From positions 171,752 to 235,751 of the forward strand of contig JAUJOE010000003.1 of the NCBI GenBank assembly GCA_030447805.1: a DNA stretch of 64,000 nt, in the 5' to 3' direction. Source of the stretch: Nocardioidaceae bacterium (GTDB lineage Bacteria > Actinomycetota > Actinomycetes > Propionibacteriales > Nocardioidaceae). The translations under genes were made by a program, and so were the position numbers. Shown here one piece after another: positions 1-64,000 of this stretch (position 1 is the first letter of the stretch; every line of letters starts with the position of its first letter). The notes beneath the pieces were generated by a model. That model had not been told where the DNA came from and did not search any database. It saw only the letters and a list, made by a program, of their open reading frames with translations.

Positions 1-48
1 GCGCTTCACACCGGGGCTACGGTGCACCCGGCACAACGACAGCCGAGC

Positions 49-636
49 CTAGCGACCGCTGCTCTCGCGCTCGCCGCCCGGTCGCCATAGCACGTCGCCG
101 ACCTGCACGTTGGCGTGGCGGGCCAAGATGAAGAGCAGGTCGCTGAGGCGGTTGAGGTAGGTCAGCGCGACGGCGTTCATCGACGTTTCGTGCACGGTGA
201 AGGCCGCCCATCCCGACCGCTCAGCTCGCCGTACGACGGTTCGCGCGACATGCAGCAGGGCGGCCCCCGGCGTACCACCGGGCAGGATGAACGACCGCAG
301 CTTCTCCAACGGCTCGTTGTAGTGGTCGCACCAGCGCTCCAGCCGATCGACGTACTCCTGTTCCACCCGTAGCGGCGGAAAGTCTGGGTTCTGCACCGCT
401 GGCGTGCAAAGATCAGCGCCGACGTCGAACAGGTCGTTCTGCACGTGCGTAAGGACCTCCGCCACGTCGGCGTCCAAGTGTCCGAGGGCGAGCGCCACCC
501 CGATGGCGGAGTTGGCTTCGTCGACGTCGGCGTACGCGGCCAGTCTCAGGTCGGTCTTCGTGGTCTCGCTCATGTCGCCGAGACGGGTGGTGCCGGCGTC
601 GCCGGTGCGGGTGTAGATCTTCGTCAGGTTGACCAT
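49..636 (-). CDS. Cob(I)alamin adenosyltransferase, PduO type
   Basis: Enzymes of this family transfer the 5'-deoxyadenosyl group of ATP to cob(I)alamin, making coenzyme B12 in the cytosol. The 195-residue product carries the N-terminal ATP-binding signature TRTGDAGTT at residues 9-17. Near the C-terminus are VRRAER and LNRLSDLLFILAR, which line the active site in PduO proteins. Length is normal. An open frame runs 78 codons further upstream, but that stretch is low in complexity and unlike the family, so I start at the ATG giving MVNLTKIYTR. I see no clear ribosome binding site. It is transcribed away from the decayed acetyltransferase locus on its right and is not obviously in an operon. 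Confidence 0.9.
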   Translation of the reverse strand: MVNLTKIYTRTGDAGTTRLGDMSETTKTDLRLAAYADVDEANSAIGVALALGHLDADVAEVLTHVQNDLFDVGADLCTPAVQNPDFPPLRVEQEYVDRLERWCDHYNEPLEKLRSFILPGGTPGAALLHVARTVVRRAERSGWAAFTVHETSMNAVALTYLNRLSDLLFILARHANVQVGDVLWRPGGERESSGR

Positions 637-748
637 GGCGTCACTGTACGGCGACCCGCTGCCGCGCCAACCGACTGACCAACGTCGGCGCTGGCCAACC
701 CCTGCAAAGGGTTTGCTTCCTGCGGCCCTATTCAGCATGCTTCGAGCG

Positions 749-2163
749 ATGCCGACACTCGATGCGCTCGCCGAGGTCGCGGACGCCGGCCTGCACCCAT
801 GCGTGCGGGCGAGGGTTCCACAGGCGGAGCGGTTCGCGACATTGCGCGAGGAGCTCGAGTGGGCGCTCACAACCGCCGCGACCGATATGGAGTTTGCGCG
901 TGGATTCGCAGCTGCTCAACCGCAGAGTGGTCAACCCGCTGAGGCATACCTGAACCGATGGCTCACGGTGACCGGCGATCTTGACGTTCTCGTTGGTCCT
1001 CGGTACCGGGCGCGCGACCCGCAGCGGCCGTTTGTTGCCGTCGACGCCGCCAGTCGCGTCGTCAAGCCCGGTGACCTGTCGGCTCTGGCTGCAATGACGC
1101 GAGAGTCCTTCGCCTCATTCCGGCCCGGCTACGTCGCATTGTGGTCGTCTGATCCGGCTGGCAGCTGGCCGGGAACCAGGTCCGATAACAGAAATGTGGC
1201 GGGTCGTCTCGGCGACCTTCGACGAAACAGCGTGCCACCTGAGCTGTCTGTCGAGAGCGCAACTGGGCTGGACTTCTACGACCGATATGCACAGATCCAC
1301 CGTGACCACGTGGTGCGTGAGCCCGCGCATGCGTTGCACGCGCGCATTGAGTCACGGGCCGACCTGACCGAGTTGGTTGACGCCGGCACACTCTTCCACG
1401 TGCTGCTGAACGGTCGATGGGCGGGCCTGGTGGCCGCTGAGCCGGGAGTGCAGCACGGCCTTCGCGGCGCGGTCGTGGTCGAGCTGCTACTCGAGCCATC
1501 GCGGACAGGGCTACGGCAAGCACCTGAGCACCCTGCTGGCTCAGCACCTGGAAGCGCCAGACGACCAGTTCCTCCTGGGCACGATCCGCAACCTTGCGGC
1601 ATATCGTGCCGCTCCGGTCGGCGAGATGTCGGCAAGCACGCTGAGTTCCCCGCGGCCGATGGCTGATGGGTGCAGGTTGCACCCATCCCTGCTCGCTGAC
1701 CAGCACCTGGAGCAACGCGCTCTGATTCGAGACGACCAGTGGATCCTGATCCTGGGCACGATCCATGTCGACAACGCGTTGGTTGCCGGCATCTCGATCT
1801 GATCGGCTCGGCGACCATCGCACCTCATTGACGGTCGTCACCAACGTTTTGCGCCGCCTTGTCGGCGGCGTGCGCTCACGGATCAATCTAGCTTTTGAAG
1901 GGTTCATTCGACTGGCGCTTACCCGCTTTCCGGCTGATTGGCTTCGTCCGAGAAGCCCTTCGTCACAACGTGAGCGCCTACGCGCGCGCGGCTGGCCGAA
2001 CTGACAGGTGCCGCGGCCCTTCTCACGACCGACGCTCGGTTGGCCAACGCGCCGAGCGTGCGATGCCGCGTCGAACTGATCTGACCACCTCCCCGGCGTA
2101 CCGTTCGGCCGTCGCCGCCGGTCGCCGAGATGTCGGCGGCGAGGTCATAGTGCCATTGAGGTG
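749..2163 (+). pseudogene. Decayed GNAT acetyltransferase, frameshifted with internal repeats
   Basis: The first 250 codons read as an actinobacterial GNAT protein beginning MPTLDALAEVADAG. Near 1496 the frame changes; the acetyl-CoA loop RGQGYGKHLSTLLAQHL and the following LLGTI continue in another frame. That motif recurs in altered form at about 1700-1800 (ADQHLEQRA, then LGTIHVDNALVAG). The expected C-terminal end (PAYRSAVAAGRRDVGGEVIVPLR-like) appears only at about 2095-2163, some 350 bases late. The locus therefore holds all parts of one gene but with shuffled or duplicated fragments between them. I see no other gene between 1670 and 2187. A misassembled intact gene is an alternative explanation. 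Confidence 0.6.
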
Positions 2164-2187
2164 ACTCGTCCTCAGGAAGGCTGACCC

Positions 2188-3137
2188 ATGCCCAAAAGCG
2201 CTGAACCCGCAACTGCGGAGTTGACCGCGCGCGGACCGTTCGACCTGGCGGCCAGCATCCGCTTCCTCGAAGGTTTCACACGCCGGCGAATCAACCTGTT
2301 GCCGATGGCTCTGGCCTGCTACGGCTGGCGTTCCCCGCAGAGGTCGGCTGGGCGCCAGTTGGTGCTGCCGTCCGCCAGCACGGCCGAGCAGTTTCGGTCG
2401 AGCTGAGCGGCGACGTCGATGACCGAGCCGCGGTTGCTGACCAGGTCGAGCGCATCTTGTCGCTCGATGTCGACGGGTCCGGCTTCTTGGCCCTAGGTCG
2501 GCGCGATCCTGTCGTCGGCGACCTCCAGGCTCGCTACCCCGGCTTGCGGCCGGTGCAGTTCCACTCGCCGTATGAAGCCGCGTGCTGGGCGATCATCGGG
2601 CAACGCATTCGCATCACCCAGGCGGCGGCGATCAGGTCGCGGATCGCCGACGAGTGTGGACACCCAGTCACCGTCGCCGGACAACGCTTGACAGCATTCC
2701 CCGGCCCCGAGCAGCTGCAGCGCTGCTCGTTCCCGGGTCTCCCCGCGATCAAGGTCGATCGCCTGCGCGGGGTGGCTTCCGCTGCGCTCGAGGGACACCT
2801 CGCCGCGGCTCAGCTCCGGTCCGTCGACCCCGACATTGCCCTCGCCCAGTTGACCGAGATTTCCGGGATCGGACCCTTCTCGGCGGAGCTCATCCTGGCG
2901 CGCGGTGCCGGACACCCCGACGTGTTCCCCACCGCCGAGCGCCGGCTGCACGAAGAGATGACCCTCGCGTATGGGCTCACCGATCCGTCCATAGACCAGC
3001 TCGCCGCCATCGCCAACGGCTGGCGGCCGTACCGGACCTGGGTTGGGCTTCTTCTGCGCACCCGCCGCGAAGACGACACGCACGAGATCGCGGGGGCGGT
3101 CGGACTTAGCCGGCGCGGCGCTCAGCCTCGGCTTTGA
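2188..3137 (+). CDS. AlkA-like DNA-3-methyladenine glycosylase (HhH-GPD fold), one frameshift
   Basis: It is probably a base-excision repair glycosylase of the AlkA/HhH-GPD superfamily. The first part (ARGPFDLAASIRFLEGF) is in one frame. From about 2300 the protein continues in the next (LLRLAFPAEVGWAPVGAAVR), then the HhH-GPD core with EISGIGPFSAELILARGAG as the helix-hairpin-helix. One missing base near 2285-2300 restores about 315 residues, normal for AlkA-like proteins. After the hairpin, where AlkA has its catalytic Asp (the PDD motif), this protein reads FPTAERRL, so the usual Asp is not seen; activity on DNA is uncertain. The 3' end overlaps the convergent SRPBCC gene by 32 bases. A preceding GGAAGG-like sequence near 2175 may serve as ribosome binding site. 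Confidence 0.75.
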
Positions 3138-3663
3138 CAGCCGCGAACGACGCCTCGACGACTGCCTCCCACTTGGCGGCGACCACATCACCCCACCGCC
3201 GGCCAAGACCCCACAGGTCGGTGCCGAGCTCGCCGTCGTACGTCAGGAGCGTCCCATCGCCCTGCTCGAGCAGCCGAAACGACTCGACCACATGCGGTAC
3301 GGGGCCGCGCACCAGGCGGAAGTCGACCCGTTCGGGGCGGGTGAACCGGACTGTCTCGACCGTGGTCGCCTGGAGCTTGCCGCGAACCGGCGTGAAGTGG
3401 GCGGCCAACACCATGTCGGAGCCCCGCTCCAGGACAGCCACCTTTGCCCGCATCGCCCGCGGTGCCCGGACGTCGTACGGCGCCGCTATCACGTCGAAAA
3501 CCGTCTCGCGCGGCGCCTGGACCTCGATGCTCAGCGGGCCTAGCGGTCTGCTGGTGCGACCCACCCCTAGGTTGACCGGAACGGCCCCGGTGACCAGGCC
3601 GAGATAGACGCCAACACCGGCACTACCCGCAAGTGCGGACGCAGCCATCGTTGTCGGTTTCAT
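3106..3663 (-). CDS. SRPBCC (START-like) family protein with N-terminal hydrophobic segment
   Basis: The protein has 185 residues. Residues 7-30 are small and hydrophobic (AASALAGSAGVGVYLGLVTGAVP), giving a likely membrane anchor or signal segment. The rest matches the polyketide-cyclase/SRPBCC fold: it opens with SIEVQAPRETVFDVIAAPY, where the phrase 'APRETVFDVI' is typical, and ends in an amphipathic helix (AAKWEAVVEASFAAVKAEAERR). The family binds hydrophobic ligands in a helix-grip pocket; no ligand can be inferred here. The start is the ATG at 3661-3663. It is convergent with the AlkA-like gene and divergent from the dehydratase gene, with 84 bases between. Confidence 0.75.
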   Translation of the reverse strand: MKPTTMAASALAGSAGVGVYLGLVTGAVPVNLGVGRTSRPLGPLSIEVQAPRETVFDVIAAPYDVRAPRAMRAKVAVLERGSDMVLAAHFTPVRGKLQATTVETVRFTRPERVDFRLVRGPVPHVVESFRLLEQGDGTLLTYDGELGTDLWGLGRRWGDVVAAKWEAVVEASFAAVKAEAERRAG

Positions 3664-3747
3664 GCCCCCCACTCTGGCACGGCGGCGTCGTGACACGCGC
3701 GACCTGTCCAAGCCTGTCGATCGCACCGTCTGTGCAAGACTCCCCGG

Positions 3748-4719
3748 ATGCCTTTCAGCCTCGACGAGTTGGCCTCCGCGCGCGACGTCGTACGCCGTTG
3801 GGTGCCGCCGACGCCGCAGTACCAATGGCCGCTTCTCGGTGAAGTCGTCGGCGCCGAGGTGTGGGTCAAACACGAGAACCACACCCCGACGGGTGCGTTC
3901 AAGGTGCGGGGCGGCCTGGTGTACGTCGACCGGTTGCGCGCCCACCGGCCGCACGTCACCGGCATCGTCTCGGCGACGCGTGGCAACCATGGGCAGAGCC
4001 TCGCGTTCGCCGGTCGAGCCGCCGGGCTCGACGTCACCATCGTGGCGCCGATCGGCAACAGCCCGGACAAGAACGCTGCCATGCGGGCCCTCGGTGCCGA
4101 GGTGATCGAACACGGTCACGACTTCCAGGCGGCCCGCGAGTACGCACTGGAACTTGCCGACGAGCGCACCCTGGAGGCGGTCCCCGCTTACCACCCCGAT
4201 CTTGTACTCGGCGTGGCCACCTACGCGGCTGAGTTGTTCGAGGCAGTCGAGCGACTTGACACCGTGTACGTCCCGATCGGGATGGGCTCGGGCATCAGCG
4301 GGCTCATCCGGGTTCGGGATCTTCTTGGCCTGCGCACCGAGATCGTGGGAGTCGTCGCGGAGCGCGCCCCGGCGTACTCGCGCTCGTTCACCACCAGAGC
4401 GGTGTGCTCAAGCGATACCGCCGACACGTTCGTTGACGGGGTCGCCTGCCGCGTCCCGGACACCGATGCGGTTCGACTGATCAACGCCGGCGCTGCTCGC
4501 ATTGTCGAGGTCAGCGAGGATGAGACTGCGGAGGCAATTCGAGTCGTCTTTGCTACCACGCATAACGCAGCTGAGCCGGCCGGCGCGATCGCCTTGGCCG
4601 GCCTGCTGGCCGAACGCGAACTCGTCCACGGCCGACGCGTCGCGGTCATCCAGACCGGCGGCAACATCGACACCGTCATGTTCTGCGACGTACTGGCCGG
4701 TCTCACCCCCAAGGTGTAA
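3748..4719 (+). CDS. Threonine/serine dehydratase-like PLP enzyme (fold type II)
   Basis: The 323-residue protein is a fold-type-II PLP enzyme. The cofactor lysine is K52 in PTGAFKVRGG, the substrate loop is SATRGNHGQSLA, and the glycine loop that holds the PLP phosphate is GMGSGISG. The C-terminal QTGGNID is where these enzymes carry the residue facing the pyridine nitrogen. Family members deaminate L-threonine or L-serine to 2-oxobutyrate or pyruvate. There is no C-terminal ACT domain, so it is more like the catabolic or unregulated forms than allosteric IlvA. Actinobacterial relatives are often annotated only as threonine dehydratase or pyridoxal-dependent enzyme. It stands alone, followed 82 bases later by a phosphotransferase gene. 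Confidence 0.85.
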   Translation: MPFSLDELASARDVVRRWVPPTPQYQWPLLGEVVGAEVWVKHENHTPTGAFKVRGGLVYVDRLRAHRPHVTGIVSATRGNHGQSLAFAGRAAGLDVTIVAPIGNSPDKNAAMRALGAEVIEHGHDFQAAREYALELADERTLEAVPAYHPDLVLGVATYAAELFEAVERLDTVYVPIGMGSGISGLIRVRDLLGLRTEIVGVVAERAPAYSRSFTTRAVCSSDTADTFVDGVACRVPDTDAVRLINAGAARIVEVSEDETAEAIRVVFATTHNAAEPAGAIALAGLLAERELVHGRRVAVIQTGGNIDTVMFCDVLAGLTPKV

Positions 4720-4801
4720 GCCGAAGACCTAGCCGGGCAGGCAGGCGAAAGCTCTTCTGAGCTCCGACAGTTGCTAGGCAATTCAAGGCAGGATCTGGGG
4801 C

Positions 4802-5791
4802 ATGCAGGCTGCCGATCATGTAATCGCCCCGCTCAAGCATTGGCAGTTGAGCGAGGTTACCGCAGTGAACCAGACCTTCTTGGGCACGATGAATGACACC
4901 TTCATCGTTACGACGTCAGATCGGCGGGTTGTACTCCGCCAGCACCGGCTCAGCAGGTGCCGCGCCATGGTGGAGCGCGAACATGCGTTGATGGCACACG
5001 CCCGCGAACGTGGCGTGCCCTGCCCAAAGGCGCTAGTCGCCCGGTCCGGTGAGCGGTTCATTGAGGAGGCGGGTCGGCTGTATTCCCTGTTCGAGCACGC
5101 ACCCGGCCAGCAGGTGCGCAGACGCCACCTGACCGCAAAGCATGCCGCGTCGATGGGTGCGGCGCTGGCTCAGGTGCACGACTCGATCGCCGACTGCGCG
5201 CCGGTTCAAGGCCGGCCGTCAGACGAGCCCTGGGGGACCGCGGAGCTGCCCACGTCGGCAGAGACGGCCCATCTACTCCAGCGACTCTTGACTGCCATTC
5301 AGCGGCGAACGGAGGCGACTGAGGTTGATCGGTGGGCACAGGAACGCGTTGGCAGCCAACTGGCCTGGCTGGAGGCCCATCCTGGCGAACCGCCGACTCT
5401 GTGTAGCCGTGAAAGCCGAACGCTGCACGGGGACTACCAAGACTCAAACGTGTTCTTCGACGACCATCAGCAAGTCTGTGCCGTGATCGATTGGGACAAT
5501 TCAGGGTATGGGTCCACCGCCGGCGAGATGCTTCGCGCAATGTTGCTGAGTTTCGACCTCGACGCGGAGCTGTGCCAGGCCTTCCTTGACGGCTACCGAG
5601 ACATCCGTGCAGCGGATCTCGAAGACCTTTACCTCGAAGCGGAGCTGTACAGCTGGCGCAAACTCCATGACACCTGGATCTACGACACCGTCTACCTGAA
5701 TGGGGACAGTCGCCCGAGCCGCTTCATCACTCCGGGAACTTATGCGCCCTTCATCGACCGCTGGAAAGCCGTGCACAGCACACTGCGCTAG
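4802..5791 (+). CDS. Aminoglycoside phosphotransferase-fold kinase (APH family)
   Basis: The 329-residue cytosolic kinase-like protein has the catalytic loop LHGDYQDSNVFF (His209-Gly-Asp) and the metal-binding VIDWDNSGYG about 20 residues later, both diagnostic of the APH/choline kinase/homoserine kinase II superfamily. The N-terminal lobe has the beta hairpin NDTFIVTTSDRRVVLRQHR. Many chromosomal members phosphorylate small metabolites rather than antibiotics, and nothing here identifies the substrate. The C-terminal end (ELYSWRKLHDTWIYDTVYL) resembles HSK2-like kinases. The ATG start lies close to the only upstream purine-rich stretch (AGGCAGGATCTGGGGC). Confidence 0.8.
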   Translation: MQAADHVIAPLKHWQLSEVTAVNQTFLGTMNDTFIVTTSDRRVVLRQHRLSRCRAMVEREHALMAHARERGVPCPKALVARSGERFIEEAGRLYSLFEHAPGQQVRRRHLTAKHAASMGAALAQVHDSIADCAPVQGRPSDEPWGTAELPTSAETAHLLQRLLTAIQRRTEATEVDRWAQERVGSQLAWLEAHPGEPPTLCSRESRTLHGDYQDSNVFFDDHQQVCAVIDWDNSGYGSTAGEMLRAMLLSFDLDAELCQAFLDGYRDIRAADLEDLYLEAELYSWRKLHDTWIYDTVYLNGDSRPSRFITPGTYAPFIDRWKAVHSTLR

Positions 5792-5843
5792 GCGTGGTGG
5801 CAAGCCAATTTTTCTTTTCCACAACTGGGCCGCCACGCCCAGT
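5792..5843. repeat. Inverted repeats after the phosphotransferase gene
   Basis: Directly after the stop codon, GGCGTGGTGGC (5792-5802) is partly complementary to GCCGCCACGCC (5829-5839). A tighter perfect stem, ACTGGGC/GCCCAGT (5824-5830 and 5837-5843), lies within it. There is a T-rich loop (TTTTTCTTTT) but no T-run after the stem. It may be a terminator of the kinase gene or an operator for the HNH gene that begins 30 bases later. Confidence 0.5.
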
Positions 5844-5873
5844 TTGTCGGTGGGGTGGTCTATTGTCGTATGC

Positions 5874-7385
5874 ATGTTCGAGCCAGTGGTAAGAGACGAC
5901 GAGGGTCGGGTGATCGACCCCCGCGACCTGCCCCCAACCAGGGGATGTCGCTGTTCTGCGCGTCGCAGCTCGACCGGTTCACCGCGGTGCTGTCAGCGAA
6001 CATCGAGGCCCTGGAGGAGGACAACCAGCTCGAACTCGGTGCCCACCTGAGCTCGTGTGTGGCGACCCTGGAGTGGATGAAGTGCCGGGTCGCGTCAAGT
6101 CTGGGAGTCAAGGACGCCACCGACCCGGTGGTGGCGCACACCGCCGCAGCCGGCCGCGGTCGGCCGATCATGCGGACCCTGGGTGGTGACGGCACCCCGG
6201 CGGTGTCGGAGTTTCTGGTCCCGGAGGTCGCGTTGGCGTTCGGGTGCTCCGAACGCGACGCCACCAGCTACCTCGCCGTCGGCCTGGATCTGCGGTTTCG
6301 GTTGCGGTGCACCAACGCCGAGTTCGGCGGCGGCCGGATCAGCTACGGCCACGCCAAGGTGATCTCCGAAGCCACCCGGCACCTGCCGGTCGACGCCGCC
6401 GAGGCCCTGGACGCCGTGCTGGCCGACGCGGCGACCACCCGCACCCCCGCCCGGTTGCGGATCCTGGCCCGCCGCAAAGCCGCCGCCGCCGACCCGGCCG
6501 GGTTCGCCAACCGGCACCAGACCGCGATGAGCAACCGGGGCACGGCGACGTTCCCCCTCGGCGACGGCATGGGCAGCTTCTGCCTCACCACCTCACTCAC
6601 GGCGGCGGTCGCGGTCGCCGACCAAATCGATGGGTGGGCCGCCAAACTGCGCACCCTGCTACCCGACGTGCCCCTTGACGCGCACCGCGCCGACGCCGCC
6701 ACCCGCCTCCTGCTCGGGCAGCACCCCCTCACCGGTCACAACCTGTTGACCACGAGCGCCCACAGCGATCCAGACCGAAACAGACGGCGACCGCTGCGTC
6801 GGCGGCCACCGACGTCGTGCCGGGCGCTCCCCACGACCCGGCCTGGCTCCCGGCCCGCACCGAGCTGCGGGTCACGATGACCGCTGACACCCTGCTCGGC
6901 GTCGACGACGACACCTGTGACCTGGACGGGCACGGCCCGATCACCGCCGCCCAAGCCCGCCGGCTCGCGCTGCAATCGGTGTCGGTGAAGCTGCGGCGGG
7001 TGTTCACCGACCCGGCCGACAACTCCATCCTGTTCCTCGACGCCAACCGCTACCGGTTCACCGGTGACCAGATCGCCTGCATCACCACCCTGCACCCCTA
7101 CTCCACCTTCCCCGGCGCCACCACCCCAGCCGGGCGCTGCGACATCGACCACCTCAACGAGTACCGCACCGGGGCCGCCGGCCGACGCCGACGAGGCCCG
7201 CCCGATCCGGCGACCCTCCCGGGCAGACGGTGGTGACGAACGGTCAACCCCTGGGTCGGCGACATCACCGTCCGAAGACCCACGGCGGCTGGAAAGTCCG
7301 TGCCGATCCCCACGACCCACACACGTTCCACTGGACCAGCCCACGCGGCCGCACCTACACCGTCAACGACACCGACGGCGCTTGA
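5874..7385 (+). CDS. DUF222/HNH endonuclease (13E12 repeat family), several frameshifts
   Basis: This is a member of the actinobacterial 13E12 family: an N-terminal DUF222 helical domain (GMSLFCASQLDRFTAVLSAN through RADAATRLLLGQHPL) and a C-terminal HNH nuclease. The HNH elements are CDIDHLNEY at about 7140-7165 and, after another frame change, RRHHRPKTHGGW at about 7260-7290. The gene closes HWTSPRGRTYTVNDTDGA. At least three frame changes are needed (near 5930, 6790 and 7170-7230), and the middle between the HNH halves looks shortened. The N-terminus reads MFEPVVRDDEGRVIDPRDLPP. Such genes are multi-copy and mobile-like in actinobacteria; their role is not established. This copy may be a true pseudogene. 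Confidence 0.75.
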
Positions 7386-7410
7386 CTCCGCCGCCTCAGC
7401 GCGTGACGGC

Positions 7411-7872
7411 TCACTCAAAGATGCGGTCGTGTCGCGGGGGTGCCGCTTCGGTCCAGGCCAGGAAGCCGGTGAGAGCGCTTTCACTCATAGCCAGCTCGAT
7501 GGTGCGCCCCGAGTCCAGGCGGGCAGCGACAACGACGTGGCCGCCGTACAGCGAAAACGCCTCGGCACCGTGCGGCTTACGCCGGGTGAGGACGGTCAGC
7601 CCTCGGGAGAACGTGTACTTCGGTCGGAGGGAGAACGAGAAGACGCGAAACCACTCAACGTCGGAGTCGGAGTACCGGCCCAGCCCGAGGGTCCAACCGC
7701 GAGCCGACGCCGCCGCGCTGGCCTTCGCCGGTGGCTGCATGCGAACGCTGCACTCGAAGGTGCCCCCGGAGCGGCTCAGTAAGCGACGTCGGACAAACAG
7801 GAACACGAAGGCCAGTACGGCAAGCGCCCCGACCAGCCCAAAGCCGTCGAGGAGGCTTTGCCACCAAGCCAT
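7411..7872 (-). CDS. DUF2550 membrane-anchored protein downstream of atpC
   Basis: The protein has 153 residues. One transmembrane helix lies at about residues 10-27 (GFGLVGALAVLAFVFLFVRR), followed by a cytoplasmic domain containing CSVRM, RGWTLGLGRYSDSDVEWFRVFS and LTRRKPHGAEAF, which match the conserved blocks of DUF2550. This family sits directly downstream of atpC across actinobacteria (the Rv1312 position in M. tuberculosis), and here the gap is 31 bases, so it is likely the last gene of the ATP synthase operon. Its function is unknown. Confidence 0.8.
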   Translation of the reverse strand: MAWWQSLLDGFGLVGALAVLAFVFLFVRRRLLSRSGGTFECSVRMQPPAKASAAASARGWTLGLGRYSDSDVEWFRVFSFSLRPKYTFSRGLTVLTRRKPHGAEAFSLYGGHVVVAARLDSGRTIELAMSESALTGFLAWTEAAPPRHDRIFE

Positions 7873-7903
7873 TCACACCTCCCGGCCACGCGCACCTCCG
7901 TGG

Positions 7904-8295
7904 CTACGACGCCTTCTCCGCTGCCCGGATGCGGGCCTCAGCCAGGCGGACCTTGGCCTCCGCATCAGGTGAGTCGTCACCGGCCTGCTGCGCCTGCTCA
8001 AGGTCGCTCCGGGCCTTGGCCAGGTCGATCTCGTGCGACAACTCGGCGTGCTCCGCGAGGATCGACACCCGGTTGTTGGCGACCGACATGAATCCGCCGT
8101 CGACGACGGCATACACCCGCTCGTTGTCGATGGTGACGACCTCTACGCCGCTTTCGACCAGCACCGAGAGCACCGGGGCGTGGTCCTTTAGTACGCCGAC
8201 CTCGCCGTCGGTCGTCCGGGCGAGCACCAACGTCGCCTCGCCCGACCATACGACGCGGTCGGCTGCAACGAGCTCGACCTGCAGGTTGTCTGGCA

Positions 8296-8296
<1 letters not shown>
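7904..8296 (-). CDS. atpC: F1Fo ATP synthase epsilon subunit
   Basis: The 130-residue epsilon subunit of the F1 central stalk couples rotation to the c-ring and can inhibit ATP hydrolysis. The N-terminal beta-barrel begins MPDNLQVELVAADRVVWSGEA and includes GEVGVLKDHAPVLSVL. The C-terminal helical hairpin is the alanine- and arginine-rich SRIHA-like end (AEAKVRLAEARIRAAEKAS). The start codon overlaps the atpD stop (ATGA), so translation is probably coupled. Confidence 0.95.
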
Positions 8297-10769
<2,473 letters not shown>

Positions 10770-10772
10770 GCC

Positions 10773-12412
<1,640 letters not shown>

Positions 12413-12483
12413 GGCGTTCCTACCTGCTCTCTTTGCTCGTCGTGCTCGGGTGTCCGGCTTGCCTGTTCGGGCTTGATGGGGGG

Positions 12484-13293
12484 CTAGGTGGTGAGGCGGC
12501 GGCGCGCTTCGTCGAGGCGGCTGGCGACGGTGCCGTCGATCACCTCGTCGCCGAGCTCGACGCGGATGCCGCCGAGAACAGCGGGGTCGACGACGACATT
12601 GATGTGCACGTCGCGGTCGTACATGCGGCGCAGCGCAGCGACCAGTTGGTCGTGCTCGGCAGTGGTGAGCTCGATAGCGGTTCGGACGACAGCGACGACG
12701 CGGTGCTGGCGGTCCGCAGCCACCTTCTGATAGCCGTCGAGCGCGGCTTCGTACGACCGCTCCCGCGAGGCTACTGCCCGCACTGCGAGCTGGGTCGCCG
12801 CCGGCGACGCCTTTGCTTCGAGCAGCGATCTCACCAGTTGCTGCCGGTGAGCTGTCGGTACCTGCGTGTTGCTGATCGCGTCGCGCAGGCGGGGGTCACC
12901 GGTGACAACCCGGCCGAACCTGAACAGCTCGTCTTCGAGGTTGTCGAGACCGGCCGCGTGCTCTGCGGAGATGACGACAGCCAGCACACCGAGATGCTCG
13001 ACGGCCTCGACCATGTCCCTGGCCGAGGACCAGCGGGCGCCAGCTGCGGTGGCGAGCACGTCGACCGCGGCGTCGCCGATCTTCCCGCCGAAGATGGCTT
13101 GAACCAACGACGTCTTGGCGTCCGCGCTGGCGGAGGGGTCCGTTAGGGCTCGCCGTAGCGAGCCTTGGCTGCGCAACACATCCGCCACCGCAAACAGGTC
13201 CTCACCGAGGCGGTCGCCACCGCCTGACGCGGCAAGCTCGCTGACCCGGTCCTGCGACCGGGCGAGACTCTCGGCTGAGAAACCGCGAAGCAT
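12484..13293 (-). CDS. atpH: F1Fo ATP synthase delta subunit
   Basis: The 269-residue delta subunit joins the top of F1 to the peripheral stalk. It is longer than the roughly 180-residue E. coli form, as in other actinobacteria. The N-terminal helical bundle ([20 protein letters not shown]) and the C-terminal OSCP-type end ([26 protein letters not shown]) are clear. The start ATG overlaps the atpF stop (ATGA). A 71-base gap with no clear structure separates it from atpA. Confidence 0.93.
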
Positions 13294-13850
13294 CAGCGCT
13301 GCCTCATCGACGTACCGCTTTGTTCCACTTCGACGCTGTGCCCATCAAGCTCGGCGATGAAGCGATCAACAGTACGTCGTTTGCGCGCCTCGTCCTCGAG
13401 GGATTCACCGACGATGCGGCCGGCCAGGTCGGTCGCCAAGGTGCCGACCTCGGACTTCAGCTGGGCGAGCACCTGTTGGCGCTCGGCGTCCATCTGGGCA
13501 GAGGCGGCGGCGGTGATGCGGCTGGCCTCGGCCTGGGCCTGCTCGCGCATCTCGACCACGATCTGCGCGCCCTGTTCGCGCGCCTCCTCACGGATGCGGG
13601 CCGCCTCGTGCCGCGCCTCGACAAGCTGCGACCGGTACTGGTTCTCGGCTGCCTCAGCGTCCGCTTTCGCCGCTTCGAGCTCCTCGAACTGCCGACGGAT
13701 GCCCTCCTGCCGTTCGGTCAGCGCCTTGTTGATGGGCGGTATGACGTAGCGGGCAAGGACCAGCAGGACCAGCGCAAAGGCGAACAGCTCGACGAAGAAC
13801 GTGGCGTTCGGTACGAGGAAGTTGCTCTCTGCCAGATTCGTCGTAGGCAT
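13293..13850 (-). CDS. atpF: F1Fo ATP synthase b subunit
   Basis: The 185-residue peripheral-stalk subunit has one N-terminal membrane helix (FFVELFAFALVLLVLARYVI, about residues 18-37) followed by a long charged coiled-coil rich in Ala, Glu and Gln (EELEAAKADAEAAENQY, AEASRITAAASAQMDAERQQ). It is followed with ATGA overlap by atpH and preceded by atpE with 20 bases between. Confidence 0.95.
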   Translation of the reverse strand: MPTTNLAESNFLVPNATFFVELFAFALVLLVLARYVIPPINKALTERQEGIRRQFEELEAAKADAEAAENQYRSQLVEARHEAARIREEAREQGAQIVVEMREQAQAEASRITAAASAQMDAERQQVLAQLKSEVGTLATDLAGRIVGESLEDEARKRRTVDRFIAELDGHSVEVEQSGTSMRQR

Positions 13851-13870
13851 GACAGTGGTGTCCTTAAGTC

Positions 13871-14155
<285 letters not shown>

Positions 14156-14160
14156 CTAGG

Positions 14161-14179
14161 GCCGGAGATTGTCTCCGGC
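14161..14179. other. Stem-loop between atpB and atpE
   Basis: GCCGGAGA (14161-14168) pairs perfectly with TCTCCGGC (14172-14179) across a 3-base loop. It lies in the 104-base gap between two genes of the same operon and has no U-tract, so an RNA-stability or attenuation role before the highly translated atpE is more likely than termination. Confidence 0.5.
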
Positions 14180-14226
14180 TCCTGTCCTTACTACTGGGAT
14201 GCCGCCGCTCCCAGCCCTGTCACCTG

Positions 14227-15000
14227 TCAATGCGCTTCACTTAACTCAGGCTGTGGGTCGGCGGCTCGTTCGTGTTCATCGCCCGCGGCACTGTGGCCCG
14301 CACTAGCCATCCCGAAGTAGACGATGGTCAGCAGCGCGAAGATGAAGGCCTGAATGAGGCCGATGAACATGTCGAACAACTTCCAGATGACGTTCGGGAA
14401 CCACAACGCCCAGATGGGAAGAAGGCCGATGATCGCGAGCATGATGCCGCCGGCGAAGATGTTGCCGAAGAGCCGCAGCGCCAGGGTGATCGGCTTGACG
14501 AGTTCCTCGATGAGGTTGAGCGGGAACATGGCGGGATGCGGCTGGAAGTAGTGCTTGACATAGCCCTTCAGCCCGCGTTCCCGGACGCTGAAAATGTGCA
14601 CTCCGACAATGACTAACAAGGCGAGCGCGTAGGTGAGGTTGACGTCGGCGGTCGGCGAGGGCAGCAGGTGCTGGCTGGGAATGAGCTCGAACCAGTTGGC
14701 GACCAAGATGAAGACGAACAGCGCGATTGCCAACGGCACCACGAACGGGTGAACCCTGCCGAGGTTGGACTCGACCTGCACCGTCACCCAGTCGACAAGC
14801 GCCTCCCACATCAGCTGGATCTTGCTCGGGTTGGTGCTCGAGACCTTCGACCGCATCCAGAAGCCCAGGCCGATGACGACGAGCCCAGCGATGACGGTCG
14901 ACCAGATCGTGTCGGCGTTGAACGTCATATTCAGGAACGTGAACGTCTTGTGCTCGCCGATCTCGATCTCTGCCTCGGCCAGCAGGCTGTCGCCGATCAT
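14227..15000 (-). CDS. atpB: F1Fo ATP synthase a subunit
   Basis: This 257-residue stator membrane subunit forms the proton half-channels. It has five to six hydrophobic helices, including VPLAIALFVFILVANWFELI, and the essential arginine helix EELVKPITLALRLFGNIFAG (the LALRLFGN motif contains the catalytic Arg). An open frame extends 33 codons upstream, but the preceding gene ends over it. The ATG at 14998-15000 overlaps that gene's stop (ATGA) and is chosen. Confidence 0.95.
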   Translation of the reverse strand: MIGDSLLAEAEIEIGEHKTFTFLNMTFNADTIWSTVIAGLVVIGLGFWMRSKVSSTNPSKIQLMWEALVDWVTVQVESNLGRVHPFVVPLAIALFVFILVANWFELIPSQHLLPSPTADVNLTYALALLVIVGVHIFSVRERGLKGYVKHYFQPHPAMFPLNLIEELVKPITLALRLFGNIFAGGIMLAIIGLLPIWALWFPNVIWKLFDMFIGLIQAFIFALLTIVYFGMASAGHSAAGDEHERAADPQPELSEAH

Positions 15001-15389
15001 GCTTTCTTCAGCTCCCTCAGCAAGGGGATCCCCGTGAGGATCAGCGCGATCAGCCGGAATAGGGCCAACCCGAAGAGCGCTCCGGCGCCGTTCGGCCAAA
15101 AAACGACGGTGACGGCAACCGCTGCGAGGGAAACCGCAATCAGTCGGACCAGTGCTGAGGTGGCGAACTGCGCTCGCGTCACCATCTCGCCGCTGTCGAC
15201 CATGCGCCGCAGCGACAGCTCAGTGAATATGTGGTTGACAAAGCCGAGGACGACTCCGACGGCGAGGAACACGCCGAGCTGCCAACGGCCCATCGGCACC
15301 GTCACCCAGAGACCAGCCGCGGCCATGCCAAGGGCGAGCAGTGCGGCTCGCTTCTGCTCGCCGACGGCTCGCGCGATCGGGTGGCTCAC
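14997..15389 (-). CDS. AtpI-like membrane protein of the ATP synthase operon
   Basis: The protein has 130 residues and four predicted membrane helices (LLALGMAAAGLWVTVP; LGVFLAVGVVLGFVNHIF; SALVRLIAVSLAAVAVTVVF; ALFGLALFRLIALILTGI). Position and topology match the ATP synthase subunit I-like protein that precedes atpB in actinobacteria (Rv1303 position). AtpI proteins help c-ring assembly in other bacteria; the role here is inferred from place only. It is coupled to atpB by an ATGA overlap. Confidence 0.75.
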   Translation of the reverse strand: MSHPIARAVGEQKRAALLALGMAAAGLWVTVPMGRWQLGVFLAVGVVLGFVNHIFTELSLRRMVDSGEMVTRAQFATSALVRLIAVSLAAVAVTVVFWPNGAGALFGLALFRLIALILTGIPLLRELKKA

Positions 15390-15431
15390 GAGTCGGCCTT
15401 TCGTTCGTCGGTCAAGACCTGCGCAGAGATG

Positions 15432-15707
15432 TCACGGGCGCAGGGACTGCCTGATCCGAACCCATGAGCCCGCGATCCCGGCTGTGACCCCGACGGCCAG
15501 ACCGACGAGCGTCCAGACGGGGACTGTTCCGAGCCTATCGTCAACGAACCAACCGAGGGCAAGCCCCGCCACCAGGCAGGCAAGGTTGAGGGCGCCGATG
15601 CCGAGCAGGCCGCCGGCACCTCGAAGCAATGACGCGTGGTCGTCATCGCTTCTCACCTGGGTGGCTCCCATCGCTTCGGAGGACTGCGGTGCGGGGTCTG
15701 GCAACAC
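15432..15707 (-). CDS. AtpZ/AtpI-type small membrane protein, first gene of the atp operon
   Basis: A protein of 91 residues (or 79 if the internal ATG at 15669-15671 is used; neither start has a good ribosome binding site). Two helices, GLLGIGALNLACLVAGLALGWF and PVWTLVGLAVGVTAGIAGSW, separated by VDDRLGT, match the short AtpZ/AtpI-like proteins at the head of F-ATPase operons. It is the first gene of the operon by position, with about 250 bases of upstream DNA holding a Crp-like site. Confidence 0.7.
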   Translation of the reverse strand: MLPDPAPQSSEAMGATQVRSDDDHASLLRGAGGLLGIGALNLACLVAGLALGWFVDDRLGTVPVWTLVGLAVGVTAGIAGSWVRIRQSLRP

Positions 15708-15834
15708 GGGAGGCTATGTCGCCGTGACAGTCCTGGGCAACTCGGCGATGCGGTAACGGCAGAAGCGCGGTGTCGGTCGTCATGATGGCGGCCGTCCTCA
15801 GGAGTCAGGGCTTTAAGCCCGGGCTGGGGTTGCT

Positions 15835-15850
15835 TGTGAAAATTAGCACA
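15835..15850. promoter_or_regulatory. Crp/GlxR-like palindrome upstream of the ATP synthase operon
   Basis: TGTGA-AAATTA-GCACA fits the Crp-family consensus TGTGA-N6-TCACA with one mismatch, and the outer bases extend the symmetry to TTGTG...CACAA (15834-15851). It lies about 130 bases upstream of the first atp gene. Crp-type regulators (GlxR, mycobacterial Crp) control respiratory genes in other actinobacteria, so control of ATP synthase is plausible. No -10/-35 could be fixed. Confidence 0.45.
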
Positions 15851-15884
15851 AACTCCTGAGGAGCGTCCAATCCGCTCCCCCATG

Positions 15885-15943
15885 CACCGACTTGTCAGGG
15901 TCCTGGGCACACGTCACGCTCGAGCCAGCCTGACAAGTCGGTG
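15885..15943 (-). terminator. Long hairpin after wecA (TTGTCAG/CTGACAA family)
   Basis: A perfect 15-bp stem: CACCGACTTGTCAGG (15885-15899) and CCTGACAAGTCGGTG (15929-15943), with a 29-base loop, 12 bases past the wecA stop. It is the strongest of four hairpins in the window that share the arm core TTGTCAG/CTGACAA. Confidence 0.65.
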
Positions 15944-15955
15944 AGGGAGGAGGGG

Positions 15956-17101
15956 TCAGGCCTCGTCGGGCTTGATGATGCCGGAGTGCCCGGGCACTCC
16001 GAACGTGAGCAACAGGGCTAACGCGGCCATCACGCTGAGCCCGGCCGCTGACCACCAGCCTGAGAACAGGCTCACCACCACCACACCGAACGCCACCAGT
16101 GCGGCCCACAGGTACATCACCAGTACCGCGCGGCGCTGGGAGTGGCCGATTTCGAGCAGCCGGTGATGCAGGTGCTTCTTGTCGGGTGAGAACGGCGACC
16201 GGCCGGCGCGAGTGCGGCGTACGACGGCCAGCACCAAGTCAGCGAACGGCACGAGGAGCACCGAGAACGGCAAGATGAGCGGCAGCAGCGCCGGCAGCAA
16301 GCTGGCCTGCGCGCCACCCACGCCTTGGTTGAGCGTGGTGTTCGTGAACTGACCCGTCAGGCTGATTGCGGAGCATGCCAGCAGGAAGCCGATCAGCAGC
16401 GAGCCGGAGTCGCCCATGAACATGCGGGCTGGGAAGAAGTTGTGCGGCAAGAACCCGAAGCAGGCCCCCGCCAACGCTGCGGTTAGCAAGGCTGCCGTGG
16501 TCGCCAGTTCGAAGCCGTTGACGAACACCAGCGACACCGAGAACGAGAAGAACGCGACAGCGCCGATGCCGATGACACCGGCGGCCAGCCCGTCGAGGCC
16601 GTCGATGAAGTTCACCGCGTTCACCGTTGCCACGATCAGGATGATCGTGAGCAGCGCGGTCTGGGATGGGTCGAGGGAGAACATCGAAAGCCCCTCTGAT
16701 CGCCGGGGAATGGCAGCCAGGCGAACTGCACGCCTTGTACGACGACAACTCCCGCCGCCAACACCTGGCCGGCCAGTTTCGTGACAGAGTCGAGTTCGAA
16801 GAGGTCGTCGGCCACCCCCACGAGGCAGATGACCGCACCACCGATGAGCACTGCCCGGATGTCGTGGAAGATGATGTCCCGAATCGGCGAGTGGCCGAGG
16901 AAGGGCAGTTGGCTGGCGACGAGAACCGCCGCCGCCAATCCCCACATCGCTACCCCCGAAGTAGGGGATCGGTATCTCGTGCACATCGCGGTCGCGCACC
17001 CGGGCGACGGCGTGAGTTCGCATCGCGAGCTCGCGGGCGGGCACCGCAAGCACGTAGGTCACCGCCAGCGCGGTGATGAAGACCAAGGCGTACTCGCGCA
17101 T
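15956..17101 (-). CDS. wecA: Undecaprenyl-phosphate GlcNAc-1-phosphate transferase (WecA/MraY-like), two frameshifts
   Basis: This polytopic enzyme moves a GlcNAc-1-phosphate-type sugar from UDP onto a polyprenyl phosphate for cell-wall linkage glycans. The C-terminal two-thirds is clean: VNAVNFIDGLDGLAAGV (the NxxNxxDGxDGLA catalytic motif), MFMGDSGSLLIGFLLA and the HHRLLE-containing cytoplasmic loop (DKKHLHHRLLEIGHSQRR). The N-terminus MREYALVFITALAVTYVLAV is in the same frame. Between about 16693 and 16960 the protein (AMWGLAAAVLVASQLPFLGH, VGVADDLFELDSVTKLAGQV) is in another frame, giving two compensating indels, the first in a run of G. It sits between tsaC and the atp operon, as in mycobacteria. 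Its ATG overlaps the tsaC stop. Confidence 0.88.
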   Translation of the reverse strand: MREYALVFITALAVTYVLAVPARELAMRTHAVARVRDRDVHEIPIPYFGGSDVGIGGGGSRRQPTALPRPLADSGHHLPRHPGSAHRWCGHLPRGGGRRPLRTRLCHETGRPGVGGGSCRRTRRAVRLAAIPRRSEGLSMFSLDPSQTALLTIILIVATVNAVNFIDGLDGLAAGVIGIGAVAFFSFSVSLVFVNGFELATTAALLTAALAGACFGFLPHNFFPARMFMGDSGSLLIGFLLACSAISLTGQFTNTTLNQGVGGAQASLLPALLPLILPFSVLLVPFADLVLAVVRRTRAGRSPFSPDKKHLHHRLLEIGHSQRRAVLVMYLWAALVAFGVVVVSLFSGWWSAAGLSVMAALALLLTFGVPGHSGIIKPDEA

Positions 17102-17754
17102 CAGTCGGACTCGGGCACATCGATCGATGGCACGACCGCACGCAGCTGGTCGGTCGTCACCACACCGGCTCGGACCACTTTGAGCGTCTCACCGGTGGCA
17201 TCGACGATCGTCGACGGGGTGGCGCCCGGTGTAGGGCCAGCGTCGAGGTAGACGTCGACCGCGTCACCCAGCATGGCCTGCGCCTCCTGCACCGTGGTGG
17301 CGGGCGGGTGCGTCGTCAGGTTGGCACTGCTCACCGCCAACGGCCCGTTGTCGACCAACAGGTCGATGGCATCGGACTGGTCGGGCATCCGTACGGCGAC
17401 CGTGGACCGGCTGTCGCCGAGGTCCCAGCGCAGGCTCGACTGCTGGCGGCAGATCAGCGTCAGCCCACCCGGCCAGAATGCGTCAGCCAGCTCCCGCGCC
17501 TCCGCGCTGATGTTGGTCGTCAAGGCGCGCAAGGTGTCAGGACTCCCGATCAGGACGGGTGTAGGCACTTTGCGGCTGCGCCCCTTGGCCCGTAGCAGTC
17601 GACGTACCCCGGCGGGATCGAAGGCGTCGGCCGCCAACCCGTAGACAGTGTCGGTGGGCAGCACGACCAGGCCACTACGGGCAAGAGCCAACTTCGCCTC
17701 CCCGAACCCAGCCGACCGCTGGACGGGGTCGTTGCAGGAGTACACCGTGCTCAC
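17101..17754 (-). CDS. L-threonylcarbamoyladenylate synthase (Sua5/YrdC/YwlC)
   Basis: The protein of 217 residues makes threonylcarbamoyl-AMP from threonine, bicarbonate and ATP, the first step of t6A modification of ANN-decoding tRNAs. It has the YrdC-fold signatures VLPTDTVYGLAADAF, the basic KGRSRKVPTPVLI loop (KxR motif), and PLAVSSANLTTHPPA (the SxN motif). It is a single-domain form without the Sua5 C-terminal domain. It overlaps prmC upstream by four bases and wecA downstream by one base, so the three are likely co-translated. Confidence 0.92.
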   Translation of the reverse strand: MSTVYSCNDPVQRSAGFGEAKLALARSGLVVLPTDTVYGLAADAFDPAGVRRLLRAKGRSRKVPTPVLIGSPDTLRALTTNISAEARELADAFWPGGLTLICRQQSSLRWDLGDSRSTVAVRMPDQSDAIDLLVDNGPLAVSSANLTTHPPATTVQEAQAMLGDAVDVYLDAGPTPGATPSTIVDATGETLKVVRAGVVTTDQLRAVVPSIDVPESD

Positions 17755-18644
17755 CCGGTTATGGTGCCAGGCCCGCCCGAGGAGCGGGGCGCCCGGCGCG
17801 CGCTCACGAACCGTGGCCGGCCAGCGAGATCGCGGCAGTCGCGTACGTCGACCCAGTGGCCGCTCGCGGCGAACACCGCCGGCGCGCTGTCGCCCTGCAC
17901 GTCGGCGTGCTCACAAAGGACGAGTCCGCCGCCGACCAGCACTCTCGCGGCCACCTCGGCAACCGTCCTGACCATCTGCAGGCCGTCGTCGTCGGCCCAC
18001 AGCGCCAACGGAGGGTCGAACTGCCTGGCCTCGAGCGCAACGGACTCGTACGCCGCCATCGGGATGTACGGCGGGTTCGCGGTCACCACCTGCGCCTGCC
18101 CGGCGAGGTCGTCGACGGCGTCGGCGATGTCGCCGCAGCGCACCTCGACCGCGGAGCCGGCCGCATTCCTGGCGGCGTAGTCGGCCGCCTGGGTCGACAG
18201 TTCGACGGCGACGACTCGGCAGCCGGCGGCCTCGGTCGCCATCGCCACCGCAACAGCGCCCGACCCCGAGCACAGATCCACCGCCAACGGCTCAGCTTCG
18301 GTGGTTTGCACAAGGCGGCGAAGCTCCTCAACCGCGACCCCGGCCATCACCTCGGTCTCCGGTCGAGGGATGAAGACACCCGGCCCCACCGCCAGCTCGA
18401 GGTGGCGGAAGGCGGCGCGTCCGGTGATGTGCTGCAGCGGCTCGCGGCGCTGCCGCCGGGCAAGCGCGGCGCGGAATGCAACCTCCGCCTCGTCGCTGAG
18501 GCAGCTCAGCGCGTGCAGGCGGCTTCTGGGCGTACCCGTGACCCAGGCCAGCAGCGCCTCGGCGTCGGCGCGTCCCGACTCGACGCCCACAGCCGTCAGT
18601 CGGTCGGCCGCTTCGGATAGCGCGGCGCGGACACTGCTGGTCAC
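17751..18644 (-). CDS. prmC: Peptide chain release factor N5-glutamine methyltransferase
   Basis: PrmC (HemK) methylates the Gln of the GGQ motif in release factors, raising termination efficiency. The 297-residue protein has an N-terminal helical domain, the SAM-binding motif [13 protein letters not shown] (about residues 122-134) and the catalytic NPPY at residues 190-193. Its substrate RF1 is encoded by prfA immediately upstream, with a four-base overlap, the usual arrangement. Confidence 0.94.
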
Positions 18645-19723
18645 GGCGACGCGGTCTCGACGGCGGCAAGCCTCGTCTCGAGGTCTGCGGCGACGCAGGC
18701 GTCGATGACCGCCTGCAGGTCACCGTCGAGCAGCTGGTCGAGGTTGTACGCCTTGTAGCCGACCCGGTGGTCGGTGATGCGGTTCTCGGCGAAGTTGTAG
18801 GTGCGGATGCGCTCAGACCGGTCCACCGTGCGTACCTGCGACCGGCGGGCGTCGGAGGCCTCCGCGTCGGCTTGGTCCTGTGCGAGCTGGAGCAGTCGCG
18901 ACCGCAGCACCCGCAGCGCCTGCTCACGGTTCTGCAGCTGGCTCTTCTCGTTCTGGCACGACACGACGATGCCGGTGGGCACGTGAGTGATGCGGACCGC
19001 GGAGTCGGTGGTGTTCACGCTCTGGCCACCGGGGCCCGAGGAGCGGAAGACGTCGACACGCAGGTCGTTCTCGTCGATCGTTACGTCGACTGGTTCCGCT
19101 TCCGGCATCACGAGCACACCGGCGGCCGAGGTGTGGATGCGGCCCTGCGACTCGGTCACCGGGACCCGCTGCACCCGGTGCACACCACCTTCGAACTTCA
19201 GCAGCGCGAACGGCGCCTCCCCCGGCTCGGGCACGCCCTTGGCCTTGACGGCCAGCGTGACGCTCTTGACACCGCCGAGGTCGCTCAGTGTCTCGTCGAG
19301 CACCTCGGTCCGCCAGCCGCGCCGCTCGGCGTACCGGGAGTACATCCGCAACAGGTCACCGGCAAACAGCGCCGACTCTTCACCTCCCTCGCCGGCCTTG
19401 ATCTCCAGCAGCGCGTCCTTGCCGTCGACAGGGTCTCGCGGGACGAGTAGGTGTCGTAACCGCTCCTCCAGCTCAAGCCGCTGTGCATCGAGGCGATCAA
19501 CCTCTGCGACGAAGCTCGGCTCCTCTTCGGTCAGCTCCTGGGCGGCCTGCAGGTCGCCCAGAGTCGCCTGCCACTCCTGATAGGCGCGGACAACGGCGGT
19601 CAGCGCGGCGTACCGCTGGTTCAGCTGCCGCGAGAGGACGGGATCGGAGAACGCGTCCGGAGCCGCCATCCGCTGCTCGAGCGCGGCGTGCTCCTCAACG
19701 AGTGCGTCGACGGCTTCGAACAT
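18641..19723 (-). CDS. prfA: Peptide chain release factor 1
   Basis: RF1, 360 residues, reads UAA and UAG stop codons on the ribosome. The stop-recognition tripeptide PVT is at residues 188-190 ([14 protein letters not shown]) and the peptidyl-tRNA hydrolysis motif GGQ at 232-234 ([13 protein letters not shown]). The C-terminus [15 protein letters not shown] is complete, unlike the second prfA copy at 29.5-30.4 kb. It lies downstream of rpmE and upstream of prmC. Confidence 0.96.
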
Positions 19724-19810
19724 GGTTTACCTCATCGGCGAAGATCATTCCAGGCATGGCAGCGGCGCCGACCCTCTGCCGATAACGGCGAGGGTGGGCG
19801 CCGAGCCGAG

Positions 19811-20026
19811 CTACTTGGCAGCCTTCTTGGCGTAACGGGCCTCGAAGCGCGCAACGCGCCCACCGGTGTCGAGGATCTTCTGCTTGCCGGTGTAGAACGG
19901 GTGGCAGTTCGAGCACACGTCGGCGTGCAGACGGCCCTGGGTGGCGGTACTGCGGGTGGTGAACGAGTTGCCGCAGGTGCAGGTGACCTGCGTCTCGACG
20001 TACTCGGGGTGGATGTTCTTCTTCAT
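19811..20026 (-). CDS. rpmE: 50S ribosomal protein bL31, zinc-binding form
   Basis: A 71-residue ribosomal protein. It has CTCGNSF and [12 protein letters not shown], giving two CxxC-type pairs for zinc, so it is the zinc-dependent (C+) form rather than the zinc-independent paralogue. The end is [11 protein letters not shown]. It lies 15 bases after the rho stop, and a purine-rich GAGAGGAAGCACACCGA precedes the ATG. Confidence 0.95.
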
Positions 20027-20041
20027 TCGGTGTGCTTCCTC

Positions 20042-21943
20042 TCAGTCGTCGTCCGAGCCGGCAAGACCGGCCGCGCTCGGCGTGGTCTTGTTGACCTGCA
20101 TGAGGAACTCGATGTTGGTCTTTGTCGACTTGAGCTTGCTGAGCAGCAGCTCGAGCGCCTGCTGACCTTCGAGCGCCGACAAGACCCGGCGCAGCTTCCA
20201 CACGATCTGCAGCTCGTCCTTGCTCATCAGCAGCTCCTCACGGCGGGTACCGGAGGCGTCAACGTCGATCGCCGGGAAGATGCGCTTGTCGGCGTACTCG
20301 CGGCGCAGCCGCAGTTCCATGTTCCCCGTGCCCTTGAACTCCTCGAAGATGACCTCGTCCATCTTCGACCCGGTCTCGATCAGCGCGGTCGCGAGGATGG
20401 TCAGCGAGCCGCCGTCCTCGATGTTGCGCGCCGCACCGAAGAACCGCTTCGGCGGGTACAGCGCTGAGGAGTCGACACCACCGGAGAGGATCCGCCCACT
20501 GGCGGGAGCTGCGAGGTTGTAGGCGCGACCCAACCGGGTGATCGAGTCGAGCAGTACGACGACGTCGTGCCCCAGCTCGACGAGGCGCTTGGCGCGCTCG
20601 ATCGCCAGCTCCGCCACCGTGGTGTGGTCGTCGGCCGGCCGGTCGAACGTCGACGCGACCACCTCACCCTTGACGGCGCGCTGCATGTCGGTGACCTCTT
20701 CGGGTCGCTCGTCGACAAGGACGACCATCATGTGGCACTCGGGGTTGTTGGTGGTGATGGCGTTCGCGATCGCCTGCATGACGAGCGTCTTGCCCGCCTT
20801 CGACGGCGACACGATCAGCCCGCGCTGCCCCTTGCCGATTGGGGCCACGATGTCGATCAGCCGGGTTGTGAGCTGACCTGGCTCGGTCTCGAGCCGGAGC
20901 CGGTCAGCGGCGTACAGCGGAGTCAGCTTGGCGAACTCGACCCGGTTGCGCGACGCCTCGGGCTCCGCCCCGTTGACGGTGTCGATGCGCACCATCGGGT
21001 TGAACTTCTCGCGTCGCTCCCCGTCGCGGCTTTGGCGCACGGCGCCGGTGATGGCGTCGCCTTTGCGCAACCCGTACTTGCGGACCATCGACAAGGCGAC
21101 GTAGACGTCGTTGGGACCCGGCAGGTAGCCGCTCGTGCGCACGAAGGCGTAGTTGTCGAGGAGGTCGAGGATGCCAGCAGCGGGGATCAGGACGTCGTCG
21201 TCGCTCACCTGGGGCTCGCTGTCGCCGCCCTCGCGCCGCTTGTCGCGGTCGCGGTAGTTGCGGTCGCGGTTCCGGTTGCGGCTGCGGCTGCGGCTACGCC
21301 CGCCGCGATCGTCGTCGCGGTAGCCGTCCCGGTTGGAGCTTTGGTTTTGGCCGGAGCTTTGGGTTTGGCCCTGGCCCGATGGGGTTTGCCCTTGGCTGTT
21401 GCCCGACCCATTGCTGCGGTCGCGTGCGGAGTTGTGCTGGCTGCTTTGCTGCTGGCTGCCTTGCTGCTGGCTGCTTTGCTGCTGGCTGCCCTGCTGCGCA
21501 GTTTGGAGTTGGCCGTTGCGCTGCTGGTCGGCCTGCTGTCCGGATCGCTGGTCGGACCGGCTCGGGTTGTCCTCCAAGCCTCGCGGCGAGGACGGCTCCT
21601 GTCGGCCGGCAGAGCCCGGACCTGAGTCGGAGAACGAGCGCACATCGCCAACGGGCTGGCCGCTGCGACCGTTGTCGTCGCGCTGGCCGTTGGTCGACGG
21701 CGCGGATGTGTTGCTGCCTCCGGAGGAGCTGCTGCTCTGGGCGGAGTTGCCGCTTTGGGCCGAGCTGATGGCGGCGACGAGGGCGCTCTTGCGCATGCCC
21801 CCGGTGCCTTTGATGCCGAGGCTGCCGGCGAGCTGCTTGAGTTCCGGCAACAGCATCGAGTTGAGGCCACCCGACTTCTTGCGGCTCGCTGTCTCGGTCG
21901 TACCGGCAGCTGCGGCTGGAGTGGCTTCAGAAGTTTCCGTCAC
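20042..21943 (-). CDS. rho: Transcription termination factor Rho with a long disordered insertion
   Basis: The hexameric RNA helicase that ends transcription; 633 residues. Rho_N-type helices lie at about 25-60 (LNSMLLPELKQLAGSLGIKG). Residues about 61-246 form a low-complexity insertion: first Ser/Gln/Asn-rich (QQGSQQQSSQQ repeats), then Arg/Asp/Asn-rich (RSRSRSRNRNRDRNYRDRD). The RNA-binding and ATPase core follows: ILDLLDNYAFVRTSGYLPGP, Walker A SPSKAGKT at about 379-386, Walker B VVVLLDSITRLGRAYN and the Q/R-loop region [13 protein letters not shown]. An open frame continues 139 codons upstream, but the GTG at 21941-21943 sits behind GAAGGACCTCAC and fits the family, so it is chosen. Such insertions are typical of high-GC actinobacterial Rho. 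Confidence 0.95.
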   Translation of the reverse strand: MTETSEATPAAAAGTTETASRKKSGGLNSMLLPELKQLAGSLGIKGTGGMRKSALVAAISSAQSGNSAQSSSSSGGSNTSAPSTNGQRDDNGRSGQPVGDVRSFSDSGPGSAGRQEPSSPRGLEDNPSRSDQRSGQQADQQRNGQLQTAQQGSQQQSSQQQGSQQQSSQHNSARDRSNGSGNSQGQTPSGQGQTQSSGQNQSSNRDGYRDDDRGGRSRSRSRNRNRDRNYRDRDKRREGGDSEPQVSDDDVLIPAAGILDLLDNYAFVRTSGYLPGPNDVYVALSMVRKYGLRKGDAITGAVRQSRDGERREKFNPMVRIDTVNGAEPEASRNRVEFAKLTPLYAADRLRLETEPGQLTTRLIDIVAPIGKGQRGLIVSPSKAGKTLVMQAIANAITTNNPECHMMVVLVDERPEEVTDMQRAVKGEVVASTFDRPADDHTTVAELAIERAKRLVELGHDVVVLLDSITRLGRAYNLAAPASGRILSGGVDSSALYPPKRFFGAARNIEDGGSLTILATALIETGSKMDEVIFEEFKGTGNMELRLRREYADKRIFPAIDVDASGTRREELLMSKDELQIVWKLRRVLSALEGQQALELLLSKLKSTKTNIEFLMQVNKTTPSAAGLAGSDDD

Positions 21944-22221
21944 GTGAGGTCCTTCCCACGTCTGGTGCGCAGTCAGATTGCGCCGCGGTGATAGAGGTAA
22001 CTCGCGGATGATCAGCGGTCGTCTGCTCCGGCTTGCGCCAACGCGGGATACCGCGTGGCTCACGCCGGGAAGGGTGCTGAACGATCTCTGCGATCCGCAA
22101 GAGGAGACCGGCTCACAGTCTGGCCGATGCGACTCAGACAGTAGCACTAAGTTCGTTGGTCTGTCCTGCACCCTGATCAACACGGCGCCGACACGCCGCA
22201 TTCCCATGATTCCCACCCACA

Positions 22222-22263
22222 TGTCAGAAGGTAGTGACCCCATGGCGGCAGTACCTTCTGACA
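22222..22263 (-). terminator. thrB terminator hairpin in the rho leader
   Basis: A perfect 12-bp stem TGTCAGAAGGTA (22222-22233) / TACCTTCTGACA (22252-22263), beginning two bases beyond the thrB stop. It shares the TTGTCAG-type arms with three other hairpins in the window. The rest of the 322-base gap up to rho (21944-22221) shows no gene; it is the rho leader and promoter region. Confidence 0.65.
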
Positions 22264-22265
22264 AC

Positions 22266-23168
22266 TCATAAGACGGCGGCGGCGGCGGCTGCTCCGAAGG
22301 CGACGGGCAGTTCCAGACAACGCCATCCGGCCGGAGTCCAGCGGCCCGGCTCGACGGCATGGGTGGGGGTGCTCAGCGCGAGCACCGCGGGACCGGACCC
22401 GGATAGTACGGCGGCGACACCGGCGGCACGCAAGGCGTCCATCAGCGCGAACGACGCAGGCATCGCCGTACGCCGAAACGGCTGGTGCAGCCGGTCCTCG
22501 GTGGCCGCGAGCAGTTCCTGCGGGTGCCGGGTGAGCGCCGCGACGAGCAGCCCCGCGCGGCCGGCGTTCAGCCCGGCGTCGACTTGCGTCACCTGCTCCG
22601 GAAGGAGGTCACGCGCAACCTCGGTGGCCAGCGACGTTGGCGGCACGAAGACGACGGGAGAAACGTCGGGGTGTACGTCGAGGGCTACCGCCCTGGTCTG
22701 CCCCCCGGCGGTCCAGGCCACCGTGAAGCCGCCCAGCAGGCAGGCAGCGACGTTGTCGGGGTGCCCCTCGAGCGAGGCGGCCAACGTGAGCGCCGTGCCC
22801 AGGTCGAGCGTCGCGTCGAGCGTCAACGCCACAGCCGACTGGATGCCCGCGACGATCGCCGCCGCCGAAGAGCCGAGCCCCCGGCGGTGCGGCACCTTGT
22901 TGACGCACGACAGCCGGAGGCCAGGCTGCGGCACGCCAAGGGTGTCGAAGGTCGCTCGCATCGAGCGGACCACCAGGTGCGACTCGTCGCGGGGTACGGC
23001 GTCAGCGCCTTCGCCGGTGACCTCGACATCCACACCACCCGGAGCCACCGCGGCCTGCACGACGTCGTACCGGCCGACGGCCAGCCCGAAGCTGTCGAAG
23101 CCCGGACCCAGGTTGGCGCAGGTGGCGGGCGCCTGAACTGCAACGCTGTCGGTACGGAAGCACGACAT
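22266..23168 (-). CDS. thrB: Homoserine kinase
   Basis: This GHMP-family kinase phosphorylates homoserine for threonine synthesis; 300 residues. It has the N-terminal APATCANLGPGFDSFGLAV, the ATP-binding PHRRGLGSSAAAIVAG and the C-terminal GSGPAVLAL. The ATG overlaps the thrC stop by one base. The last codons (FGAAAAAAVL) are followed by the terminator hairpin. Confidence 0.95.
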   Translation of the reverse strand: MSCFRTDSVAVQAPATCANLGPGFDSFGLAVGRYDVVQAAVAPGGVDVEVTGEGADAVPRDESHLVVRSMRATFDTLGVPQPGLRLSCVNKVPHRRGLGSSAAAIVAGIQSAVALTLDATLDLGTALTLAASLEGHPDNVAACLLGGFTVAWTAGGQTRAVALDVHPDVSPVVFVPPTSLATEVARDLLPEQVTQVDAGLNAGRAGLLVAALTRHPQELLAATEDRLHQPFRRTAMPASFALMDALRAAGVAAVLSGSGPAVLALSTPTHAVEPGRWTPAGWRCLELPVAFGAAAAAAVL

Positions 23169-24259
23169 CAGGCAGAGACAAGACCGGCAGCGGCAGCGGC
23201 TTGGTCAACGTCGGCGTCGACCACCACCTCCGTGACCGCTCCGCGGAAATCCAGCGCGGTGTCGATGTCCTTGAGCCCGTGGCCGGTCACGGTCACCGTG
23301 ATCGTCAATCCGGGGCGGACCTTCCCGGCCGCCCAACGGGCGAGTAGGCCCGCGACGCCGGCAGCGGATGCCGGTTCGACGAACACCCCGTCCCGAACCG
23401 CCAGGTCCTGCTGGGCCTGCAGGATCTGCTGGTCGGACACTGCCTCGATCACCCCGCCCGAATCGTCTCGGGCGGCTTCGGCGAGCAGCCAGGAGGCTGG
23501 GTTGCCCACTCGAATCGCCGTCGCCAGCGTCTCGGGATCGCGCACGACCTGGCCCGACACGAGTGGCGCCGCGCCTTCGGCCTGGAAGCCCCACAGCGCC
23601 GGCGGAGTCGACACGCGACCGGCCTCGGCGTACTCCCGGAACCCCTTCCAGTACGCGCTGATGTTCCCGGCGTTGCCCACCGGCACGACGTGCACGTCGG
23701 GGCAGTCGCGAAGCGCGTCGACGATCTCGAACGCGGCGGTCTTCTGCCCCTCCAGCCGCATCGGGTTGACGGAGTTCACCAACGAGACCGGATAGTCCTT
23801 CGCCAGCGCCCGGGCGACCTCGAGGCAGGAGTCGAAGCCGCCGCGCACCGCGATGAGCCGAGCGCCGTACATGATCGCCTGCGCGACCTTGCCGCGCGCG
23901 ATCTTGCCGTGCGGCACGAGCACGAGCGGTCGCAGGCCCGCCCGCGAGGAGTACGCCGCCATCGAGGCCGCGGTGTTGCCCGTCGACGCGCACACCACCG
24001 CCGTTGCGCCCTGCTCGAGGGCGGCGGACACCGCCACCGTCATCCCCCTGTCCTTGAACGAGCCGGTCGGGTTGTTCGCCTCGACCTTCAGCCACACCGA
24101 GCATCGGGTCTTCGCCGACAGCCAGCCCGACTCGACAAGCGGGGTGCCGCCCTCTCCGAGCGTCACCACGGGGGTGTCGGCGGTGACCGGGAGCCAGTCG
24201 CGGTACTCCGCGATGACGCCGCGCCACGGTGACGCCCCCGTCCTCGTCGGAGCGGTCAC
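23168..24259 (-). CDS. thrC: Threonine synthase
   Basis: This PLP enzyme turns O-phosphohomoserine into threonine; 363 residues. The cofactor lysine is in NNPTGSFKDRGMT. Other family blocks are CASTGNTAASMAAYSSRAG, PVGNAGNISAYWKGF and the C-terminal TVTGHGLKD. The GTG at 24257-24259 ([10 protein letters not shown]) overlaps the repaired lysA stop as GTGA. No gene lies between lysA and thrC, although hom is expected there. Confidence 0.94.
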   Translation of the reverse strand: MTAPTRTGASPWRGVIAEYRDWLPVTADTPVVTLGEGGTPLVESGWLSAKTRCSVWLKVEANNPTGSFKDRGMTVAVSAALEQGATAVVCASTGNTAASMAAYSSRAGLRPLVLVPHGKIARGKVAQAIMYGARLIAVRGGFDSCLEVARALAKDYPVSLVNSVNPMRLEGQKTAAFEIVDALRDCPDVHVVPVGNAGNISAYWKGFREYAEAGRVSTPPALWGFQAEGAAPLVSGQVVRDPETLATAIRVGNPASWLLAEAARDDSGGVIEAVSDQQILQAQQDLAVRDGVFVEPASAAGVAGLLARWAAGKVRPGLTITVTVTGHGLKDIDTALDFRGAVTEVVVDADVDQAAAAAGLVSA

Positions 24260-25649
24260 TGGTCGCGCGCCGCTTCGGTCTCGTCGACATCCCACCGCAG
24301 CAGGTCAGCCTCGGTGTCACGCCGCACGATCAGCCGAGCGCGGCCGTCTCGAACCGCGACCACGGGCGCACGCGGCACGTGGTTGTAGGTGCTCGCCAGC
24401 GAGCGGCAGTACGCCCCGGTCGCCGGTACGGCGAGCAGGTCTCCTGCGGTGATGTCGCCTGGAAGGAACTCGTCCTCACCACGACGTCACCGGCCTCGCA
24501 GTGCTTGCCCACCACTCGCGACAACGCCGGGGCCGCACGTGACCCGCGGGACGCGAGTGTGCAGGAGAAGTCCGCGCCATAGAGCGCCGCGCGGAGGTTG
24601 TCGCTCATGCCGCCGTCGACAGCGACGTACAGCCGGCTCCAGGCCACCGTCGAGCTGCACCCGCTTCACCGTTCCGACGGTGTAGAGGGTGAACGTCGAC
24701 GGACCGGCGATGGCGCGGCCCGGTTCGATCGCCAGCCGCGGGATGTCGATGCCGAGCGCCCGGCACTCTCGGCCGATGATCGACCCGATGCCTGCCGCCA
24801 GTGCAGCCGGTGGTGCCGGGTCGTCCTGGGTGGTGTAGGCGATGCCAAACCCACCGCCGACGTTGAGTTCCGGAAGGGAGAGCCCAGCCGACAGACACCG
24901 CGCATGCAGGGCCAGCACTCGGCGTACGGCGACCTCGAAGCCCGCGGTGTCGAAGATCTGTGAGCCGATGTGGGAGTGCAGACCCCGCAGCTCCAGGCTC
25001 GGGTGGGCGGCAACAGCCTGAATCGCCTGGCTGGCGTCGCCGCCGCCGATCGAGAACCCGAACTTCTGATCGTCGTGCGCCGTCGCGATGTATTCGTGGG
25101 TGTGCGCCTCCACCCCGGCGGTGACCCTGACCAGGACCCGCTGGCGAACCCCCGCTCCGCCGCTATCTGGGCAAGCCGGTCGATCTCCGCGGCCGAGTCG
25201 ACGACGACTCTGCCCACCCCGGCCTCCACCGCCCGGGTCAGCTCGACGACGCTCTTGTTGTTGCCGTGGAACGCGATGCGCTCGGGTTCCATGCCAGCCC
25301 GCAGCGCAACAGTGAGCTCCCCGCCGGAGCACACGTCGAGGCTCAACCCCTCTTCCTTGACCCAGCGCACAACGGCGAGGCAGGCGAAGGCCTTGGCGGC
25401 GTAGTACACATCCGTGCCGGCGAAAGCCTGCTTGAAGGCTCTGGCGCGGCGCCGGAAGTCGTCCTCGTCAACGACGAAGCAGGGGGTGCCGAACTCTGCC
25501 GCGAGCTCGGTCACGGACACGCCGGCGACGCACAACTGGCCGGTGGCAGACTTACGCACCGAGCCGGCCCACAGCTCCGGCTGGAGCAGGTTGGGGTCGG
25601 CTGGTGGCGACAGCCACGACGGGTTGCTGGGGTGTGACGACGGAACCAT
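24256..25649 (-). CDS. lysA: Diaminopimelate decarboxylase, three frameshifts
   Basis: LysA makes L-lysine from meso-diaminopimelate. The parts are all present: N-terminal [20 protein letters not shown], the PLP-lysine segment [70 protein letters not shown], and a C-terminal [16 protein letters not shown] seen after the last shift. Frames change near 25147, 24645 and 24475; at the last a G is missing from a run (GTGAGGGACGAG expected). The repaired protein is about 464 residues, normal for actinobacteria. It lies 34 bases downstream of argS and is coupled to thrC. Confidence 0.92.
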
Positions 25650-25683
25650 AACCTCGCGCACCTCAGCCACGTCGCAACCTGCT

Positions 25684-27342
25684 TCACATGCGCTCGGGCG
25701 CTGACACGCCGAGCAGCCCAAGGCCTGTGACGAAGACGGTCCGGGTTGCCTCGACCAGCAACAGGCGAGCCCGGTGCAGGTCGTTCGGCTCTTCATCGCC
25801 CAGCGGCAGCACCCGGCAGACGTCGTAGAACTTGTGGAAGGTCGAGGCGGTGGCTTCGAGGTACCGGGCGAGCCGGTGCGGCTGGCGCAGGTCAGCCACT
25901 GCGGACACCACCGGGGGAACTCAGCCAGCGCCCGCAGCAGGTCTCCTCGCGGTCGGAGGCGAGGAGGGACGGGTCGAAGTCCGCCGCGGACCACGCTATC
26001 CCCAGCTCGGTGGCGTTGCGCAGGATCGAGGCCAGCCGAGCTGACGCGTACTGCACGTAGTACACCGGGTTGTCGTTGCTGGCGCTGGTCCACAGCGCCA
26101 GGTCGATGTCGATGTTGGAGTCGGTGGAGTAGCGGACCAGCGCGTACCGCGCCGCGTCCACCCCCAGCGCTTCGATCAGGTCGTCGATGGTGACCACCGA
26201 TCCCGCCCGCTTGGCCATCCGCACCGGTTTGCCGTCCCGGACGACGTTGACCATCTGTCCGATAAGGACCTCGAGGTTCTCGTGCGGGGTGTCGCCGAAG
26301 GCTTGGCACATGGCCAGCAGTCGGCCGACGTACCCGTGGTGGTCGGCGCCGAGCATGATCACGACGAGATCGAAGCCGCGCTCCCGCTTGTCGAGGTAGT
26401 ACGCCAGGTCGGCGGAGATGTAGGCCGGCGCGCCGTTGGACCGGATGATCACGCGGTCCTTGTCGTCGCCGTACTTCTGCGTGCGCAGCCAAACAGCGCC
26501 GTCGGCCTCGTAGACGTTGCCCATCTCGCGCAGCCGGTCGATCGCCCGCTCGACGGCACCGCTGTCGTGCAGTGTCTGCTGGTGGGTGTAGACGTCGAAG
26601 TCGACCCCGAAGTCGTGCAGCGTCTGCTTGATGTCGGCGAACATCAGCTCGATGCCCTCGCGACGGAACACCTCCTTGGCCTCGTCGTCGGGGAGTTCGA
26701 GCACGCCCGGGTGGCCGGCGACGACCTGGTCGGCGATGTCGACGAGGTAGCTGCCGACGTACCCGTCCTCGGGAGGCTCCTGTCCGCGCGCGACAGCCAG
26801 CAGCGACCGGGAGAACCTGTCGACCTGGGCTCCGTGGTCGTTGAAGTAGTACTCGCGGGTTACGTCGGCGCCGAGTGCGATGAACACCCTGGCGAGGCTG
26901 TCTCCGACCGGCGCCCACCGACCAGTGCCGATGTGGATGGGTCCGGTGGGGTTGGCGGAGACGAACTCGAGGTTGATTCTCTTGCCAGCGAGGCGGTCAG
27001 ACGTGCCGTACGTCGCGCCGGCCTCGACGATCGCTCGAGCCACCTCGCCTTGCGCAGCCGCGGAAACGGTGACGTTGAGGAAGCCTGGCCCCGCCACCTC
27101 GGCCGCTGCTATGCCGTCGGCATGCTGAAGCTCCTTCGCCAGGGCGTCAGCAAGCGCCGTGGCGGAAGGGACGCCTGCTTGGACAACTGGGCGATGTTGG
27201 TGGCGTAGTCGCCGTGGGCCTTGTTCTTGGGACGTTCGACCGTGACGGAGGAGGGCACGCCGCCGTCCAGCGCGACGACTCCGCGCTCGGTGAGCGACGT
27301 CAAGGCGCCGACGAGCGTCCTGGAAAGCTCCTCGGGGGTCAC
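25684..27342 (-). CDS. argS: Arginyl-tRNA synthetase, two frameshifts
   Basis: This class I enzyme charges tRNA-Arg; about 552 residues after repair. It starts with the GTG giving [17 protein letters not shown]. The HIGH-type motif is [20 protein letters not shown], the KMSKS-like loop is [14 protein letters not shown], and the C-terminal anticodon-binding part is [14 protein letters not shown]. Frame changes occur near 27146-27160 and near 25925. A tRNA-Arg gene lies 128 bases away on the other strand. Confidence 0.93.
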
Positions 27343-27386
27343 TGGTCCATCGTATCGGTGGCACCGCCCCCCTCCCTCCCCGCGAG

Positions 27387-27427
27387 TTGTCAGACCGTCG
27401 ACCCATAGGTCGACTGGAGTCTGACAA
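27387..27427. repeat. Hairpin of the TTGTCAG/CTGACAA family between argS and tRNA-Arg
   Basis: Outer stem TTGTCAGAC (27387-27395) / GTCTGACAA (27419-27427), inner stem GTCGACC/GGTCGAC around a CATA loop. It is not placed after a gene end: it lies upstream of argS and upstream of the tRNA, which is unusual for a simple terminator. Confidence 0.6.
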
Positions 27428-27469
27428 GTCCGAAGGGGTGGTGGGGAGCCGCTGTGGGGCGCCGGGTGA

Positions 27470-27539
27470 GCCCCGTAGCTCAGGGGATAGAGCACCGCCC
27501 TCCGGAGGCGGGAGCGCAGGTTCGAATCCTGCCGGGGCG
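27470..27539 (+). tRNA. tRNA-Arg (anticodon CCG)
   Basis: A cloverleaf is readable: D arm GCTC-AGGGGATA-GAGC, anticodon arm CCGCC-CTCCGGA-GGCGG with anticodon CCG (reads CGG), and T arm GCAGG-TTCGAAT-CCTGC. The acceptor stem is only six pairs (GCCCCG/CGGGGC) with the next pair mismatched; homologues usually have GCCCCCG/CGGGGGC. Loss of one base from each run is the simplest explanation. CCA is not encoded. Confidence 0.9.
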
Positions 27540-27737
27540 CCGAGGTCTGCGACTCCTTTCTCTTTATCGACACGCTGATGCCGTCCGCGCCTGTTTCCGC
27601 CCGGTATGCGTGCATTTAGGAACTGACACACAAAAAAGCTGCCGGGAAACGCGTTACGCCGTAAGGCTTGGCTCGTTCAGTAACTGTATGTAACCTGCAG
27701 TTCACCATTCGTAACAATCCTCCCTTGGAGCCTCAAA

Positions 27738-29034
27738 TGAGCCATAAGGTGTTTACCACCGGAGTCTCTCTCCGTCGCAGCCACCGGGCTGCTTTTCATG
27801 ACCTCGCCAGCTCAGGCAAGCTTCCGCCGCCGCCGCCGGCACGCTTACTCCAACTAACTTCGCGATGGAGGCGTCCGGATACTCCACCCGAGTCGTCGGC
27901 GGCAACATACCGGCGAGCTCAGACCGAAGCGCCTTCCAGGTGATCGGATGCACCAACCTGGCCGGCAAGAACAAGACCAACGCCGAGGCGAACGTCGACC
28001 TCGCGCCGCTGATCAGCGCAGATTCCGCCCGACAGACGTCCGGACGACCAAGAGCAACGACGTCGTCTCGTCGTTTGCCAGCAACAGCATCGCGTGCGAC
28101 GCGATCGGATCCGTCCGACACGAGCACCGTGACGCTGGACGGCATCAAGTCGACGTCACGCGCGTTCCACGACGGCACCGGCTTCCACGCGGCGACCCGC
28201 AGCGTTGCCGCTCGTCACCTTCGATCCCGACGGAGAAGGGCCAGCTCCCGCGTGACGAACTGGGCGCCCCAACGCCCGGTCATCCGGTAGAGGTGCCTGG
28301 AGTGGCCAAGATCTCGCTCGGACCCGTCAAGAAGGACGTCAACGCGCAGGGTGCATCCATCCAGGCTGACGCCGTGCGCGTCAAGCTCTTCCCCAGCGAC
28401 ACCGTCGTCTACCTCGCGCACTCGCGGGCGACGATCAACGGCGGCGTCGTCTCCGGCCTCTTCAGAGGTTCCGCCTACGCGTCGAAGGCCACCGCTGCTG
28501 GCGGCCGCGTCACGAGCGGCAAGACCCTTACATCGTGATGCCGTGCCAGGGCACTGACGGCGAAGTCATCAGAAGGGACATCGCCAGGGCCAACCCCAAG
28601 GTCATCGTCAACGGAGTCGTCGCCAAGGGCTCTGCATGCTGACCAGTCGGCAGACCAGACGCGGTTGAGGGCCTCCGGCTACGAGCGAGGTCGAGTCGAG
28701 CGCCTGCGCATCGGAGAAGGAACCAACCGCGTGCTCGCGGTTTCCGGAATCGTCGGACGGGCCAACGTCCACTTCGTTCGAGGTGAAGGAATCACCAAGG
28801 ACGTCAAGGGCAGCCAGATCCTGGGCGTGACTCTCAACGGCGACCGCCAGCGTTCGGCAGCGATGGCGTGATCGAGATCGCCAACCTCGCCAAGCTCGAG
28901 CGCAACATCGTCAAGCGCACCAAGCTGACCATCCAGGTCACGCAGCTTCGAGTCACGCTGCTCGGTGGGACCAACCAGGGGACGGTCATCGACCTGGGCG
29001 TCGCGAAGGTCGGGTTCAGCAGGTCCGGCCTGTA
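27738..29034 (+). CDS. Secreted choice-of-anchor-P-like protein, several frameshifts
   Basis: The ATG (MSHKVFTTGVS) lies behind a GGAG. One frame change later a signal peptide reads SVAATGLLFMTSPAQA, with a likely cleavage after AQA. The mature part, spread over several frames, has blocks of the family often labelled choice-of-anchor P in Nocardioides: FAMEASGYSTRVVGGNIPAS, AFQVIGCTNLAG, VPGVAKISLGPVKKDV, MPCQGTDG, VSGIVGRANVHFVRGEG, IANLAKLERNIVKRTK and IDLGVAKVGFSRSGL at the end. Its function is unknown; a surface or cell-wall protein is likely. A strong terminator follows. At least five indels are needed, so a real pseudogene is possible. Confidence 0.55.
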
Positions 29035-29069
29035 ACCAGCGCCTGCTGCGGACAGTGTACGTCCACCAC

Positions 29070-29097
29070 GAGGGGCTGTCCGAAAGGGCGGCCCCTC
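29070..29097 (+). terminator. Terminator after the choice-of-anchor gene
   Basis: GAGGGGCTGTCC-GAAA-GGGCGGCCCCTC forms a 12-pair stem (two G-U pairs) with a GAAA tetraloop, 36 bases after the stop codon. A short CTCGTGTCCTCG tail follows rather than a T-run. Confidence 0.7.
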
Positions 29098-29209
29098 CTC
29101 GTGTCCTCGAAGGCAGCCACCACTGTCTGGCCGCCCATGGAGGGAGCCGGGGGTTAGCCTTGAAGCTGTCCACGCACGCGCTGCAGCGGAAGAGGCGAAA
29201 CTCAAGGCC

Positions 29210-29400
29210 GTGTCCCAATCTTCGCAAGAGAGCCCCCCGGCAAGTTTCGGGCCCAACGAGTGGCTCGTCGACGAGATGTACGACAAGTTCGTGGCCGACC
29301 CGGACTCGGTCGACGAGGCATGGCGAGAGCTCTTTGCCGATCGTCCGCCAGCCGACACCCCGGCGGCGGCCGACTCCGCCACTCCCCTGCGCCCCCGTGG
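29210..29400 (+). pseudogene. Duplicate 5' fragment of kgd with its leader
   Basis: From the GTG at 29210 the product reads [19 protein letters not shown] and [20 protein letters not shown], nearly the same as the start of the intact kgd at 32850. The homology also covers about 58 bases of upstream leader, including an identical 25-base stretch directly before the start codon. After about residue 45 the likeness fades, and near 29521 the sequence joins prfA copy 2 read in the opposite direction. No E2 or E1 domain follows, so this is a dead fragment. Confidence 0.8.
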
Positions 29401-29520
29401 GCTCGACAGGTTTGACCAAGGGAAGACGCACCTTCGCGTCGTGTCGCACGTCGCGGCCAGCGCGCGCGCCGCCGCGACGTCTTCTTCGATCCCGACGGTT
29501 CGAGGTCGCACCCGCGGGAG

Positions 29521-30395
29521 AGGTCAGAGTTCTCGGCGTCGCGCTCCTCCTGCGCCCGCTGCAAGAGACGGGAGCGGAGCACTCGCATCGCCTGCTCTCG
29601 GTTTTGCAGCTGGCTCTTCTCGTTCTGGCACGACACCGTGATCCCGGTCGGTACGTGGGTGATCCGTACCGCCGAGTCTGTGGTGTTGACACTTTGTCCC
29701 CCGGGGCCTGACGAACGGAAGACGTCGACGCGCAGGTCGCTGTCGTCGATGGTGACATCGATCTGCTCTGCCTCTGGCATGACGAGGACGCCGGCGGCGG
29801 AGGTGTGGATACGACCCTGGGACTCGGTGACCGGCACCCGTTGCACCCGGTGAACGCCTCCCTCGAACTTGAGCTGGGCGAAAGGCGCCTCTCCGGGCTC
29901 CGGCACGCCTCGTGCCTTGACCGCGACAGTCGCGCTCTTGACACCGCCGAGCTCGCTTGTCGTCTCGTCGAGCACCTCGACCTGCCAGCCCCGACGCTCG
30001 GCAAAGCGTGAGTACATGCGTAACAGGTCAGCGGCGAACAGCGCTGACTCATCGCCGCCCTCACCGGCCTTCACCTCGATGATCGCGTCTTTGGCGTCCG
30101 TCTCGTCTCGAGGCACGAGCAGCCGTCGTAGCCGCTCCTCGAGCTGCGCGCGGTGGCTCTCGAGGCGCTCGGCCTCCGCCTCGAACGTGCTGTCCTCGGT
30201 GGCGAGCTCGCGGGCCGCCCCGAGGTCTCCCAAGGCCGCCCGCCAGTCGGCGTAGGTGCGCACAACGGCGGTCAGCGCGGCGTAGCGCTGGTTGAGTCGA
30301 CGTGACCGGTCGAGGTCGGAGAAGACATCCGGCTCGCTGAGCTGCTTCTCGATCTCGGCATGCTCGGCGACGAGTCCCTCAATGGCTTCGAACAT
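29521..30395 (-). pseudogene. Second prfA copy, 3'-truncated
   Basis: It starts normally ([19 protein letters not shown]) and keeps PVT ([14 protein letters not shown]) and GGQ ([13 protein letters not shown]), with no frame errors. It ends abruptly after [12 protein letters not shown], about 75 residues short of RF1, where it runs into the antisense of the kgd fragment; the frame stays open there as foreign sequence (to about 29202). The missing C-terminus includes conserved segments of domain 2/4 ([12 protein letters not shown] in copy 1). The fragment is clearly homologous to prfA at 18641-19723 but diverged along its length. Confidence 0.85.
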
Positions 30396-30500
30396 GGACT
30401 CCTCCCCTCGATGGCGGTGGGTATGCCGCCGGGCGTGTGTCGGGCAGACATGCATCGACGCCGACCACCCGCGAAAGCGAGCAGTCGGCGTCGACGGAAG

Positions 30501-30716
30501 CTACTTGGCGGCCTTCTTGGCGTACCGGGCCTCGAAACGGGCCACCCGGCCTCCCGTGTCGAGGATCTTCTGCTTCCCGGTGTAGAACGGGTGGCAGTTC
30601 GAGCAGACGTCAGCTCGCAGGCTGCCGCTCTCGGACGTGCTCCGCGTCGTGAAGGTGTTGCCACAAGTACAGCGGACCTGGGTCTCGACGTACGCGGGGT
30701 GGATGTCCTTCTTCAT
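30501..30716 (-). CDS. rpmE: Second bL31 (rpmE) copy
   Basis: An intact 71-residue bL31, [20 protein letters not shown] through [11 protein letters not shown], with both zinc cysteine pairs. It differs from copy 1 at scattered positions (KDIHPAYV versus [17 protein letters not shown] versus ATQGRLHAD). It is the only complete gene in the duplicated rho-rpmE-prfA block. Because both copies are the zinc form, this is not the usual zinc-starvation paralogue pair. Confidence 0.9.
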
Positions 30717-30853
30717 GATGTCCTCTCTTGACGGTCGCCGGGTCGTCCAGGCGGACGTGAACCGGAAACCAGCGCACAAGTGTGCCATCGACTCCGGTCT
30801 CAACGCGAACTGCGGTGTCCGCTATTCCGGTCGCGTAGGGCCGCAGACGCGCT

Positions 30854-32023
30854 CTAGTCGTCGCTGTCGCGCTCGCGCAGGCCCTGTGCCGTCGGTGTCG
30901 ACTGGTTGACCTGCATCAGGAACTCGATGTTGCTCTTCGTCGACTTGAGCTTGTTGAGCAGCAGCTCGAGCGCCTGTTGCCCGTCGAGCGCGGACAGCAC
31001 CCGACGTAGCTGCCAGGTGATCTGCAGCTCGTCCTTGCTCATCAAGAGCTCTTCACGGCGGGTGCCGGAGGCGTCGACGTCGATCGCCGGGAAGATCCGC
31101 TTGTCAGCGAACTCGCGCCGCAGCCGCAGCTCCATGTTGCCGGTGCCCTTGAACTCCTCGAAGATGACCTCGTCCATCTTGGAGCCCGTCTCGATCAGCG
31201 CCGTGGCGAGGATGGTGAGCGACCCGCCGTCCTCGATGTTGCGGGCGGCACCGAAGAAGCGCTTCGGCGGGTAGAGGGCTGACGAGTCCACACCACCGGA
31301 CAGGATGCGCCCACTGGCCGGAGCCGCCAGGTTGTAGGCCCGGCCGAGGCGGGTGATCGAGTCGAGGAGCACCACGACGTCATGCCCGAGCTCGACGAGA
31401 CGCTTGGCTCGCTCGATGGCCAGCTCCGCGACCGTTGTGTGGTCCTCGGCCGGACGGTCGAACGTCGAGGCGACGACCTCGCCCTTCACGGCCCGCTGCA
31501 TCTCCGTGACCTCTTCCGGGCGTTCGTCGACCAGCACCACCATCAGGTGACACTCTGGGTTGTTGGTCGTGATCGCGTTGGCGATCGCCTGCATGACCAG
31601 CGTCTTGCCTGCCTTGGAGGGCGACACGATGAGGCCGCGCTGGCCCTTGCCGATGGGAGCGACGATGTCGATCAGCCGCGTCGTCAGCAGTCCTGGCTCG
31701 GTCTCGAGGCGCAGTCGCTCGGCGGCATACAACGGAACCAGCTTGGAGAAGTCGAGACGGTGCCTCGCCGCTTCCGGCTCGGCGCCGTTGACGGTGTCGA
31801 GGCGAACCATCGGGTTGAACTTCTCCCGGCGCTCCCCCTCGCGGAGCTGACGCACCGCGCCCGTCATGGCGTCACCCTTGCGAAGCCCGTACTTGCGGAC
31901 CATCGACAACGAGACGTAGACGTCGTTGGGCCCTGGAAGGTAGCCGCTGGTACGGACGAACGCGTAGTTGTCGAGCAGGTCGAGGATCCCGGCGACAGGG
32001 AGCAGGACGTCGTCCTCGTTCAC
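30854..32023 (-). pseudogene. Second rho copy, 5'-truncated
   Basis: The reading frame is clean from NEDDVLLPVAGILDLL to [14 protein letters not shown]. It has the RNA-binding domain, Walker A SPSKAGKT and Walker B, and is very similar to copy 1 in protein. The entire N-terminal Rho_N domain and low-complexity insertion are missing. Homology stops at about 32023, where a GTG could start translation, but no ribosome binding site is seen and the upstream DNA belongs to another gene start. The gap to rpmE copy 2 is 137 bases, against 15 in copy 1. Confidence 0.85.
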
Positions 32024-32078
32024 GAGCGAGGCTCGCCGCGAGAAGCAGGGCCAGGGTGGTGGGGATGAATCGACGCAT
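32024..32078 (-). pseudogene. Signal-peptide gene start fused out of frame to rho copy 2
   Basis: From the ATG at 32076-32078 the product is MRRFIPTTLALLLAASLA, a typical Sec signal peptide (basic start, hydrophobic core, small residues). After 18 codons it runs into rho copy 2 in the wrong frame. It is the 5' end of an unidentified secreted-protein gene cut at the same point where rho homology begins. Confidence 0.6.
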
Positions 32079-32849
32079 AGGGAGGCTCTCTGTATTCGAT
32101 GGGGGCCCAAGGGATCGGACCAGACTGGTGGGGAAGTCTGCCCTATGACTATCTGTAACGCAAATGTCACGATCCGTCATAGTTGCTCTCCGAAGTGCCC
32201 CCAATGCCCGAAAGCTCCTGACCGCCCGGCTGGGCCCTCCATGGTTGTCGCCGGACAGTGGTGACGACCTGTCCGTCCCAGGCGGATTGTTTGCTTCCGC
32301 CCCCGGAACGACGCCGACGCACGTGGCCAGGGAAGCCGCCGCTACGTCACGCATATGGGTGCCGAGGTCCCCGTTGGCTCAGAACAGCACGGCCTTCCAA
32401 AGGTCCGGTTGTTGACAGCGTTACGGGCGCCGGCTGGGGCGTCGGAGGCTGATGGTGGCATCGGGGTTCAATGACCCGAATCTCGGAGACGTTCGTGAGA
32501 CTCCCCCCGTGCATGACCAGGAGAAAGAGCCATGCAGTCAGCCTCCGCCGCTCTAACTGACTCCGCGCCTTCGAGTTGCGGCTCAGGCCCTCCGGGCATT
32601 CACACTCGTGGTCGTGGGAGCGCAACCCGGCAAAACCGTCATGCCTCCCGTTCAGAACCACCCCAGATCCGAACGTCCTCGCACAGTGCGCATCTCACAC
32701 CACCTCATGAAAGACCGGAGCTAGTTACAGCACCGGCGGCGCTCAAGGGTCCGCCAGCCAAGGTCTGCGCTGCGCATCGAATGAAGCGGCGGGTTAGCCT
32801 TGAGCTTGTCCACTCAAACGCCGCAGCGGAAGAGGCGAAACTCAAGGCC
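32079..32849. other. 770-base stretch without a recognisable gene, with the kgd leader at its end
   Basis: I see no conserved protein here. An antisense reading near 32270-32350 gives VAAASLATCVGVVPGAEA, which resembles another signal peptide but leads nowhere. In the kgd frame the open reading continues to 32532 but is Pro/Ser/His-rich and has no counterpart in the family. The last 58 bases (32792-32849) are the kgd leader, repeated at 29152-29209. Confidence 0.5.
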
Positions 32850-35800
32850 GTGTCTCAGTCTTCGCAAGAAAGCCCCCTGGAGAGCTTCGGGCCCAACGAG
32901 TGGCTCGTCGACGAGATGTACGAGAAGTTCCTGGCCGATCCGAACTCGGTCGATGAGGCGTGGCGGGAGCTTTTCGCTGTTCGCGCTGCAACGGACACCC
33001 TGGCAGCGAAGGCCAGTGGCGCCAGGTCAGGGACCAGCGGCGAGCTGAGCGAAAACGGCAGCTCCAGCGGAACCGACGACACGTCAACGAAGGCGCCTGC
33101 ACCTGCTCAACAGCCTCCGGCGCGGGCCACCGCGCCTAGCCTGTCACCGGCCGCCATCACCGGCTCCGCCGCCGCATCGGCGGTGTCACCGGCCGAGGCC
33201 CACAAGGGCGACAAGCCGCAACCGGAGCGCGCCACCCCTGCTGCGGCGCCGGTGCCCAAGGACCAACCAGCCCGGCCTGACACCGCCGAGACCACCCAAG
33301 AACCGCAGAAGGTAGTCCTCAAGGGAGCATCGGCGCGCACGGTGACCAACATGGACACCAGCCTGTCGGTGCCCACGGCGACCAGCGTGCGCACCGTGCC
33401 CGTCAAGCTGCTCATCGACAACCGCGTCGTCATCAACAACCACCTCGCCCGCGCCCGTGGTGGCAAGGTGTCGTTCACGCACATCATCGGGTTCGCCATG
33501 GTGAAGGCGCTGAAGACGATGCCGGAGATGAACTACGGCTTCGAGCTCGTCGAGGGCAAGCCGAACGTGGTCAAGCCCGCGCACGTCAACCTCGGGCTCG
33601 CGATCGACGTACAGAAGCCGGACGGCACCCGGCAGCTGCTGGTGCCGTCGATCAAGGCGGCCGACGGCTTGTCGTTCGCTGGCTTTTGGAGCGCCTACGA
33701 AGACGTCGTCCGCCGCACTCGGGACAACAAGCTCACGATCGAGGACTTCCAAGGCACCACGATCAGCCTGACCAACCCGGGGACCATCGGCACCAACCAC
33801 TCGGTGCCTCGGCTGATGGCTGGCCAAGGATGCATCCTCGGCGTCGGCGCGATGGACTATCCACCGGAGTACCAGGGAGCCAGCGAGGAGACCCTTGCCC
33901 GGAACGCGGTGAGCAAGGTCATGACCCTGACGTCGACCTACGACCACCGCATCATCCAAGGGGCGCAGTCAGGGGAGTTCCTGCGTCGGTTGCATGCCCT
34001 GCTCCTGGGTGAGGACGAGTTCTACGACGAGATCTTCCGGGCGCTGCGCATCCCGTACGAGCCCATCCGGTGGGCGTCCGACATCTCCGCCAATCACGAG
34101 GACGAGGTCAGCAAGCAAGCCCGCGTCTTGGAGATGATCCACTCCTACCGGGTGCGTGGACACATCATGGCCGACACCGACCCGTTGGAGTACCAGCAGC
34201 GCAGCCACCCCGACCTCGACATCGCGACGCACGGCCTCACCCTGTGGGACCTCGACCGGGAGTTCGCGACCGGGAACTTCGGCGGTCGGCGCTTCATGAA
34301 GCTGCGGCACATCCTGGGCATCTTGCGCGACTCGTACTGCCGCACGACCGGCATCGAGTACATGCACATCCAAGACCCCGACCAGCGCCGCTGGATCCAA
34401 GAACGGGTCGAGCGGTCGCACGAGAAGCCGCCGCGGGAGGAGCAGCTGCGCATCTTGCACAAGCTCAACCAGGCCGAGGCGTTCGAGACGTTCCTGCAGA
34501 CGAAGTTCGTCGGCCAAAAGCGCTTCAGCCTCGAGGGCGGAGAGACCACCATCCCGCTTCTCGACGAGATCTGTGCGGCGGCCGCCGACGCCTCGCTCGA
34601 CGAAGTGACGATCGGCATGGCACACCGTGGGCGGCTCAACGTGCTCGCCAACATTGTCGGCAAGGGGTACTCCCAGATCTTCCGCGAGTTCGAGGGCAAC
34701 ATCGATCCACGCACCGTCCAGGGCTCCGGAGACGTCAAGTACCACCTTGGCGCCGAAGGCGAGTTCACCTCCAGCCAGGGGGCGAAGGTCAAGGTGTCGG
34801 TGGCGGCGAACCCGTCCCACCTCGAAGCCGTCGACCCGGTCCTGGAGGGCATCGCCCGGGCCAAGCAGGACCTGTTGAACCGCGGCGCTGAGTATCCCGT
34901 GCTGCCGTTGCTCGTACACGGTGATGCGGCCTTCGCCGGGCAGGGCGTCGTCGCCGAGACGTTGAACCTGTCGCAGCTGCGGGGCTACCGCACCGGGGGC
35001 ACCATCCACGTCGTCGTCAACAACCAGGTCGGCTTCACCACGTCACCCTCGTCGTCTCGCTCCTCGCTGTACGCCACCGACGTCGCCCGGATGGTGCAGG
35101 CGCCGATCTTCCACGTCAACGGTGACGACCCGGAGGCCTGTATGCGGGTGGCGCAGCTTGCCTTTGAGTACCGCCAGGCGTTCAACAAGGATGTCGTGAT
35201 CGACCTGGTGTGCTACCGGCGCCGCGGTCACAACGAGGGCGACGACCCGTCGTACACCCAGCCGCTCATGTATGACCTGATCGAGCACAAGCGCTCGGTG
35301 CGCAAGCTGTACACCGAGGCGCTGATCGGCCGTGGCGACATCACGCTGGACGAAGCCGAAGGCGCGATGAAGGACTACCAGCAGCAGCTGGAACGGGTTT
35401 TCGCGGAGGTGCGGGAGGCGAAGACAGCCGACGACTACGTCACCGTGCCGGAGTACCCCACCAAGGGGGCGGCAGCCGGCAGCTGCGACACGGCGATCTC
35501 GCGAGAGGTGCTCAAGCGCATCGCCGACGCGCACGTGAGCGCGCCCGAGGGTTTCACTGTCCACCCGAAGGTGCTCCCGCAGCTGCAGCGACGCGCAGCC
35601 GCCATCACCGATGGGCCGATCGACTGGGGCACCGGCGAGATCTTGGCCCTCGGATCGCTGCTCATGCAGGGCAGGCCGGTGCGCCTGTCCGGCCAGGACT
35701 CCCGTCGGGGCACCTTCGTGCAGCGGTTCGCGACGATCATCGACCGGCGTACGGCGGCGGAGTGGACGCCGCTGCAGAACCTCACCGTCGACCAAGCGCA

Positions 35801-36644
35801 GTTCTACGCCTATGACTCCCTGCTGTCGGAGTACGCCGCGATGGGCTTCGAGTACGGCTACTCCGTCGCTCGGCCCGAGGCACTCACGCTCTGGGAGGCT
35901 CAGTTCGGCGACTTCGTCAACGGTGCCCAGATCGTGATCGACGAGTTCATCTCGTCCGGTCAGGCCAAGTGGCAGCAGCACTCCGGCGTTGTGCTGCTGC
36001 TGCCGCACGGCTACGAGGGTCAAGGACCCGACCACTCCTCCGCCCGGATCGAGCGCTTCCTGACGCTGGCTGCCGACGACGCCTTCACCGTCGCCCAGCC
36101 TTCGACGCCGGCCAGCTACTTCCATCTGCTCCGGCAGCACTCACTCGGCCAGAGTCACCGGCCGCTCATCGTGTTCACGCCGAAGTCGATGCTGAAGCGC
36201 AAGGACGCCGCATCCCAACCCGCTGACTTCACCAGCGGCAGCTTCCGCCCGGTCATCGGAGACGACGTCAGCGACCCGGCGGCGGTCGAGCGGCTGCTGT
36301 TGTGCTCTGGGCGCATCACCTGGGACCTGCGGTCGGAGCGCCACCGCCGAGGGGACGACGGCGCGAGTACGGCGATCGCCCGGCTCGAGCAGCTCTACCC
36401 GCGGCCGGTGGAGGAGGTGAAGGCCGAGCTCGACCGGTACCCGAACGTCAAGGAGATCCGGTGGGTGCAAGACGAGCCGGCGAACATGGGGCCATGGCCG
36501 CACATGAAACTCAACCTGGCAACCGAGCTCGGTGACATCCCCTTCAACGGGGTGTCGCGCAAGGAGTCGTCGGCACCATCGGTCGGCCAGTTGTCGGTGC
36601 ACCAAGAAGAACTCCGCACGCTGCTCGACTCGGCCTTCGCCTGA
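32850..36644 (+). CDS. kgd: Multifunctional 2-oxoglutarate dehydrogenase E2-E1 / 2-oxoglutarate decarboxylase
   Basis: The actinobacterial TCA-cycle enzyme in which a dihydrolipoyl succinyltransferase-like domain is fused to the thiamin-dependent E1; 1264 residues. The short N-terminal helix [20 protein letters not shown] is followed by a Pro/Ala linker to about 110. The acyltransferase domain follows, with its catalytic His at about 366 ([15 protein letters not shown]). The E1 part carries [34 protein letters not shown] (about 691) and [13 protein letters not shown]. There is no lipoyl domain, as expected; lipoyl comes from pyruvate dehydrogenase E2. The GTG start is chosen from family N-termini (VSQSSQESP). 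The gene is followed 8 bases later by a DUF6104 gene. Confidence 0.95.
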
Positions 36645-36652
36645 GCAGCGGA

Positions 36653-36826
36653 ATGTACTTCACCGACAGGGGCATCGAAGAGCTGCTTGACCGACGGGGC
36701 ACTGACGAGGTGTCGCTCGGGTGGCTGGCTGACCGGCTCCAGGAGTTCGTCGACCTCAACCCGGAGTTCGAGACGCCGGTCGAGCGGTTCGCCACCTGGC
36801 TGGCTCGCCTCGAAGATTCCGACTGA
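36653..36826 (+). CDS. Small DUF6104-like protein after kgd
   Basis: A 57-residue acidic protein starting MYFTDRGIEELLDRRGTDE and containing WLADRLQEFVDLNPEFETPV and FATWLARLEDSD. Short proteins of this form sit just after kgd in many actinobacteria. It has no membrane segment and no known function. It begins 8 bases after the kgd stop, so co-transcription with kgd is likely. A family label from memory; the coding call itself is firm. Confidence 0.75.
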   Translation: MYFTDRGIEELLDRRGTDEVSLGWLADRLQEFVDLNPEFETPVERFATWLARLEDSD

Positions 36827-36858
36827 GACGCCACAGTGACTCCGACTGCGGCACCGCT

Positions 36859-38321
36859 ATGAGGCGGCGGCAGCGTTCAGTTGTCGTCGGTGCGCTGGTC
36901 ATCGTCGCAGCCTGTCTTGCGAGTCTCGGGAAGCAGGTGGACCCGCCGACGACCGGACCCAACGTCATCGTGATCACGACCGACGACATGCGGCTCGACG
37001 ACCTGCAGTACATGCCCAACACGCTGCGCCTGCTGGCCGACGAGGGCGTGACGTTCAGCCAGATGCTGTCGCCGTACCCGCTGTGCTGCCCGGCGCGGGC
37101 ACAACTCCTGACGGGCCAGTACTCGCACAACAACGAGGTGCAGGGCAACGCTTGGCCGCGCGGAGGCTACTACAAGTTGGACGGCACCAACACGCTGCCT
37201 GTTTGGTTGCATGATGGTGGCTACGAGACGGCGTTCATGGGCAAGTACCTCAACGAGTACGGCGAGCGCGACGAATACGAGATACCTCCCGGGTGGGACT
37301 ACTGGATGGGATCCGTCGCCGGCATCCACGACTACCACCGGGTCACCACCAGCCAGGGCGGGCGGATCGTAACGCACTCCGGGGTCTATCGACCGACCTC
37401 TTCGACTCCCGCTCGACCGACCTTGTCGACCTGTACGCCGACGGCGACCGGCCGTTCTTCATGTGGACGTCCTACATCGCCCCCACATCGAGTGCACCGC
37501 GCGGACGGTGCCGGAAGGGGTTCCCCACCGCTGCTGGGGGCCACCGGCCTGCTTACGGCGACGTCGGGAAGTTCGACGACCTGGCGATCCCCGACGACCC
37601 GTCCATCAACGAAGCTGACATGAGCGACAAAGGCCGGTTCATGCAGGCGCTGCCGAGCATCCCGCCACACCGACTCCAGGTCCTGCATGAGCGGCGGATC
37701 CGCCGCATCGAGTCGCTGCAATCGGTGGACCGCGCCGTTGCCCATCTCGTCTCGGAACTCAAAGCAACCGGTCAGTACGACAACACGTATCTGATCTTCA
37801 CCTCCGACAACGGTGTCCAACTCGGCGAGCATCGGTGGCAGGACAAGCTGTTGGGCTACGAGGAGTCGGTCCGAGTGCCACTCATCATGTCCGGACCGGG
37901 GCTGCCCCATGGAGTCGTGCGCAGCCAGGCCGTCACCATCGCCGACCTTGCCGCGACGATCGCCGACATCGCCGATGTGGCTCCCCGGCGGCTGCTCGAC
38001 GGTCAGTCGCTGTTGCCGCTGGCACGGGGCGACGTACCCGATGGTCGCGATCGCGTCGTGCCGCTGGAAGCCGGTCCGCGGGACAACACGTCGGAGGGCT
38101 GGCTGTACCGAGGGGTAAGAACCGACCGCTACACGCTCCTCGTCTGGCGCAACGGCGACACGGAGCTCTATGACCGCCGACACGACCCGCTGCAGATGGT
38201 CAGCGTCGCCGGGACGCCGACCTACGCGGACGTGCAGCGCGACCTCGAGCGCCGGCTGAGCGAGCTCAAGAACTGCGCGGGCGCCGACTGCATGCAGTGG
38301 TACAACGCCCCGTTCGGCTGA
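36859..38321 (+). CDS. Sulfatase, probable lipoprotein, one or two frameshifts
   Basis: An alkaline-phosphatase-fold sulfatase. It starts MRRRQRSVVVGALVIVAACL, with a lipobox-like VAAC, so it is probably an exported lipoprotein. The metal-binding ITTDDMRLDD is near the start. The active-site motif CCPAR (C-x-P-x-R, in LCCPARAQLLTGQYSHNN) needs conversion of the first Cys to formylglycine. It resembles N-acetylglucosamine-6-sulfatase-like proteins (GKYLNEYG, PPGWDYWMG). The frame changes near 37385, after which STDLVDLYADGDRPFFMWTS, FTSDNGVQLGEHRWQDK and YNAPFG complete it. Some residues near 37490-37560 look scrambled, so a second pair of shifts is likely. The substrate is unknown. Confidence 0.85.
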
Positions 38322-38333
38322 TCCCCCCTCCTG

Positions 38334-38387
38334 CGACTTGTCAGGGTGATGCACGCCTGAACTGGGGCCCTACAGCCTGACAACTCG
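38334..38387. terminator. Bidirectional hairpin between convergent genes (TTGTCAG/CTGACAA family)
   Basis: CGACTTGTCAGG (38334-38345) pairs with CCTGACAACTCG (38376-38387) with one mismatch. It lies between the sulfatase stop and the stop of the minus-strand oxidoreductase, a proper place for a two-way terminator. Confidence 0.65.
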
Positions 38388-38400
38388 CGAGAGATGGGGG

Positions 38401-39369
38401 TCAGACGGTGAAGACGACCTTGCCGAACAGGTCACCGGCGACCATCGCGGCAAACCCCTCACGCGCCTGGTCCAGAGGCAGCACCCGGTCGATCAACGGC
38501 CGGGCACCGCTGAGGTCGAGCAGCTCGGTGAGCTGCCGCAGTTCGGTGCGGGTACCCATGGTCGACCCCTGGACCCGCAGCTGCAGGAAGAAGATGCGCG
38601 TCAGCTCGGCGTTCGCTGGGGCGGGACCAGACGTCGTACCCGAGATCACCAGTGTGCCGCCCGGTCGCAGCGACTTGACCGAATGGCTCCACGTCGCCGC
38701 GCCGACCGTCTCCATCACCGCGTCGACCCGAGCCGGCAGCCGGGCACCGGCCTCGAGGGCGTCATGGGCTCCCAGCTCAAGGGCGCTGGCCCGTTTGCGC
38801 TCGTCGCGGCTGGTCACCAGCACCCGCAGACCAGCCGCCCTGCCGAGCGTGATCAGGGCGGTAGACACACCGCCGCCCGCACCTTGCACCAGCACCGCAT
38901 CACCTGGCTTGAGCTGCGCCTGGGTGAACAGCATGCGGTAGGCCGTCAGCCAGGCAGTCGGGAGGCAGGCGGCCTCTTCGAAGCTGAGCGACTCGGGCTT
39001 CGCGACGAGGTTGCGACGGGGTACGGCGACCCGCTCGGCGAGCGTGCCCGGGTGCCGCTCGGAAAGCAGCGACCGCTTCGGGTCGAGGGTCTCGTCCCCG
39101 ACCCAGTCAGGGTCACTGATCACCGCATGGACCACCACCTCGTTCCCCTCGTCGTCGACGCCGGCGGCGTCACACCCGAGGATCATCGGCAGCCGATCCT
39201 CGGCCAGGCCAGTTCCTCGTAACGCCCACACGTCGTGGTGGTTCAGCGCGGCAGCCCTGACGTTGACTATGGCCCAGCCGTCGGGGACGGCTGGCTCCGG
39301 ACGCTCCCCCACCACAAGGCCAGCCAGCGGGTCGTCGGGATCGATCTGCGCGGCGTACACAGCGAGCAT
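38401..39369 (-). CDS. Zinc-binding-type medium-chain dehydrogenase/reductase (quinone oxidoreductase-like)
   Basis: The 322-residue MDR-family oxidoreductase has the GroES-like N-terminus (VNVRAAALNHHDVWALRGTG; MILGCDAAGVDDEGNEV) and the Rossmann motif VLVQGAGGGVSTALITLG. It lacks the structural-zinc cysteine cluster, so it is more like NADPH:quinone reductases than alcohol dehydrogenases. The C-terminal DQAREGFAAMVAGDLFGKVV is typical. The substrate cannot be named. It is monocistronic, between two hairpins. Confidence 0.85.
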   Translation of the reverse strand: MLAVYAAQIDPDDPLAGLVVGERPEPAVPDGWAIVNVRAAALNHHDVWALRGTGLAEDRLPMILGCDAAGVDDEGNEVVVHAVISDPDWVGDETLDPKRSLLSERHPGTLAERVAVPRRNLVAKPESLSFEEAACLPTAWLTAYRMLFTQAQLKPGDAVLVQGAGGGVSTALITLGRAAGLRVLVTSRDERKRASALELGAHDALEAGARLPARVDAVMETVGAATWSHSVKSLRPGGTLVISGTTSGPAPANAELTRIFFLQLRVQGSTMGTRTELRQLTELLDLSGARPLIDRVLPLDQAREGFAAMVAGDLFGKVVFTV

Positions 39370-39397
39370 CGCACCAGCCTATTCACCGACATCCTGA

Positions 39398-39488
39398 GCA
39401 ACCGTCTACCGCGACGCCGCGGCAGACGTACGGCGAAACGGCCGCTCACGGCAACCGTCTACCGCAACACCGCGGCAGACGTACGCCG
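39398..39488. repeat. Two tandem 38-bp hairpin repeats at the end of sodX
   Basis: Copy 1 (39398-39435) and copy 2 (39451-39488), period 53, each read GCAACCGTCTACCGC, a variable centre, then CGGCAGACGTACG. Each copy is a hairpin, CGTCT-x-CCGCG pairing with CGCGG-x-AGACG. The second copy covers the last ten codons of sodX (VRRRRTSAAVLR) and the first lies past its stop. They probably form a double terminator; the 53-base period is unusual for one. Confidence 0.65.
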
Positions 39489-39788
39489 TCGACGCACCGG
39501 AGGCCAGACCCGGCAAACCACGCGGGCCACCACGTCTGAGTCGGCAATGACACCCACCGTCCGAGAGTCGACGCCACGCATCGGGTTGTCGCCCTCGACC
39601 CACCATCCGCCGGCTTCTCGACGGATGGCCCGCTTGACGGCGATCGGCCGCCCGGGCAACCTCACCACGACCAGCCGACCGGGTTGTGGCGAGGCGCCGT
39701 ACCGGACCAGCAGCCGGTCACCTGCACGCAGCGTCGGCTCCATCGACTCCCCCACGACCACCGCGAAGCCGAAGGCCGGCTGGTTCAC
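39459..39788 (-). CDS. sodX: Nickel superoxide dismutase maturation protease
   Basis: A 109-residue signal-peptidase-I-like serine protease with Ser15 in VVGESMEPTL and Lys52 in RPIAVKRAIRR as the catalytic dyad. SodX removes the N-terminal propeptide of SodN so that His1 can bind nickel (known of the family). It is encoded divergently from sodN with 80 bases between, which supports the call. It has no membrane helix. The C-terminal end runs into a tandem repeat. Confidence 0.92.
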   Translation of the reverse strand: MNQPAFGFAVVVGESMEPTLRAGDRLLVRYGASPQPGRLVVVRLPGRPIAVKRAIRREAGGWWVEGDNPMRGVDSRTVGVIADSDVVARVVCRVWPPVRRRRTSAAVLR

Positions 39789-39868
39789 CCCACCACCTCG
39801 TACGCCGAGTAATGTCGGTCCCTAGTCTTGCAAGTTCGAGGATCTGCCGACCGAGAGGAACCCTGTCG

Positions 39869-40276
39869 ATGCGCGCCCGCTTTCTCGCCCCAACCATCGA
39901 AGTCTCCGCCCACTGTGATCTCCCTTGTGGCGTCTACGACCCCGCCCAGGCGCGAATCGAAGCGGAGTCGATCAAGGGCATCATCGGAAAGGTCGCCGCG
40001 AACGACGACCCCGACTTCCGCACCCGAGCGACGATGATCAAGGAAGAGCGGGCGCAACTCGTCAAGGATCACCTGTGGGTGCTGTGGACCGACTACTTCA
40101 AGCAGCCGCACTTCGAGCAGTACCCCCATCTGCACTCGCTGTTCAACGAGGCGACCAAGCTGGCCGGCGCCTCTGGCGCAAGGGGCAGCTTCGACGCCGA
40201 CACGGCCGAGCAGCTTCTGGCCAAGATCGACGAGATCGCGGTGATCTTCGCCGAGACCAAGCGGGCCGCCGCCTAA
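39869..40276 (+). CDS. sodN: Nickel-containing superoxide dismutase
   Basis: A 135-residue precursor. The nickel hook HCDLPCGVYDPAQ follows a 14-residue propeptide (MRARFLAPTIEVSA). After cleavage the mature protein begins HCDLPCG, with His1, Cys2 and Cys6 as nickel ligands (known of the family). The helical-bundle part includes DHLWVLWTDYFKQPHFEQYP. GAGAGGAA upstream is the ribosome binding site and fixes the ATG at 39869. The enzyme is cytosolic. No iron or manganese SOD gene is in the window. Confidence 0.96.
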   Translation: MRARFLAPTIEVSAHCDLPCGVYDPAQARIEAESIKGIIGKVAANDDPDFRTRATMIKEERAQLVKDHLWVLWTDYFKQPHFEQYPHLHSLFNEATKLAGASGARGSFDADTAEQLLAKIDEIAVIFAETKRAAA

Positions 40277-40331
40277 GCAGCGACCAGGCACAGCAGACAA
40301 CATCAGAGCTGACGTAACAAGTCGGCGAGGT

Positions 40332-40354
40332 CGGACTCTTGCCCGGTGAGTCCG
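40332..40354. terminator. Small hairpin between sodN and the convergent membrane-protein gene
   Basis: CGGACTC (40332-40338) / GAGTCCG (40348-40354), a 7-bp perfect stem with a 9-base loop, between two convergent genes. Confidence 0.45.
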
Positions 40355-40355
40355 G

Positions 40356-40760
40356 CTAGCCCGACGAGACGGTGTCGTCGTCCTCGCTGCCGCGGTACAG
40401 CAGCGCGGTCGTAGCCGGCGCGAGTACGACGATGAGGACGCCGACCGCCGGCACCGCCAGCAGCAGCGCCACCCAGTCGGTCTCGTGCCCGTGGAAGCTC
40501 CAGGCCACCCCGAGCTGGATGAGTTGAGCCAGCACGACAGGTCCCCGAGCCCAGCTGCGGAGGCTCCCCAGTGCGCGAGCGGCGAACGCCAGCCCGACGG
40601 CGTACAGCACGAAGAAGGCACCGGTGGTCAACGCGACGCTGGGGCGGTCCTGGTCGAGCCCGGTGAACTCGGCGACGCCGAACGCCGCCAGCGCCACTGC
40701 CTCGGCTCCCACCACGAGCGCAGCCGCCCGGAGGCGGCGGGTCGCCGGTGCGTCGCTCAC
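40356..40760 (-). CDS. Four-helix integral membrane protein of unknown function
   Basis: The protein has 134 residues with four predicted membrane helices: RAAALVVGAEAVALAAFGVA, VALTTGAFFVLYAVGLAFAA, GPVVLAQLIQLGVAWSFHG and VALLLAVPAVGVLIVVLAP. The Trp-Ser-Phe stretch and the acidic C-terminal tail are typical of small actinobacterial membrane proteins found next to sodN or whiB. I do not recognise a named family. The start ATG gives MSDAPATRRLR. Confidence 0.7.
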   Translation of the reverse strand: MSDAPATRRLRAAALVVGAEAVALAAFGVAEFTGLDQDRPSVALTTGAFFVLYAVGLAFAARALGSLRSWARGPVVLAQLIQLGVAWSFHGHETDWVALLLAVPAVGVLIVVLAPATTALLYRGSEDDDTVSSG

Positions 40761-41003
40761 CTGGCCACCCTAACGACGAGCCAGCAACGCAAACGGTTAC
40801 GGAAAGTCCTTGCACCGCGCGCGCTCGCCGTTACAGTTGAGCGGGGTTACTGCGCGCGTGGGCGTGGCTGTGACCGAACTGACAAGCCGCGAGGGGTTGT
40901 GCCCGCCTCAATCTCTTGCAACCATCGACCGCAACGCCGCAGAAAATGCGGCCTCCTCCCGTCCTCCCCGCTTCGATCCTTTCCGGTGAGGCAGTGGAGG
41001 GGA

Positions 41004-41025
41004 CTTCGTGAACCAGTTCACGAAG
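41004..41025. promoter_or_regulatory. Perfect Crp-like palindrome upstream of whiB1
   Basis: CTTCGTGAA-CCAG-TTCACGAAG is a perfect 9-bp inverted repeat. Its centre, GTGA-N6-TCAC, is the core of the Crp-family site. It ends 60 bases before the whiB1 ATG. In M. tuberculosis, whiB1 is controlled by cAMP-Crp, so the same control is plausible here. The 325 bases from 40761 to 41085 contain no gene. A small hairpin (GCCGCAGAAAATGCGGC) is at 40937-40953. Confidence 0.55.
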
Positions 41026-41085
41026 CCGAAATAACGGGCGTGAGGTCGGCCTCTCGTCTGCAAGACCCGAAGGAGTTGCACCGCC

Positions 41086-41333
41086 ATGGATTGGCGCCAC
41101 CGCGCCGCGTGCCTCGACGAGGACCCGGAGCTGTTTTCCCGATCGGCAACACCGGTCCCGCGATTCTGCAGATCGAGGAGGCAAAGTCGGTGTGCCGTCG
41201 GTGCGAGGTGCGTGAGCAGTGCCTCGCCTGGGCGCTGGAGGCCGGGCAAGACCACGGTGTCTGGGGCGGGATGTCCGAGGACGAGCGACGGGCCTTGAAG
41301 CGCCGCAACGCGCGGGCGCGCATCCGCGCCTGA
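41086..41333 (+). CDS. whiB1: WhiB1-type iron-sulfur regulator, one frameshift
   Basis: After adding one T to the run at about 41134 (GAGCTGTTTT), the 82-residue product reads MDWRHRAACLDEDPELFF, then IGNTGPAILQIEEAKSVC. The four cluster cysteines are C9 and those in SVCRRCEVREQC. GVWGGMSEDERRALKRRNAR is the beta-turn and basic tail. It is close to M. tuberculosis WhiB1 along its length. WhiB1 binds a [4Fe-4S] cluster, reacts with nitric oxide and contacts the principal sigma factor (known of the family). GAAGGAG lies upstream of the ATG. Confidence 0.9.
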
Positions 41334-41395
41334 CGCGGCGGGGGTGCAATGAGAGGGCACGCCCAATCACCAAGACCAGCACCTGAGGAGAAGTC

Positions 41396-41470
41396 ATGAG
41401 CAAGACCGGCCGCAAGCGACGCGCTCGCCGCAAGAAGAACGCGAACCACGGCAAGCGTCCCAACACCTGA
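41396..41470 (+). CDS. 50S ribosomal protein bL37
   Basis: A 24-residue, extremely basic protein: MSKTGRKRRARRKK followed by NANHGKRPNT. The NHGKRPN end and the Lys/Arg-rich start match bL37, the small actinobacterial ribosomal protein first seen in mycobacterial ribosome structures. ACCTGAGGAGAAGTC gives a strong ribosome binding site, and a terminator follows. It is 62 bases after whiB1, which may share its transcript. Confidence 0.88.
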   Translation: MSKTGRKRRARRKKNANHGKRPNT

Positions 41471-41488
41471 CAAGGGCGCGGTCTGCGG

Positions 41489-41512
41489 CTCGGCACGAAT
41501 AACCGTGCCGAG
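41489..41512 (+). terminator. Terminator after bL37
   Basis: CTCGGCACG (41489-41497) and CGTGCCGAG (41504-41512) form a perfect 9-bp stem with loop AATAAC, 19 bases after the bL37 stop. No T-run follows. Confidence 0.7.
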
Positions 41513-41576
41513 GGCGTCGCCCCGCATAGCCGCAGCGGGAGTGTCATGTTGCGAGCGCCGGACCTATCTTTGAGGC

Positions 41577-41960
41577 ATGCGCCTGATCATTCGCGGCCGC
41601 CACCTCCCCGGCCGTAGTTGCGGCCCTTACGACGACGTCCACGTGGGGCTGCAAGTCCGCGATGAGCCGCAAGGCCTCGTTCCGGGTGACGCGGAGCGTG
41701 CCGAATGGGTCACCGAGATCCACAGCGACGGAGAGGATTTCAGAGGGCCAGCCGTACAGGGTCGAAAGGGTGACCGCTTCGTCTACCTCACCTGGGGCAC
41801 GTACACCGACGCCACGTTCAGGATGTTCAGGCGAGCCAAGATCATGCTCGGCGACCTGCCTTCGGGAGCAGAGGAAGTCACTGTCGAGGTCGATCTCACT
41901 GACGACAGGGGCACACCGAGATGTGCGCGGCTGAGGGATCCGGCAATCCGCGTCGTCTAA
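41577..41960 (+). CDS. DUF5990-like small protein
   Basis: A 127-residue cytosolic protein, MRLIIRGRHLPGRSCGPYDD at the start, with VHVGLQVRDEPQGLVPGDA, VQGRKGDRFVYLTWG and FRMFRRAKIMLGDLP. The pattern (RG/GxxLPGRxCG, then a DVHVG strand, then FVYLxWG) fits what I recall of DUF5990. Its function is unknown. The coding call is supported by codon-position bias and an ATG start. It is convergent with rsrA, 54 bases apart. Confidence 0.6.
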   Translation: MRLIIRGRHLPGRSCGPYDDVHVGLQVRDEPQGLVPGDAERAEWVTEIHSDGEDFRGPAVQGRKGDRFVYLTWGTYTDATFRMFRRAKIMLGDLPSGAEEVTVEVDLTDDRGTPRCARLRDPAIRVV

Positions 41961-42014
41961 CGCCTGGCTCAACCGTGAACGAGAGGGTCGGCAATTTGGC
42001 GGACGAGACGGCCG

Positions 42015-42293
42015 CTACTGAGGGTCTCGCCAGTCGGGCACCTGCATCTGCACCTGCCGGATCGAGAACATCACCCGCTGCCGGAGCTCGGTGGGTGCGC
42101 GCTCACAACATGACCGGGCGACAACAGCCTTGACCAGCCGCTCGTAGTCGACGGCGCGAAGGCAGGGCGCGCACTCCTCGAGGTGGGCCTGGATCTGCAG
42201 GCAGTCGGCGGTGTCGAGCTCGCTGTCGACGAACTCATAGACCCGCTCGAGAATTTCCTCGCAGTTGCGGCCAGCCGGGTTGCCGTAGCTCAT
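42015..42293 (-). CDS. rsrA: Anti-sigma factor RsrA (zinc-associated, thiol-redox sensing)
   Basis: A 92-residue ZAS-family anti-sigma factor. The zinc/redox motif HLEECAPC (HxxxCxxC) with an additional Cys upstream (NCEEIL, TADC) matches RsrA. On disulfide stress it releases SigR (known of the family). Its ATG overlaps the sigR stop (ATGA), so the pair is translationally coupled. Confidence 0.92.
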
Positions 42294-42907
42294 GTGGTGA
42301 CCTCCGGTTCGCGGAGGGCAGGGCTGCGAGTGAGCCCACGCTCGCGGGCGTAGTCGCCGAGCAACCCGCGCAGTTGGTTGCGCCCACGGTGCAGCCGCGA
42401 CATCACGGTGCCGACCGGAGTCGACATGATCTCGGCGATCTCCTTGTAGGCGAACCCCTCCACGTCGGCGAGATAGACGGCGAGCCGGAAATCTTCGGGT
42501 AGCTGCTGCAAGGCCGCCTTGACGTCGCTGTCGGGCAGGTGCTCGAGGGCTTCCACCTCGGCTGACTTCAGACCGGATGAGGTGTGGGTCTCCGCTCGGG
42601 CCAGCTGCCAGTCGTCGATCTCGTCGTGCGGGTCCTGGATCGGTTGCCGCTGCTTCTTGCGGTAGCTGTTGATGAACGCGTTGGTGAGGATGCGGTAGAG
42701 CCAGGCCTTGAGGTTGGTGCCGTCCTTGAACTGGTGGAAGGCGGCGAAGGCCTTGGTGTAGGTCTCCTGGACCAAGTCTTCGGCGTCGTGCGGATTACGC
42801 GTCATGCGCATCGCCGCCGAGTAGAGCTGGTCAAGGTGCACCAGCGCGTCGCGCTCGAAGCGCGCCGTACGCTCCTCGATTGTCTCGTGAGCAGGAACCT
42901 GAGTCAT
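42290..42907 (-). CDS. sigR: Thiol-stress sigma factor SigR (ECF, SigH/RpoE-like)
   Basis: A 205-residue ECF sigma factor. Region 2 is [20 protein letters not shown] with [20 protein letters not shown] and [20 protein letters not shown]. Region 4 is [20 protein letters not shown] with [18 protein letters not shown]. The ATG at 42905-42907 gives [18 protein letters not shown]. The same frame continues 59 codons upstream to a GTG at 43084, one base from the stop of the upstream gene. In Streptomyces coelicolor a long unstable form, SigR', is made from such an extension, so both starts may be used. A SigR-type promoter lies inside the extension. Confidence 0.93.
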
Positions 42908-43010
42908 CACCGCTAAGGGTACCGAGGGGCGCCGACAATCTGCGGACGTGTCGGCCACCCGGGCCAGCGCCCCACTACGGTCGGAGAAGTACAACGGCAC
43001 GGCAGTGCTC

Positions 43011-43036
43011 AACACGCCGTTGGCGCGGATCATTCC
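43011..43036 (-). promoter_or_regulatory. SigR-type promoter (GGAAT-N18-GTT) for sigR itself
   Basis: On the minus strand GGGAAT begins the -35 (GGAAT at 43036-43032) and GTT the -10 (43013-43011), with exactly 18 bases between. This is the known SigR/SigH consensus. It lies about 105 bases upstream of the short sigR start and inside the in-frame extension. A transcript from here can make only the short form. Confidence 0.75.
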
Positions 43037-43085
43037 CCGCCGACCGGGAGGCGTTCCTGGCTCCGGCGGCGGGGTCGCCGTCACG

Positions 43086-43718
43086 TCAGCCCACCCGGGC
43101 GGTCACCCACTCGACGACCGCCTCGACGATAAGCGCGTACGTCTCGTCCTGCGACAGCACCGCACGCCGCGGCACGCGGAAGCTGTGGTCGGCGTCGGGG
43201 ATCACCGCGAGGTCGACCTGCTCGGGGAAGTCCGCTGGTCCACCGAACCTGTCCCTTTCCCCTTGTACGACGAACGTCGGCAGGCCGACGCCCAACAGCT
43301 CCGGCAACCTCGTCACGTCCGGAGAGTTGGGCGGCTGCAGGAATGACAGCGCGACGCAGCCCACCGCCCCCATCGACGCCGCCAACCGGCAGGCCGCCCG
43401 CGCCCCGGTGCTGCGACCGCCCAGCACCAGCGGGCAGCGCACCCGGATGGCGTTCAGGCAGGCCACCGTGGCAGCGTCGAGGGTCTGCGGCCGGGGAGCC
43501 ATCTTCTTCGCCGGCCACCCGCCACGGCTGTTCGATCCGGAACACGGTGATCCCCTGCCGAGGCAGCTCACGGGCTAACGCGACGAGGTCAGGAGAGTCG
43601 ACGCCGCCGCCGGCGCGCCGTGGCCGAGCGCCAACGCGGCGAGGGGCCGCCGGGACCGGTCGGTGTGCAGCCTGGCGTCGCCGTACGCCGTCGCGACGGT
43701 GCGAACCGTCGTGGTCAT
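43086..43718 (-). CDS. Alpha/beta-hydrolase family protein, two frameshifts
   Basis: Pieces in order: [40 protein letters not shown]; then [20 protein letters not shown], whose GRSTGA is the nucleophile elbow; [27 protein letters not shown], with the acid residue; and VIPDADHSF with the catalytic His. This is the small alpha/beta family often near SRAP genes in actinobacteria. The repaired length is about 210 residues. The start ATG overlaps the SRAP stop, and the stop lies at the extended sigR start. Substrate unknown. Confidence 0.75.
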
Positions 43719-44491
43719 GCGCCGAAGAGGGTGGCCGGACCTGCCTCGACCGCGAGAGGTTCCACCAGGTGCGGCCCGTTGTTCGACACGGAGTTGACGT
43801 CCGTGGCGACGGGTAGGCCTCCAGCCGCCCGGGCGCGGCGGGGGTGAGCAGGCGGCGCAGGTCGTCAGCCTCGGTGACGGCGGGGTCGAGCCACGCGGCG
43901 TACGAGCCGCGTTCGACGAGCATCGGCATCCGGTCGTGGATGTGACCGAGCGCATCCTCCGCGGCCGTGGTAATGACGGTGGCGGTCCACAGGAAGGCGT
44001 CGGGGCCGTCCTCGGCGGCGGACTCGTTGCGCCAGATCTCGTACAGCCCAGCGATCGCCAGTACGTCGCCGTCAACCGGCCGGATGAAGAAGGGCTGCTT
44101 CAGCGGCTTGTTGTTCTTGCCCAACTGCTCGGTCGGGTACCACTCGTAGTAGCCGTCGGCGGGCAGCAGACAACGGCGCTTGGTGAAGGCGCGCCGGAAC
44201 GCCGGCTTGTCCGCCAGCGTCTCGACGCGGGCGTTGATCATCCGGGAACCGATCCCTGGGTCCTTCGCCCATGATGGCACCAGCCCCATCTGAGCACCGC
44301 GAGCCTGCGCTGCTTGCGTCCCGCTTGGTCGTCGTCGGGTTGCTTCGGCACGCGGTCGAACACGGCGTACACGTCCTTGGTGGGTGCGACGTTGTAGTCG
44401 GGCTCGAGGGAGTGGAGACATCGACCCGGTCGACCTCGAACTCCTCGACGAGGTCCTCGGGCTTGCGGCTAGAGGCGTACCGGCCACACAT
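43715..44491 (-). CDS. SRAP/YedK abasic-site sensor protein, two frameshifts
   Basis: SRAP-domain protein (YedK/HMCES family), which crosslinks abasic sites in single-stranded DNA through its N-terminal Cys2. It has the conserved MCGRYASSRKPEDLV start, WGLVPSWAKDPG, NARVETLADKPAFRRAF, CLLPADGYYEWYP and HDRMPMLVE. The frames change near 44390 and again near 43810, after which the protein ends with PATLFGA. The repaired length is about 258 residues. It is the first gene of the SRAP-hydrolase-sigR-rsrA run. An IS element is inserted 79 bases upstream of its start. Confidence 0.88.
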
Positions 44492-44569
44492 GAGGCCACC
44501 CTGCCACAGGCGCCGCCCACCTGCCGTACGTCTTCCGACACATGCGGGAAATCGGCGCCCACGTAATCG

Positions 44570-45923
44570 TGAACCACCCCGGGTTTGATGCACACCTTCT
44601 GTTTGGAAGGGATGATGCAGCCATGGCAAGTCGTGGCACGAAGTACAGCGACCAGACCCGCGAGCGGGCGGTGCGTCTGCTGCGGGAGCGGGTCGAGGGT
44701 GATGAACGCACCGATAGACAGCGGATGAACTCGGTGGCGGAGAAGATGGGGATGACGACGGAGACGTTGCGTCGTTGGCTCCGCCAGGCCGAGGTGGATG
44801 CCGGTGAGCGGGAGGGGCTGCCGTCGGCGGTGGAGATGGCCCAGCTGCGGCAGCGGAACGCGGAGCTGGAGGCGACGGTGGAGATCTTGAAGGCGGCGAC
44901 GTCTTTCTTCGCGCGGGAGTGCGACCCGCCACCTCCGTCGTCTGTGAGTTCATCGACCAGCACCGAGACCGGTTCGAGTCGCACCGATCTGCGCAGCGCT
45001 GACCAAGCACTGCGGCGTCAAGATCGCTCCACGCACCTACTACGCCTGGCGGGGCCGCGGCCCGTCGAAGCGGGCGTTGTGGGATCTGGCAGTGACGGAG
45101 ATGCTGGTAAGCTACTACCAGCCCGACGAGCGCGGCCGGATGAAGCCGGAGTCGTTGTATGGGGCGGTGAAGATGTGGGCGCACCTGCAACGGCTGGGTA
45201 TCCCGGTAGCCCGCTGCACGGTCGAGCGGTTAATGCGGGCCAACGGCTGGCGTGGGGTGGTGCGGACTAAGAAGGTCCGCACCACCATCACCGACCCGGC
45301 CGCGCATCGGCCCAGCGACCTGGTCGACCGGGCGTTCAGCGTCGCCGCACCGAACCGGCTGTTCGTCGCCGACTTCACCTATGTGCGGGTCAGCTGCGGG
45401 TTCGTCTACACCGCGTTCGTGATTGACGCGTTCGCTTCGGCACGATCGTCGGGTGGGACGTCTCCGCGACCGCCAACGCCGCCATGGTCGAACGGGCACT
45501 GGCCGACGCGCTGGAAACTCGGCGACGCCAACACCGCCCGGTCGCAGCTGGTGCCATCCATCATTCCGACATGGCACCCAGTACACCTCGATCGCCTTCA
45601 GCGAGCACCTGCACCAAGCGCAGATCAGCCCGTCGATCGGGTCTGTCGGTGACGCCTACGACAACGCGCTAGCCGAGACAACCATCGGGCTCTACAAGAC
45701 CGAATGCATCAACCCGGGTCACCGTTCCACACCGGGCTGGCCACCATCGGCGACGTCGAGCAGGCCACCGCTGAATGGGTCCACTGGTACAACACCGCCC
45801 GGCTCATGCACCGCCTCGGGCGCCGACCACCGCTAGAAGCCGAAGCCGAGCACTACGCTAAAACCAACACCGACCAACCGGTCACGAACAAATAACCGGT
45901 GCGCATAAAACCGGGGAGATTCA
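44570..45923 (+). mobile_element. IS3-family insertion sequence, complete ends
   Basis: About 1354 bp. The left end reads TGAACCACCCCGGG and the right end, on the other strand, TGAATCTCCCCGG; the inverted repeats of about 26 bp continue imperfectly to TTTGATGCACACC / TTTATGCGCACC. TCG directly outside each end (44567-44569 and 45924-45926) is a 3-bp target duplication, the IS3-family size. It encodes an OrfA/OrfB transposase in the plus direction. Confidence 0.85.
44623..45895 (+). CDS. IS3-family transposase OrfA-OrfB, frameshifted
   Basis: OrfA starts MASRGTKYSDQTRERAVRLL, an HTH_Tnp_1 domain with a leucine-zipper end (EMAQLRQRNAELEATVEILK) and KAATSFFARECD. OrfB reads ALTKHCGVKIAPRTYYAWRG, then YGAVKMWAHLQRLGIPVARC, and the DDE(K) integrase core: first Asp in FVADFTYVRV, second in IHHSDHGTQYTS, Glu in NALAETTIGLYKTE. 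Besides the expected OrfA/OrfB -1 frameshift, extra frame changes lie near 45005, 45440, 45570 and 45720. Either the element is dead or the sequence has errors. Confidence 0.85.
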
Positions 45924-46215
45924 TCGGCACCAGCCGTACGTCTTCCGACAGATGCGGGAAAACGTGCTGTCGTGCGCTGCCGCAACCCGGTTAGACTGCC
46001 GCAACAGCGACGACGGAACCAAGTAGTCGCAGGCTCACCGCAGCCCAGAGAGCCGCCGGCAGCTGAGAAGGCGGACTGCGGACCTGCGCCGAAGACACTC
46101 CCGAGCTGAGCAGTGAAAGGTCGGTGCCCGCCTGGCGCCGGCGAAGGTGTGGTGGCACCGCGAACTTGCCCGTCGCCCACGCCTCCGGGGCAACCGACCC
46201 CTGGAGGTGACCTGC

Positions 46216-47535
46216 ATGACTCCCCCGCCGAGCCCCGTTCTTCCCCGCACGCTCGCCGCCGACCTCTCGACGTACGCCGACCGGCCGGGCACTCCGGTGC
46301 GCATCGACGGCTGGGTGCACCGCCGCCGACGGCTCTCCGGGCTGGCGTTCGTGGTGATCCGCGACAGATCCGGTACGGCGCAGGTCGTGGTGCGCGACGA
46401 GGCGACCCTTGCTGCCCTTGACGGGTTGCCCGAGGAGACGACCGTCGAGGTGACCGGCACCACGAGCACCAACCCGCAGGCTCCTGGTGGGGTGGAGGTC
46501 GTCGACCCGCAGCTCACCGCGCTGACCGACGCCGCCGCCACTCCGCCCATCGAGCTGTGGCGACCCAAGATCACCGCCGGCCTGCCGACCATGCTCGACG
46601 CGGCGCCAGTGACATGGCGGCACCCGAGACAGCAGGCCAGATGGCACTTGGCTGCTGCGTCGCTGCACGGCTTCCGGTCGACCCTCGACGCAGCAGGTTT
46701 CACCGAGGTGCACAGTCCCAAGATCGTCGAGTCGGCCACCGAGTCCGGTGCCTCGGTCTTCGAGATCGACTACTTCGGCCGACCGGCGTACCTCGCTCAG
46801 TCGCCGCAGTTCTACAAGCAGGTGCTGGTCGGGGTCTTCGAGCGGGTCTACGAGGTCGGGCCGGTCTTCACGCGCCGAGCCGCACGACACCGTGCGGCAC
46901 CTGGCGGAGTACGTCTCGCTCGACGTCGAGCTCGGGTTCATCGCCGACCACCGGGACGTGGTCGCTGCTCTTCGTGCCGTGGTGGCGGGGATGGTCGCCA
47001 GCATCCACGCCAGAGCAGGATCGGCCGTGCGGCTGCTCGACATCGAGGTGCCGGCCGTGCCCGAGGAGTTCCCGTTGCTGCACTTCCGGGAGCGCTCGAG
47101 ATCGCCGGTGCGCCGGCTGACGAGCCCGACCTGTCACCGGCGCACGAGCGAGCCGTGGGTGCCTGGGCACGGGAGGTGCATGGCAGCGACTTCGTCGTCG
47201 TGGAGGGCTACCCCACGGCTCACCGGGCGTTCTACAGCCACCCCGAGCCAGCCAACCCGGACTGGTCGCGGTCGTTCGACCTGATCTTCCGCGGCGTCGA
47301 GCTCGTCAGCGGCGCCCAACGGCTGCACCGGTACGGCGACTATGTGCAGGCATTGCGCGCCCGGGGCCTGCCGCTCGAGCCGTACGCCGCCTACATCGAC
47401 GCCTTCAAGTCGGGCATCCCTCCCCATGGCGGCTTCGCCATCGGGCTGGAGCGGTGGACAGGGCGTCTGGTCGGGGTCGACAACATCCGGGAGGTGACGC
47501 TGTTTCCTCGCGACCTGCACCGACTGGCGCCATGA
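46216..47535 (+). CDS. aspS: Aspartyl-tRNA synthetase of archaeal/non-discriminating type, two compensating frameshifts
   Basis: A class IIb synthetase, about 439 residues after repair, far shorter than bacterial AspRS (about 590) because it has no GAD insertion. The N-terminal OB-fold is VRIDGWVHRRRRLSGLAFVV and motif 2 follows QSPQFYKQVLVGVFERVYEV with the EPHDTVRHLAEY segment in a second frame. The C-terminus returns to the first frame: GGFAIGLERWTGRLVGVDNI (motif 3). Frame changes lie near 46870 and 47090. Archaeal-type AspRS proteins in bacteria may also charge tRNA-Asn for amidation by GatCAB (known of the family). GGAGGTGA precedes the ATG. Confidence 0.88.
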   Translation: MTPPPSPVLPRTLAADLSTYADRPGTPVRIDGWVHRRRRLSGLAFVVIRDRSGTAQVVVRDEATLAALDGLPEETTVEVTGTTSTNPQAPGGVEVVDPQLTALTDAAATPPIELWRPKITAGLPTMLDAAPVTWRHPRQQARWHLAAASLHGFRSTLDAAGFTEVHSPKIVESATESGASVFEIDYFGRPAYLAQSPQFYKQVLVGVFERVYEVGPVFTRRAARHRAAPGGVRLARRRARVHRRPPGRGRCSSCRGGGDGRQHPRQSRIGRAAARHRGAGRARGVPVAALPGALEIAGAPADEPDLSPAHERAVGAWAREVHGSDFVVVEGYPTAHRAFYSHPEPANPDWSRSFDLIFRGVELVSGAQRLHRYGDYVQALRARGLPLEPYAAYIDAFKSGIPPHGGFAIGLERWTGRLVGVDNIREVTLFPRDLHRLAP

Positions 47536-47561
47536 GTGACGCCATGCGGTAAGAATGGGTC

Positions 47562-48050
47562 ATGGCCCTCGTCAGAAGAATCGCCCGCCCGATGCTGTCG
47601 TCGATGTTCATCTCCGGCGGCATCAACTCGTTGAAGAACGCCGACTACCTGGCGAAGCGGGCCGAACCGGTCACCGAAAAGGTGACGCCGGTGGTCGAGA
47701 AGACCACCTCGATGCCTGTTTCGCTCGACTCCAAGCAGTGGGTGCAACTCAATGGGGCAGTGCACGTCGTCGGTGGCGCTCTGCTGGCGATGGGCAAGGT
47801 GCCGCGGCTCGCTGCGCTGGCGCTGGCGGTGAGCCTGGTGCCCACGACAGCCGCCGGGCACCGGTTCTGGGAGGAGTCCGACCCCCAGCAGCGGTCCAAC
47901 CAGCAGGTGCACTTCTTGAAGAACGTGTCGATGATGGGCGGGCTGCTGCTCGCCGCCGTCGACACCGAGGGCAGGCCGAGCATCGCGTGGCGGGCCAAGC
48001 GGCAGGCCGACAAGGCGAAGCAGCAAGCGAGCAAGCTCACCTCGAGCTAG
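47562..48050 (+). CDS. DoxX family membrane protein
   Basis: A 162-residue protein: MALVRRIARPMLSSMFISGG begins the first helix of the DoxX fold, then QLNGAVHVVGGALLAMG, LAALALAVSLVPTTAAGHRF and FLKNVSMMGGLLLAAVDTEG give three more. The C-terminal tail is basic (RAKRQADKAKQQASKL). DoxX relatives in actinobacteria take part in redox or thiol stress complexes with SodA and SseA in mycobacteria (known of some members). It lies 26 bases after aspS. Confidence 0.85.
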   Translation: MALVRRIARPMLSSMFISGGINSLKNADYLAKRAEPVTEKVTPVVEKTTSMPVSLDSKQWVQLNGAVHVVGGALLAMGKVPRLAALALAVSLVPTTAAGHRFWEESDPQQRSNQQVHFLKNVSMMGGLLLAAVDTEGRPSIAWRAKRQADKAKQQASKLTSS

Positions 48051-48072
48051 CCTCAGTCAGCTGTACGGCGAT

Positions 48073-49356
48073 GTGCACCGCGTGACGACGACCGACACCG
48101 GCACCTGGGCTGCGCCGTATGCGGGCGGACCGGTGCGGGGAGCGGTCGACGTACCGGGGTCGAAGTCGATCACCAACCGAGCGCTCTTGCTGGCGGCGCT
48201 GGCCGACGGGCCATCCACCCTGCACCGACCGCTGCTGGCTCGCGACACCCGGCTGATGGTGCAGGCGCTGACCTCGCTCGGCGTGGGCATCACCGACAGC
48301 CCCGACTCGCTTACCGTGACCCCTGGACCGCTGACCGGTCCAGCCGCCGTCGACTGCGGCCTCGCGGGCACCGTGATGCGCTTCGTCCCCCCGGTCGCCG
48401 CCCTGGCGACCGGCACGGTCACCTTCGACGGCGACCCGCGGGCACATGAACGCCCGATGGGCCAGCTGCTGCAGGCCCTGCGCAGGCTTGGCGTCGCCGT
48501 CGAACCCACCGCGCAGTCGCTGCCCTTCAGCCTGGAGGGCACCGGCGGAGTCGCGGGGGGCACCGTCACCATCGACGCGTCAGCGTCCAGCCAGTTCGTC
48601 TCGGCGCTGCTGCTCGCGGGTGCGCGCTACGACCGGGGAGTCGACCTGCGCCACGACGGCAAGCCGGTGCCGTCGCTCCCCCACGTCGCGATGACCGTCG
48701 ACATGCTGAGGCGGCGGGGGGTGGCCGTCGACGACTCCGAACCGAACCGCTGGGCGGTCACGCCGGGCCCGATCAGAGCAGTTGATGTCGACGTCGAACC
48801 CGACCTCAGCAACGCCGCGCCGTTCCTGGCGGCGGCGGTCGTGACGGCTGGCACGGTCACCGTGCGCGGCTGGCCTCAGGCGACCACCCAGGCCGGCGAC
48901 GCCTTGCGCTGGATCCTCAGGCAGTTCGGCGCAACGGTGACGCTTGACTCCGCCGGCCTGACGGTCACCGGCCCCGACCGGGTAGCCGGGGTCGACCTCG
49001 ACCTGCACGAGGTGGGTGAGTTGGTGCCGGTAGTCGCCGCTGTCGCCGCGGTGGCGGACGCACCGTCGTACCTGCGCGGCATCGCCCACCTGCGCGGCCA
49101 CGAGACCGACCGGCTCGCCGCTTTGCGCACCGAGCTAGAACGTCTCGGCGCCGACGTCAGCGAGACAGCCGACGGTCTGGAGATCCGGCCCCGGCCGCTG
49201 ACGGGTGCAGTCGTGCGGACGTACGGCGACCACCGGATGGCCCAAGCGGCCGCGGTGCTTGGCCTCGTCGTACCGGGGGTGCTGGTCGAGGACGTCGCGA
49301 CGACGGCGAAGACCCACCCCGCCTTCGTCGACGCGTGGACGGCGCTGGTAAGGTGA
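48073..49356 (+). CDS. aroA: 3-phosphoshikimate 1-carboxyvinyltransferase (EPSP synthase)
   Basis: The sixth step of the shikimate pathway; 427 residues. It has PGSKSITNRALLLAAL at residues 28-43, GLAGTVMRFVPPVAAL, DGDPRAHERPMG, SASSQFVSALLLAGA and RTYGDHRMAQAAAV. The GTG at 48073 is in frame with the ORF; a second GTG four codons on (VTTTDTG) is equally possible. It overlaps rsgA at GTGA, a pairing seen widely in actinobacteria near sigR/rsrA. Confidence 0.95.
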   Translation: MHRVTTTDTGTWAAPYAGGPVRGAVDVPGSKSITNRALLLAALADGPSTLHRPLLARDTRLMVQALTSLGVGITDSPDSLTVTPGPLTGPAAVDCGLAGTVMRFVPPVAALATGTVTFDGDPRAHERPMGQLLQALRRLGVAVEPTAQSLPFSLEGTGGVAGGTVTIDASASSQFVSALLLAGARYDRGVDLRHDGKPVPSLPHVAMTVDMLRRRGVAVDDSEPNRWAVTPGPIRAVDVDVEPDLSNAAPFLAAAVVTAGTVTVRGWPQATTQAGDALRWILRQFGATVTLDSAGLTVTGPDRVAGVDLDLHEVGELVPVVAAVAAVADAPSYLRGIAHLRGHETDRLAALRTELERLGADVSETADGLEIRPRPLTGAVVRTYGDHRMAQAAAVLGLVVPGVLVEDVATTAKTHPAFVDAWTALVR

Positions 49357-50375
49357 GCCCAGCGCGCGACCTCGACGACCCGGCCAGCTACGACCGGCCC
49401 CGGCGGCACACCCGCCCCCGAACCAAGACGAGGCCGTCGTACGACGACGCGGTGCCGGGCGTGGTCATCACCGTCGACCGGGGCCGGTTCACCGTCCAGG
49501 TGGCGGGCTCAGCTGAGCCTCGGACGGTCACGGCGATGAAGTCCCGCCCGTTGGGACGCAAGGGGGTCGTCGTCGGTGACCGGGTCCGCCTCGTGGGGGA
49601 CGTGACCGGCACCACTGGGAGCCTGGCCCGCATCGTGGAGATCGAGCCGCGCCGTACGGTGCTGCGCCGCACCGCCGATGACGACGACCCGGTGGAACGC
49701 GTCGTCGTGGCGAACGCCACCCAGCTCGTGGTGGTCACCGCGGTGGCCAACCCGGAGCCTCGCCCGCGGCTGATCGACCGAGCGCTCGTGGCGGCGTACG
49801 ACGCGACGCTCGATCCGCTGCTCTGTCTCACGAAGGTCGACCTCGCCGACCCCGAGGACCTGCTTGCGATCTACCGACCGCTCGGTGTGCCGTACGTCGT
49901 GGCCGAGCGGGGCAGCGATCTCGGCGACGTCCGGGCGCGCCTGCAGGACGAGGTCAGCGTCATGGTCGGGCACTCGGGCGTCGGAAAGTCGACGCTGGTC
50001 AATGCGCTGGTGCCGGGCGCCGGGCGTCTCACCGGCCACGTCAATGTTGTCACGGGCCGCGGTCGGCACACCTCGAGCTCCGCCTATGCTCTCGAGCTGC
50101 CGTTCGGTGGGTGGGTGATCGACACCCCGGGTATCCGTTCGTTCGGGCTGGCCCACGTCGACCCGCGGCATTTGATCGGCGCCTTCGCCGACCTGCGGGC
50201 CGTGACCCGCGACTGCCCACGGGGCTGCACGCATGCCCAGACCGAACCCGAGTGCGCCCTCGGCGAGGCAGCGGCCGAGGGTCTTGTTGGCGTCGACCGG
50301 GTCGACTCGTTCCGGCGGCTGCTGGCGAGCCGGGAGCAGCCAGACGGTCAGTCGCGATCGGCCGTGGAGTTGTAG
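49353..50375 (+). CDS. rsgA: Ribosome small-subunit-dependent GTPase A
   Basis: A 340-residue circularly permuted GTPase that assists 30S maturation. Order G4-G1-G3: LCLTKVDLADPE, GHSGVGKSTLVNALVPGAG, VIDTPGIRSFGL, with the OB-fold before and the zinc module RDCPRGCTHAQTEPEC after. The GTG start overlaps the aroA stop. The last 28 bases overlap the convergent DUF2231 gene. Confidence 0.95.
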   Translation: MSPARDLDDPASYDRPRRHTRPRTKTRPSYDDAVPGVVITVDRGRFTVQVAGSAEPRTVTAMKSRPLGRKGVVVGDRVRLVGDVTGTTGSLARIVEIEPRRTVLRRTADDDDPVERVVVANATQLVVVTAVANPEPRPRLIDRALVAAYDATLDPLLCLTKVDLADPEDLLAIYRPLGVPYVVAERGSDLGDVRARLQDEVSVMVGHSGVGKSTLVNALVPGAGRLTGHVNVVTGRGRHTSSSAYALELPFGGWVIDTPGIRSFGLAHVDPRHLIGAFADLRAVTRDCPRGCTHAQTEPECALGEAAAEGLVGVDRVDSFRRLLASREQPDGQSRSAVEL

Positions 50376-50835
50376 TCGAGGTCGCCGGTTGGGTTCCAGA
50401 CCGCCCGGGCCCCGACGTCACCCACCCGGTAGGTCTGGAAGGCGACACCCGCTGCACCGAGGACCAGCACGATCGCGAGAACGGTGGTGGTCAGGTCGCT
50501 CCGGGCGTTGCGGGTCAGCAGGAACGCCGCGGCCGCCAGCACCGCATAGCCGATCGTGGCGTAGAACAACACGTCGGCGCGGTCCGCATGCAACTCGACC
50601 AGATCCTTCGTGGGACCTTCGAGGTTGAGCACCTCCTCGAACCGCTCGCCACTCACCTTCGCGACATAAACGGCGGCCACCGCACCCACGGCGACCACCA
50701 GCAGCGGAACCCGAGACCAGGTGCGGGTGCGGGGATGGCGAAGAGTACGCCGAGCGCAGCGGCGAGCGGCACGAGCACGACAGCAGCGTGCAACGCCAGT
50801 GCGTGCGTGGGCAGGCCGTTGATCTCGTCGAACAT
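50348..50835 (-). CDS. DUF2231 membrane protein, one frameshift
   Basis: The first part MFDEINGLPTHALALHAAVV and LVPLAAALGVLFAIP is in one frame. Near 50730 it shifts to VPLLVVAVGAVAAVYVAKVS, GERFEEVLN, VELHADRADVLFYATIGYAV and TTTVLAIVLVLGAAGVAFQT. The H-A-x-x-V-H start and the four-helix layout with LVELHADRAD match DUF2231. Function unknown; an inner-membrane, possibly haem-related protein. After repair it is about 162 residues. Confidence 0.75.
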
Positions 50836-51032
50836 TCCTCAGTACCTCATAAGGCGGACGCTGTCCTCCACTGGACTGTTGGGAGTGCCCAGGAATGTCG
50901 CGGGCAACCGGGCGAGATGTCCACATGGCGACTCTTGCGAGAGTAACGTTCCATGGAGGCCCAGGTCGCTGCGTCGGCTCGGCGTAGTTTCACCACTGAG
51001 CACATAATCAACCAAGAGTCCTGGAGTGCCCG

Positions 51033-51644
51033 ATGCGTAAGTCCATTCTCGCCTCGCTGCTCATCCTCGTGGTTGGTCTCGGCTGTTCATCCGAGCCAGC
51101 GAGTCCCTCGACTGCTGGGCCGCCGACAGCGTCTTCTGTTGGCGAACTTGTCTCCCTGCTTCAGCAGACCACAAGCTACTCGTTCATCGCGTATCCGAAC
51201 CCTGCAGCCATGCTGCGGGAGGTCGATCTGGCGGTCGTCGGCACAGTTTCCTCCGTGGACGCTGCCATGATCGCTGACGAGCTGGACGGGCAGGGAGCAG
51301 TGATTGTTGGCCTTGAGACGACGGAGGTGTGGAAGGACGATCCTGACCGAACAGGCGAAATTGTGTACTACTGGTTCCATCGGCCCAAGGACTTCGACGT
51401 CGGTATGTACCGTGCGGCGTTGCCGCTTGGGACCGAAGTTGTTCTCTTTGGATTCGACATGAACAGCCGCACGAGGTTCAGCAGCGGTGCGCCGAACGCC
51501 ACTGTGTACGACCCCGCACCCCAAGGGTTGTACCTGCCAGTTCAGGGTGACGGACTGGTGAACGTCTGGGGTGAGCACATCGAGGACGCCGACTGGGCTG
51601 GTATCCGCACGGTCGAGGATCTGCGCAAGGCAGTAGCGCAGTAG
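51033..51644 (+). CDS. Putative lipoprotein of unknown function
   Basis: A 203-residue exported protein: [20 protein letters not shown] is a signal peptide with a lipobox-like GLGC, then a Ser/Pro/Thr-rich linker ([18 protein letters not shown]). The domain that follows has [32 protein letters not shown] and VLFGFDMN, a beta-rich fold seen in secreted actinobacterial proteins of unknown role. I do not recognise a named family. Base composition is less GC-rich than its neighbours, a weak sign of recent arrival. About 200 bases upstream hold no gene. Confidence 0.7.
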
Positions 51645-51760
51645 CGGAGGCTACGCCAGCGGGAAGCACCCAGGGCGCTGGACGTCTCCCTTCGCCGCCC
51701 TCATGGGGCCGTCAGCGAGCCAGTCGAGGCGGCGCAGCAGTTCGCCATACGCTGACCGCT

Positions 51761-52550
51761 ATGGCTTCGGAGCACAATGACGACCTGCGACTCGCTCATG
51801 TGCTCGCCGACGACGCCGATTCGATCACGATGGCCCGCTTCAAGGCGCAAGACCTGCACGTGGCCACCAAGCCGGACCTCACGCCAGTCAGCGACGCTGA
51901 CAATGCGGTCGAGGATGCCCTGCGGCGTTCGCTCGGTCGGGCCCGGCCCCGCGACGCCGTCCTCGGCGAGGAGTCCGGCCCGTCCGGCTGGGGCCAGCGG
52001 CGGTGGGTGATCGACCCGATCGACGGCACCAAGAACTTCGTGCGCGGCGTACCCGTGTGGGCGACGCTGATCGCCTTGATGGTGGAGGACAAGGTGGTCG
52101 CGGGCGTGGTTTCCGCGCGCGGCGCTCGGACGGCGGTGGTGGGCCGCCCGAGGCGACGGCGCCTGGACTGGGAAGTCGCTGGCCGCCGCGGCTCCTTGTC
52201 GGGTGTCTGACGTAGCCTCGCTCGGGGAAGCGTCGATGTCGTACTCGTCGGTGACGAGCTGGGAGGAGCACGGACGGTTCGACAACTTCATCGAGCTAGC
52301 CCGGCGCTGCTGGCGGACCCGCGCCTACGGGGACTTCTGGTCGGCGATGCTGGTGGCCGAGGAGCCGTCGACATCGCCACCGAGCCGGACCTCCAGCTGC
52401 TACGACATGGCCCCGCTGGCGGTGATCGTCGACGAGGCCGGTGGCCGGTTCACCAGCCTGTCGGGGGCCGACGGTCCGCTGGGCGGCGACGCGCTGGCCA
52501 CCAACGGCCGCCTCCACGACGCTGTGCTGGAGCTGCTGGGCCGACCCTGA
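51761..52550 (+). CDS. hisN: Histidinol-phosphatase (inositol-monophosphatase fold), frameshifted
   Basis: The start [20 protein letters not shown], with GEESGPSG and [20 protein letters not shown] (metal-binding DPIDGT motif), shows the IMPase superfamily; the ALALADDAD-type N-terminus is that of actinobacterial HisN. After frame changes near 52125 the rest is [40 protein letters not shown] and [21 protein letters not shown] short mis-framed stretch at about 52365-52400 should read a [10 protein letters not shown]-like segment. HisN makes histidinol in histidine synthesis. The 3' end overlaps the convergent membrane-protein gene. Confidence 0.85.
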
Positions 52551-53283
52551 GCCGGTGCATCAGCACAAGCAGCGACGGCGCGGCCAAGGTGGCGGCCAGG
52601 TCGAACCAGCCGTATCCCCCGGCGGCTCCCGACGGCGGGTTGCCGATGGAGACCAGCCCGGTCGGGTCGGTCGTTGCCCACGACCAGGTGCCGAGCGCCG
52701 TACCCGCGAGCTCGAGGTAGGTGACGACGAAGAACGCGCCCACATAGAGCCCCGGTGACGGACCCCAGCGCAGGAAGCCCGCCAGGCAGCAGAACCAGAA
52801 CGCGCCGAGTACGTCGGGCCGGTCGGCGAGCAGGACGCCGTACGCCGCGTAGCCGCCGCCGAGCACCAGCACCAGGTTGACCCAGGCCCGCTGGTACGCC
52901 GACACCAGCAGGGTCCGCCCGATGGCCAGGGCAGCCAGGTAGACCAGGCCGTGACCAGGGGGCACGTACATGGGCACGTTGTCGAACCGGTAGCTGTAGA
53001 CCTCGAGCGCCGGCGCGAACGTGTACTCCACGACAGTTGCGAACACCACGACCACTGCCGTCTGCACCCGGACCAACGGCGACTCCCGGGCCAGCAGCGC
53101 CAGCAAGACCAGCCAGGTCGCTGCCCCGAGGCCTCGCTGCAGCCAGCGACCGCCGTCGGCGTCGAGCACCAGCACGATGGTGATCCAGCCGATCACCGTC
53201 GCGACGATGGTGCTGGAAGACCACGCGGCCGGTCTGCGGCGCTCGGCGGCCACTTCCGGCGCGATCGTCGTCACAGCAGGCAT
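52450..53283 (-). CDS. Polytopic membrane protein of unknown function
   Basis: Starting at the ATG giving MPAVTTIAPEVAAERRR, it has seven to eight hydrophobic helices, among them STIVATVIGWITIVLVLDAD, VQTAVVVVFATVVEYTF, NLVLVLGGGYAAYGVLLA and WFDLAATLAAPSLLVLMH. Conserved-looking polar blocks are YSYRFDNVPMYVPPGHGLVY and ELAGTALGTWSW. I do not recognise a family with confidence. The last 30 residues (after LMHRLRVG) run antisense through hisN and are probably an artefact of a frame error; a stop in another frame at about 52558 may be the true end. Confidence 0.65.
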   Translation of the reverse strand: MPAVTTIAPEVAAERRRPAAWSSSTIVATVIGWITIVLVLDADGGRWLQRGLGAATWLVLLALLARESPLVRVQTAVVVVFATVVEYTFAPALEVYSYRFDNVPMYVPPGHGLVYLAALAIGRTLLVSAYQRAWVNLVLVLGGGYAAYGVLLADRPDVLGAFWFCCLAGFLRWGPSPGLYVGAFFVVTYLELAGTALGTWSWATTDPTGLVSIGNPPSGAAGGYGWFDLAATLAAPSLLVLMHRLRVGPAAPAQRRGGGRWWPARRRPADRRPPTGW

Positions 53284-53378
53284 CCTCGCAGGTTGTCCAC
53301 ACGACACCTACCGGCAGCACGCCGCGCGGGCTGCTGTCGTGTTACCGCCGCGCGCCGCCGGTCAGACGAGGAGGTTCG

Positions 53379-53813
53379 ATGCACATTAGCGACGTCTTGG
53401 GCACAAAAGGGCGACTCCGTGGTGACGACGTCCCCCGACACGACGGTGCGAGACTTGGTCGCCATGCTCGGTGAGCACAACATCGGCGCCGTCATCGTGA
53501 GCACCGATGATGAGCCCGTCGCCGCAGCATCGTCTCCGAGCGGGACATCGTGAGAGGGCTGGTCGAGGGGGTCGAGGTGCTCGACGCGCCGATTTCGCAG
53601 ATCATGACGACACACGTGCACACCGCCGACCCGCGCGAGTCGGTTCACGATCTCATGCGGCTGATGAGCGAGCACCGGGTGCGGCATGTGCCGGTGGTCG
53701 TCGACGGGGCGCTGCACGGCATCGTGTCGATCGGCGACGTCGTGAAGTCCCGCATCGGGGAACTGGAGTTCGAACGCGACCAGCTGTCGTCGTACGTCTC
53801 CAACACCCAGTGA
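53379..53813 (+). CDS. CBS-domain pair protein, two frameshifts
   Basis: MHISDVLGTKG, then after one frame change DSVVTTSPDTTVRDLVAMLG and EHNIGAVIVSTDDEPVA, then in a third frame IVRGLVEGVEVLDAPISQIM, HTADPRESVHDLMRLMSEHR and VRHVPVVVDGALHGIVSIGD. These are two CBS domains with no other module; the total is about 143 residues. CBS pairs bind adenosine nucleotides and regulate partners; the partner is unknown. An extra A in the run near 53401 explains the first shift. GAGGAGGTTCG precedes the ATG. Confidence 0.85.
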
Positions 53814-53846
53814 CCTAGCCCCACACCGGTCAACTGCCCCTGCCCT

Positions 53847-54364
53847 GTGGCCCGCATCTTCGCTGCTCTGCTGCTGCCCCCGACGTGTCGGCGCACCTCG
53901 AAGCGAGCACATCGACGGCGTGCGCACCGCTCATCCGCACCTGCGGTGGGCGCATCCCACCCGGTGGCACGTGACCTTGGAGTTCCTCGGTGAGTGCGGC
54001 CGCCACGAGGTGGAGCGACAGCTGAGACGCTGGGAGGTGCGAGCGTCGCGCTCAACGGCCCTGCGGCTCCGACTGCACGGCGCCGGCACGTTCCCGCGGC
54101 CATGGATGGCCCGGGTGCTGTGGACCGGTCTCTCCGGTGATGTCGACGACTGGCGCCGGTTGGTACTACCAGCAAGACCCACACGTGACGATCGCCAGGA
54201 CCAAGACACGCACCGATCTGACCAACCTGGTGGCGGAGCTCGGGTCCTATGCCGGACCTTGGTGGACCGCCACCGAGATGGCCGTTGTCGAGTCACATCT
54301 ACGCGGTGGCCAAGGCGCTGCTCCTCGCTACGAGCCGATGGAGGTGTTTCCCCTTGGCCACTGA
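53847..54364 (+). CDS. thpR: RNA 2',3'-cyclic phosphodiesterase (2H family), frameshifted
   Basis: The start is VARIFAALLLPPDVSAHLE from the GTG at 53847. After a shift it reads HLRWAHPTRWHVTLEFLGEC, with the first HxT (HVTL), and LRLRLHGAGTFPRPWMARVL. After another shift near 54165 comes QDPHVTIARTKTRTDLTNLV with the second HxT (HVTI), ending YEPMEVFPLGH. The two HxT motifs are the catalytic signature of the 2H phosphoesterases (LigT/ThpR). The repaired length is about 172 residues. Confidence 0.85.
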
Positions 54365-54434
54365 CCCGATACGTGCGGTCGCACCGGGTCGCCGTACGCT
54401 GTGCACAAGCAGACGTCCCCGAGCGAAGGCGCCC

Positions 54435-56657
54435 ATGAGCAAGAACTTGGTGTCGCGTGCAGCCGGGAACATGCCGCCCGAACTCGAGGCAACGCTCGAT
54501 CTGCTTTCCCAGACCATCGTGAACACCTTGGGTTTCGGGGTCGCCGTGGTCAACCTGGTCGGGCCCGACGAGACCCTCGAGGTGGTGTCGTGCGCGGGGC
54601 CGGCTGAGGTGCGAGAGCAGCTCCTTGGCCGGACCGACACCAAGGAGCACTGGCAGCGGATCCTCCAGGCGAGCGAGGAGTGGGGGCGGCTGCGGTTCCT
54701 CGACCACAACCTGGTCGATTTCGACGCCAGCGAATTCTTCATGTGGGTGCCCGACTTCGTCCCGTCCGACGAGCCGGATGCCTGGCATCCCGAGGACGCA
54801 CTTTTCGCCCTGCTCTACGCCTCAGACGGTTCACTGCTGGGCATCTTGTCGGTAGACCTGCCCCGCGACGGCAAGCGTCCCGACCAGATAACGCGTGACG
54901 CACTGGAGGGCTTCGCGGTCTCCGCAGCGCTGGCGATCGAGCACGCGACGCTGCGGTCTCGGACCGAGGAGTCCGAACGGCTGTTTCGGGGAGTGTTCGA
55001 CGCCAGCCCCTTGGGCATGGCACTGCTCGATGACCACCACTGCATGCGGGTGGTCAACGCAGCTATGTGCTCGATCCTGGGCCGGCCGGCCGCGGACCTC
55101 ACCGGCAACACATTGGACCCTTTCACCCATCCCGACGACCGCCAGGTCGAGGCCCTCATCGCCCGAGAACTCGTCCGCGGACGAAACGTCCGGGTCGAAC
55201 AGCGGTATTTGCGGCCCGATGGCTCGGTTGTTTGGGGAGAGCTAACGGCAACCTGCATCGCAAGCAGTGAGCGCGCCGTGATCCAGCTGCGTGACGTCAC
55301 CGAGCATCGAGAGGCGGTCGGGCACCTCGAGCACCTGGCATCCCACGACCCGGTCACTGGCGTCGGCAACCGCTCGCTGCTGCTCGACCGGCTGCACGAC
55401 GCGGTGCAGCGGCGGCCGCTGAACGGCACTCCGTTGGCGTTGCTCTTCGTCGACCTCGACGGCTTCAAGCGCGTCAACGATGCGCACTCCCCACGCCGTT
55501 GGCGACGAGGTGCTGCACTCGATCGCGCAACGGCTGTGCGGGGTGACCCGTGCCCTCGATACCGTGTCCCGTTGGGGTGGTGACGAGTTCACCGTGCTGG
55601 TGGAGGACCTACCCAACGAAGCGGCAGCCGTCGCATTGGCCGAGCGGATCGAACGGGCAGTTTCCCGTCCGATCCGCCTGCACGGCGACGAGTTCCGCGT
55701 CACGGCGAGCGTCGGGCTTACGTTCAGCCCGGCCGACGAAGTCATCGCCGCCAACGAACTGCTGCACAACGCCGACTCGGCCATGTACCAGTCGAAACGA
55801 CAAGGTGAGGGCCGCGTATCGCTCTTCGACGAGTCGTTGCGCCAAGCCGCCGACCGCAGGGCACACATCGAAGAGCTGCTGCGTACGGCGCTCACCAAGG
55901 AGCGGTTGGTGGTCCACTACCAACCGATCATTGCCCTGCATGACGGCAGCGTCGCCGCCATCGAGGCGCTGATTCGTCTGCGCGACGACGACCAGAGCCT
56001 CCTCTACCCAGTCGAGTTCCTAGGGGTAGCCGAAGAACTGGGACTCCTCATGCCAATCGAGAACGCTGCTTTGCGTGAGTCGTGTCAACAGGCACGAGTC
56101 TGGGAGGCGGCAGGCCATACCCTTCGGCTGTCAGTCAACGTCTGCGTCGGTCAGCTGGCCGATATCGACGCCTTCGAGGAAATGGTGCACAAGACGCTCG
56201 CTGACATCGAGCTGCCGGCCGACCGGCTCACGTGCGAGATCACCGAACACGCCTACCTGGACGCGAATCCACGCACCCTGCAGGGCATGCGCAGACTGAC
56301 CGCAGCGGGGGTCAGTTTCAGCGTTGACGACTTCGGCACCGGCTTCGGATCTATGACCTACCTGCGGTCCATGCCGATCCAGGAGATCAAGATGGACCGC
56401 AGCTTCGTGGCCCACGCACCCAACGAACCGGCCGCGGCTGCGATCATCCGGGCACACGCCATCTTGGCGAGCGAACTGGGGGTCCGTTGCATCGCCGAGG
56501 GAGTCGAGACACCCGAGCAACACGCGCTGGTATCCGCGGTCGGCGTCGGACTCGCGCAGGGGCATCTCTACCAGAGCCGATGGAGGCGGCCGACCTGCTT
56601 ACCCGTCTGCAGGAAACGGCGGGCATGCTGACCGGGCTGCATCAACGGACCAACTGA
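54435..56657 (+). CDS. GAF-PAS-GGDEF-EAL cyclic-di-GMP turnover protein, two frameshifts
   Basis: About 740 residues. A GAF-like sensor domain lies at about 20-170 (LLSQTIVNTLGFGVAVVNLV) and a PAS domain at about 185-290 (RLFRGVFDASPLGMALLDDH). GGDEF carries the intact signature RWGGDEFTVLVED, and EAL carries AIEALIRL, TCEITEHAYL, VDDFGTGFGSMTYL and AEGVET. Frame changes come from an extra C near 55490 and an indel near 56565. The repaired end reads PMEAADLLTRLQETAGMLTG, stop at 56655-56657. Both catalytic motifs look intact, so synthesis and breakdown of c-di-GMP are both possible. No membrane helix is seen, so it senses a cytosolic cue. Confidence 0.9.
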
Positions 56658-56910
56658 TCACTGAGCCAACCGGCCGGCCAGCCACATTTCTCGTCCCTTG
56701 CCGTTGAGCCGGGTTGACCACAGCGCTTCGCCGCCGTAACGTTTTTCCTGGTTGCAGTTGTACTGGGGTTTTCGTTTGACGCGACGCCCGCAGAATCTGA
56801 CAGCGGGCGCTATTGCTCACGGGAACCCAATCCCAGAGCCACAGTGTCTCGCCGTGACCCGAGGCGGCACAGTGTTGCCTCGTTCGGCACCTCTGTAAGG
56901 AGAAACACGC

Positions 56911-57114
56911 ATGGCTCAGGGAACCGTCAAGTGGTTCAACGCTGAAAAGGGCTTCGGCTTCATCGAGCAAGATGGCGATGGCCCGGACGTCTTTGTTCAC
57001 TACTCAGCGATCGACTCGTCGGGCTACAAGAGCCTCGACGACGGACAGCGCGTGGAGTTCACCACCACCCAGGGCCCTAAGGGTCCCCAGGCGGAGAACG
57101 TCCGCGCCGTCTGA
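56911..57114 (+). CDS. Cold-shock protein, CspA family
   Basis: A 67-residue single cold-shock domain: [40 protein letters not shown], with RNP1-like KGFGFIE and RNP2-like VFVHYS. It binds single-stranded RNA and DNA as a chaperone. The ATG follows GTAAGGAGAAACACGC, a strong ribosome binding site. About 250 bases upstream (56658-56910) hold no gene and could form the long structured leader seen in csp mRNAs. Confidence 0.95.
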
Positions 57115-57134
57115 CGCGATTAGCTATCCCAGGG

Positions 57135-57160
57135 AGGCCCGGACCGCAAGGTCCGGGCCT
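57135..57160 (+). terminator. Rho-independent terminator of the cold-shock gene
   Basis: AGGCCCGGACC (57135-57145), loop GCAA, GGTCCGGGCCT (57150-57160), then TTCTG. A perfect 11-bp stem, tetraloop and short T-tract, 20 bases after the stop. Confidence 0.9.
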
Positions 57161-57174
57161 TTCTGCGCGCGGGC

Positions 57175-58085
57175 CTAGGCGAGGGTCGCGCCCCACCGGT
57201 GCTGGACCGACTCCCCTGGTTCCAGCACGATCAGGTGCTCCCCGGTGTTGAACCCGTCAGGTGGGCAGCTCATCGGTTCCACCCCCAGTCCCCGGCGGCG
57301 ACGGTCGGGTGCAAGGGCGTCAGCGGTGAAGACCTGGATGAGCGGGTAGCTCTCGTCCTGCCACAGCTGCGCCGTACGCCCGTCGGTGCCGTGCAGTTCG
57401 ACCGTCGCACGACCGTCGCTGCCTCGCAGCAGGTCAGCGAACGCATGATCCACCTCCAGGTCGCCGAGTGCCCGCGGACTCCGGAAGTCGAACGGCGTGC
57501 CGCTTACCGGCTCCTGCCCGGCGGGGAGCTGCCGATCCCCGGTCAGCAGGCGCGTTGCCGCCGGCAGTGTGAGGGTGCAGTCGTCAATGAGCCCGTTCCC
57601 AGGCGAGAGGTAGGGGTGCTGACCGCAACCGTAAGGGCAGGCCTCGTCGCCAATGTTTGTGGCGCTCGTGGTGACCACCAGACCGCCCTCGGCCACGGAG
57701 TACTCGACGTCGACCTGCAGCGCGAACGGGTAGCCGGTCATCGGGTAGAGCCGCGTTGTCATCACGACGCGGTCTGGGCCGCGTTCGCCGATCGAAACGG
57801 ACGCCACCGCAGCAACCCGTGGATGGCGTTGTGCTGCGCGGGTTCGGTCAGCGCGAGCTGGTGGTCTCTGCCGGCGAAGCGGTACCTGCCGTCGGCAAGC
57901 CGGTTAGGCCACGGGACCAAAACCGCCCCATGCGCTGCGTCGGCCATGGCGTCGACGTCGTACGGGTGGAGGACCGATCGACCGTCGACGTCGTAGGCGC
58001 GGATGCCGCCGCCCACCTCGACAACCGTAGCCACGTGGGCGCCCGACCGGATCTCAACTTGCTCGCCCGACGGCCTCACTCTCAT
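57175..58085 (-). CDS. Aldose 1-epimerase (galactose mutarotase-like), one frameshift
   Basis: It starts MRVRPSGEQVEIRSGAHVAT. The first part has VLVPWPNRLADGRYRF and HNAIHGLLRWRPF with a catalytic His. After a shift near 57795 it continues ASVSIGERGPDRVVMTTRLY, with GCGQHPYLSPGNG (catalytic His), IQVFTADAL and HLIVLEPGESVQHRWG. After repair it is about 302 residues. Family members interconvert anomers of hexoses. It is convergent with the csp terminator. Confidence 0.88.
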
Positions 58086-58196
58086 GACCGAACGGTACCT
58101 GGACCTCAGCCGCACGGCCTTCGGCTTGCGGCCGACGTCGGCCATGGCGGCGAAAACGGGTGGCGCCGGTCTGCCGGTCGGCTCCTACACTGCGGC

Positions 58197-59063
58197 GTGA
58201 TCACTCAGCCGCTCAGCTCAGCCGACACGGCGGCGCTGCAGAACCTGGTCGCCGACTGCCGCCGCGCGGGCGGTTTGCACGCCTACCCGCAGCCGGACGA
58301 CGTACCGAGTGTGCTTGCCCATCCCGCCGTCACTGCCAACGGGCTGGCCTGGTGGGACGACGAAGACATGGTGGCCTGGGCGTTGGCTCAGCCGGACTTC
58401 GGCAATGTCCTGTTCGACGTCGCCCCCATTTGCCGGGGCCGGCCCTTCGAGGACGAGGTGCTCGGCTTTACGCTCCACCGGTTGGTCGCAGCCGGCGTCA
58501 CGACGGCCGACACGCCGGTTGAGGGTGACGACACCTGGCGGCAAGACGTTCTCACCCGGCGCGGTTTCGAGGACAGTGGCGACTCTGTCGTCCATCTGGT
58601 GAGTACGTCGCCCGGCGAGCACCCGGCGGCGCTTGCGCCTCCCGGGCTGCGCGTTCAGGAGTTGGGCGACAGGGTGCAGGACTACGTCGACGCGCACCGC
58701 GCCGCGTTCGGGACGCAGTACCTCACACCCGAGGTCCGGCTGGCTTGGCAGGCCGAGCCCGGCTACCACCCGGCGCTCGACCTCGTGCTTGTCGATGACA
58801 GCGACCGGGTCCACGCCTTCGCGGTGTCGTACCTGCACGCCCACACCGGCGAGATCGGCACTGTGGGCGTGATCCCCGACCAGAAGGGGCGAGGGTTGTC
58901 GACCGTCGTCGTCGCCGCGGCTATGGACCGGCTGGTCGCCGCTGGCGCGACTGGCGTGACGATGAGCACCTCGAGCACCAACGCGCCGATGCTGGCGACT
59001 GCCCGCCGGATGGGTTTCACCGAGGTACGCCGCACCACCTGGTGGCAGCGCGGATCGATCTGA
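58197..59063 (+). CDS. GNAT family N-acetyltransferase
   Basis: The 288-residue protein has two GNAT-like halves; the C-terminal one has the acetyl-CoA loop GVIPDQKGRGLSTVVVAAAM and STSSTNAPMLATARRMGFTE. The N-terminal half (MITQPLSSADTAALQNLVAD) lacks a clear CoA loop. The GTG at 58197 is the only start after the divergent epimerase promoter. The substrate is unknown. It is followed by a hairpin terminator. Confidence 0.8.
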   Translation: MITQPLSSADTAALQNLVADCRRAGGLHAYPQPDDVPSVLAHPAVTANGLAWWDDEDMVAWALAQPDFGNVLFDVAPICRGRPFEDEVLGFTLHRLVAAGVTTADTPVEGDDTWRQDVLTRRGFEDSGDSVVHLVSTSPGEHPAALAPPGLRVQELGDRVQDYVDAHRAAFGTQYLTPEVRLAWQAEPGYHPALDLVLVDDSDRVHAFAVSYLHAHTGEIGTVGVIPDQKGRGLSTVVVAAAMDRLVAAGATGVTMSTSSTNAPMLATARRMGFTEVRRTTWWQRGSI

Positions 59064-59159
59064 CTCGCAGGTGATTGCCCGGCATCGCTGGATCACGCCC
59101 TCTGGACGTACCAGCGCACCGGCGAGGGACGGCAGCACCACGTGCCATCTCGTCGAACC

Positions 59160-59217
59160 CCTGACCGAAGTCCTGTTTTCAGCGCGTTTGACGGCGGATT
59201 TGGGCACTTAGGTCAGG
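59160..59217 (+). terminator. Hairpin of the CCTGACC/GGTCAGG family after the GNAT gene
   Basis: CCTGACCGAAGT (59160-59171) pairs with ACTTAGGTCAGG (59206-59217) except for one base. It is related in sequence to the hairpin at 60837-60896. Confidence 0.5.
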
Positions 59218-59410
59218 AGTTTGGTCGCGCATGTCGGTTTCCGAACTCCTAACGGCTGGCCTTGCTGAGCTGGCTGGGCCACCAGAACCGGCGATCGAGC
59301 AGCCCGACCAAGGCGGGCACTAGGACGCTTCGCACGAGGCTCGTGTGGCCAGTTGGCGGGAGCCGCCCGCCGTACCAGCTTCGCTGACGTCAAAGCCCCC
59401 GTGGGCGGCG

Positions 59411-59600
59411 CCTGGACAACGCCGCCTGGATTGGCACGTGGGACATCAATCTCCGGAAGGTGTCCTGCCCGGTGCACCTCTGGTACGGCGAACGCGACCA
59501 TATGGCGCCACCCGCCCACGGGCAGTGCCCTGCGGATCAGCTGCCCCAGGCCGAGCTGCTAGTGCTTCCTGTGAAAGATGGTCGTCATGGACGACGGCAC
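59411..59600 (+). pseudogene. Remnant of an alpha/beta hydrolase
   Basis: In one frame: RLDNAAWIGTWDINLRKVSC then PVHLWYGERDHMAPPAHGQ and ADQLPQAELLVLP. This is the region of an alpha/beta hydrolase that carries the acid residue (GERD) of the triad; the rest of the gene is missing or scrambled. DNA at 59218-59410 and 59601-59779 shows no other recognisable gene, although an open frame runs into the next gene's frame. Confidence 0.6.
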
Positions 59601-59779
59601 CCAGTCGGCTCACTCCGGCGACGACACACCGCACGGTTTGGCAACCAGGGCGCCACCCCGACCGAGGCGCTGTGCCTGTTCGGCCCCCAAGGCGAACGCC
59701 TCCACGTGCGCGCTCGCCCTACCCGCTCATCGAAGTCGCACCGCGGCCAGCCGAGCGGAACTCCACCGCGAGGCAGACC

Positions 59780-60772
59780 GTGACCGACTACGGGCATGAG
59801 CTGATGTTCGGCTCCTTCATCACCCCTACGGCGGCTCGCCCACAGCAGGCAGTGGAGCTGGCAACGCTGTCGGAGCAGGTCGGCCTCGATGTAGCTACCT
59901 TCCAGGACTATCCCTACCAGGCCGGCTTTCTCGACACCTGGACGCTGCTGAGCTTTGTGGCAGCCCGCACCAGCACGATCCACCTGTCCGCAAACGTCGC
60001 GAACCTGCCGCTGCGGCCGCCAGCCGTGCTCGCCCGGAGCCTGGCGAGCCTCGATCTTCTGAGCGGCGGCCGCGTCGAGCTTGGACTCGGTGCCGGTGCG
60101 TTCTGGGACGCGATCGAAGCAATGGGCGGCCCTCGCCGTACGCCGGGTCAGGGTGTGCAGGCGCTCGAGGAGGCAATCGACGTCATCCGGCAGATCTGGG
60201 ACGCCGACACGCGGGGCGGCGTGCGGGTCCATGGGGACCACTACCAGGTCCTCGGAGCGAAGCGTGGGCCGGCGCCACAACACGACATTGGGATCTGGCT
60301 CGGGGCGTACAAGCCGCGCATGCTGGCACTGACCGGCCGGCGCGCCGATGGTTGGCTGCCGTCGCTTAGTTACCTCAAATCCGGTGACTTGGCCGCTGGT
60401 AACGCGACAATCGACGAGGCTGCGCAGCGGGCGGGGCGATCGCCGTACGACGTCCGCCGTCTGCTGAACATCAACGGGCAGTTCCTCGCGTCCGGTCGCG
60501 GTCTGCTGCAGGGCCCTGCCGAGCAGTGGAGCGCGGAACTTGCCGACCTCTCGCTCAGCCACGGGATCAGCGCCTTCATACTCGGCAGCGATGAACCCGA
60601 CGATCTGCGTCGCTTCGCGGCCGAGGTCGCTCCTAACGTTCGAGAGTTCGTGGCGGCCGACCGGCGTACCGACGCCACAGCCGCGAACGACCCAGCGTCT
60701 CCGCCTCTGTCTAGAGCCGCGCCTCGATCCGCAAACACAGGGCCAGCCGCTTCGACAGCGTCACCGGAATAG
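59780..60772 (+). CDS. LLM-class (luciferase-like) F420/FMN-dependent oxidoreductase
   Basis: A 330-residue TIM-barrel flavoenzyme. The start GTG gives VTDYGHELMFGSFITPTAAR. It has SANVANLPLRPPAVLARSLA, SLDLLSGGRVELGLGAGAFW (a hallmark of the LLM family), RADGWLPSLSYLKSG and GISAFILGSDEPDDLRRFA. The C-terminal 30 residues are low in complexity. Some relatives use F420 in actinobacteria, but the cofactor cannot be told from the sequence. The open frame extends upstream over the hydrolase remnant; I reject that part. Confidence 0.85.
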   Translation: MTDYGHELMFGSFITPTAARPQQAVELATLSEQVGLDVATFQDYPYQAGFLDTWTLLSFVAARTSTIHLSANVANLPLRPPAVLARSLASLDLLSGGRVELGLGAGAFWDAIEAMGGPRRTPGQGVQALEEAIDVIRQIWDADTRGGVRVHGDHYQVLGAKRGPAPQHDIGIWLGAYKPRMLALTGRRADGWLPSLSYLKSGDLAAGNATIDEAAQRAGRSPYDVRRLLNINGQFLASGRGLLQGPAEQWSAELADLSLSHGISAFILGSDEPDDLRRFAAEVAPNVREFVAADRRTDATAANDPASPPLSRAAPRSANTGPAASTASPE

Positions 60773-60836
60773 CGGAGTCAAGGCGCGAGCCAACAGGACG
60801 AGTCGCGCCATGCGCTCGATCGCTCTGCCGCCAAAA

Positions 60837-60896
60837 CCCTGACCAATGTCCCCTTTCCAGCCCGCTCGCCGGCAGTCTCGAGCACTTCGGTCAGGG
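60837..60896. terminator. Hairpin between the LLM gene and the convergent NUDIX gene
   Basis: CCCTGACCAATGT (60837-60849) and ACTTCGGTCAGGG (60884-60896), two mismatches, between convergent stops. The arms are close to those of the hairpin at 59160-59217. Confidence 0.55.
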
Positions 60897-60926
60897 ATTC
60901 GGTAGCCCACAGCGGAAACGGCGCCC

Positions 60927-61619
60927 CTAGGCCGGGCGGAGCAGGGGCGGCATGAGCAACTCAGCCAGGCCGCGCCGGTAGAGCCGAGCGGGCCGGCCGC
61001 CGTTCCGGGTTGTCGTCTTCACCGTCGGCATCAGGAACCCCGTCGCTCCGGTGACCTTTCGGTGGAAGTTCCGCGGGTCGAGCGGGACGCCCCACACCGT
61101 CTCGTAGACCTCACGCAGCTCCCCCACGGTGAACTCTGGCGCGCAGAACGCCGTGCCCAGCGGTGTGTATTCGAGCTTCGAGCGGGCTCGCTCGACGCCG
61201 TCGGCGAGGATGACCGCGTGGTCGAAGGCCAGCTTCCCCGTGCCAGCGAGGACGTCGGCGACCGGCCGCCACGCCGCATCGGCGGCATCTGAGCCGGCCA
61301 CCGGGTCTGGGAGGTCGGGCCCTAGCGCGAGGTAGGCGACGCTCACCACGCGCATCCGCGGGTCACGCTTGGGGTCGCCGTAGCTGCGCAGTTGTTCGAG
61401 GTGTACCGGCAGATCGCTGACGCTCGTTTCCTCGGCAAGCTCGCGGCCGGCCGCGGTGTCGAGGTCCTCGTCGGGCTCGACGAAGCCGCCGGGCAGGGCC
61501 CATCTCCCCTTGTACGGCGCCCCGGCCCGCCGCACCAGCAACACGCACAGCTCGGCGTCTCTCAGGGTGAGCACCACCAGGTCGACGGCGACGGCGGCCC
61601 GGGGCGGTTCGTACGACAT
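60927..61619 (-). CDS. NrtR-like NUDIX regulator (NUDIX plus winged helix)
   Basis: A 230-residue protein. Residues 1-140 are a NUDIX fold with box GGFVEPDEDLDTAAG, RELAEETSV at about 44-67. All catalytic glutamates and the Arg are kept, but the final Gly is Ser. Residues about 150-230 are a winged helix (FTVGELREVYETVWGVPLDP, RNFHRKVTGATGFLMP, GGRPARLYRRGL), the layout of NrtR repressors, which sense ADP-ribose or related NAD metabolites. It is divergent from the SPFH gene, with two palindromes between, so it probably regulates that operon and itself. The ATG gives MSYEPPRAAVAVD; a GTG three codons upstream is possible. Confidence 0.88.
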   Translation of the reverse strand: MSYEPPRAAVAVDLVVLTLRDAELCVLLVRRAGAPYKGRWALPGGFVEPDEDLDTAAGRELAEETSVSDLPVHLEQLRSYGDPKRDPRMRVVSVAYLALGPDLPDPVAGSDAADAAWRPVADVLAGTGKLAFDHAVILADGVERARSKLEYTPLGTAFCAPEFTVGELREVYETVWGVPLDPRNFHRKVTGATGFLMPTVKTTTRNGGRPARLYRRGLAELLMPPLLRPA

Positions 61620-61631
61620 GGTCCACACCCT

Positions 61632-61686
61632 ATCTCGTCATCTTGACATTAACTGCTGGCGACTGTTAACGTCATACTGACGATAA
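61632..61686. promoter_or_regulatory. Two 21-bp palindromic operators over facing promoters
   Basis: Site 1 (61632-61652): ATCTCGTCA, spacer TCT, TGACATTAA. Site 2 (61666-61686): TTAACGTCA, spacer TAC, TGACGATAA. Both have the form xxxxCGTCA-N3-TGACxxTAA; their centres are 34 bp apart, about three helix turns. A plus-strand promoter TTGACA (61643-61648), 18 bp, TAACGT (61667-61672) and a minus-strand promoter ATGACG, 18 bp, TAATGT (61651-61646) are embedded. Each site covers the -35 of one promoter and the -10 of the other. Confidence 0.6.
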
Positions 61687-61696
61687 AGGAGGAGTC

Positions 61697-62704
61697 ATGG
61701 CAGACATCCAGTACTACCCGTTCGTGCGGCATCTTCGAGGCACCCCGACCGTTCACCTGCGCCAACAGCGCCGCGGCAGGCTCGTTCACGAGGGGGTCGG
61801 CTTGGCGTTCTGGTTCCGGCCGCTGTCGGCGGTGCTGAGTGAGATCCCGGTCGACGACCGCGAGCTTCCGCTGCTGTTCCACGCCCGGACGAGCGACTTC
61901 CAGGACGTGACGGTGCAGGCGACGGTCACCTACCGCATTGTCGACCCCGCCCGCGCGGCCAGCCGCCTGGACTTCAGCATCGACCCCGACCGCGGTCGCT
62001 GGCGCTCGACTCCGCTCGAGCAGCTCGGCGGCCTGGTGGCCGAGCTCGCGCAGCAACCGGCCCTTGAGCTGCTCGCTGCGACGACGCTGCCCGAGGCGCT
62101 GGCCGCCGGGGTGGCGGGCATCCGCGACCGCATCCACTCCGCGCTGGCCGCCGACCCGCGGCTGCGTGACCTCGGCGTTGCCACGCTCGCCGTCCGGGTG
62201 GTGGCCCTGCGGCCGGAGCCCGACGTCGAGAAGGCGCTGCAGACTCCGACCCGGGAGCTGGTGCAGCAGGAGGCCGACCGGGCGACGTACGAGCGTCGGG
62301 CGCTGGCCGTGGAGCGAGAGCGCGCCATCGGCGAGAACGAGCTGCAGAGCCAGATCGAGCTGGCGGTTCGCGAGGAGCAACTGGTCGCCCAGCGCGGCCA
62401 GAACCAGCGGCGTCAGGCCGAGGAGTCGGCGGCCGCTGAGCGGATCGCGGCGCAGGGCGAGGCTGACCGGCAGCGGCTGGTGTCGGCCGGTCAGGCCGAC
62501 GCGACCCGCGTGATCGGCGAGGCCGAAGCGGCTGCAGAGACGGCGAAGCTGGCGGCGTACGACGGCCTCGACCCGCGGATCATCCTCGCGCTCGCAGCAC
62601 GCGAGCTGGCGGGAGACCTGCCCGAGATCGGCACGCTGAACCTGTCCCCCGACCTCCTCACAGCCGCGCTCGGCCAGCTCGTCGGGCCTCAGGGGCAGCG
62701 ATGA
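61697..62704 (+). CDS. SPFH/band-7 domain protein
   Basis: The protein has 335 residues. The SPFH domain lies at about 10-190 ([57 protein letters not shown]). A long charged coiled-coil runs from about 190 to 290 ([20 protein letters not shown]-like; [20 protein letters not shown]). No N-terminal membrane helix is seen, unlike flotillins and stomatins, so it is a soluble or peripheral ring-forming scaffold by inference. AAAGGAGGAGTC gives a near-perfect ribosome binding site. The stop overlaps the next gene (ATGA). Confidence 0.85.
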
Positions 62705-63618
62705 CCCTGTCGCCGCGGGCGGTGGTGGTGCACCGCCGTACCGAGCTCGACGAGTTGCTGGCGCGGCACGGTACGCGCGGAGCCGCCGACTTCTTCCTCC
62801 GCACCCGCGAGCGCAGCATCAGCGAGGTGCAGGGACGCCACGACGCCGTGAAGGGGGCGCTGGCGGACGTCAGCGCCGCTGTCCCGACGGACTGGCGCCG
62901 CGGCACCGTGGAGCGGGCCGACCTCGACCGCTTCTTGTTCGAGCCCGACGACGTCATCGTCGCGGTCGGGCAGGACGGACTGGTGGCGAACGTCGCGAAG
63001 TACCTCGACCACCAGCTCGTCATCGGCGTCAACCCCGAGCCGACCGTCAACCCCGGTGTGCTGGTGCCGGTGTCGGTGCCGGCCTTCGGCGACGTCCTGT
63101 CCGCGACAGCTAAGGGATCGGCGGACATCGACGCGCGCACGATGGTCGCGGCCACTTCGGACGACGGCCAGACGTTGCTGGCGGTCAACGAGGTGTACGT
63201 CGGCCACCCCAGCCACCAGTCCGCGCGCTACCGGCTGACGACACCGGCAGGTGAGAGCGAGCGGCAGTCGTCGTCCGGCCTCATCGTCAGCACCGGCACC
63301 GGAGCCACCGGTTGGTGTCGATCGATCTGGCTCGAGCGCCACAGTGAACTACCCCTGCCGGCTCCGGGCGAACCAGGGCTGGCGTGGTTCGTGCGCGAGG
63401 CGTGGCCCTCCCCCGCCACCGGCACGGAGTTGACCGAGGGGCTGCTGAGTGCTGGCGATAGTCTGGTGATCACCGCCGAGACCGACGGGCTCGTCGTCTT
63501 CGGCGACGGTATCGAGACCGACCGGCTCTCGCTCGCGTGGGGCCAGCGACTCACCGTGACCGTGGCTCCGACCGTGCTACGGCTCGTACGGCCAGCCGGT
63601 GGAAGCCGCTCGTTGTAA
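62701..63618 (+). CDS. NAD kinase-like protein (ATP-NAD kinase fold)
   Basis: A 305-residue protein with the order of motifs of NAD kinases. The phosphate loop reads [14 protein letters not shown] (GQDG at 90-93 in place of GGDG, Asp kept). The NE motif is NEVYVGH at 163-169 and [14 protein letters not shown] at about 192-205 corresponds to the TPTGS region. About 80 N-terminal residues ([20 protein letters not shown]) precede. It may phosphorylate NAD(H) or a related nucleotide; the changed first Gly makes the substrate uncertain. Some databases call relatives 'sugar kinase'. It is coupled to the SPFH gene by ATGA. Confidence 0.75.
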
Positions 63619-63685
63619 CGGCGCGCCACCGAGCGACGCCGTACACCTGGTGGCATAGGCCTTTCCTAGCGCGCCGCCGGCCGGC

Positions 63686-64000
63686 TCAGCGGAGGGTCTG
63701 GCCAGGGCACTGCTGCCGGTACTGCCAGTCGTCTGCGTGCGCCTCGATGAACGCACGTGCCTGTGAGCGGCCGAGGTTCCACTCCAGCCAGTCGTCGCGC
63801 TCCCAGCCGTCGATCGCCAGCGCGCACTCGGCGAGGTGCTGGGGCAGCGTGGCGAGCACGGGGAGGGCGTCGTCGGAGAGGTCACCGAGGTAGTACCAGT
63901 CGACCTTGCCGGTGGCTTCGTACCGGTCGAGGTTCTGCCGAGCGATCCAGGCGTCGGGGTTGATGGCGGCCAGGCCGAGCAGCAGCGTCACGCCGCTGAA
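63686..64000 (-). CDS. DUF4153/DUF4173-type membrane protein, C-terminal part only
   Basis: The gene runs off the right edge of the window; the visible 100 or so residues are the C-terminus. It ends a hydrophobic helix (VTLLLGLAAINPDAWIARQN) followed by LDRYEATGKVDWYYLGDLSD and LVLATLP-like DDALPVLATLPQH. The IARxNLxRYxxTGKVDxxYL pattern is that of the DUF4153/DUF4173 proteins. Function unknown. The stop is at 63686-63688. Confidence 0.7.
   Translation of the reverse strand, partial: FSGVTLLLGLAAINPDAWIARQNLDRYEATGKVDWYYLGDLSDDALPVLATLPQHLAECALAIDGWERDDWLEWNLGRSQARAFIEAHADDWQYRQQCPGQTLR

Follow-up and report, generated by a model that had tools for sequence, protein, structure and literature searches.

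In M. smegmatis, NrtR represses its own gene and is released from DNA by ADP-ribose, and a C. glutamicum relative binds better in the presence of NAD+ (PMC6800001). ADP-ribosylglycohydrolase systems also have Nudix transcription factors, NrtR-like repressors that are predicted to sense ADP-ribose (PMC9503650). The locus studied here lies in a 64,000-nucleotide stretch of a Nocardioidaceae genome, referred to as the window. Like that of M. smegmatis NrtR, it combines a Nudix plus winged-helix protein, a divergently oriented target operon and a palindromic operator (PMC6800001), the latter a predicted one in the present case. However, the target is nadABC in M. smegmatis (PMC6800001) and would here be an SPFH gene followed by a NAD-kinase-like gene (NK). 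The sites differ likewise (GTTTTCGA-N7-TCGAAAAC in M. smegmatis, TTATCGTCA-N3-TGACGATAA here), and the Nudix box of M. smegmatis NrtR is degenerate and inactive, whereas the SPFH-linked proteins retain RELxEET, which is lost in the sampled nadABC-linked proteins. Given this retention, the NUDIX protein may also hydrolyse its ligand.

NrtR-like proteins encoded beside NAD genes in the same order (by eye nadA/B/C, pnuC and nicotinate phosphoribosyltransferase) share the domain layout of the window protein. In contrast to the present locus, these systems contain no SPFH gene, and their sites differ at a symmetric position, as in TTATAGTC before the Streptomyces pnuC-nadR operon. Compared with the ADP-ribosylglycohydrolase systems of PMC9503650, in which neither SPFH nor NAD kinase is mentioned, the window operon carries no glycohydrolase or phosphatase gene. 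Two NUDIX relatives (L155 4853-6331; L156 4807-6258, in coordinates that place the NUDIX gene on the minus strand) lie divergent from genes that look by eye like ADP-ribosylglycohydrolases and resemble the layouts predicted there. Others (L150, L110) adjoin a gene that, again by eye, is MTA/SAH-nucleosidase-like, followed in L110 by a 690-aa protein; this nucleosidase-linked cluster may be conflict-system-like. The NrtR-family trait of a ~21-23-bp palindromic operator before both the regulator's own gene and its target genes was found for the window locus by comparative genomics alone. Judged from sequence, the arrangement is a predicted NrtR-type autoregulated divergon, that is, one of a known kind.

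Genes of the divergent locus

The NUDIX gene (60927-61619, minus strand) encodes a 230-aa protein with an N-terminal Nudix domain (PF00293, 74 bits) and a C-terminal NrtR winged helix (PF21906, 51.7 bits), both above the Pfam cut-off, and matches PDB 3gz5/3gz6 with an E value of 2e-31. It reached 122 bits against the NCBIfam model NF050029 (NtrR equivalog), below the curated cut-off of 400, and is thus not classed as that equivalog. A PADLOC search returned a weak Nudix match and nothing else. Among named records the closest NUDIX protein, 90% identical, is from a Nocardioidaceae MAG. The plus-strand gene at 61697-62704 encodes an SPFH/Band 7 protein of 335 aa (PF01145) and is preceded by a Shine-Dalgarno sequence read from the DNA (AGGAGGAG, 61687-61694); its stop codon is overlapped by 4 bp by the start of NK (62701-63618, plus strand, 305 aa). 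All three genes also occur together as a block elsewhere in Propionibacteriales and in Catellatospora, while further families have the SPFH-NK pair.

NK gave weak matches to NCBIfam NAD kinase models and no reported match to Pfam NAD_kinase. Its predicted fold is clearly similar to PDB structures of NAD kinases (E 4.5e-16). In the alignment of its homologues GQDGL stands in place of GGDGT, with the motif Asp kept. A near-invariant VGQDGLVAN motif, together with a 10-residue stretch of its own, suggests that NK is an enzyme distinct from the housekeeping NAD kinase; a canonical NAD kinase match is found elsewhere in the source genome. Neither the SPFH nor the NK protein matched an entry in PHROGs.

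Two conserved elements on the SPFH promoter

Two 21-bp elements lie in the intergenic region, predicted operator site 1 (ATCTCGTCATCTTGACATTAA, 61632-61652, centre 61642) and site 2 (TTAACGTCATACTGACGATAA, 61666-61686, centre 61676), the latter with 1 mismatch to the consensus TTATCGTCA-N3-TGACGATAA. A first-pass annotation had reported them as palindromes with centres 34 bp apart, and on re-reading its sequences and coordinates proved correct. The elements are real and conserved, but the description as palindromes is apt only in part: 5/9 arm positions pair in site 1 and 8/9 in site 2, and 21-mers with at least 8/9 arm pairs occur in the window 19 times, where a Markov model predicts 17.5. 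Palindromicity was consequently discarded as evidence, and this chance-level symmetry is what could be said for regarding the likeness of the sites as coincidence, or as mere promoter sequence. Conversely, the two sites share 15 of 21 letters on opposite strands, a match equalled by no other 21-mer in the window, and this likeness is not due to chance. Both were present in 77 of 80 distinct regions upstream of SPFH and NAD-kinase-like operons from Actinomycetota, so that the conservation expected upstream of orthologues by the first-pass annotation was borne out and the elements are more than a chance occurrence. The halves outside the promoter hexamers (TGACGATAA of site 2, TTATCGTCA of site 1) are conserved too, and a reversed control pattern had zero matches in 28 of the 29 scanned genomes. 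The alignments already refute coincidence, to which we attach a negligible probability.

The source genome (G000; 2.5 Mb, 71%-complete) contains site 2 as its only consensus match at ≤2 mismatches. A genome-wide regulon was therefore not adopted for it; two matches with 3 mismatches lie on contigs C8 and C9. In 15 related genomes, consensus matches at ≤2 mismatches adjoin the NUDIX gene. A third CGTCA-N3-TGAC core, at window positions 622-633 at the start of a minus-strand gene (by eye a cobalamin adenosyltransferase), is probably a chance occurrence.

The plus-strand promoter proposed in the first-pass annotation, TTGACA-18-TAACGT, exists and is conserved. Its -35 hexamer TTGACA (61643-61648) falls inside site 1 and reads TTGACG/A/T in 76/77 regions, and its -10 hexamer TAACGT (61667-61672) falls inside site 2 after an 18-bp spacer, with TATCGT in most relatives. 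The spacer measures 17 or 18 bp in 75 of the 77 regions, giving the conserved form TTGACR-17/18-TATCGT. The +1 position of site 1 is always T, whereas its equivalent in site 2 varies, an asymmetry of the kind that a promoter would predict.

The sites are spaced by 33 or 34 bp in 72/77 regions, and this regularity could be taken to mean that two dimers bind cooperatively and in helical phase. However, 34 bp corresponds to 3.24 helical turns, not a whole number, and regions spaced by 39, 39, 42 and 45 bp also occur. In each of these a -10-like hexamer (TAGATT, GATAGT, CAGACT and TACAGT; GATAGT was read by eye) stands 17 bp from the -35, with site 2 shifted downstream. A 58-bp case (L128) apparently contains an extra site together with an inner pair at 33 bp. 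The common spacing follows from the placement of the -35 and -10, 17/18 bp apart, in the two sites, and since promoter geometry accounts for the 34 bp, a phase imposed by the protein is unlikely. The earlier description of the sites as phased is thus contradicted by the spacing variants.

A probable leaderless promoter of the NUDIX gene

A probable -10 hexamer of the leaderless type, TAGGGT (61632-61627, minus strand), precedes the ATG at 61619 by 7 nt. In 61/66 orthologues TAnnnT lies 6-8 nt ahead of the NUDIX start codon (5/66 lacked it there), against a background of 0.13% per position when the same test was applied to the gene body. Its distance from site 1 ranged from -2 to +8 across orthologues, with one outlier at +47. 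The motif has the same form as the actinobacterial leaderless promoters of M. tuberculosis, which carry a TANNNT -10 without a conserved -35 (PMC3898074). The NUDIX gene is thus probably leaderless and transcribed from TAGGGT, and such a promoter favours the ATG at 61619 as translation start over the less likely GTG at 61628.

The minus-strand promoter of the first-pass annotation, ATGACG-18-TAATGT, was rejected, as TAnnnT occurs at the place of TAATGT in only 7/66 orthologous regions, compared with the 61/66 just before the start codon. The proposed symmetric layout of facing promoters is likewise unsupported: TAGGGT sits at the outer end of site 1, which leaves site 2 outside the NUDIX promoter. 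A -35 in one site and a -10 in the other consequently applies to the plus promoter and not to that of the NUDIX gene. That the sites overlap both promoters nevertheless stands, with the SPFH hexamers within the sites and the NUDIX TAGGGT at the edge of site 1.

Candidate regulator and proposed mechanism

The divergent NUDIX protein, which carries an NrtR winged helix, very probably binds sites 1 and 2. This assignment is read from sequence, and another regulator might instead recognise them, the NUDIX protein being a mere neighbour. Yet the NUDIX gene lies apart from the SPFH-NK operon in each of the ten Streptomyces genomes scanned; it carries one site there, the remote SPFH operon carries two, and few or no further matches are found beyond these loci. 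Moreover, three Nocardioidaceae genomes with other NUDIX types only (G003, G025, G065) possess the SPFH-NK operon without the sites, though as they belong to one genus the joint absence of sites and regulator type possibly reflects a single event. Paralogues have related but different sites, such as TTATAGTC-N5-GACTATTA at the Streptomyces pnuC-nadR operon. The unlinked Streptomyces match, the joint absence in three genomes and the distinct paralogue sites together point to the NUDIX protein, as first proposed, and we consider a different reader highly unlikely. A single factor at both sites is likewise supported by their joint conservation in the upstream regions. In the tree, SPFH-linked NUDIX proteins are placed close to the unlinked Streptomyces ones, and both are separated from the nadABC-linked type (99/95 support), with some nucleosidase-linked relatives interspersed among the SPFH-linked ones.

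Sites of the paralogous type in Streptomyces (TTATAGTC-N5-GACTATTA / GACTATAA) were seen before pnuC-nadR and a second NUDIX gene (L231 1501; G409:C26:11850-11870). Two perfect palindromes with 9-bp arms were also encountered in two Streptomyces genomes, at places other than the SPFH and NUDIX loci, ATATCGTCA-N3-TGACGATAT (G389:C13:121210-121230, L240) and one resembling ATATCGTCG-N3-TGACGATAT (G363:C10:144186-144206, L242).

The reading that we favour, and regard as very likely, is that the two sites are operators of the divergent NrtR-type NUDIX protein, whose occupancy shuts the SPFH/NK operon and limits the regulator's own synthesis until a pyridine-nucleotide ligand releases it. It is supported by the conserved sites and promoter elements, the joint presence and absence of regulator type and sites, and the scarcity of other good sites in the genomes scanned. 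One NUDIX dimer would occupy each 21-bp site. Site 1 would cover the SPFH -35 and abut the leaderless-type -10 from which the regulator gene itself is transcribed, and site 2 would cover the SPFH -10 together with its start region, so that occupied sites would keep the SPFH/NAD-kinase-like operon off and curb synthesis of the regulator. The ligand releasing the protein from DNA would most likely be ADP-ribose, although the preference of the C. glutamicum relative for NAD+ means that it may differ. Physical binding, the direction of control and the ligand are the parts of this mechanism that we infer. As the sign of regulation is among these, the NUDIX protein might instead activate the SPFH operon. 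However, both sites lie on the SPFH core promoter hexamers and against the NUDIX -10, and the characterised NrtR proteins repress; the protein is most likely a repressor, and activation appears very unlikely.

While the divergon is of a familiar kind, an SPFH gene followed by a NAD-kinase-like gene (GQDGL) is apparently undescribed as an NrtR-type target. Among the papers searched, none names SPFH alongside both NAD kinase and Nudix, or alongside an operon; the novelty of the target is provisional, as the 2008 NrtR regulon paper (PMC2330246) or RegPrecise may already predict this regulon. The regions spaced by 39-45 bp and the genomes without sites offer natural material for testing operator spacing and regulator identity. 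The analysis provides a defined operator, a promoter and a likely regulator for an uncharacterised SPFH/NAD-kinase-like pair of many Actinomycetota, including Streptomyces, and links these two genes with a family of regulators already known from NAD and ADP-ribose control. Tentatively, an ADP-ribose-responsive, catalytically competent NrtR branch could control a two-gene module of an SPFH membrane scaffold and a specialised NAD-kinase-like enzyme acting on something other than NAD itself (e.g. an ADP-ribose-related nucleotide), which would amount to a so far unrecognised and, across Actinomycetota, widespread NAD(P)/ADP-ribose stress response.
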